In this document: positions 1-28,190 of the stretch, one piece after another
Layout of the letters: each line of letters starts with the position of its first letter
How positions within the stretch are numbered: the first letter of the stretch is position 1
Source of the DNA: a virus
IMG/VR virus record: IMGVR_UViG_3300021959_000295
Span: 1-28,190 of that record
Direction: 5' to 3' (one strand)
DNA length: 28,190 nucleotides
Notes under the pieces: generated by a model
Told to the model about the DNA's origin: nothing
Seen by the model: the letters and a program-made list of their open reading frames with translations, nothing else
Databases searched by the model: none
Program-made: the position numbers and the translations under genes

Positions 1-1398
1 GGTACAATTAGTTTTGATACTGATTCTAATTATGGAATTGGTACTTTTAAACTAACTCCTGGATATTTTGCTACCAATATAGATTCGTGTTTGGATACTA
101 CTTTAACTATACCACATGCAGCAGAAACCATGGGCCAAGTTGCGGCGGCAAGTGTCGCTACGAAACCTTCTGTGATGATGCTGGATAGTGCTTCTACTAT
201 AAAGTTTTCAAATAGAAGGATAAGTTTAGGTGATTTAGTTAATGTGGCTGATAGTGCTAATGCCGCGCTTGGTTTTGTATTAACAAAAACGCATCAAGGG
301 TATACAAATTCTACACCACACGGTTCTAATTTTGAATTTAAATCATTACCTCCTACAATACTATTAACAGATTTAAGTGTCGGAGCATTAACGACACCTG
401 ATGATATTATAGGTAATATAGTATATGATAATACAAATGGGACTTTTTCATTTAAACCACCCCAATCTTTTGCTAAATTTGCTGGTGGGAATGGTGGTTT
501 AGCAACGCCATCTGCGTTAAGTGAAACTTTAACTTTAACTGCCGATACTACTAGTGGATTAGTAATAAATGCGTCTGGAAGTACAATAACAATTGATGCG
601 AGTGCGGTAAGTGGCACTGGTGGATCAGCAACAGTTGATAGCAATGCTGTTGGTAGAGTTATAGTGGGAAATGGAAGTGGCGATTCTCTAGAAGGACAAT
701 CGCGTTTGACATTTACAACTTCAGCCAATGGCGCGATTAGTACTTTCACTGTAGACGCGAATACTATACTTAAAGGAACCACATATGCTTATGATATAGT
801 TCCTGACCGTCCTGGCAATGCTCATGGAGATTTTGACTTAGGTTCTACTTCAAATCCATGGGAGAATATACACTTGTTAGGTCATATGTATTTTCTTGGT
901 ACAGACAGTGATTTCAGAGGTATTAAAATAAATACCAACACTGAACATGCGTTTAAAATTCAATCTACTAGTAGTAGTAATAATACTTATGCTAGTATTG
1001 ATACTCGATCAGGTAATGAATCATTTAATATTTTAAAAAATTTAGCAGTAACTGGTGCTATTACCGCAACTGGAAATGTAACTGCTGCATTTTCTTCTGA
1101 TTTAAGACTTAAAGAAAATTTAGAAAAAATTGATAAACCCCTTGATAGAATTGAAAAATTAAATGGTTATACATTTAATTGGAATAAATTAGCGCAAGAA
1201 GATACAGGAATATTAATTCCTGACAGTGATAGGAGAGAGGCTGGAGTAATTGCTCAAGAAGTTGAACTTGCTCTACCAGAAGTTGTTATAGATAGAGATG
1301 ATGGTTATAAGGCAGTTTACTATGAAAAACTTGTTCCTCTATTAATTGAATCAATAAAAGAATTAAAAGAAAGAGTTGAAGAGTTGGAAAAAAAATAA
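1..1398 (+). CDS. Tail fibre/appendage protein with C-terminal S74 chaperone domain (5' truncated)
   Basis: The frame is open back to base 1 with no stop, so the gene begins upstream; an internal TTG at 91 is not a convincing start. The visible 465 residues are low-complexity, Ser/Thr/Gly/Asn-rich beta-type sequence, as in phage fibre shafts. The last ~100 residues form a peptidase S74 intramolecular chaperone domain. It opens with Ser-Asp-Leu-Arg-Leu-Lys-Glu-Asn (Ser codon 1096, Lys codon 1111), the Ser/Lys catalytic pair of this family. It continues through GVIAQEVELALPEVV and ends in a Glu/Lys-rich heptad-like coiled coil. In the family, the domain trimerises, drives folding of the fibre and cuts itself off just before the Ser. 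The stop codon overlaps the next start by one base, so the two genes are translationally coupled. Fibre role is well supported; which fibre is unknown. Confidence 0.85.
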   Translation, partial: GTISFDTDSNYGIGTFKLTPGYFATNIDSCLDTTLTIPHAAETMGQVAAASVATKPSVMMLDSASTIKFSNRRISLGDLVNVADSANAALGFVLTKTHQGYTNSTPHGSNFEFKSLPPTILLTDLSVGALTTPDDIIGNIVYDNTNGTFSFKPPQSFAKFAGGNGGLATPSALSETLTLTADTTSGLVINASGSTITIDASAVSGTGGSATVDSNAVGRVIVGNGSGDSLEGQSRLTFTTSANGAISTFTVDANTILKGTTYAYDIVPDRPGNAHGDFDLGSTSNPWENIHLLGHMYFLGTDSDFRGIKINTNTEHAFKIQSTSSSNNTYASIDTRSGNESFNILKNLAVTGAITATGNVTAAFSSDLRLKENLEKIDKPLDRIEKLNGYTFNWNKLAQEDTGILIPDSDRREAGVIAQEVELALPEVVIDRDDGYKAVYYEKLVPLLIESIKELKERVEELEKK

Positions 1399-3113
1399 TG
1401 GTTAGGTTAAGATTTGTTGATCCCTTTTCAGATAGTGAACCAGGACTAAGTTTAGACTCTATAGATGAGGTTTTCCCTTCTGGTAATTCAGTAAATCTTA
1501 CTTTAACAGATTATTATAGAGGTGGAAGTTATGTTCCAGCAGATGAATCTCCTATAATACCCACATCAGGTCAGATAAGCATATTAGACTTTCAAGGGGC
1601 TGGAGAGGGTGGTCCAGTTGACCCGCCTAAACCTTGGTATGGTGCAATTCTTACAGGCGACTTAATGTATGGTCGTACACATGATATCACACCACCAGCA
1701 CATCTTGCAGGAAAACATTTTGGATGTATCATCGTAGGTGGTGGTGGCGGGGCAGGTGGATCACCAGGTGGTGGTGGGGCTGGTGGTAGTGTTGTTTATA
1801 TTCCTAAAGGAATACCTTTTCACGCAGGAGATGAGTGGCAATTTAGCATGGGCAGAGGCGGGGGTGGTGGAAGGACAACTGATGGAGTTGATGGTGGCAC
1901 AACTTCTTTTTCAATTAAAAAAAGTGGATTTTCACAACATTATGAGTATATCGCGGCGGGGGGTGGTGAAGGTGGTGAATGTGGTCAAGCCAGTGTTGGT
2001 GGTGGGGTAACTAGTGCTGATGGCGGTGATCGTGGTCGCCCTTGGTTCTGGGCCTCAGAAAGTGACGGATTTATAAATCCTTCTATTGCTAGATATTGGA
2101 TTGACAGAGGATATTATGCAGATTCTGGTAGTTATAGTAACCCAATCTTTAATTCTCTTGGTTATCCACGTTCTGATGGACCAGCGGATTCTAATACAAA
2201 TGGAAATAATATACAAGCATCATATGGGGGGGAAGGTGGTGATGTAAGTATAACTACTGGAGTCGCTTATGGTGGTGGTGGTGGTGGTGTTGGTGGATTT
2301 CGTTTTGATAATGGGCCATGGGATTCTAATACAATATACTCTATGCCTATGGGTGGAAATGGGGGTAATTTTTCAGGTGGGGGTAGTATTAGCGTTGCAG
2401 GTGGTGGGGGTGGTCGCGGCCCAGTAGTAGCAGCAACTAGTACACTTTCAACTAATTTTCAAAGAAATTCTGGTGGGGGAATTTTTGACTCTTCCTTTGA
2501 CGTAAACTCAGTATATGAGATACAAGTATTTCCATCTATAAACACAGGTTTTCATGATGCACAAGGTATTAGTGTTTTAGATACTGTTGGTGGTTCCTAT
2601 CCACCACCAACTACAGGAAATACTGCCCCACAAACAAATATTTTTGTAGGAAATTCAAGCAACAAAAATGAAAGAAGTTTTTATTTCAAACCTACAAATA
2701 CCAATCGTTCTGATGTTGGTAAGTCAGGTGGAGATCAAAGTGCATTAACTAATGCTGGTTATGGTGTTTATGGTGGAAAAAATGGGAATACTATTCACAC
2801 TAAACATAATGGAGATGTTTCACAGCCATATGGTACTTCAAGTTCGGAAACAACTGGAAGAAAGTATAACCCTAAAAATTGGGGTGGTGGTGGGGGTGCT
2901 GCTAGTAGATTCACATCAACCGTTCCAGGAAGTAGTTTTGGTAATCGCCAAGGTAGTCATGGGTATGGAGTTAGTGGTGGTCCTGGAATTGCTATTATTT
3001 TTGGACCTACACCATCAATGGATAGTGATTTAACAACAGAAGGTGGTGAATTTGTAATTCCTCATATATTCCCTACAGCAGATGGTTTTTTTGGGCCTGA
3101 TGATTGGTCATAA
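1398..3113 (+). CDS. Glycine-rich tail fibre/adhesin-like protein
   Basis: A 571-residue protein with three visible parts. Residues 1-75 contain the phrase IPTSGQISILDFQGA, which recurs in phage tail proteins. From about residue 110 there are repeated poly-glycine blocks (GGGGGAGG, GRGGGGG, YGGGGGGVGG, AGGGGGGR, WGGGGGAA) separated by variable Ser/Asn/Tyr-rich stretches. The C-terminal tail is less repetitive and ends in GFFGPDDWS. Glycine-rich motifs alternating with variable loops are typical of phage adhesins, such as the gp38 tip protein of T2/S16-type phages, where they pack as polyglycine helices. No signal peptide or membrane segment is seen. It starts on the last base of the preceding fibre stop codon. 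Receptor binding is an inference from composition and position; a purely structural role is possible. Several short ORFs in other frames here are composition artefacts. Confidence 0.7.
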   Translation: MVRLRFVDPFSDSEPGLSLDSIDEVFPSGNSVNLTLTDYYRGGSYVPADESPIIPTSGQISILDFQGAGEGGPVDPPKPWYGAILTGDLMYGRTHDITPPAHLAGKHFGCIIVGGGGGAGGSPGGGGAGGSVVYIPKGIPFHAGDEWQFSMGRGGGGGRTTDGVDGGTTSFSIKKSGFSQHYEYIAAGGGEGGECGQASVGGGVTSADGGDRGRPWFWASESDGFINPSIARYWIDRGYYADSGSYSNPIFNSLGYPRSDGPADSNTNGNNIQASYGGEGGDVSITTGVAYGGGGGGVGGFRFDNGPWDSNTIYSMPMGGNGGNFSGGGSISVAGGGGGRGPVVAATSTLSTNFQRNSGGGIFDSSFDVNSVYEIQVFPSINTGFHDAQGISVLDTVGGSYPPPTTGNTAPQTNIFVGNSSNKNERSFYFKPTNTNRSDVGKSGGDQSALTNAGYGVYGGKNGNTIHTKHNGDVSQPYGTSSSETTGRKYNPKNWGGGGGAASRFTSTVPGSSFGNRQGSHGYGVSGGPGIAIIFGPTPSMDSDLTTEGGEFVIPHIFPTADGFFGPDDWS

Positions 3114-3140
3114 GAATTTTAATTTGAAAAAACTATTTTG

Positions 3141-3148
3141 TATAAATA
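3141..3148 (+). promoter_or_regulatory. T4-type late promoter box (TATAAATA)
   Basis: An exact TATAAATA lies 24 bases before the start of the gp67-like gene in the 59-base gap after the fibre operon, with AAGGAG following near 3160. T4 late promoters consist of essentially this -10 element, read by gp55 with the gp45 clamp; both genes are in this window. Head genes are late genes in T4, which fits. Confidence 0.65.
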
Positions 3149-3172
3149 ACAATATAATAAGGAGATATTGAA

Positions 3173-3439
3173 ATGGAAGATGAAAATTTTGAAGTAGAGT
3201 ATGAGACTAATGATATAGAAAGTAGTGAAAGCGAAACTATTGATACTAGTGCAGAAGAAGATATAGAAGTGGAAGAAACTCCTACACTTGATATGATTGA
3301 TGCTATCCATGATGGCAATCTTAGAGTTGCTGGTGAAGTTTTTAGTGATATGCTTGGTGATAAAATCAAGAGCGCACTAGATATGGAAAGAATATCTATG
3401 GGACAAAAAATGTTCGCGAGTGCAACATCTGAAGAATAA
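3173..3439 (+). CDS. 67: Prohead core protein, gp67-like
   Basis: An 88-residue, strongly acidic protein. Residues ~1-37 are Glu/Asp/Ser/Thr-rich. The following helical segment (LDMIDAIHDGNLRVAGEVFSD) resembles the start of T4 gp67 (a helix of the form IEAIKSNDLVAARKLFAEAM). In T4 the acidic tract follows the helix, whereas here it precedes it. T4 gp67 is a small core protein of the prohead, cleaved to peptides by gp21 during maturation, and its gene lies just before 68-21-22-23, exactly the position seen here. The start has a clear AAGGAG seven bases upstream and a late promoter before it. Assignment rests on position, size, charge and partial similarity recalled from the family. Confidence 0.65.
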   Translation: MEDENFEVEYETNDIESSESETIDTSAEEDIEVEETPTLDMIDAIHDGNLRVAGEVFSDMLGDKIKSALDMERISMGQKMFASATSEE

Positions 3440-3444
3440 ATTTA

Positions 3445-3452
3445 TATAAATA
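3445..3452 (+). promoter_or_regulatory. T4-type late promoter box (TATAAATA)
   Basis: An exact TATAAATA, extended on the 5' side as TATATAAATA, lies in the 43-base gap after the gp67-like gene and 31 bases before the next start. It is the second such box in 310 bases, so the head genes 68(-like)-21-22-23 probably have their own late promoter. Confidence 0.65.
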
Positions 3453-3482
3453 GACTATAGGCTAATAAAAAGAGTTAATTTA

Positions 3483-3677
3483 ATGAAAACTTTTAAAGAA
3501 TTAAAAGAAAACCTACTAATTGAAAAATCTATGAAAGTAGATGGTGCTAAAGTTGATATTAAAAAAGTAGGAAAAGAATTTAAAGTTGATATTGATGGTG
3601 AGCATTTGGACAATTATAGTTCAGAAAAAGAAGCGATGACCATGGCAAAAGAATTCATTAAGCAATATAAAGGATAA
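3483..3677 (+). CDS. Small prohead core-like protein at the gene 68 position
   Basis: A 64-residue basic/acidic mixed protein. Its leader, MKTFKELKENLLIE, ends in L-I-E, the kind of site cut by the gp21 protease. The remainder (KVDIKKVGKEFKVDIDGEHLDNYSSEKEA) looks like a small beta-hairpin fold followed by a helix. T4 has the core protein gene 68 between 67 and 21; this ORF is at that position but much shorter than T4 gp68 (about 140 residues), so homology is not established. It is separated from gp21 by 3 bases and is presumably co-transcribed from the late box at 3445. Most likely a minor core or internal head protein; the exact function is unknown. Confidence 0.6.
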   Translation: MKTFKELKENLLIEKSMKVDGAKVDIKKVGKEFKVDIDGEHLDNYSSEKEAMTMAKEFIKQYKG

Positions 3678-3680
3678 GAC

Positions 3681-4331
3681 ATGAAACTAATTGCTGAGTA
3701 CTGTGACGGTGCATTAGATTTAATCACTGAAGCAAAAGAAAATGGTGAGAAGTCTTATCAAATAGAAGGTGTTTTTGCACAAGCAGAAGCAAAGAATAGA
3801 AATGGTCGCATGTATCCAAAGCCTATTATGGAAAATGCGATCAACAAATATGTAAAAGAACAAGTTAAAACTGGACGCGCTGTAGGTGAGTTAAATCATC
3901 CAGACGGTCCAACTGTTAACTTGGATAAGGTATCCCATCGTATTACGGACCTCAAGTTTGAGGGAAATGATGTGATGGGTAAAGCACTTATATTAGACAC
4001 TCCTATGGGTAAAGTTGTTAAGGGTTTACTTGATGGTGGTTGTCAACTAGGTGTTTCGACTCGTGGTATGGGAAGTCTTGAGAAACGTAATGGAATAATG
4101 GAAGTTAAGGATGATTTTATTCTTAACACCGTTGACATTGTTCAAGACCCAAGCGCACCTAATGCTTTCGTTAATGGAATAATGGAAGGTGTAGACTGGG
4201 TATGGGATAATGGAATGATTAAACCTCAAGAAATTGAAAAAATAGAGACTGAAATAAAAAGAACTCCATCAAAAGGTTTGCAAGAAGCGCAAATTCGTGG
4301 GTTTGAAAATTTCCTCTCGTTGCTGAAATAA
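3681..4331 (+). CDS. 21: Prohead core scaffold protease gp21
   Basis: A 216-residue serine protease of the herpesvirus-assemblin-like prohead protease family. The sequence shows the conserved RNGRMYPKPIM segment (residues 40-50), the catalytic histidine in GELNHPDG (H73) and the catalytic serine in LGVSTRGMG (S126), followed by DIVQDPSAPNAFVNG, which is characteristic of T4 gp21. The family protease is built into the prohead core and then cuts gp23, gp22, gp67 and internal proteins after L/I-x-E. Its own sequence holds candidate self-cleavage sites (ITE at 15-17, LQE at 200-202). T4 gp21 is about 212 residues, so this is full length. It lies between the core genes and gp22, as in T4. AAGGATAAG precedes the ATG. 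Confidence 0.95.
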   Translation: MKLIAEYCDGALDLITEAKENGEKSYQIEGVFAQAEAKNRNGRMYPKPIMENAINKYVKEQVKTGRAVGELNHPDGPTVNLDKVSHRITDLKFEGNDVMGKALILDTPMGKVVKGLLDGGCQLGVSTRGMGSLEKRNGIMEVKDDFILNTVDIVQDPSAPNAFVNGIMEGVDWVWDNGMIKPQEIEKIETEIKRTPSKGLQEAQIRGFENFLSLLK

Positions 4332-4344
4332 AAAGGAGTCAAGT

Positions 4345-5427
4345 ATGACTGATCAAACACAAGACCAGGAACTTGAGGTCCATGATGACAACGAAATTGT
4401 GGAATCTCACGAAGAAGTAACTGAAGCATCACTTTCAGATGATCCAGAAGGTGCGGAAGATGATTCCATACAATCTGTTCAGAAGGCGGCTCAAGTTACT
4501 AAAAAAGCATCCCCCCCTAAAACTAAGGCGGGTATGGTTAATGCTATGACTGATAAAATGAATGGTATGAAAACCAAGACTGAAATCAAAGCAGCATATG
4601 AAAAAATGATGGGTGAAGAAATTGAAGTAGATATGGAAGAAGAAACAATGGTAGAAGATACTTCTACTGCTGATTTGGAAGTCCTTATTTCTGCTGATGA
4701 ATCTCTATCAGAAGACTTTAAAGCAAAAGCAAGTACAATTTTTGAGGCAGCACTTACTACAAGAGTTGCAACTAAAGTTCAAGAATTGGATGAAGCATTC
4801 GCAGAAAAAGTCACATCTCTGGAAGAGCAATACGCTACAGAGACTGAAGAAGCGATCAATGAAGCAAAGGGTGACCTTGTAGACAAGATTGATTCTTACT
4901 TAAACTACGTTGTTGAACAATGGATGGAAGAAAACCGTATTGCTGTAGAGCAAGGTATTCGCACTGAAATCGCTGAAGGCTTCATGGGTAAGTTGAAAGA
5001 CTTGTTCACGGAATCTTACATTGAAGTTCCAGAAACCAAAGTTGACTTAGTAGACCAACTCGCTGAAGAAGTTCTAGAATTAGAAGAACTTTTGAATAAG
5101 CAAACCCAAACCAATGTTGATATGAACGAAACAATTTCTAATTTGAAGCGTTCTGCTATTATTGCAGAAGCATCATATGATCTTGCTAGTACTGAAGCAT
5201 CAAAATTGGAAAAACTGGTTGAAGGCGTAGAATTTGAAAATGAAGATAATTTCAAATTTAAAGTTGACACCATCAAAGAGTCTTACTTCAATGGTACACC
5301 AGCAGTCGCACCTGCTGCTATCGTAGAAGAAACACTTACAGAAGAAACCCAAGAAGATACGGATGTAGATGTAAACGTATCAGATAGCATGGCTAAGTAT
5401 GTCGCTGCTATTAAAGCAAGTAACTAA
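4345..5427 (+). CDS. 22: Prohead core scaffolding protein gp22
   Basis: A 360-residue, highly acidic, largely helical protein. The N-terminal ~50 residues are almost entirely Asp/Glu/Gln/Ser/Thr. A Lys-rich, Met-rich segment follows (AGMVNAMTDKMNGMKTKTEIKAAYEKMMGEE, shown here only to mark the region near residues 65-95), then long coiled-coil-like helices. T4 gp22 is the major scaffold around which gp23 assembles, and is degraded to small peptides by gp21; numerous x-x-E sites are present here. The family usually has ~270 residues, so this version is longer, mostly through the acidic N-terminus. It sits between gp21 and gp23, with AAAAGGAG seven bases before the ATG and a 12-base gap to gp23. 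Confidence 0.9.
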   Translation: MTDQTQDQELEVHDDNEIVESHEEVTEASLSDDPEGAEDDSIQSVQKAAQVTKKASPPKTKAGMVNAMTDKMNGMKTKTEIKAAYEKMMGEEIEVDMEEETMVEDTSTADLEVLISADESLSEDFKAKASTIFEAALTTRVATKVQELDEAFAEKVTSLEEQYATETEEAINEAKGDLVDKIDSYLNYVVEQWMEENRIAVEQGIRTEIAEGFMGKLKDLFTESYIEVPETKVDLVDQLAEEVLELEELLNKQTQTNVDMNETISNLKRSAIIAEASYDLASTEASKLEKLVEGVEFENEDNFKFKVDTIKESYFNGTPAVAPAAIVEETLTEETQEDTDVDVNVSDSMAKYVAAIKASN

Positions 5428-5439
5428 GGAGTATCCATT

Positions 5440-6792
5440 ATGGAAATGAATTACAATCAACTGATTGAAAAATGGGCACCAGTTCTCAATGAAGAATCTG
5501 CTGGTTCCATTCAAGACAAGCACCGCAAAGCAGTTACTGCTGTTGTGCTTGAAAACCAAGAAATTGCTTTGCGTGAGCAAGCAACACAACAAGGTGGTTT
5601 CGGTCAACTGACAGAAGCAGCACCAGCAAACAACACAGCAAATGTTGCTAACTGGAACCCTGTACTTATTTCGTTGGTTCGCCGCGCAATGCCAAACATG
5701 ATGGCATATGATGTATGTGGTGTTCAGCCAATGACAGGTCCAACTGGTCTGATTTTCGCAATGAAATCAACCTATGAAACAACTCGCGGTGGGGCAAGTG
5801 CAAATGATGAAGCACTCTTTGGTGAAGCAGTAACTGCTTTCTCTGGAGATTCTGCTGCAAACATGGTAGCCGATGGTTCTGGTCTTGCTGGTGTAGCAGA
5901 TTCAGCAACAGGTGACTCAACTATTGACGATAACCGTAATGATCCTGCTGTTGGTACTGTTGGAATGTCGCTTGCAAATGGCGAAGCACTTGGAACATCT
6001 GGTGCAAGTGCATTTGCTGAAATGGGTTTCACCATTGAAAAAGCAACTGTATCTGCCAAAACACGCGCATTGAAAGCAGAATATTCGCTTGAACTCGCAC
6101 AGGATTTGAAAGCAATTCATGGTCTGGACGCTGAAAGCGAACTCGCCAACATTCTTTCAACTGAAATCCTTGCGGAAATCAACCGCGAAGTTATTCGTAC
6201 TATCAACTCACAAGCAAAAACTGGTGCATCCACTGGTAACACTTTGTTGAATGGTATTTTTGATCTTCAAACAGATGCTGATGGTCGTTGGAGCGTTGAG
6301 AAGTTTAAAGGTCTCATGGTTCAAATTGAGCGTGAAGCCAATAACATTGCCAAAGAAACTCGTAGAGGTCGCGGTAACTTCATCATCACATCTAGTGATG
6401 TTGCATCGTGCTTGGCAGCAACTGGTATGTTGGATTATGCTCCAGCAATGTCAACTAACTTGAATGTTGATGATACTGGTAACACATTTGCTGGTGTTCT
6501 TAACGGACGCACAAAAGTATATGTTGACCCATATGCCACTGTTGACTACATCACTGTAGGTTATAAAGGTACAAATGCATATGATGCTGGTATCTTCTAT
6601 TGCCCATATGTACCTCTCACAATGGTTCGCGCCGTTGGTGAGAATGATTTCCAGCCAAAAATTGGTTTCAAAACTCGTTACGGCATGGTATCAAACCCAT
6701 TTGTTGGTTCTTCGCCAGCAAACGGTCTTGCAACAAAGCAAACAAACCAATACTACAGAATTTTCAGAGTGGACAACATTCTGGGTGCATAG
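5440..6792 (+). CDS. 23: Major capsid protein gp23
   Basis: A 450-residue major head protein of the T4 family. After an N-terminal delta region (NQLIEKWAPVLNEE...) there is a maturation site, QLTE|AAPANN, with cleavage predicted between E59 and A60, matching the E65/A66 cut of T4 gp23 by gp21. Conserved segments follow: ANWNPVLISLVRRAMPNMMAYDV, GVQPMTGPTGLIFAM, a Gly/Ala/Ser-rich insertion near residues 115-175, the ETRRGRGNFIITSSDVA region, and the C-terminal YYRIFRVDN. T4 gp23 is 521 residues; shorter versions are usual in marine relatives. Codon choice is visibly less AT-biased than in neighbours (more Cs in third position), as expected for the most abundant virion protein. AAGGAG lies before the ATG. 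Confidence 0.97.
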   Translation: MEMNYNQLIEKWAPVLNEESAGSIQDKHRKAVTAVVLENQEIALREQATQQGGFGQLTEAAPANNTANVANWNPVLISLVRRAMPNMMAYDVCGVQPMTGPTGLIFAMKSTYETTRGGASANDEALFGEAVTAFSGDSAANMVADGSGLAGVADSATGDSTIDDNRNDPAVGTVGMSLANGEALGTSGASAFAEMGFTIEKATVSAKTRALKAEYSLELAQDLKAIHGLDAESELANILSTEILAEINREVIRTINSQAKTGASTGNTLLNGIFDLQTDADGRWSVEKFKGLMVQIEREANNIAKETRRGRGNFIITSSDVASCLAATGMLDYAPAMSTNLNVDDTGNTFAGVLNGRTKVYVDPYATVDYITVGYKGTNAYDAGIFYCPYVPLTMVRAVGENDFQPKIGFKTRYGMVSNPFVGSSPANGLATKQTNQYYRIFRVDNILGA

Positions 6793-6804
6793 TATTGCAC
6801 AAGA

Positions 6805-6832
6805 AGGGCGAAACAATTAACGATTTCGCCCT
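6805..6832 (+). terminator. First hairpin after gp23
   Basis: A perfect 9-bp inverted repeat (AGGGCGAAA at 6805-6813, TTTCGCCCT at 6824-6832) with a 10-base loop lies 13 bases after the gp23 stop. It lacks a strong T-run, so it may be a 3' stabilising or attenuating hairpin rather than a full terminator. Confidence 0.6.
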
Positions 6833-6845
6833 CTATAAAACTTTT

Positions 6846-6873
6846 AAAGCAGTGCTACGGCACTGCTTTTTTT
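6846..6873 (+). terminator. Rho-independent terminator after gp23
   Basis: AAAGCAGTGC (6846-6855), loop TACG, GCACTGCTTT (6860-6869), then continuing Ts to 6873. This is a 10-bp perfect stem with a tetraloop and T7 tail. It separates gp23 from the convergent minus-strand gene. In the minus direction the same stem is followed by an imperfect T-rich stretch, so it may also terminate that gene. Confidence 0.85.
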
Positions 6874-6880
6874 ATGGTAA

Positions 6881-7219
6881 TTAGGAAGAAAATCCTACCT
6901 TGACAGTTTTTCCATTATGGGGAGAAACATTTAAAGCCATTTCCTTTTGAAAATCGCGATAGGATTTATCATCTTCTTCAAGTGTTTGCAACCACTCATC
7001 AACAGTCATATTTGAAGAAGGATATTCTTTCCATGCCACATTGTTTTCACAGAAAGCAGCCATTACGAAAGCAACTGCATCTTGCTCACGTTCAACATCA
7101 GAAACAATGTAAGTGTTTCCACCTTTGAACTTCCAGTAAGCATTACCACTTGAGAATTTTCCATCCTCTGCATGTGCGCCATAATTTTCCAGAACTTGAG
7201 TGTGAACTACAAAAGTCAT
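6881..7219 (-). CDS. Hypothetical protein, only minus-strand gene
   Basis: A 112-residue soluble, acidic protein that I cannot assign to a function. The N-terminus (MTFVVHTQVLENYGAHAEDGKF) is followed by an aromatic/Gly strand (AYWKFKGGNTYIVSD) and an Ala/Val-rich helix, giving the look of a small alpha/beta domain; no membrane segment, signal peptide or known catalytic motif is seen. The start is preceded on the minus strand by GAGAAAGAGAGAATCAT. It is transcribed towards gp23 and faces the gp23 terminator. A TTGACA sits upstream on the minus strand (7274-7279). Its orientation against all neighbours and a sigma70-like upstream region suggest early expression, separate from the late head genes. 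Confidence 0.75.
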   Translation of the reverse strand: MTFVVHTQVLENYGAHAEDGKFSSGNAYWKFKGGNTYIVSDVEREQDAVAFVMAAFCENNVAWKEYPSSNMTVDEWLQTLEEDDKSYRDFQKEMALNVSPHNGKTVKVGFSS

Positions 7220-7246
7220 ATGATTCTCTCTTTCTCTTTTGTTACA

Positions 7247-7279
7247 ATTATAATTACTATAATTTTATAGGTATGTCAA
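7247..7279 (-). promoter_or_regulatory. Possible sigma70-like promoter for the minus-strand gene
   Basis: On the minus strand a perfect TTGACA (7274-7279) is followed by AT-rich sequence with a perfect TATAAT at 7247-7252. The spacing is 21 bases, longer than the usual 16-18, and the hexamer at the correct 17-base distance (TAATTA) is poor, so the -10 element is uncertain. The region abuts the plus-strand late box at 7281. Confidence 0.35.
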
Positions 7280-7280
7280 G

Positions 7281-7288
7281 TATAAATA
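7281..7288 (+). promoter_or_regulatory. T4-type late promoter box (TATAAATA)
   Basis: An exact TATAAATA lies 34 bases before the tail-tube-like gene. It is two bases away from the minus-strand TTGACA at 7274-7279, so the late plus-strand promoter and the early-type minus-strand promoter overlap back to back. Confidence 0.6.
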
Positions 7289-7290
7289 TA

Positions 7291-7320
7291 GATATAATCG
7301 GATATAATTGGATATAATCA
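7291..7320 (+). repeat. Three tandem 10-base repeats (GATATAATYR) in the leader of the structural gene
   Basis: GATATAATCG, GATATAATTG and GATATAATCA follow one another without gap and end one base before the ATG at 7322. The repeat takes up the whole leader between the late box and the start codon. No ordinary Shine-Dalgarno sequence is present; the repeats supply only weak GGAT-type matches. Confidence 0.85.
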
Positions 7321-7321
7321 G

Positions 7322-7825
7322 ATGGCAACAGTTACCACAAATATGAACTATCTTCAACCTACCAATTTTAAGGTAGTTATAAACCATAGCACATTTGGAA
7401 ACCTTGAGTTCTTCGCTCAAAGAATTGTACATCCCGGTGTAAGCGTTCAAGCACCAAGTGTGCCATTCAAGAGAATTTCAAGCATTTCAATTCCAGGTGA
7501 TACGCTAACTTTTGAAGACTTGGCGATGGATATTTTAGTTGATGAAAATATGCAAACTTATATTGAAGTTTTTAACTTATTGAGTTCTTTGGTTGAAACA
7601 AAATATAAATCTCCTATGGATAAAGCAGCATCTGTTTCTTCAACACAAGAATTAGACATAACTTTAACCATAACTAGTAGTCACAATAATGTTGTAAGAA
7701 CAATTAGATATATTGATTGTGTTCCCACTAGCATTGGTACAGTTTTGATGGAAGCGACTTCTGAAACATCGCCTGTAATTACCTTTCCAGTAAACTTTAA
7801 GATTGGATATTACGAGATAAAATAG
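7322..7825 (+). CDS. Tail-tube-like structural protein (gp19/gp54-type fold)
   Basis: A 167-residue beta-rich protein. LQPTNFKVVINHSTFGNLEFFAQRIVHPG near the N-terminus, followed by GDTLTFEDLAMDILVDENMQTYIEVFNLL, has the order of features seen in T4 gp19: a PNxFxVEI strand, an F-C strand ending in a PG turn, then GDxTFDDxxxxVxxDE and a helix. The second half (TLTITSSHNNVVRTIRYIDCVPTSIG ... FPVNFKIGYYEI) matches the C-terminal 'WPTNVG...FEVTLALDYWE' pattern. The length equals that of T4 gp19 (163). The canonical gp19 gene should lie next to gp18 and gp20, which are outside this window, so this may be a second tube-like protein. A late promoter and an unusual tandem-repeat leader precede it. 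The assignment is by pattern only. Confidence 0.6.
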   Translation: MATVTTNMNYLQPTNFKVVINHSTFGNLEFFAQRIVHPGVSVQAPSVPFKRISSISIPGDTLTFEDLAMDILVDENMQTYIEVFNLLSSLVETKYKSPMDKAASVSSTQELDITLTITSSHNNVVRTIRYIDCVPTSIGTVLMEATSETSPVITFPVNFKIGYYEIK

Positions 7826-7860
7826 ACCTATATATTACTAATACATTATGGAGAATATGA

Positions 7861-8307
7861 TTGCTTAACCTTGAAGAAATACTTGAACATTGGTCAAACG
7901 ACTGTAATATTGATGAACATAACCTAGATAAATCTAGCGTGGACATTGCAAAATTACATGCAAAATATTTACAATTACTTTCTGTATATAAACTTCAAAA
8001 GAAAAAGTCTGAGATGAATCAAAAAATTCTTCTCAAGGATAAGTGGCTATATTATAATGGTAAGATGACTGAACAGCAAATCATTGAAAAGAATTGGGCG
8101 TTTGACCCATTTGATGGTATGAAAATTATGAAGGGTGATATGAACTATTATTACGATTCTGATCCAGATATTCAGAAAAGTGAAGAAAAAATAATCTATT
8201 ATAAGACATTGATTGAAACGCTACAAGAAATTGTAGAAACATTGCGATGGCGGCATCAAACAATAAGCAATATAATAAAGTGGAAGGTATATCAAAGCGG
8301 TGGATAA
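7861..8307 (+). CDS. uvsY: Recombination mediator UvsY
   Basis: A 148-residue, mostly helical protein matching T4 UvsY (137 residues): an N-terminal LNLEEILEHWSNDCNID (compare RLEDLQEELKKDVFID in T4), the LHAKYLQLLSVYKLQKKKSE helix, and KWLYYNGKMT (LDYYSGRG in T4). In T4, UvsY forms a hexamer that loads UvsX recombinase onto gp32-covered single-stranded DNA. The frame has no ATG at the right place; a TTG at 7861 lies seven bases after GGAG (7850-7853), so TTG is taken as the start. An out-of-frame ATG at 7857 gives only a three-codon ORF. The gene ends overlapping UvsW by 8 bases, keeping the T4 uvsY-uvsW pair. Confidence 0.85.
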   Translation: MLNLEEILEHWSNDCNIDEHNLDKSSVDIAKLHAKYLQLLSVYKLQKKKSEMNQKILLKDKWLYYNGKMTEQQIIEKNWAFDPFDGMKIMKGDMNYYYDSDPDIQKSEEKIIYYKTLIETLQEIVETLRWRHQTISNIIKWKVYQSGG

Positions 8308-9805
8308 GATAGTAGTACAGAAGAAGAATGAATGTTCTCTTCTGTTAGGTTGCGACAATGGTATCATTCAAGAACTAAATGAATATTTTTCATTTTTTGT
8401 TCCAGGATATAAGTACATGCCAAAATATAAATCAAAGATGTGGGATGGTAAGATAAAGATATTTAATGCTTTATCTCATGAATTGCCAGCAGGTTTGTTG
8501 CATCAACTTAAAATATTCTCTAAGGAAAGAGGATATGAATTAGACTATGAAGATGGTGAGTATGGCCCACCAGAAGTTTTTAATAAAATAAATCCAAGAG
8601 AAATTATGGGTTTTATTGAAAGTTTAAATTTGATGAGTCGTGGAGAACCAATATCTATAAGAAGTTATCAATTTGATGCTGTGTGTTCTGCCATAAGAGA
8701 AAGAAGGTCTCTCTTATTATCACCAACTGGATCAGGTAAATCATTGATAATATATGTTTTGATGAGATGGTATATGGAAAATCATCACGATAATGTTTTG
8801 GTTATTGTTCCAACTACTTCTCTTGTTCAACAGATGTTTGCGGATTTTAGTGATTATTCTTCACACGATAATAGTGTTAATATAGAAAAGGATTGCCATT
8901 TTATTTACTCTGGTCAAGCAAAAAAAGGAATAAAAGAAAGAATAATTATATCAACTTGGCAATCTATTTACAAACTACCCGCCCTATGGTTTTCAAATTT
9001 CGGTGTAATTTTTGGTGATGAATGTCATGGGTTTAAATCAAAATCCTTAACATCTATTATGAATAAAAGTAGAAACACTGCATATAGATTTGGAACTACT
9101 GGAACTTTAGATGGCACTGAAACTCACAAATTGGTTTTAGAAGGATTATTTGGAAAGGTAATAAAGGTAACTACTACTAAAAAACTACAAGACGATTCAA
9201 CACTTGCGCCTCTTGAAATATTTATGTTAAAGTTGAAATATGATGAGGATGATTGTTTTCAAAACGTAGGAAACACCTATGCACAAGAAATTAATTGGAT
9301 TGTTTTAAATGAAAAAAGAAATAAATTTATTCGCAACTTATCATTAGGTATGGATGGCAATACACTAGTACTATTTCAATTTGTGGAAAAGCATGGTAAG
9401 GTTCTTTATGATTTAATATGCAATAAAAAAGAAGATAAGAGAAAGGTATTTTTTGTTTCTGGAGCAACAGAAGCGGCAGATAGAGAAGCCATTAGAAAAA
9501 TTGTAGAAAGTCAAAAGGACGCAATCATTGTTGCATCTCTAGGAACCTTTAGTACTGGTATAAATATTAGAAACCTACACAATATAATATTTGCGTCACC
9601 AAGTAAATCTCAAATTAGAGTGCTGCAAAGTGTTGGTAGAGGATTGCGAAAAAGTGACGATGGAAGAATTACTAAATTATATGATGTGATAGACGATTTA
9701 CGGCATAAAAAGAAAATGAATTATGCTTTACTTCATGGAGAAGAACGATTAAAAATATACAAAAAAGAACAGTTCAACTTTAAAAAATACGAGGTGAAAT
9801 TATGA
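8300..9805 (+). CDS. uvsW: Recombination and repair helicase UvsW
   Basis: A 501-residue superfamily 2 helicase, the same length as T4 UvsW (502). Visible motifs are Walker A PTGSGKS (142-148), motif Ia PTTSLVQQM, Walker B DECH (240-243), motif III GTTGTLDGT, and motif VI QSVGRGLR (443-450). The N-terminal domain with YKSKMWDGKIKIF matches the UvsW substrate-recognition domain (FRYGNWDGRIRLL in T4). In T4 it unwinds R-loops and branched DNA, ending origin-dependent replication late in infection. The start is GTG at 8300, overlapping the uvsY stop, so translation is probably coupled; the nearest purine-rich site (GGAAGG) is about 12 bases upstream. Confident assignment. Confidence 0.95.
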   Translation: MDKIVVQKKNECSLLLGCDNGIIQELNEYFSFFVPGYKYMPKYKSKMWDGKIKIFNALSHELPAGLLHQLKIFSKERGYELDYEDGEYGPPEVFNKINPREIMGFIESLNLMSRGEPISIRSYQFDAVCSAIRERRSLLLSPTGSGKSLIIYVLMRWYMENHHDNVLVIVPTTSLVQQMFADFSDYSSHDNSVNIEKDCHFIYSGQAKKGIKERIIISTWQSIYKLPALWFSNFGVIFGDECHGFKSKSLTSIMNKSRNTAYRFGTTGTLDGTETHKLVLEGLFGKVIKVTTTKKLQDDSTLAPLEIFMLKLKYDEDDCFQNVGNTYAQEINWIVLNEKRNKFIRNLSLGMDGNTLVLFQFVEKHGKVLYDLICNKKEDKRKVFFVSGATEAADREAIRKIVESQKDAIIVASLGTFSTGINIRNLHNIIFASPSKSQIRVLQSVGRGLRKSDDGRITKLYDVIDDLRHKKKMNYALLHGEERLKIYKKEQFNFKKYEVKL

Positions 9806-10224
9806 GTACTAAAGATATTGAAAGAGTAAAACAAATAAAAATGTCATCAGGAGATGAAATACTTTGTGAAATAGTAGATATCACTGATGATGAACTTATA
9901 GTTCGTCACGCACTTCAGATTTGTAAAATTGAAATTGATGCGAATAGAAGTTATGGTATGCTTCGGCCTTGGATTTCATTCCAAGAAAAAACGCAAGAAC
10001 TTATTTCGTTAAATGATATGCATATATTAGCCATAGCAGTACCTAGCGAGGATTTAATAAGTCAATTTGACAAAGCCATTACTAATAAATTGGATGAGGA
10101 TTTAGATGTTGAAACTTGGATGGAAAGATTATATAATAAAAAGGAAGATTTAGAAGTTAAATTTCACGAAATGCTTGACAGCGATGAAAATATTATAAAA
10201 TTTCCATCAGGTTATAAACATTGA
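9802..10224 (+). CDS. Conserved small protein with Sm-like N-terminal pattern
   Basis: A 140-residue protein overlapping uvsW by ATGA. I do not know a function. Residues 10-50 (RVKQIKMSSGDEILCEIVDITDDELIVRHALQI) have the strand pattern of a small Sm/Lsm-like barrel: a 'G-x-x-I-x-x-x-I-x-x-x' turn and repeating hydrophobic strands. The second half is helical and acidic (DLDVETWMERLYNKKEDLEVKFHEML) and ends in a basic FPSGYKH. Proteins of this size and position follow uvsW in other marine T4-like phages as far as I recall. RNA binding would follow from an Sm fold but is not shown. The minus-strand promoter at 10250-10278 would produce RNA antisense to this gene. Confidence 0.8.
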   Translation: MSTKDIERVKQIKMSSGDEILCEIVDITDDELIVRHALQICKIEIDANRSYGMLRPWISFQEKTQELISLNDMHILAIAVPSEDLISQFDKAITNKLDEDLDVETWMERLYNKKEDLEVKFHEMLDSDENIIKFPSGYKH

Positions 10225-10249
10225 TTCCCCCCTATAAAGGATTCTCCTT

Positions 10250-10278
10250 ATTATACACTTAACTGATGATTCTGTCAA
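10250..10278 (-). promoter_or_regulatory. Full-consensus sigma70 promoter on the minus strand without a downstream gene
   Basis: Read on the minus strand: TTGACA (10273-10278), 17 bases, TATAAT (10250-10255), both hexamers perfect. Transcription should start near 10243 and run leftward, antisense to the 9802-10224 gene and uvsW. Just downstream is a G6 run five bases before an ATG (10224-10226 region), but the reading frame there is only four codons. No long minus-strand ORF follows. Confidence 0.7.
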
Positions 10279-10306
10279 CCCCTAAAATAAAATAAAATAA
10301 TTATGC

Positions 10307-10335
10307 TTTACATTACCGTCTATTTGTGGTATAAT
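10307..10335 (+). promoter_or_regulatory. Sigma70-like promoter for gene 55
   Basis: TTTACA (10307-10312), 17-base spacer, TATAAT (10330-10335), 26 bases before the gp55 ATG; AAGGAG follows near 10347. The -35 boxes of this promoter and the minus-strand one are 28 bases apart, with an A-rich tract of AAAAT units between them that could act as a shared UP element. It fits expression of gp55 before the late genes it controls. Confidence 0.75.
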
Positions 10336-10360
10336 AGTAGGAATACAAGGAGTGAATTGA

Positions 10361-10957
10361 ATGCCAAAGGCCAAAACAAAAAATACCCATTATGTAAATA
10401 ATGCCGAATTTTCAGAAAAAATTGTAGAATATGTTAAAACTATAAATGAAGCAAGAGATAATAATGAAGAATTGCCTGTAGTTCCAAATTATTTGGCATT
10501 ATGTTTTTTAAGAATTGCTGAAAATCTTTCTCATAAATCTAATTTTATTAGGTATACCTATCGTGAAGAAATGGTTATGGACGCAGTAGAGAATTGTTTA
10601 AAGGCAGTAGAAAATTATAATATTAATGCTGCTACTAGAAGTGGTAAACCAAACGCCTTTGCTTATTTCACTCAAATTATTTGGTATGCATTTCTAAGAA
10701 GAATTGCCAAAGAGAAAAAACAACAAGATATTAAAGAAAAATATATGTCTCAATCTGGTATAGAAGCGTTCCTTGTTACTGAAAATGGTGATGCTTCAAC
10801 TGGTGTCGCGACACATTTCATTGATGTTCTCAAAGACCGAATTGACAAAGTAAAAGAATACGACACAGAAATAAAAGAATTTGGTAAGGCTGAGAAACAA
10901 CAAAGGAAAAAAAGAACAGTTAATGTTGATTCCGATTTGAAAGACTTTTTAGAATGA
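10361..10957 (+). CDS. 55: Late transcription sigma factor gp55
   Basis: A 198-residue sigma-like protein; T4 gp55 has 185. The region NYLALCFLRIAENLSHKSNFIRYTYREEMVMDAVENCLKAVENYN, then NAFAYFTQIIWYAFLRRIAKEKKQQ, is the sigma region 2-like core that recognises the TATAAATA late promoter; the phrase AFAYFTQIIWYAFLRRI is characteristic of gp55. The C-terminus ends in DSDLKDFLE, a short hydrophobic-acidic tail of the type by which gp55 binds the gp45 sliding clamp for activated late transcription. The gene has its own sigma70-like promoter and overlaps gp47 by ATGA. The five TATAAATA boxes in this window are its probable targets. Confidence 0.93.
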   Translation: MPKAKTKNTHYVNNAEFSEKIVEYVKTINEARDNNEELPVVPNYLALCFLRIAENLSHKSNFIRYTYREEMVMDAVENCLKAVENYNINAATRSGKPNAFAYFTQIIWYAFLRRIAKEKKQQDIKEKYMSQSGIEAFLVTENGDASTGVATHFIDVLKDRIDKVKEYDTEIKEFGKAEKQQRKKRTVNVDSDLKDFLE

Positions 10958-12015
10958 AATTATTAATATTAAACGATACGCATACAGGTATAAGAAATGC
11001 CTCTGATATTTTTTTAGATAATGCGGCAAAATTTTATAAAGAAATATTATTTCCATATTGTGACAATCATAATATCAAGCAAATTTTGCATCTGGGAGAT
11101 TATTACGATCATCGCAAGTTTATTAACTTTAGAGCATTGACACACAATCGCAAGAGTTTTCTAAACCCTATGCGAGAACGTGGCATGACTATGGATATTA
11201 TTCCGGGTAATCACGACACATATTTTAAAAATACTAACGAGTTAAATTCGCTCAAAGAACTATTGGGTCATTATATGAATGAAGTTCATATTGTTATGAA
11301 ACCAACAGTGATGAATTATGGCGGTTTAGATATTGGTTTATTGCCATGGATTACTTCTGAGAACTATGAAGAATCTATGAATTTTGTGAAAAATTGTAAG
11401 GCATCATTTCTTGGTGGTCACTTAGAATTATCTGGTTTTGATATGATGCGTGGAATTAAGAATACGCATGGTATGGATAAAGAAGCATTTTCAAGATTTG
11501 AAATGGTTTTATCTGGTCACTATCATACCAAATCCCAAAAAGATAATATTTTTTATCTGGGTACTCAAATGGAATTTTTCTGGTCAGACGCTCATGACCC
11601 TAAACACTTTCATGTACTAGATACTGAAACTCGCGAATTAGAAGCAATAGTTAATCCTTTCACATTATTTGAAAAGATATTGTATGACGATACAAAGACA
11701 GACTATAGTAATTATGATGTAGACTATTTAGACAATAAGTTTGTTAAATTAGTCGTAATTAATAAATCTAATCCCTTTACATTTGATCAATTTTGTGATA
11801 GAATAACGAATAGAAAAATACATGAATTAAAAATTGCTGAGAATTTTGACGAATTTATAGGTGAAAGAGTGGGTGATGAAGGAGTATCTGTAGAAGATAC
11901 CACTACTCTTCTTGACAGTTACATTGATAATGTTGATACTGAATTAGATAAGTCTAGAATTAAAATTGAAATGAGAAATTTATTGACTGAAGCACAGGCA
12001 CTTGAAATCGCATGA
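10954..12015 (+). CDS. 47: Recombination nuclease subunit gp47 (Mre11-like)
   Basis: A 353-residue calcineurin-like metallophosphatase. All five metal-binding motifs are visible: NDTHTG (D8, H10), LHLGDYYDHRK (D49), IPGNHDTYF (N86, H87), GGHLE (H156), and SGHYHTK (H189, H191). T4 gp47 has 339 residues and, with gp46, resects DNA ends to make 3' single strands for UvsX-driven recombination and DNA repair, as Mre11-Rad50 does. The start overlaps the end of gp55 and its stop overlaps gp46 (ATGA), so 55-47-46 form one translationally coupled unit. T4 has the same 47-46 order. Confidence 0.95.
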   Translation: MKLLILNDTHTGIRNASDIFLDNAAKFYKEILFPYCDNHNIKQILHLGDYYDHRKFINFRALTHNRKSFLNPMRERGMTMDIIPGNHDTYFKNTNELNSLKELLGHYMNEVHIVMKPTVMNYGGLDIGLLPWITSENYEESMNFVKNCKASFLGGHLELSGFDMMRGIKNTHGMDKEAFSRFEMVLSGHYHTKSQKDNIFYLGTQMEFFWSDAHDPKHFHVLDTETRELEAIVNPFTLFEKILYDDTKTDYSNYDVDYLDNKFVKLVVINKSNPFTFDQFCDRITNRKIHELKIAENFDEFIGERVGDEGVSVEDTTTLLDSYIDNVDTELDKSRIKIEMRNLLTEAQALEIA

Positions 12016-13727
12016 TAATATTTAAATCATTGAAGTATAAAAATTTCCTATCAACTGGGAATAATTGGACTGAAATAAAATTAAATAATTCTAAATCTAC
12101 TCTCATTGTAGGATTAAATGGGTCAGGTAAATCAACTATGTTGGATGCCATATCATTTGGGCTATTTGGCAAACCTCATCGTGGCATAAACAAACCTCAA
12201 TTAGTTAATACAATTAATAATAAAGATTGTGTGGTTGAAGTTGCCTTCTCAATAGGAAGTAAAGACTTTAAAATTGTTCGTGGGATAAAGCCAACCCTTT
12301 TTGAGATTTGGACAAATGGTAGTATGATTGATCAATCATCCCATGCTAAAGAGTATCAAAAAATATTAGAACAAAATATTTTGAAACTAAATCACAAATC
12401 TTTTCATCAAATTGTAGTATTAGGAAGCAGTTCTTTCATTCCATTTATGCAACTTCCAGCACAACATCGTAGAGATGTTATTGAGGATTTATTAGATATA
12501 AATGTTTTCTCTAAAATGAATATTATTCTTAAAGAGAAAACTGCATTGTTACGTGAAAAATTAAAAGATATAAAATACACTATTGATTTAACTGAAAATC
12601 AAATAAAAACTCAGAAGAAATATATCAACGATTTGACCACATTAAATGAGGAATTTATAGATAAAAGAAATTCTGATATATCTGATTTAATATCTGAGTG
12701 TGATACTTTGGAAGACAATAATATCTTGTCTCAGAAGTTTATTGATGAAAATCAAAAAACTATGCAAGAGGAATTAAATCGTGCTAATGATAAAAAACAA
12801 GCACTACTACAATATCAAGCCCAATTCAAAACAAAAATAAAAGCGTTGGTCAAAGAGGCGAAGTTCTACGAGAAAAATGAAACTTGCCCAACTTGTACTC
12901 AGATTATTGATCCAACACTTAGATCACAAAATCTTGATGATGCACAAAAGAAAGCAAAAGAACTTAAAGAAGCAATGGATCATGGAATTAAAGAATCATC
13001 TATTGTAGAAGATACTATTGGGCGGTACACTGAGTTGGCAAATAAAGTCAGTCAGAATTTGTCAATTATATCTTCCAATAATAATACAATTACTCGCCTA
13101 CAAAAACAAGTACAATCTTACCAAGATGAGTTAAATAAACTTTCTGAAAAAACTGGAGATTTGTCAAATGCTACCTCTGAATTAAAAAAATTAGAGGACG
13201 TTAAAAATGGTTCAAACAATGAAAGATATGAAATAAATGAATCATACACTTATAATGCAGCCATGGCAGAAATGCTTAAAGATACTGGAATAAAGACTAA
13301 AGTAATTAAACAATACTTACCTGTAATCAATAATTTAGTAAACAAATATTTACAGACATTAGATTTTTTTGTTCATTTTGATTTGGATGAATCTTTTCAA
13401 GAAACTATTCGTTCAAGGCATAGAGATGCTTTTTCATACGACTCTTTCAGTGAAGGTGAAAAACAACGTATTGATCTAGCACTTTTGTTTACTTGGAGAA
13501 TGATTGCCAAGATGAAAAATTCTGTAGCAACCAATCTTCTAATTTTAGATGAAACTTTTGATTCTTCTTTGGATCATGATGGTGTTGACAATCTTATGAA
13601 AATACTGTATACTCTTGATGATGATACTAATGTTTTCGTAATTTCACATAAGGGAGAAATTCTTGATGGAAAATTTGAAAATAAAATAGAATTCTTTAAG
13701 AAGAAAAATTTTAGTAAAATGAAATAA
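12012..13727 (+). CDS. 46: Recombination nuclease subunit gp46 (Rad50-like ATPase)
   Basis: A 571-residue SMC/Rad50-type ATPase; T4 gp46 has 560. Visible features in order: Walker A GLNGSGKS (34-41), a Q-loop region near SSSFIPFMQL, a long coiled coil (~170-400) with the zinc-hook CPTC (292-295) in its middle, the ABC signature SFSEGEKQR (478-486), Walker B LLILDE (509-514), and a switch histidine in ISHKGE. It powers the gp46/gp47 nuclease that processes DNA ends for recombination-dependent replication. Start overlaps gp47. Followed by a 62-base gap that carries the gp45 promoter. Confidence 0.95.
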   Translation: MIIFKSLKYKNFLSTGNNWTEIKLNNSKSTLIVGLNGSGKSTMLDAISFGLFGKPHRGINKPQLVNTINNKDCVVEVAFSIGSKDFKIVRGIKPTLFEIWTNGSMIDQSSHAKEYQKILEQNILKLNHKSFHQIVVLGSSSFIPFMQLPAQHRRDVIEDLLDINVFSKMNIILKEKTALLREKLKDIKYTIDLTENQIKTQKKYINDLTTLNEEFIDKRNSDISDLISECDTLEDNNILSQKFIDENQKTMQEELNRANDKKQALLQYQAQFKTKIKALVKEAKFYEKNETCPTCTQIIDPTLRSQNLDDAQKKAKELKEAMDHGIKESSIVEDTIGRYTELANKVSQNLSIISSNNNTITRLQKQVQSYQDELNKLSEKTGDLSNATSELKKLEDVKNGSNNERYEINESYTYNAAMAEMLKDTGIKTKVIKQYLPVINNLVNKYLQTLDFFVHFDLDESFQETIRSRHRDAFSYDSFSEGEKQRIDLALLFTWRMIAKMKNSVATNLLILDETFDSSLDHDGVDNLMKILYTLDDDTNVFVISHKGEILDGKFENKIEFFKKKNFSKMK

Positions 13728-13731
13728 GTGC

Positions 13732-13760
13732 TTGACGATTCAAATACTATGTGTTATAAT
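13732..13760 (+). promoter_or_regulatory. Sigma70-like promoter for gene 45
   Basis: TTGACG (13732-13737), 17-base spacer, TATAAT (13755-13760), 29 bases before the gp45 ATG. A GGAG follows near 13776. Clamp genes are needed early and in large amounts, which fits a strong promoter. Confidence 0.8.
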
Positions 13761-13789
13761 TGCAGAAATGAAACAATGGAGATTAAATT

Positions 13790-14476
13790 ATGAGAGAAGT
13801 GATTAGCGAGGCTACAATTCAAGTATTGAAGAACTTCGCATCTATTAATTCAAATATTGTTATTGAAAATGGTAGCAGTATCAGAACTATTTCGGAAGCA
13901 AAAAATATTCTGGCGAAAGCAGAAGTTGAACAGACCTTTCCTCAAAGGTTTGGAATTTATGATCTAAGTGAATTTCTTGGAGTTCTTGGTTTGGTTGATA
14001 CACCAGTGTTAGATTTCTCTGGAGATTATGTTACTATTGGAGATTCTACTGGTAGATCAAATATCAAGTATTTTTTCTCTGATCCAGACATGCTTACAAC
14101 ATCTTCAAAAGATGTAAAAATGCCAGAAGGTGACGTTAAATTTCGCCTAGATATGGATACATTAAATAAACTAAAACGAGCGGCATCTGCACTAGGTCAC
14201 TCAGAATTGATCATTGAATCTAGTGGAAATGACGGTCTTGCGAAATTGACGGTAACGACAACTGATAATTCTACAGCGAATACTTTTTCTATTGATATTC
14301 CTGTTGAAGAAAACGCGAACAATTACAAGTTTGTGTATAATATTAACAATTTAAAGATTTTAACTGGTAATTATGATGTGGAGATTTCATCAAAACTGAT
14401 TTCAAAATTGACTAATACTGAAACTAAACTGCAATATTGGATTGCACTTGAAAAAACATCAACTTATGGAGAATAA
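13790..14476 (+). CDS. 45: DNA polymerase sliding clamp gp45
   Basis: A 228-residue protein of exactly the T4 clamp size (228). It begins MREVISEATIQVLKNFASINSNIVIENGS, closely like T4 gp45 (KLSKDTIALLKNFATINSGIMLKSG), and contains the inter-strand YDLSEFLGVLGL and FRLDMDTLNKLKRAASAL segments of that family. It forms the trimeric ring that tethers gp43 to DNA and, in T4, is also the mobile activator of late transcription through gp55 and gp33. It has its own sigma70-like promoter and lies directly before a small ORF and gp44, keeping the T4 45-44-62-regA-43 order with insertions. Confidence 0.95.
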   Translation: MREVISEATIQVLKNFASINSNIVIENGSSIRTISEAKNILAKAEVEQTFPQRFGIYDLSEFLGVLGLVDTPVLDFSGDYVTIGDSTGRSNIKYFFSDPDMLTTSSKDVKMPEGDVKFRLDMDTLNKLKRAASALGHSELIIESSGNDGLAKLTVTTTDNSTANTFSIDIPVEENANNYKFVYNINNLKILTGNYDVEISSKLISKLTNTETKLQYWIALEKTSTYGE

Positions 14477-14481
14477 TATTA

Positions 14482-14679
14482 ATGGCTGATGATCAACACA
14501 AAAAAGCATATGACCTTATGAATCAAATTTCTCGCAGCGCAATTGCTGTAATTGATACTGTAACGCAGCGTGGGGGTTTTCGCGGTGAAGAACTATCAAC
14601 AATTGGACAGTTGAGGGATCAGTGTACTCAAGGTGTACAGATTGTTGAAAACTATAAGCAAGAGCAAGCAGAAGAGTAG
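14482..14679 (+). CDS. Small conserved hypothetical between gp45 and gp44
   Basis: A 65-residue helical protein (MADDQHKKAYDLMNQISRSA, then VTQRGGFRGEELSTIGQLRDQCTQ) with an acidic/Gln-rich C-terminus. It is 5 bases after gp45, with GGAG before its ATG, and is clearly translated as part of the clamp/clamp-loader unit. No motif or relative is recognised. Two short helices joined by a GGFRGEE turn are what can be seen. A role with the replisome is suggested only by position. Confidence 0.7.
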   Translation: MADDQHKKAYDLMNQISRSAIAVIDTVTQRGGFRGEELSTIGQLRDQCTQGVQIVENYKQEQAEE

Positions 14680-14711
14680 TTAGTAAATTCCTATAAGGAT
14701 ACAATTATATT

Positions 14712-15677
14712 ATGGATGTTGAATTACAACGAAAGTTGGATAATGAATTTTTGTGGGTGGAGAAATACCGCCCACAAACTATTGAGAGGACTATTCTACC
14801 ATCTGATCTAAAAGAAACATTTAAACAAATTATTAAGACCAGTGAAATTCCAAACATGTTGTTTACTGGAACTGCTGGTCTTGGTAAAACAACAATAGCC
14901 AAAGCGTTATGTCATACTTTAGGACTTGATTATATAATTATTAATGGTTCTGAGGATGGCAATATTGACACTTTACGTGGAAAGATTAAACAATTTGCTT
15001 CTACTGTATCTTTACAAGGTGGTTATAAAGTTGTAATTTTGGATGAGGCAGACTATCTTAATCCACAATCAACTCAACCTGCATTACGTGGATTTATAGA
15101 GGAATTTAGTAATAATTGTCGTTTCATAATGACATGTAATTTTAAGAATAGAATTATTGAACCTCTACATTCTAGATGTGGTGTTTATGAATTTAATACA
15201 TCCAAAAAAGAAATGGCAAGTCTTTGTGGTGATTTTTTTAAACATGCTAGAAATATTCTTGAACAAGAGAATGTAAAATTTGAAGATCAAGACCTTGTTA
15301 AGATTATCATGAAACATGCTCCTGATTGGAGAAGGGTTTTAAATGAAGTACAAAGACGATCTGTGGGTGGTGTTCTTAGTAATAGCGGTTCTAATAGTAC
15401 TGGTATCAATGAAATTGATGCTCTCTTAAAATTCATCAAAGATAAAGACTTTAAGAAAATGCGGTCTTGGGTGGTGAACAACATTGATACTGATAGTTCT
15501 GCAATCTTTAGAGGAATTTATGATAAAATGTCAAATCATATCAAACCTCATGCTATCCCTCAAGTTGTTCTAATTCTTGCGGAATATCAATATAAGAATG
15601 CTTTTGTTGCTGATTTAGAAATCAATACAGTTGCATGTCTAACTGAAATAATGGCAAATGTGGAGTTCATAGAATGA
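14712..15677 (+). CDS. 44: Clamp loader large subunit gp44
   Basis: A 321-residue AAA+ ATPase; T4 gp44 has 319. Visible motifs: WVEKYRPQTI (15-24), Walker A GTAGLGKT (53-60), Walker B VVILDEAD (107-114), sensor 1 FIMTCNF (138-144), and SRC arginine finger (154-156). Four gp44 and one gp62 subunits open and load the gp45 ring at primer ends. Its stop overlaps the DexA start (ATGA), making one coupled unit 44-dexA-62. Confidence 0.96.
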   Translation: MDVELQRKLDNEFLWVEKYRPQTIERTILPSDLKETFKQIIKTSEIPNMLFTGTAGLGKTTIAKALCHTLGLDYIIINGSEDGNIDTLRGKIKQFASTVSLQGGYKVVILDEADYLNPQSTQPALRGFIEEFSNNCRFIMTCNFKNRIIEPLHSRCGVYEFNTSKKEMASLCGDFFKHARNILEQENVKFEDQDLVKIIMKHAPDWRRVLNEVQRRSVGGVLSNSGSNSTGINEIDALLKFIKDKDFKKMRSWVVNNIDTDSSAIFRGIYDKMSNHIKPHAIPQVVLILAEYQYKNAFVADLEINTVACLTEIMANVEFIE

Positions 15678-16285
15678 GTGTTGCTTATGAAGGGTTAAAT
15701 GATTGTGTGATATATGATTTTGAAACACTTTCTGTTGATGTAAACAGAGGTGTTGTATTATCTTTAGGTCTGCTTACTTTCTCTAGGGCAAGATTTACAA
15801 ATAATCCATACAGTTATGAAGAACTTTTAGATAGTAGTGTTAGTATTAAATATGATGTTAAAAAGCAAGTGGAAGTTTATGATCGTAAGATTTCAAAATC
15901 TACGCTTGATTGGTGGAATAACCAGCCCAAAGAAACAACACAAGCGGTAATCACACCATCAGAAAATGATAAAGATATTAGCGAAACCTATAACTTTTTT
16001 GTGCAGAATGTAAATATCAATAACCTAAAAACAGTGTTTTCTCGCGGAAATACCTTTGATATTCCTTTCTTTGAAGGTATCTTAAATGATACTGGTAAAA
16101 AAGTTCCTTATCCATTTTGGATGGTTCGTGATACAAGATCATTTCTTGATGGTTTGCTTTGGGGGTCTGATGTTAAGAACGATTATATTCCAGAAGGATG
16201 TGCAGAAAAGTTTTTTAAACATGATGCGCGACATGATTGTGTAATGGATGTAATGCGTATGCAAACAGTGATACAAAACCTATGA
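15674..16285 (+). CDS. dexA: 3'-5' exonuclease DexA-like
   Basis: A 203-residue DEDD-type exonuclease, like T4 DexA (227). Visible: exo I IYDFETLS (D15, E17), a KISKSTLDWWNNQP block matching LFTKSTIEWWKNQ in T4 DexA, exo II SRGNTFDIPFF (D129), and the C-terminal HDARHDCVMDV (H187, D188, D192) matching AHDSIHDCAKDI. The T4 enzyme degrades single-stranded DNA and RNA 3' to 5'. In T4 dexA is away from the clamp loader, whereas here it sits between gp44 and gp62, overlapping both (ATGA at each end). The position suggests a role in replication or repair alongside gp43. Confidence 0.88.
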   Translation: MSVAYEGLNDCVIYDFETLSVDVNRGVVLSLGLLTFSRARFTNNPYSYEELLDSSVSIKYDVKKQVEVYDRKISKSTLDWWNNQPKETTQAVITPSENDKDISETYNFFVQNVNINNLKTVFSRGNTFDIPFFEGILNDTGKKVPYPFWMVRDTRSFLDGLLWGSDVKNDYIPEGCAEKFFKHDARHDCVMDVMRMQTVIQNL

Positions 16286-16659
16286 ACCACTTTGATTATT
16301 TAAACTCAATCAATCATAACAAAGACGATATTATGGTTGATGATATTACCGAAAAAGAATATAAGTCATACTATATCAATAGAACATTATCATATTTTAA
16401 TGACACTATCCTTGCTGCAAATGAGATGAATAAGCATCACCACATTGATAATAGATTACAATATGATTTTATGCGTAATATTGTTAGAAAAAGAAAACGG
16501 TTCTCTAAATGGACTAAGGCTGATAAAATGGATGCTTTAGATTCAATTAAGGAGTATTATGGATATTCAAATCAAAAGGCGAGAGAAGTTTTGAAATTAA
16601 TTCCTAAAGAGCATTTAGATCATATTAGATTTAAGTTGCGTAAGGGCGGTAAAAATTAA
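16282..16659 (+). CDS. 62: Clamp loader small subunit gp62
   Basis: A 125-residue protein starting at the ATG that overlaps the dexA stop (ATGA); a longer in-frame start at 16237 lies deep within dexA and is less likely. The central part (YNINRTLSYF-like segment, then DFMRNIVRKRKRFSKWTKADKM) resembles T4 gp62 (YLMAAVPRGKRYGKWAKL), with the R-K-R-F-S-K-W core retained. T4 gp62 has 187 residues, so this is a short version, as is usual in marine relatives. It couples the gp44 tetramer to DNA and clamp. Position after gp44 and before regA supports the call. Confidence 0.82.
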   Translation: MNHFDYLNSINHNKDDIMVDDITEKEYKSYYINRTLSYFNDTILAANEMNKHHHIDNRLQYDFMRNIVRKRKRFSKWTKADKMDALDSIKEYYGYSNQKAREVLKLIPKEHLDHIRFKLRKGGKN

Positions 16660-16664
16660 AATTA

Positions 16665-16672
16665 TATAAATA
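16665..16672 (+). promoter_or_regulatory. T4-type late promoter box (TATAAATA) before regA
   Basis: An exact TATAAATA, again as TATATAAATA, lies in the 53-base gap between gp62 and regA, 40 bases before the regA ATG. It would transcribe regA and the whole following unit to about 22382 late in infection. Confidence 0.65.
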
Positions 16673-16712
16673 CCATTGTCATTAATGAATATAACAAAAA
16701 AGTGAGTTGACA

Positions 16713-17126
16713 ATGAATGAGGAAACAAATATAATAAGTTGGTCGCCAAATGATATGTTAGAGATAACATTAAATGAACCTGATGATTTTTTGAAGGTAA
16801 GAGAAACATTAACAAGAATTGGCGTATCAAGTAGAAAAGAAAATAAATTATTTCAATCGTGTCATATCCTTCATAAACAAGGTAGATACTTTATAGTACA
16901 TTTTAAAGAATTATTTTTGCTAGATGGTAAAAAATCAAACTTAGAAGAAAGCGATATAGGTCGTAGAAATACTATTGCTACACTTATGTCTGATTGGGGT
17001 CTAGTCTCCATACAAAATGAATCAGTTGCTAAAAATTTAGCACCTCTGCGACAGATTAAGATTATTCCTTTTAAAGAAAAAAACAATTGGGAACTATGTC
17101 CCAAGTATAATATAGGAAGAAAATAA
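16713..17126 (+). CDS. regA: Translational repressor RegA
   Basis: A 137-residue protein; T4 RegA has 122. From residue ~16 the sequence MLEITLNEPDDFLKVRETLTRIGVSS follows T4 (MIEITLKKPEDFLKVKETLTRMGIA), then QSCHILHKQGRYFIVHFKELFLLDGK and RRNTIATLMSDWGLV are near-identical to the T4 protein. RegA binds the start regions of many early mRNAs and blocks ribosomes. The ATG at 16713 is preferred over TTG at 16707; an internal ATG at the T4-equivalent position (MLEITL) would give 122 residues, equal to T4. Shine-Dalgarno matches upstream are weak (AGTGAG), which fits a self-repressed mRNA. Placed right after gp62 as in T4. Confidence 0.92.
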   Translation: MNEETNIISWSPNDMLEITLNEPDDFLKVRETLTRIGVSSRKENKLFQSCHILHKQGRYFIVHFKELFLLDGKKSNLEESDIGRRNTIATLMSDWGLVSIQNESVAKNLAPLRQIKIIPFKEKNNWELCPKYNIGRK

Positions 17127-17687
17127 ATGCAGAGTTTCAAATCTCACCTTATAAATGAAAGTGCGCTTAGTGCGCTAAGAACTGCGACGAAAGCCCACAA
17201 AGGGCAGTTTAGAAAAAGTGGTGGAGAATATATTGCTCATCCAAAAGAAGTTGCCAAAATAGTTGCTAAGTTTAAACCAAAATCAAAAAATTTATCTGCA
17301 TTAGTTCAAGCAGCATATTTGCATGATACTATAGAAGATACTGATTTATCACATGCTGACTTAGTTAAGCAGTTTGGTGGGTTGGTTGCCAATCTTGTTG
17401 ACCAATTGACCACTAAAAAAGATGATCTTGAAGCAGCAGGTGGTAAGGGTGAGTATATAAAAGATAAGATGGTTAACATGACAAGTTGGGCATTAGTTAT
17501 TAAACTCGCTGATAGACTTGCTAATGTATCTGATATTAAGCAGCAGAAACCAGAATGGCAAAGAAAATATGCTGGTGATACAAAGTTGGCCCTAGACGCT
17601 GTAAAAAAAGATAGGAAACATTTGAGTCCTACACATAAGAAAATTATTAAGAATATAGAAACCATAATAAAACCTTATGTATCATGA
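17127..17687 (+). CDS. SpoT/MESH1-like HD hydrolase (putative ppGpp hydrolase) with capsid-targeting-type leader
   Basis: A 186-residue HD-family protein resembling the hydrolase half of RelA/SpoT and small alarmone hydrolases. Visible residues: H38 in GGEYIAHP, H66-D67 in YLHDTIEDT with the E70-D71 pair, and D129 in IKLADRLANVSD, i.e. the full metal and catalytic set H-HD-ED-D. No synthetase, TGS or ACT domain follows, so a (p)ppGpp-degrading enzyme is the best guess; a different nucleotide pyrophosphate substrate is possible. The leader MQSFKSHLINE ends in I-N-E, a predicted gp21 cut site, and precedes the HD fold. It starts at the base after the regA stop and overlaps the next gene. Family is confident; delivery into the host with the DNA is inferred. 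Confidence 0.85.
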   Translation: MQSFKSHLINESALSALRTATKAHKGQFRKSGGEYIAHPKEVAKIVAKFKPKSKNLSALVQAAYLHDTIEDTDLSHADLVKQFGGLVANLVDQLTTKKDDLEAAGGKGEYIKDKMVNMTSWALVIKLADRLANVSDIKQQKPEWQRKYAGDTKLALDAVKKDRKHLSPTHKKIIKNIETIIKPYVS

Positions 17688-18031
17688 AACTTTTTTCTAA
17701 ATTTATAACAGAAATCACTAAAAATCAACGTAAAAAGAAAGAAGCCTATGCTTTGACATATGTTCGGCAAGGTAAGATGGGTATTCTAAGGATTAGGCCA
17801 TTACCAGGCAGCAAGTGGGTTGAAGTACGTGGTAAGGTAGGATTTGAAAATAATTATGATGAAAATGATTATCTACACAGAACGATGACTCTTATTGGCA
17901 AAGGTGTAAACGTATCTGATTTTGTAAATGGTACAGAGGTTGTACTATATGATAGAGGTGATAAAGTTGCAAAACTAGCATTAAGAGCAGTTAGAGCAAT
18001 TGTAAAATATCCAGACGCACAGCATTGGTAG
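17684..18031 (+). CDS. Hypothetical protein with capsid-targeting-type leader
   Basis: A 115-residue basic protein beginning MKLFSKFITE, which is nearly superimposable on the T4 internal-protein leader MKTYQEFIAE. After that, a Lys-rich stretch (KNQRKKKE) and a beta-rich domain (AYALTYVRQGKMGILRIRPL, then KWVEVRGKVGF and a C-terminal AKLALRAVRAIVKYPDAQHW) are seen. No known family is recognised. It overlaps the HD hydrolase gene by ATGA. The high positive charge and leader fit a DNA-associated protein packed in the head, but this is inferred. Confidence 0.75.
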   Translation: MKLFSKFITEITKNQRKKKEAYALTYVRQGKMGILRIRPLPGSKWVEVRGKVGFENNYDENDYLHRTMTLIGKGVNVSDFVNGTEVVLYDRGDKVAKLALRAVRAIVKYPDAQHW

Positions 18032-18041
18032 GTAATAATAA

Positions 18042-19265
18042 ATGAAAAGTTTTATATCTCATTTAAATGAAAGTATGTTAGAAAAACTTTTAACTATGAA
18101 AGTTAGAAAGTCTATTAAAAACGCTGGTGGTAAAATCTATCAAATTGGTGGTGTAGTTCGTGATGAACTACTTGGAAAGGTTTCAAAAGACTTAGACTTA
18201 ATCGTTGTCGGTGTAGAACTAAGCGATCTAGAAAAAATATTAAAGCCTCACGGTAAAGTGAATATGGTTGGCAAATCTTTTGGTATTCTGAAATTTGTAC
18301 CAACAGGTTCAACAGAAGAAGAAGATGTTGATATTTCAGTACCAAGAGTTGACTCTAAGAGTACTGGTGCTGGTCATAAAGATTTTGAAGTACAGTTAGG
18401 AAAAGGTATTACTTTACAACAAGATCAGTTAAGAAGAGATTTTTGGATAAATCAATTGGCTAAAGATGTTGATACTGGAGAAATTATTGACACTGATGGC
18501 AAGGGTATGAAAGATATTAAGAATAAAGAAATTCGTATGATCAGTCCTACTTCATTTGAAGATGATCCTTTAAGAATGTTAAGAGCCATTCAATTCGCGG
18601 CTAGGTTTGAATTTAAAATTGAAAAAAATACCTTCAAGGAAATGAAAAAACAAGCGCATACTATTTCATCAGTTTCTTCTGATAGATTTAATGAAGAATT
18701 TAAAAAACTTTTCACCAAATCAAAAAAACCATCAATCGGTGTAAAACTTTTATTTGAAAGTGGATTGATAAAGCATCTATTCCCAAAAGCATCTATTAAA
18801 GACATTAATTTAAAAGCATTAGATAAACTAGAAACTTTTGATGGGTTTAATAAAAACTATGGTGCTTTTATAGGAATGGTTCTAATGAGTTATAAGCAAG
18901 ACGCTGGTAAAATTGCCAAGGCTGGAATGAAATTATCTAATATTGATTCTAAAGCAGTTCAATCTGTAACTTCATACAAAGATATGGATTTAGTTAAATT
19001 AGTTGGATGGGCTAAAGATAACGATATTAAATCTGTTGATGCTTATCTTACCGCTATAGGAAAACCAACAGTATCATCAAAATTAAAAGGTGTTAAATAT
19101 CTTTCAATTAAAGAACTACCTATAAATGGAAAAGATGTTTCTCAATTGGGATTTAAAGGTAAAAGTATAGGTGATGCCTTACAATCCGCATTAGATTTTT
19201 CTATTAAGACTAATAAAACAAGTAAAAATGATCTTCTTAAATATATAAATAGTAGGAACAAATGA
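18042..19265 (+). CDS. CCA-adding/poly(A) polymerase-family nucleotidyltransferase with capsid-targeting-type leader
   Basis: A 407-residue class II tRNA nucleotidyltransferase homologue. Visible: motif A QIGGVVRDELLG (34-45) with the metal-binding DLD (50-52), the second acidic strand EDVDISVPR (95-102), motif B LRRDFWINQLA (130-140), and the EDDPLRMLRAIQFAARF nucleotide-binding helix region (173-189), followed by a helical C-terminal half. All active-site residues appear intact. In the family these enzymes add or repair the 3' CCA of tRNAs (or add poly(A)). The leader MKSFISHLNE ends in L-N-E, a predicted gp21 site. No tRNA gene is in the window. The C-terminal half is unlike the usual bacterial body as far as I can see, so template specificity is open. 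Confidence 0.88.
   Translation: MKSFISHLNESMLEKLLTMKVRKSIKNAGGKIYQIGGVVRDELLGKVSKDLDLIVVGVELSDLEKILKPHGKVNMVGKSFGILKFVPTGSTEEEDVDISVPRVDSKSTGAGHKDFEVQLGKGITLQQDQLRRDFWINQLAKDVDTGEIIDTDGKGMKDIKNKEIRMISPTSFEDDPLRMLRAIQFAARFEFKIEKNTFKEMKKQAHTISSVSSDRFNEEFKKLFTKSKKPSIGVKLLFESGLIKHLFPKASIKDINLKALDKLETFDGFNKNYGAFIGMVLMSYKQDAGKIAKAGMKLSNIDSKAVQSVTSYKDMDLVKLVGWAKDNDIKSVDAYLTAIGKPTVSSKLKGVKYLSIKELPINGKDVSQLGFKGKSIGDALQSALDFSIKTNKTSKNDLLKYINSRNK
19244..19251 (+). promoter_or_regulatory. T4-type late promoter box (TATAAATA) inside the end of the nucleotidyltransferase gene
   Basis: An exact TATAAATA (TATATAAATA) overlaps the last codons of the nucleotidyltransferase gene and lies 30 bases before the 19281 gene, which has a strong AAGGAG. 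It probably boosts the second half of the late unit. Confidence 0.55.
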
Positions 19266-19280
19266 TAAGGAGATTTAAAC

Positions 19281-19514
19281 ATGGCGTGGGTAACTATTAC
19301 AAACAATCCGAGTTGGCAATATGACAATTCGCCGCCTGATCCAGGTGCTAATAGCCCACTAAGACCTCTATGGTTAAAACAAACTAATGGTATTAGAACT
19401 ACAAATGGTCATGCCGTATATACAAGTGTTCGCAAAACAGTAAATTCAGCATCTGGTACATCTACAGTTTCCATGGGTGAAATGAGTAAAACCTTTTGGG
19501 ATAATGTATCATGA
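19281..19514 (+). CDS. Hypothetical small protein, possibly structural
   Basis: A 77-residue protein rich in Asn, Ser, Thr, Pro and Trp (WVTITNNPSWQYDNSPPDPG), with no charged helix or membrane segment. The composition is like small virion or fibre-associated proteins. A strong Shine-Dalgarno (AAGGAG) and the late box at 19244 precede it, suggesting high late expression. It overlaps the next gene by four bases. No family is recognised. Confidence 0.65.
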   Translation: MAWVTITNNPSWQYDNSPPDPGANSPLRPLWLKQTNGIRTTNGHAVYTSVRKTVNSASGTSTVSMGEMSKTFWDNVS

Positions 19515-19783
19515 TCAAGTTTAAAATATTTATAACTGATGAGTATCAGAGAGATTACAAAAAAGAAAGAAAAAACTATCTTGGAACTCCAGAACAGATG
19601 GAGAGAAACGCCGCTAGAAAACGCGCTAGAAGAAAGATGGAAAAAGAGGGTAAGGCAGAGCCTTTTGATGGGCGAGATATTCATCACAAAGATGGTGACC
19701 CACTCAATAATGATCCAAAAAACTTATCAAGTGTAACTGTTCATTATAATCGCAAAGAGCCAAGGTTGCGAGATAAAAAATGA
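19511..19783 (+). CDS. HNH-like small protein
   Basis: A 90-residue basic protein. Its C-terminal half contains GRDIHHKDGDPLNNDPKNLSSVTVHYNRK, which has the H-H...N...N...H/N order of a minimal HNH (beta-beta-alpha metal) motif: H58-H59, N66-N67 and N72 by count, with no zinc-cysteine pairs. The N-terminal half is Lys/Arg/Glu-rich and helical (RNAARKRARRKMEKEGK). Proteins of this type occur in phages as nicking endonucleases or simply as DNA-binding virion parts. The start MIKFKIFITDE is reminiscent of the capsid-targeting leaders but has ITD-E instead of I-x-E. It overlaps genes on both sides, so it is not an isolated homing insertion. Confidence 0.7.
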   Translation: MIKFKIFITDEYQRDYKKERKNYLGTPEQMERNAARKRARRKMEKEGKAEPFDGRDIHHKDGDPLNNDPKNLSSVTVHYNRKEPRLRDKK

Positions 19784-20550
19784 CTAGAAAATTTTTTATG
19801 GATTGTGAAAGTCTAGATTGGAATGATACTTTTGCTCTCAGTTATTTTTTTTCTGAAGTATCCGCTTTAGCCTATCACGATGGAACTAAAGCAAAAAGAG
19901 AGTTATCAAAATTAGGTTTCAAATCATATAAATTTTTAGAGAATGATGGCGCACAATGTCATATCTTTTCAGATAAAGATAATATTATTGTTGCTTTTAG
20001 AGGTACAGAACCAACAGAGTTTTCAGATGTTAAAGCAGATTTACTTGCATTTAAAAGAAAATCTAAAACTGAGGGTATGGTTCATATGGGATTTAAAATA
20101 GAATTAAGAAAACTTTGGTCTGATATTGAAGCACTACTTCAAAAAAGTAAAAGAAAACAACTTTGGGTTACTGGTCATTCTCTTGGTGGTGCTATGGCAA
20201 CACTATGTGCATCTAGACTTGAAGAAAAAAATCCCATATTATTTACATATGGTTCACCAAGAGTTGGTGGTAAAGAATTTTGTGTAGGTATGGATGTTGA
20301 GCATTATAGATTTAGGAATAATAATGATATTGTGCCAACAGTTCCTTTATGGATAATGGGATATAGGCATCACGGTACAGAGAGATATATTAATCATTAT
20401 GGAAATATTCGTAGATTGTCCTTTTGGCAAAAGATAAAGGATTCTTTGAGGGGTAGGTGGTGCGCCATGAAAAATAAACAAATTTTTGATGGAATATATG
20501 ATCATAGTATTGAACATTATTCAAGTAAATTGAAGAAATTTAAAAAATGA
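19780..20550 (+). CDS. Class 3 lipase (alpha/beta hydrolase)
   Basis: A 256-residue class 3 lipase-type enzyme. Visible: the oxyanion-hole strand IIVAFRGTEP (69-78), nucleophile elbow VTGHSLGG with S134, LFTYGSPRVG (154-163), the acid NNDIVPTVP with D183, and the histidine in GYRHHGTERY (H197 or H198). All triad members are present. Family members hydrolyse triacylglycerols or phospholipids. No signal peptide or membrane segment is seen, so it acts in the cytoplasm, from within the virion, or after lysis. It overlaps the HNH-like gene (ATGA) and the following membrane protein gene (ATGA). Lysis or membrane attack is a reasonable but unproven role; lipid recycling is an alternative. Confidence 0.87.
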   Translation: MTRKFFMDCESLDWNDTFALSYFFSEVSALAYHDGTKAKRELSKLGFKSYKFLENDGAQCHIFSDKDNIIVAFRGTEPTEFSDVKADLLAFKRKSKTEGMVHMGFKIELRKLWSDIEALLQKSKRKQLWVTGHSLGGAMATLCASRLEEKNPILFTYGSPRVGGKEFCVGMDVEHYRFRNNNDIVPTVPLWIMGYRHHGTERYINHYGNIRRLSFWQKIKDSLRGRWCAMKNKQIFDGIYDHSIEHYSSKLKKFKK

Positions 20551-20825
20551 TTTGGGATATGATTGAAAATATGGCTTCAGATCGTTTATGGATTTATACG
20601 GGTATTATGGGTTCGGTATTTGGCGCACTATTTTTAGCATATATGAGAGATACAAAAATTGGATTATGGTTATACTCTAAATGGGATATATTACTAGATA
20701 CTATAAGAGACAAGTTTGGGTGGACTTGGTTTGATCAACCAGATGATGCTTGGAGAAGTTTATCTCCTAAAATAGCAAAAAAAATAGATGAACTTGAAAC
20801 CAGAATAAAAAGGTTAGAAAAATGA
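20547..20825 (+). CDS. Small membrane protein with C-terminal coiled coil
   Basis: A 92-residue protein with one clear membrane segment (residues ~14-33, LWIYTGIMGSVFGALFLAYM), an aromatic amphipathic stretch (GLWLYSKWDILLDTIRDKFGWTWFDQP), and a short terminal coiled coil (KKIDELETRIKRLEK). It overlaps the lipase gene, so the two are translationally coupled, which suggests a joint role at the membrane, such as lysis or injection. There is no lipobox and only one segment, so it is neither a typical spanin nor a typical holin. I recall similar small proteins in marine T4-like phages but no function. Confidence 0.75.
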   Translation: MIWDMIENMASDRLWIYTGIMGSVFGALFLAYMRDTKIGLWLYSKWDILLDTIRDKFGWTWFDQPDDAWRSLSPKIAKKIDELETRIKRLEK

Positions 20826-21223
20826 AAACATTCAAAAATTTTATAATAGAAGATAAATGTGATTTAGTAGGTATGAAACAAATCAAAGCATTTGAATCTA
20901 TTGTTGATAAATTATTCAAAAAATATGGAATTGATTTCAAATTCACTCGTCATTTTGGTGATAGGATGGGAGATGATAGAAATACACCTTGTATCTCTAT
21001 GAAAGAGTTAGCAGAATTTATAAAAAAGATTTACGCAAGACAAGGTAAGTCACTCAAAGGTGTGGCTGGTGCTGAAGCGGTAATTAAAGATATGCAATCT
21101 GATTTGAATATTCCAGTAGCAGTTAAATATGATCAAAGAAAAGATGAATTTGATGTTGTAATGAAAACAATTATGCGTAAGAAAAACTTTCATACGCCAG
21201 ATAAGGTTATAAAATATGCGTAA
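20822..21223 (+). CDS. Hypothetical protein with capsid-targeting-type leader
   Basis: A 133-residue protein beginning MKTFKNFIIE, the closest match in the window to T4's MKTYQEFIAE after the 17684 gene; the I-I-E would be the gp21 cut. The rest (FTRHFGDRMGDDRN near residue 41, then SMKELAEFIKKIYARQ and VVMKTIMRKKNFHTPDK) is compact alpha/beta. The H-x-x-D/E-R start, helix, and paired strands are weakly like small toxin-type or RelE-like folds, but I cannot assign a family. Similar proteins with the ending TIMRKKNFxTP appear in T4-like phages as I recall. It overlaps both neighbours. Confidence 0.72.
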   Translation: MKTFKNFIIEDKCDLVGMKQIKAFESIVDKLFKKYGIDFKFTRHFGDRMGDDRNTPCISMKELAEFIKKIYARQGKSLKGVAGAEAVIKDMQSDLNIPVAVKYDQRKDEFDVVMKTIMRKKNFHTPDKVIKYA

Positions 21224-21689
21224 GTATAGTCAAGTTCTCTTAGAGTTAAGGACTACTACACCAAAACCTAAAGATACTCTTGGTATCTCAAGAGTAGATA
21301 TGCCCCAAGTTCGTTCAGCAGATTATGATGAACTTATAGAGTATTTAAAAAATTTAGGTATAAAAATGGAAAGAAAAGAAGTCAAAGCCAAAAGACTACG
21401 AGCCACCCAATCTGATTTTAATAAAGATAAAATAGTTAAGGCTATGGGCCGAATAAAAACTATTGGTCAAGCAAAACCACTTCTGGTTTCTTCAGATAAC
21501 TATATTGTTGATGGTCATCACCGTTGGTTGGCGGCTAGAAATGGTGGTGCATCAATACCTATTATGCAATCTGATGTAAAAATAAAAATATTACTTAGAG
21601 CAATAAAAAAATTCCCTAAGTCTTTTACTAAGACGATAGATGAAGAAGAAATATATAAAATGGAATGGCGTAGAACATTTTCGGATTAA
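21216..21689 (+). CDS. ParB/sulfiredoxin-fold protein with capsid-targeting-type leader
   Basis: A 157-residue basic protein. The middle contains LRATQSDFNKDKIVKAMGRI followed by GQAKPLLVSSDNYIVDGHHRWLAAR, the ParB-like nuclease/sulfiredoxin signature (a helix, then 'KPLLVS-DNYIVDGHHRW'). These domains bind or cut DNA, or use nucleotides; H98-H99 region by count and R100 are the likely active residues. The leader MRKYSQVLLE fits the M-x-x-F/Y-x-x-x-L-x-E pattern with L-L-E. No helix-turn-helix is seen after the domain, so it is not a full partition ParB. It overlaps the previous gene by 8 bases. Confidence 0.75.
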   Translation: MRKYSQVLLELRTTTPKPKDTLGISRVDMPQVRSADYDELIEYLKNLGIKMERKEVKAKRLRATQSDFNKDKIVKAMGRIKTIGQAKPLLVSSDNYIVDGHHRWLAARNGGASIPIMQSDVKIKILLRAIKKFPKSFTKTIDEEEIYKMEWRRTFSD

Positions 21690-21692
21690 ATT

Positions 21693-22382
21693 ATGAAATA
21701 CTTTATATCAGCACCTTTTGGAAACTATTTAAAACTTCCTAAAGCAATTAGCGTAACTGGAAGTTGGACCGTTGAAAAAAGAGAAGGACTTATTCCCCAA
21801 ATTTTTAAAACTCTTAGATATAAAAATGGTGGATGGATTAATAAAATTGGATTGCGAAATGCTGGAATATATGAGGGTTTAAAAAGAACAAACTCTACAG
21901 ATGTGTTGAGCCTTGCCGCAATAAACGAATATGATTGGCTACATCTGTCTCGTATAGTAGATAAAAATTCATCTGTTGAGATTAATATAAGTTGTCCAAA
22001 CCTTGATAAAGATGTGGGTGCGGTAAATTTATCTGGTTTTGATTTATTTCCTAAGAGTGAAAGAAAATGGTGTATATGTAAAATACCGCCTACTGCGACA
22101 GAATGTCTCATAGACAAGATAGTAGATTTAGGATATAATCAAATACATGCAAGCAACACTTTGTACTCTTTGAATGGGGGCCAAAGTGGAAAAATTTTAA
22201 AACCATATACTACAAGGATTATAGAATATATAAAGAGAAAACATCCTAGCGTTACTGTAATCGCTGGTGGTGGGGTTACAAATAAGGATGATGCAGAATT
22301 TTATTTTGATAAGGGCGCAGACTATGTAAGTCTAGGAACAGTATGTTTCACTCCTTGGAAAATAAAAAACATAATTTCTTAA
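21693..22382 (+). CDS. Dihydroorotate dehydrogenase-like flavoprotein (short)
   Basis: A 229-residue TIM-barrel protein like class 1 dihydroorotate dehydrogenases. Visible: SAPFGNYL near the N-terminus, EINISCPN (97-103) with the cysteine C101 at the catalytic-base position of class 1A enzymes, CKIPP (129-133) with the FMN-binding lysine K130, HASNTL (152-157), GGQSGKILKP (162-171), and the FMN phosphate site IAGGGV plus KGADYVSLGT. Family members have ~300 residues and carry an N-terminal part that is shortened here, so activity is uncertain. In bacteria the enzyme makes orotate for pyrimidines. A phage copy could support nucleotide supply or act on another substrate. Last gene of the late unit, followed by a T9 run. 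Confidence 0.8.
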   Translation: MKYFISAPFGNYLKLPKAISVTGSWTVEKREGLIPQIFKTLRYKNGGWINKIGLRNAGIYEGLKRTNSTDVLSLAAINEYDWLHLSRIVDKNSSVEINISCPNLDKDVGAVNLSGFDLFPKSERKWCICKIPPTATECLIDKIVDLGYNQIHASNTLYSLNGGQSGKILKPYTTRIIEYIKRKHPSVTVIAGGGVTNKDDAEFYFDKGADYVSLGTVCFTPWKIKNIIS

Positions 22383-22397
22383 TTTTTTTTTACCTAA

Positions 22398-22468
22398 CCC
22401 CTTGAAATCACAAAATAAAGACATATATACTAATGAGTTAGCATCTTGATGCTAATCAAACCAAGGGG
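22398..22468 (+). promoter_or_regulatory. Promoter and nested inverted repeats before hsp20
   Basis: A sigma70-like promoter is visible: TTGAAA (22402-22407), 18 bases, TATACT (22426-22431). Just after the expected transcript start comes a hairpin, TTAGCAT-CTTG-ATGCTAA (22438-22455). The whole element is flanked by a 7-bp inverted repeat, CCCCTTG (22398-22404) and CAAGGGG (22462-22468). The hairpin would sit at the 5' end of the mRNA and may protect it. The outer repeat could be an operator or an mRNA structure on read-through transcripts. Confidence 0.6.
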
Positions 22469-22519
22469 ATGCGAATAATCGGTCCCATTACAATCTTGCT
22501 TGATCAAAAGGAGATAACA

Positions 22520-23002
22520 ATGACAGGCTTACAAACACTCTTTCCACGTTCATCTTTCGTGGGTTTTGACCATTTATTCAATGAACTAGAGTTCACTGCT
22601 AAACATGCTCAAGATCACTATCCACCACACAATATTATTAAAGCAGGAGAATCAGATTATTTGATTGAACTTGCTATTGCTGGATTTTCACAAGATGAAA
22701 TTAATGTTGAAGTAAAAGATAGAACTTTGACAGTAACTGGTGAACACGTTTCTAAAGGTAGAGAATTTATCCATCGTGGCATTTCAACAAAGAAATTCAA
22801 ACGAACCTTTAGGCTGTCTGAACACGTACAAGTAAACGGAGCAAATATTCTAGATGGTATTCTGGCAATTGAATTGCAGTACGTCATTCCAGAATCAATG
22901 CGTCCTCGTAAAATTAAAATTGGCAATTACGAGGAAAACTCAAATGCAACACATACTAACAACGCACAACTTCTTAACGAGAGGTCTAACAGGTCTCTTT
23001 GA
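22520..23002 (+). CDS. hsp20: Small heat shock protein Hsp20
   Basis: A 160-residue small heat shock protein. The alpha-crystallin domain runs from ESDYLIELAIAGF through INVEVKDRTLTVTGEH to the G-I-L-A-I-E-L motif and a PRKIKI end. The start is ATG at 22520, eight bases after AAAGGAG; an upstream in-frame ATG at 22469 directly abuts AAGGGG and would add 17 residues that look unlike the family. Hsp20 genes are a marked feature of marine T4-like phages. They hold unfolding proteins soluble and may help capsid assembly or protect host proteins. Its 3' end overlaps the next gene by 59 bases. Confidence 0.93.
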   Translation: MTGLQTLFPRSSFVGFDHLFNELEFTAKHAQDHYPPHNIIKAGESDYLIELAIAGFSQDEINVEVKDRTLTVTGEHVSKGREFIHRGISTKKFKRTFRLSEHVQVNGANILDGILAIELQYVIPESMRPRKIKIGNYEENSNATHTNNAQLLNERSNRSL

Positions 23003-23156
23003 CTTTATTCTTTCTGTAGGAAAAACTATTCAATTTTCAAGACAGTGTTCAGCGAATGCAGATTTGGTAAGGTATTTTAGAATAGAATATCCAAATATGT
23101 CAGATCACGAAATATTGTGTGAATTGAATAGGAGAACTTTGGAGGATTTTAAATGA
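22944..23156 (+). CDS. Hypothetical protein overlapping the end of hsp20
   Basis: A 70-residue protein, MQHILTTHNFLTRGLTGLFDFILSVGKT and then RYFRIEYPNMSDHEILCELNRRTLEDF. GAGGA lies nine bases before the ATG at 22944, inside hsp20. The overlap of 59 bases is long for this genome, where overlaps are usually 1-8 bases. The N-terminal half is moderately hydrophobic and amphipathic, the C-terminal half helical and acidic. A GGAGG near its end serves the next gene, whose ATGA overlaps its stop. Function unknown. Confidence 0.65.
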   Translation: MQHILTTHNFLTRGLTGLFDFILSVGKTIQFSRQCSANADLVRYFRIEYPNMSDHEILCELNRRTLEDFK

Positions 23157-23317
23157 TTCAATGGATCAAGAATTTCTTTCAAATTGTAACACCTATGACT
23201 GAAATAGAAACCAGAGATGCATATTTTGCTGAAGCAAAGGATTTATGTGATCTGGAACGTAGAATGAGGGCGTGGGACAAAACATCAACGAACCAAAACC
23301 TTCGCGGATGGGTTTGA
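23153..23317 (+). CDS. Small DUF3563-like protein
   Basis: A 54-residue protein in a strong context: GGAGG nine bases before an ATG overlapping the previous stop (ATGA). The sequence MIQWIKNFFQIVTPMTEIETRDAYFAEAKDLCDLERRMRAWDK contains R-D-x-Y-x-A-x-A-x-D-L-x-D-L-E-R-R-M-R, the pattern of the bacterial DUF3563 family (~50 residues). Its function there is unknown. The N-terminus is an amphipathic aromatic helix. It is probably real because of the overlap, the Shine-Dalgarno and the family match, and is easily missed because of its size. Confidence 0.6.
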   Translation: MIQWIKNFFQIVTPMTEIETRDAYFAEAKDLCDLERRMRAWDKTSTNQNLRGWV

Positions 23318-23400
23318 TCTTATACCATATTATGATGAAATGGAAACTCTATAGACAGATTGCAGAATATATCTGGATTAGAGTTTTACCTTAAAACTAG

Positions 23401-23424
23401 GAAGGGCATTATTGCCCTTCTTTC
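23401..23424 (+). terminator. Rho-independent terminator-like hairpin
   Basis: GAAGGGCA (23401-23408), loop TTAT, TGCCCTTC (23413-23420), then TTTC. A perfect 8-bp GC-rich stem with a short T-rich tail, placed in the ~130-base gap after the DUF3563-like gene. It probably ends the hsp20 unit, wholly or partly. Confidence 0.7.
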
Positions 23425-23449
23425 ACACACACAAATTATGGAGATTAAA

Positions 23450-23755
23450 ATGAGACAACATATTTTTGACACTTGGAACAGTGTAATGGATTCAAATATA
23501 AATCCACTAAGAAATATTCCTAATTTACAAGTACGCCATTTGATTATGCAAATTCTTGCATGGATGTGGGTATCGGTATGCTCTATGTATTTGGGAAGCA
23601 TAATGTTCTGGGGAATTAATGCAATCGCACACACCCTTTTACTTGCCGCAATTGTAATTACTGTTGGTACGTTTGAAACTGCCAAGCGAAAGCCTAAAGT
23701 TTTTGATAGGATTGATGGATACAACGGACGCCAAAATAATGGCGAACATAATTAA
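23450..23755 (+). CDS. Small membrane protein with two membrane segments
   Basis: A 101-residue protein starting at ATG 23450, seven bases after TATGGAG and just behind the terminator-like hairpin; a longer in-frame start at 23360 would place the hairpin inside the gene and is rejected. Two hydrophobic segments are visible, MQILAWMWVSVCSMYLG...MFWGI and HTLLLAAIVITVGTF, followed by a basic, polar tail (AKRKPKVFDRIDGYNGR). Inner membrane placement with a cytoplasmic tail is likely. It could be a host-takeover or holin-like protein; there is no evidence for either. Confidence 0.75.
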   Translation: MRQHIFDTWNSVMDSNINPLRNIPNLQVRHLIMQILAWMWVSVCSMYLGSIMFWGINAIAHTLLLAAIVITVGTFETAKRKPKVFDRIDGYNGRQNNGEHN

Positions 23756-23774
23756 ATTTAGATAGGAACACACA

Positions 23775-23996
23775 ATGGCACACAAAAATCCCTTTGAAAT
23801 TAGAACCGAAATGTTACAAATGGCAAAAGACTATATGGATCAACAATATCACATGAATATTCAACTTGCTAATGATCTATATGAACAAGGTCAAAAAACA
23901 GCCGAAGAAGTTAAAGAAGCATATCAAATCTATTCTACAGAAGATTTGATGGCTAAGGCTAAAGAAATGTATTCCTTCGTATCAAAGAAAGATTAA
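23775..23996 (+). CDS. Small conserved hypothetical, helical
   Basis: A 73-residue helical protein (NPFEIRTEMLQMAKDYMDQQYHMN, then AEEVKEAYQIYSTEDLMAKAKEMYSFVS) with AGGAACACACA before the ATG. I recall near-identical openings (HKNPFEIR) in T4-like marine phages, where it is unassigned. Two long amphipathic helices suggest a small dimeric protein. It ends 6 bases before a hairpin that precedes the 24069 gene. Confidence 0.72.
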   Translation: MAHKNPFEIRTEMLQMAKDYMDQQYHMNIQLANDLYEQGQKTAEEVKEAYQIYSTEDLMAKAKEMYSFVSKKD

Positions 23997-24002
23997 TGAT
24001 CC

Positions 24003-24031
24003 ACAGATCATATTTTAAGTTTATGATCTGT
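24003..24031 (+). terminator. Hairpin between the 23775 and 24069 genes
   Basis: ACAGATCATA (24003-24012) and TATGATCTGT (24022-24031) form a perfect 10-bp stem around a 9-base loop. The sequence after it is AT-rich (AAATCATATTATTATAAATTTTT) but has no clean T-run, so it may be a weak terminator or a stabilising or processing hairpin. Confidence 0.5.
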
Positions 24032-24068
24032 AAATCATATTATTATAAATTTTTACAAAGGTATATTT

Positions 24069-24656
24069 ATGAAAAGTTTGGCGCGAGAACTCGCGGAAAA
24101 TGTTGATTGGAAAAATTTCTTTGAAATGAGACATTCTGTAGGTTCACAATTAAATGATAGAACATTACGTTTTTTAAAATCAATTATACAAGATAAAGCG
24201 ATTGAAAAAATGAGTGATGGTAGAGTCCAATATGTAGATTTAATTGGGCAAGATCATCAATTTAAAAAATATCGTATTGAAACTAAATGTGGTACAAATG
24301 TATTAACAACAGCAAAAGGTAAAGAAAAAAAGAAATATGTAACTGGTTCTATCAAGTTGAACAATACACTAGGTTCAAGTCATGGTAGAACATTACCTGA
24401 CACGTTTGATTATCTGATGATTGTTGATAATGATGCGGTGGCAATAGTAAAGCGAGAAAATTTATTGCCGCATATCACAAGTGGTGGTGATGGACTTAGT
24501 GTTAAATTACCTTACTCAACACTTGAGTGGGTTGTAAAACCAAAAGAGTTTGATCATGATAACTTTAAAAATATTCAGAGTGTGAATGTTTTAGAACAAC
24601 TTTATGAAATGATAGAGAAAATAATAACAATGTCTACTGATAAAAATATCAAATAA
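24069..24656 (+). CDS. PD-(D/E)XK nuclease-like protein upstream of gp43
   Basis: A 195-residue protein. YVDLIGQ (D57) and, 13 residues on, YRIETKCG (E71-T-K73) have the spacing and flanking strands of a PD-(D/E)XK nuclease core, followed by a basic loop (KGKEKKKY) and DYLMIVDNDAVAIVKRENL, typical of such domains. A restriction-endonuclease-like or replication/repair nuclease is likely; the family is only inferred. The leader MKSLARELAE also ends L-A-E at residue 10 but lacks the aromatic at position 4, so it is a borderline case of the capsid-targeting pattern. AAAGG precedes the ATG. Separated from gp43 by its promoter. Confidence 0.6.
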   Translation: MKSLARELAENVDWKNFFEMRHSVGSQLNDRTLRFLKSIIQDKAIEKMSDGRVQYVDLIGQDHQFKKYRIETKCGTNVLTTAKGKEKKKYVTGSIKLNNTLGSSHGRTLPDTFDYLMIVDNDAVAIVKRENLLPHITSGGDGLSVKLPYSTLEWVVKPKEFDHDNFKNIQSVNVLEQLYEMIEKIITMSTDKNIK

Positions 24657-24660
24657 TTTG

Positions 24661-24689
24661 TTGACTAAAAACCAATATTATGATATAAT
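24661..24689 (+). promoter_or_regulatory. Sigma70-like promoter for gene 43
   Basis: TTGACT (24661-24666), 17-base spacer, TATAAT (24684-24689), 21 bases before the gp43 start codon. The leader is therefore very short, about 15 bases, carrying GGAG at 24700-24703. Confidence 0.8.
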
Positions 24690-24710
24690 GACTCCAAACG
24701 GAGAAGAATA

Positions 24711-27212
24711 TTGAAATCATTTTATACAAACGTAGCCAGATATGGCAATTCACTCTTGTACCGTGGTTATAATGACCACGGTATTCGTATTGAGAAACGT
24801 GTTAAATTTAAACCAAAACTCTTTGTTCGCAGCAAAGAACAAAATACGAGATGGAAAACTCTTGAAGGACTTTCTGTTGCTCCAGTAGAATTTGAGTCTA
24901 TGAGGGCGGCAAAAGAATGGTTAGAGACTTACAAGGATATGGATAATGTCAAAATCTATGGCATGACTAATTATATTCAACAGTTTATAACAAGCGCGTT
25001 TCCAGACGAAATACAGTTTAATCGTAAAACAATCAATGTCGCAAACTTAGATATTGAAGTTGCATCAGATGACGGATTCCCACATCCAGATGCTGCTGAT
25101 TATCCTGTTATATCAATTTGCCATAAGTCATCAACTTCTAATGTTTATCACGTTTGGGGTCTGGGTGAATATGATGTTGATAAACGCGAAAACCAAGATT
25201 TGATTGTCCAGTATCGTCATTGTAAAAATGAATTAGAATTATTAGCAAAGTACATGGAATTTTGGACTAAGAATCCACCAGATGTTATAACTGGTTGGTA
25301 TATTAAAATGTTTGATATGCCTTATCTAATCAATCGCGTTACTAAAATTGCTGGTAATAGTGTCGCAAAAAAGTTTTCTCCATGGGGTTTGATTAGTGAA
25401 CGTAATATAAATGTTGCTGGTCAAAATCATAAACATTATGAAATAACTGGTATTTCCCAATTAGATTATATGGATTTATTTAAAAAGTTTGGGTATTCAT
25501 ATGGAACCCAAGCATCTTACAAATTAGATCATATTGCTCATACTGTTCTTGGTGAGAAAAAACTATCATATGAAGAGCATGGAACACTTCATACTTTATA
25601 TAAAAATGACCATCAATTATTCATTGATTATAATATCAAGGATGTTTACTTAGTAGATAAGATTGATGAAAAAATGGATTTGATTACTCTTGCACTTACT
25701 ATGGCATATCGTGGGGGTGTGAACTATGAGGCAACTCTTGGAACAACTGCCATATGGGACTCAATCATATATCGTGAACTGAATAAACAACACGTTGCTA
25801 TACCACCAAATGAAAATACAATCAAATCACCATATCCAGGAGGTTACGTTAAAGAACCTCAAGTTGGGTTACATGATTGGGTAGTTTCATTTGATTTGAA
25901 TTCACTATATCCTAATTTGATTATTCAATATAATATGTCACCAGAAACTTTGGTAGTTGACCTTGAAAACACATATCAATCAGGTGTTGAATATTATATG
26001 AATAATGCACCAGATATAAAAAATGACCTTTCGGTTGCAGCGAATGGATCAACTTATACTAGGCAAAGACAAGGCATTGTACCTCAAATTATTGCAGACT
26101 ATATGTTAGAGCGTAAAGCGACTAAGAAGTTGATGTTAGAGGCAATGCAAAAAAATCAAGATAATCCATCTACTGAACTTGATAGGGAAATCAATCAACT
26201 TGAAAATCGGCAAATGGCAATTAAAATTCTATTGAATTCTCTTTATGGTGCTTTGGGTAATGCTTACTTTAGGTATTTTGATATGCGAGTTGCAGAAGGT
26301 ATTACTCTGTCTGGACAGTTAGCAATTCAATGGGCAGAACGCGCCATAAATGATGAAATGAATAAAGTACTTAAAACCGATAAGTTTGATTATGTAATCG
26401 CTATTGATACTGATTCACTCTATATCAACTTTGGACCTTTTATAGATAAATTGAAACCTAAAGACCCTGTTAAAGCATTGGATAAAATTTGTGCCGATCA
26501 TTTTGAAAAGATTTTAGAACAAGCATATGATAAACTATTTAATCAGATGAATGCATATACAAATCGTATGGTTATGGAAAGAGAAGCGATTGCAGATCGT
26601 GGTATCTGGACAGCCAAAAAAAGATATTTACTAAATGTTCATAATAATGAAGGTGTTCAATACGCAGAACCAAAATTAAAGATCATGGGTATTGAGGCCA
26701 TTAAATCAAGCACACCTCAAGTAGTGCGAGACAAGTTTATGCAGTCGTTTAAAATCATTATGTCTGGATCAGAAGAAAAAACTAGAAAGTTTATTGCTGA
26801 TTTTAAGAAAGAGTTTAAATCTCTGCCACCAGAAGATATATCTTTTCCAAGAGGTGTTAGTGATATCGTGAAATGGAGTGATAGGAAAACTATTTACAAA
26901 AAAGGTACACCAATTCATGTGAGAGGTAGTTTACTTTATAATCATCAAATAAAAGATAAGGCATTAGGAAAAACTTACGCACTTATTCAGAATGGTGAAA
27001 AAATTAAATTTTGTTATCTAAAGATGCCTAACCCTTTAAAGGAAAATGTTATATCATTTCCAGATTACATTCCAAATGAATTTAATTTACACAAATATGT
27101 AAATTATGATATTCAATTTGAAAAGACTTTTGTAGAACCAATTACACCAATTTTAGATGCAATAGGTTGGTCTGTTGAAGAAAGTTCTTCTTTAGAAGAT
27201 TTTTTCTGTTAA
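24711..27212 (+). CDS. 43: Family B DNA polymerase gp43
   Basis: An 833-residue replicative polymerase; T4 gp43 has 898. The N-terminus MKSFYTNVARYGN matches MKEFYISIETVGN. 3'-5' exonuclease motifs: NLDIEVAS (D114, E116), GWYIKMFDMPY (D202; the usual Asn earlier in this motif is Tyr), IDYNIKDVYLVD (Y307, D311). Polymerase motifs: A FDLNSLYP (D395), B KILLNSLYG (505-513), C IDTDSLY (D566, D568). The C-terminal SSLEDFF is a clamp-binding tail like that of T4 gp43. The start is TTG at 24711, seven bases after GGAG, with no ATG available; a TTG may limit its level. A sigma70-like promoter lies directly upstream. Confidence 0.97.
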   Translation: MKSFYTNVARYGNSLLYRGYNDHGIRIEKRVKFKPKLFVRSKEQNTRWKTLEGLSVAPVEFESMRAAKEWLETYKDMDNVKIYGMTNYIQQFITSAFPDEIQFNRKTINVANLDIEVASDDGFPHPDAADYPVISICHKSSTSNVYHVWGLGEYDVDKRENQDLIVQYRHCKNELELLAKYMEFWTKNPPDVITGWYIKMFDMPYLINRVTKIAGNSVAKKFSPWGLISERNINVAGQNHKHYEITGISQLDYMDLFKKFGYSYGTQASYKLDHIAHTVLGEKKLSYEEHGTLHTLYKNDHQLFIDYNIKDVYLVDKIDEKMDLITLALTMAYRGGVNYEATLGTTAIWDSIIYRELNKQHVAIPPNENTIKSPYPGGYVKEPQVGLHDWVVSFDLNSLYPNLIIQYNMSPETLVVDLENTYQSGVEYYMNNAPDIKNDLSVAANGSTYTRQRQGIVPQIIADYMLERKATKKLMLEAMQKNQDNPSTELDREINQLENRQMAIKILLNSLYGALGNAYFRYFDMRVAEGITLSGQLAIQWAERAINDEMNKVLKTDKFDYVIAIDTDSLYINFGPFIDKLKPKDPVKALDKICADHFEKILEQAYDKLFNQMNAYTNRMVMEREAIADRGIWTAKKRYLLNVHNNEGVQYAEPKLKIMGIEAIKSSTPQVVRDKFMQSFKIIMSGSEEKTRKFIADFKKEFKSLPPEDISFPRGVSDIVKWSDRKTIYKKGTPIHVRGSLLYNHQIKDKALGKTYALIQNGEKIKFCYLKMPNPLKENVISFPDYIPNEFNLHKYVNYDIQFEKTFVEPITPILDAIGWSVEESSSLEDFFC

Positions 27213-27243
27213 ATTTATAAAAAAACAAAGGAATAATTATTTT

Positions 27244-27804
27244 ATGAAACTAAATGCAGCCGAAATGTATGATTTAGCAAAAAACGATGAAATACAGAAT
27301 TATATACAAAACAATCTTTATGACCCATGGATAGGAAGCCCCTTTGAAGGATATAGATATATGGGTAATAAACAAAAGGGTGAACTAGGAGAGAGATTAG
27401 TAACTCTAATAATGGAAAAGGCTGGTTACAATGTTGAATTTGCTCACACATCAACTGCTGGATACGATAGAATTTTAAATGGAATTAAAACGGAAATTAA
27501 GTTTTCTGTTGCACATACAGACACTAAAAAAAGATCAATCAAAAAAGATTGCTTTACAATGAACCATGTCGCAGTTGGTAAAGATTGGGACCGTCTTATT
27601 TTTATTGGAGTAAATGAAAATCCTAATGAATTTAAGGCTGTGTATATGACAAAAGAAATGTTTGAAAATTGTCTGAAAAGAGATAATCATTTTAATCATC
27701 AACAAGGTGGTAAAAATTCAAAGAATGATGATTACATGGTTACGGAGAAAAAACTTAGAGAACTAATACAATCAGAATATGTAAAAGAATTGAGTGAATG
27801 GTAA
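27244..27804 (+). CDS. PD-(D/E)XK restriction endonuclease-like protein
   Basis: A 186-residue protein with a clear nuclease core: KGELGERLVTLIMEKAGYNVE (E47/E50 helix), then AGYDRILNG (D75) and IKTEIKFS (E84-I-K86), the spacing and order of a PD-(D/E)XK fold. DRLIFIGVNENPNEFKAVYMTKEMF continues the beta-sheet as in Type II restriction enzymes and related phage nucleases. Its stop overlaps an adenine/cytosine-N4-type methyltransferase gene by 7 bases, so the two look like a restriction-modification pair. A target sequence cannot be read. It follows gp43 by 31 bases, with AAAGGAAT before the ATG. Confidence 0.75.
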   Translation: MKLNAAEMYDLAKNDEIQNYIQNNLYDPWIGSPFEGYRYMGNKQKGELGERLVTLIMEKAGYNVEFAHTSTAGYDRILNGIKTEIKFSVAHTDTKKRSIKKDCFTMNHVAVGKDWDRLIFIGVNENPNEFKAVYMTKEMFENCLKRDNHFNHQQGGKNSKNDDYMVTEKKLRELIQSEYVKELSEW

Positions 27805-28190
27805 AAACTATACTTGGCGATTGCTTAGAGGTATTGCCTACAATTGAAGATAATTCAGTAGATATGCTTCTTGCTGATCTTCCATATGGCACTACTGCAT
27901 GTAAATGGGATTCTGTTATTCCATTAGATAAACTATGGAAACAATACAATAGGGTTTGTAAGAAAAATGCAGCCATGGTTTTTACCTCAATGCAACCATT
28001 CACAACAATTCTTGCTGCTTCTAATATAGATAATTTAAGATATGAATGGATTTGGGAAAAACCTCAAGGCACAAACCCCATGAATGTGAAGATAATGCCG
28101 TTAAAATCCCATGAAAATATCTTAGTATTTTATAGGGAGAAACCAACTTATAATCCTCAAATGTGGTATAGTACACCGTATTCTGGATTT
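27798..28190 (+). CDS. DNA methyltransferase, N6-adenine/N4-cytosine type (3' truncated by window)
   Basis: The first 131 residues of a methyltransferase; the gene runs off the window. It opens MVKTILGDCLEVLPTIEDNSVDMLLADLPYGTTACKWD, the catalytic motif IV (here LPYG in place of PPYG, as in several Type II enzymes), followed by a target-recognition-like region with YEWIWEKPQGTNPMN and KSHENILVFYREK. Motif IV ahead of the (unseen) AdoMet-binding motif I points to the beta order. The start ATG lies inside the end of the nuclease gene. It would protect phage DNA from the neighbouring nuclease or from host restriction. Confidence 0.85.
   Translation, partial: MVKTILGDCLEVLPTIEDNSVDMLLADLPYGTTACKWDSVIPLDKLWKQYNRVCKKNAAMVFTSMQPFTTILAASNIDNLRYEWIWEKPQGTNPMNVKIMPLKSHENILVFYREKPTYNPQMWYSTPYSGF

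Follow-up and report, generated by a model that had tools for sequence, protein, structure and literature searches.

Results

Gene content of the locus

The window, a stretch of 28,190 nt of viral DNA, carries at positions 21693–22382 (plus strand) an intact open reading frame with an ATG start, which encodes a compact dihydroorotate dehydrogenase (DHODH)-like protein of 229 aa, hereafter the FGNY type, as assigned from the reading frame, the profile match, the fold model and the tree. The upstream ORF (21216–21689, plus strand), ParB-like according to PHROGs, ends 3 nt before this gene, and judging from the sequence both are likely part of the same transcription unit. Downstream follow an Hsp20 gene (22469–23002, plus strand, profile match) and the T4-like gp43 family B DNA polymerase (24711–27212, plus strand). 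The DHODH-like gene sits between clamp, clamp-loader and gp46-47-like genes on the one side and hsp20 and the gp43 polymerase on the other; the original prediction had placed it in a late operon beside suspected injected proteins, and as read from the gene order this has to be corrected to a position among replication genes. Further upstream, an HD_4 hydrolase of the RelA/SpoT-type HD (17127–17687), a poly(A) polymerase/CCA-transferase-like protein (18042–19265) and a class 3 lipase (19780–20550) were observed. The phage is T4-like, its nearest named record being Phage C48C1 (57% in the DNA polymerase, 66% in the capsid protein), and neither pyrF nor thyX was found near its DHODH-like gene.

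Protein features and predicted fold

The window protein matched the Pfam profile DHO_dh (PF01180) with an E-value of 3.3e-13 and a score of 49.9 bits (cut-off 27), so that the similarity is not due to chance. The NCBIfam DHODH models gave weak matches, far under their equivalog cut-offs, and the nearest relatives with a solved structure are DHODH-B chains. Along the plus strand, the PFGNY motif (residues 8–12, 21714–21728) marks the end of barrel strand 1 in the alignment and is followed by the invariant Asn50 (21840–21842), a substrate ring contact according to general knowledge of the family. The catalytic loop NISCPN (residues 98–103, 21984–22001) contains Asn98, Cys101 and Asn103, with N, C, P and N being invariant, and KIPP (residues 130–133, 22080–22091) contributes the invariant Lys130 as an FMN contact. 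In HxxNT (residues 152–156, 22146–22160) the alignment assigns Asn155 and Thr156 as substrate contacts and His152 as specific to the FGNY clade. The FMN/phosphate loop is represented by GGQSG (residues 162–166, 22176–22190; translation and alignment), by GGG after strand 7 (residues 192–194, 22266–22274; alignment), whose first Gly is again clade-specific, and by SLGT at strand 8 (residues 213–216, 22329–22340; translation, model and alignment). NISCPN, KIPP, GGQSG and the FMN phosphate loop, which had been predicted to be kept, were thus all located in the translation.

The protein is 76–82 aa shorter than most of the listed class 1 chains (305–311 aa), in line with the predicted shortening, yet its model has eight barrel strands. 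With respect to model and alignment, residues have been lost at both termini, from helix 1, between beta4 and beta5 and from the loop that follows Asn155. The N-terminal membrane/quinone helices of class 2 are absent, the protein starting at strand 1.

Structure prediction with AlphaFold2 was performed on the protein alone, from an input alignment of the window protein, viral rows and one planctomycete row, and gave a model with a pLDDT of 87.7, a pTM of 0.87 and eight barrel strands. Comparison by Foldseek and VIA-align identified DHODH-B as the best structural match (Z 23.5, rmsd 2.5 Å over 225 residues); the model could also be superposed on DHODH classes 1A, 1B and 2 and on DPD, the DPD/PreA domains fitting almost equally well (Z 22.7). 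As modelled, the compact protein is a full FMN-type TIM barrel. The proposed DHODH-like flavoprotein is borne out by this DHODH fold and by the PF01180 match over cut-off, and the lack of an FMN site, named beforehand as an outcome that would speak against it, was not seen in the predicted, FMN-free structure.

Active site

For the active-site analysis 30 viral, 27 planctomycete, 16 class 1, 4 class 2, 4 PreA and 3 PRK07565-like sequences were aligned. Asn50, Asn98, Cys101, Asn103, Lys130, Asn155 and Thr156 were identical in all 57 FGNY-type rows of phages and planctomycetes. The first five are the equivalents of Asn67, Asn127, Cys130, Asn132 and Lys164 of L. lactis DHODA, and Asn155/Thr156 correspond to its Asn193/Ser194. 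Pro8, Phe9, Gly10, Asn11, Tyr12, Trp48, His152 and Gly192 were likewise invariant in the aligned FGNY-type rows. The PFGNY motif is constant in phage and planctomycete members, with a single YGNY variant in a planctomycete outside the 57 aligned rows.

The position of the class 1 Lys43, which is Lys in 16/16 class 1 rows, is occupied by Gly in 57/57 FGNY-type rows (Gly23, 21759–21761, plus strand; VTGSWT..EKREG vs TKSxT..xxRxG). The class 2 rows have Gly at this position too, but carry a lysine in the strand-1 loop (4/4), and this column corresponds to Gly10 in all FGNY-type rows. Consequently, with Gly23 and Gly10 both known lysine placements are empty. In a Rhizopus class 1A DHODH the K45A variant fails to complement, so that the lysine is essential there (PMC10395836), and it is the position of this essential lysine that is Gly in every FGNY-type member. 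The conserved motifs had been recognized correctly from the sequence of the window, but the invariant absence of the class 1 catalytic lysine had been missed.

Family, selection and phylogeny

The FGNY-type family is represented in about 67 marine viral loci, nearly all of them intact and encoding 221–244 aa. In the scans of viral contigs 65 loci were collected in the wider search, and later scans added L265, L285 and L286. Members translated in full mostly share the same start, and dN/dS was about 0.05–0.18 in those pairs where it could be computed, indicating purifying selection on the compact protein. A truncated single-gene fragment was rejected as an explanation, since the viral loci, about 67 in number, share their compact form with about 29 genomes of planctomycetes.

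In a maximum-likelihood tree of 84 sequences, from which class 1A rows were absent, the viral and planctomycete FGNY-type proteins shared one branch with 100/100 support, separate from the class 1, class 2, PreA and PRK07565-like proteins; long branches meet in this tree, so that it gives the position of the FGNY clade with respect to classes 1 and 2 only approximately. The 29 marine viral rows formed a single 100/100 group. On the basis of these comparisons, the FGNY type is a separate DHODH-like clade common to phages and bacteria and not merely a shortened class 1A, 1B or 2 enzyme. The view of a shortened DHODH was therefore right as to the relationship, whereas the separate clade shared with bacteria had gone unnoticed. 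A dihydrouridine synthase was rejected, as the Dus profile reached 12.8 bits against a cut-off of 20.4 and covered the C-terminal barrel part only; by this profile comparison the grouping with these enzymes, named beforehand as speaking against the prediction, did not occur.

No FGNY-type gene was found among cultured phages in the phage collection searched, the best match being LR756511, a 595-kb metagenomic phage. Its gene (LR756511.1, locus L081, 6001–6672) is 52% identical to a planctomycete gene and nests with it, LR756511 and planctomycete L082 grouping at 100/98 in the tree; this nesting hints at a planctomycete host or at transfer. Records of Listeria, Enterococcus and gut phages (H2–H15) yielded weak, unannotated matches with 24–28% identity.

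Gene neighbours in other phages

In three contigs (L048, L059/L264 and L265) the gene for OMP decarboxylase, pyrF, lies directly upstream of the FGNY gene and overlaps it. The phage pyrF products belong to PF00215 (E about 1e-25 to 1e-26 in the members tested), and the overlap is a conserved stretch of 13 nt, ATGTTTTTTATAG, located at 7195–7207 in L048, at about 3104–3116 in L264 and at about 8588–8600 in L265. Such a conserved overlap suggests that pyrF and the FGNY gene may be translationally coupled. In L055, L056 and L058 pyrF is found 2.4–3.1 kb upstream, giving six contigs overall with pyrF within 3.1 kb upstream; expressed the other way, 6 of the 19 phage pyrF loci found have an FGNY gene within 8 kb. 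The thirteen further phage pyrF loci (L266, L270–L281) showed no FGNY-type gene within this distance. ThyX and a class II (B12-type) ribonucleotide reductase (nrdJ) are encoded directly upstream of the FGNY gene in L070–L072, and ThyX also occurs near it in L059 and L077–L079. PyrE was searched in 25 viral records, none of which gave a match over cut-off.

Directly downstream of the FGNY gene, a GAPDH-like ORF (assigned by reading) was observed in L019 (3158–4123) and L037 (1712–2677), and a UvdE-family UV-endonuclease gene in L041, L042, L057, L060, L061, L063, L065, L066 and L074. A conserved neighbour acting as functional partner was considered and discarded, since none of the candidates (UvdE, Hsp20, tRNA-synthetase-like and GAPDH-like genes) extends beyond one or a few lineages.

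The planctomycete counterpart

Clear FGNY-type matches (E 1e-49 or better) were obtained in 11/392 planctomycete genomes of a phylum sample. In these 11 genomes all other PF01180 matches over cut-off were PreA-like or PRK07565-like, and a canonical PyrD was present in none. For comparison, a strong PF01180 match (180 bits or more) was present in 51/57 non-FGNY planctomycetes, one split gene included (0/11 vs 51/57: Fisher 8e-9, not corrected for shared ancestry). Second DHODHs in the FGNY genomes were dismissed, the extra PF01180 matches being read as PreA-like (NFSCPHG) or PRK07565-like (ELNIYD).

A similar picture emerged within one family, that of G439. Among its 51 genomes, 23 carry canonical PyrD and 22 the FGNY type (in one case as a fragment where the contig ends), while no genome carries both and 6 carry neither; for this mutual exclusion Fisher's test gave 2.5e-9, not corrected for phylogeny. 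Six of the FGNY genomes consist of about one near-complete contig each and are without canonical PyrD, so that incompleteness does not explain its absence. Furthermore, a PreA-like (NFSCPHG) PF01180 protein was present in 10 genomes of the family; all 10 have the FGNY-type gene and lack canonical PyrD.

PyrE was over cut-off in 11/11 and PyrF in 10/11 of the FGNY planctomycetes of the phylum sample. The PyrK domain PF10418 was detected in 1/11 of them vs 8/10 genomes with canonical PyrD; for the phage, whose host could supply PyrK, this count is indirect. Most FGNY genes of the planctomycetes lie outside pyrimidine operons. In P0002 (L082) alone the FGNY gene lies close to a pyrF ORF, and no PF01180 protein other than its product was detected in the 6.4-Mb genome. 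From the gene contents, the FGNY type stands in for canonical PyrD in a planctomycete group; this replacement evidence concerns relatives that are about 30–35% identical and not the window protein itself.

Discussion

The explanation that we prefer, with a probability of about 0.7, is a compact DHODH of a separate clade which would make orotate toward UMP for phage nucleotides, with activity, substrate and acceptor deduced by comparison. The protein would be a soluble TIM barrel that putatively binds FMN and holds the dihydropyrimidine ring by four Asn residues and Thr156. Cys101 would act as the base and FMN as the hydride acceptor in the oxidation of the ring, and catalysis would have to proceed without the class 1 or class 2 lysine. 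In the infected cell dihydroorotate would presumably be converted to orotate, which host PyrE and then host or phage PyrF could carry on to UMP and phage nucleotide synthesis. The conserved set of ring-binding residues points to a dihydropyrimidine as substrate, and dihydroorotate is favoured by the replacement of PyrD in bacteria and the pairing with pyrF in phages. Since neither an extra domain nor N-terminal helices are present and PF10418 is rare in the FGNY planctomycetes, the electron acceptor is probably other than PyrK or a membrane quinone site. The invariant Gly at both lysine positions counts against a DHODH, as do the window phage, where pyrF and thyX are not near the gene, and the 25 viral records without a PyrE match over cut-off.

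The main rival is a dihydropyrimidine oxidoreductase with another substrate, e.g. a dihydrouracil or dihydrothymine oxidase or reductase, working in pyrimidine salvage or breakdown during infection. The Asn/Thr set together with the Cys would suit any dihydropyrimidine, the active-site lysine is unlike that of DHODH, the DPD/PreA domains superpose nearly as well as DHODH-B, and in the G439 family the PreA-like genomes are all FGNY genomes. Moreover, mould DHODH-like proteins with SCPN and a conserved active site proved to be dihydrouracil oxidases (PMC10395836). We nevertheless consider this reading unlikely, because the FGNY type and canonical PyrD exclude each other where PyrE is retained, which points to orotate just as the phage pairing with pyrF does, PreA is absent from about half of the FGNY genomes of the G439 family, and PreA itself has His at the Asn103 position and is without Asn50.

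A repurposed flavoprotein, for instance one that takes part in regulation or in modifying the bases of DNA or tRNA and is without a role in UMP synthesis, would accommodate the invariable loss of both known active-site lysines, the clade-specific Trp48, His152 and first Gly of GGG, the ParB-like, Hsp20 and DNA polymerase neighbours in the window and the variation of neighbours between phages. With the substrate-binding and catalytic residues invariant, pyrF, thyX and nrdJ as neighbours, PyrD replaced in bacteria and no Dus-like match, it appears quite improbable. Of the two roles originally offered, auxiliary metabolic gene (AMG) or repurposed flavoprotein, the former is thus favoured by the pyrimidine and nucleotide gene neighbours and the planctomycete replacement, and the latter has lost ground. 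That the gene is an ordinary class 1B (or 1A) DHODH, captured from a host, trimmed and in no way distinctive, is hardly credible: the best sequence and fold matches are indeed class 1 enzymes, but the phage and planctomycete proteins form their own fully supported group in a tree without class 1A, the Lys43 position is Gly throughout and PyrK is mostly absent from the FGNY planctomycetes.

Beyond the compact DHODH preferred here, the odds seem even that the FGNY type constitutes a further DHODH class, compact and without a known active-site lysine, on which some planctomycetes rely as their sole DHODH and which marine and huge phages have either acquired or passed on. If the reading as a compact DHODH is right, a minimal form of ~230 residues dispenses with a lysine that is essential in a class 1A enzyme, and this small protein could be used to look afresh at the catalytic needs of a much-studied drug-target family. 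The FGNY type would likewise supply the DHODH step to planctomycetes without canonical PyrD and provide a clear case of phages with two UMP-synthesis steps encoded by overlapping genes. Homology-only annotations of viral DHODHs could be re-sorted with the FGNY clade in view.

Comparison with known systems

The idea of a viral DHODH is not new. Viral pyrDI and pyrF, i.e. a DHODH and an OMP decarboxylase reported by annotation, have already been named AMGs (PMC13288924), and for ocean viruses UMP synthesis is reported as a pathway that AMGs target completely (PMC11360552). In the open-access literature we found no description of the FGNY clade, the lost lysine, the pyrF overlap or the planctomycete PyrD replacement.

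With DPD/PreA and the fungal dihydrouracil oxidase the compact protein shares the barrel and the Cys base; PreA, however, has CPH, is without Asn50 and keeps the Lys that is Gly here, whereas the compact protein has CPN and falls on a separate branch. Class 2 (quinone) DHODH also has Gly at the Lys43 position, but the compact protein lacks the N-terminal quinone-binding helices and the strand-1 loop lysine (Gly10) and has Cys as base, while E. coli PyrD, a class 2 enzyme, uses Ser. Class 1A (fumarate) DHODH shares the EKREG-like stretch after strand 2, the Cys base and the lack of an extra domain, but its essential lysine is absent from the compact protein, and the tree contained no class 1A rows. 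Class 1B PyrD (L. lactis DHODB, 1EP1/5KSW) is the best sequence match and among the best structural matches, sharing the FMN TIM barrel, the NxSCPN loop with its Cys base, the Asn quartet, the Lys164 equivalent and GGxSG. Compared with class 1B, the compact protein is about 75 aa shorter, has Gly at Lys43, belongs to a separate clade and is accompanied by a PyrK domain in 1/11 FGNY planctomycetes.
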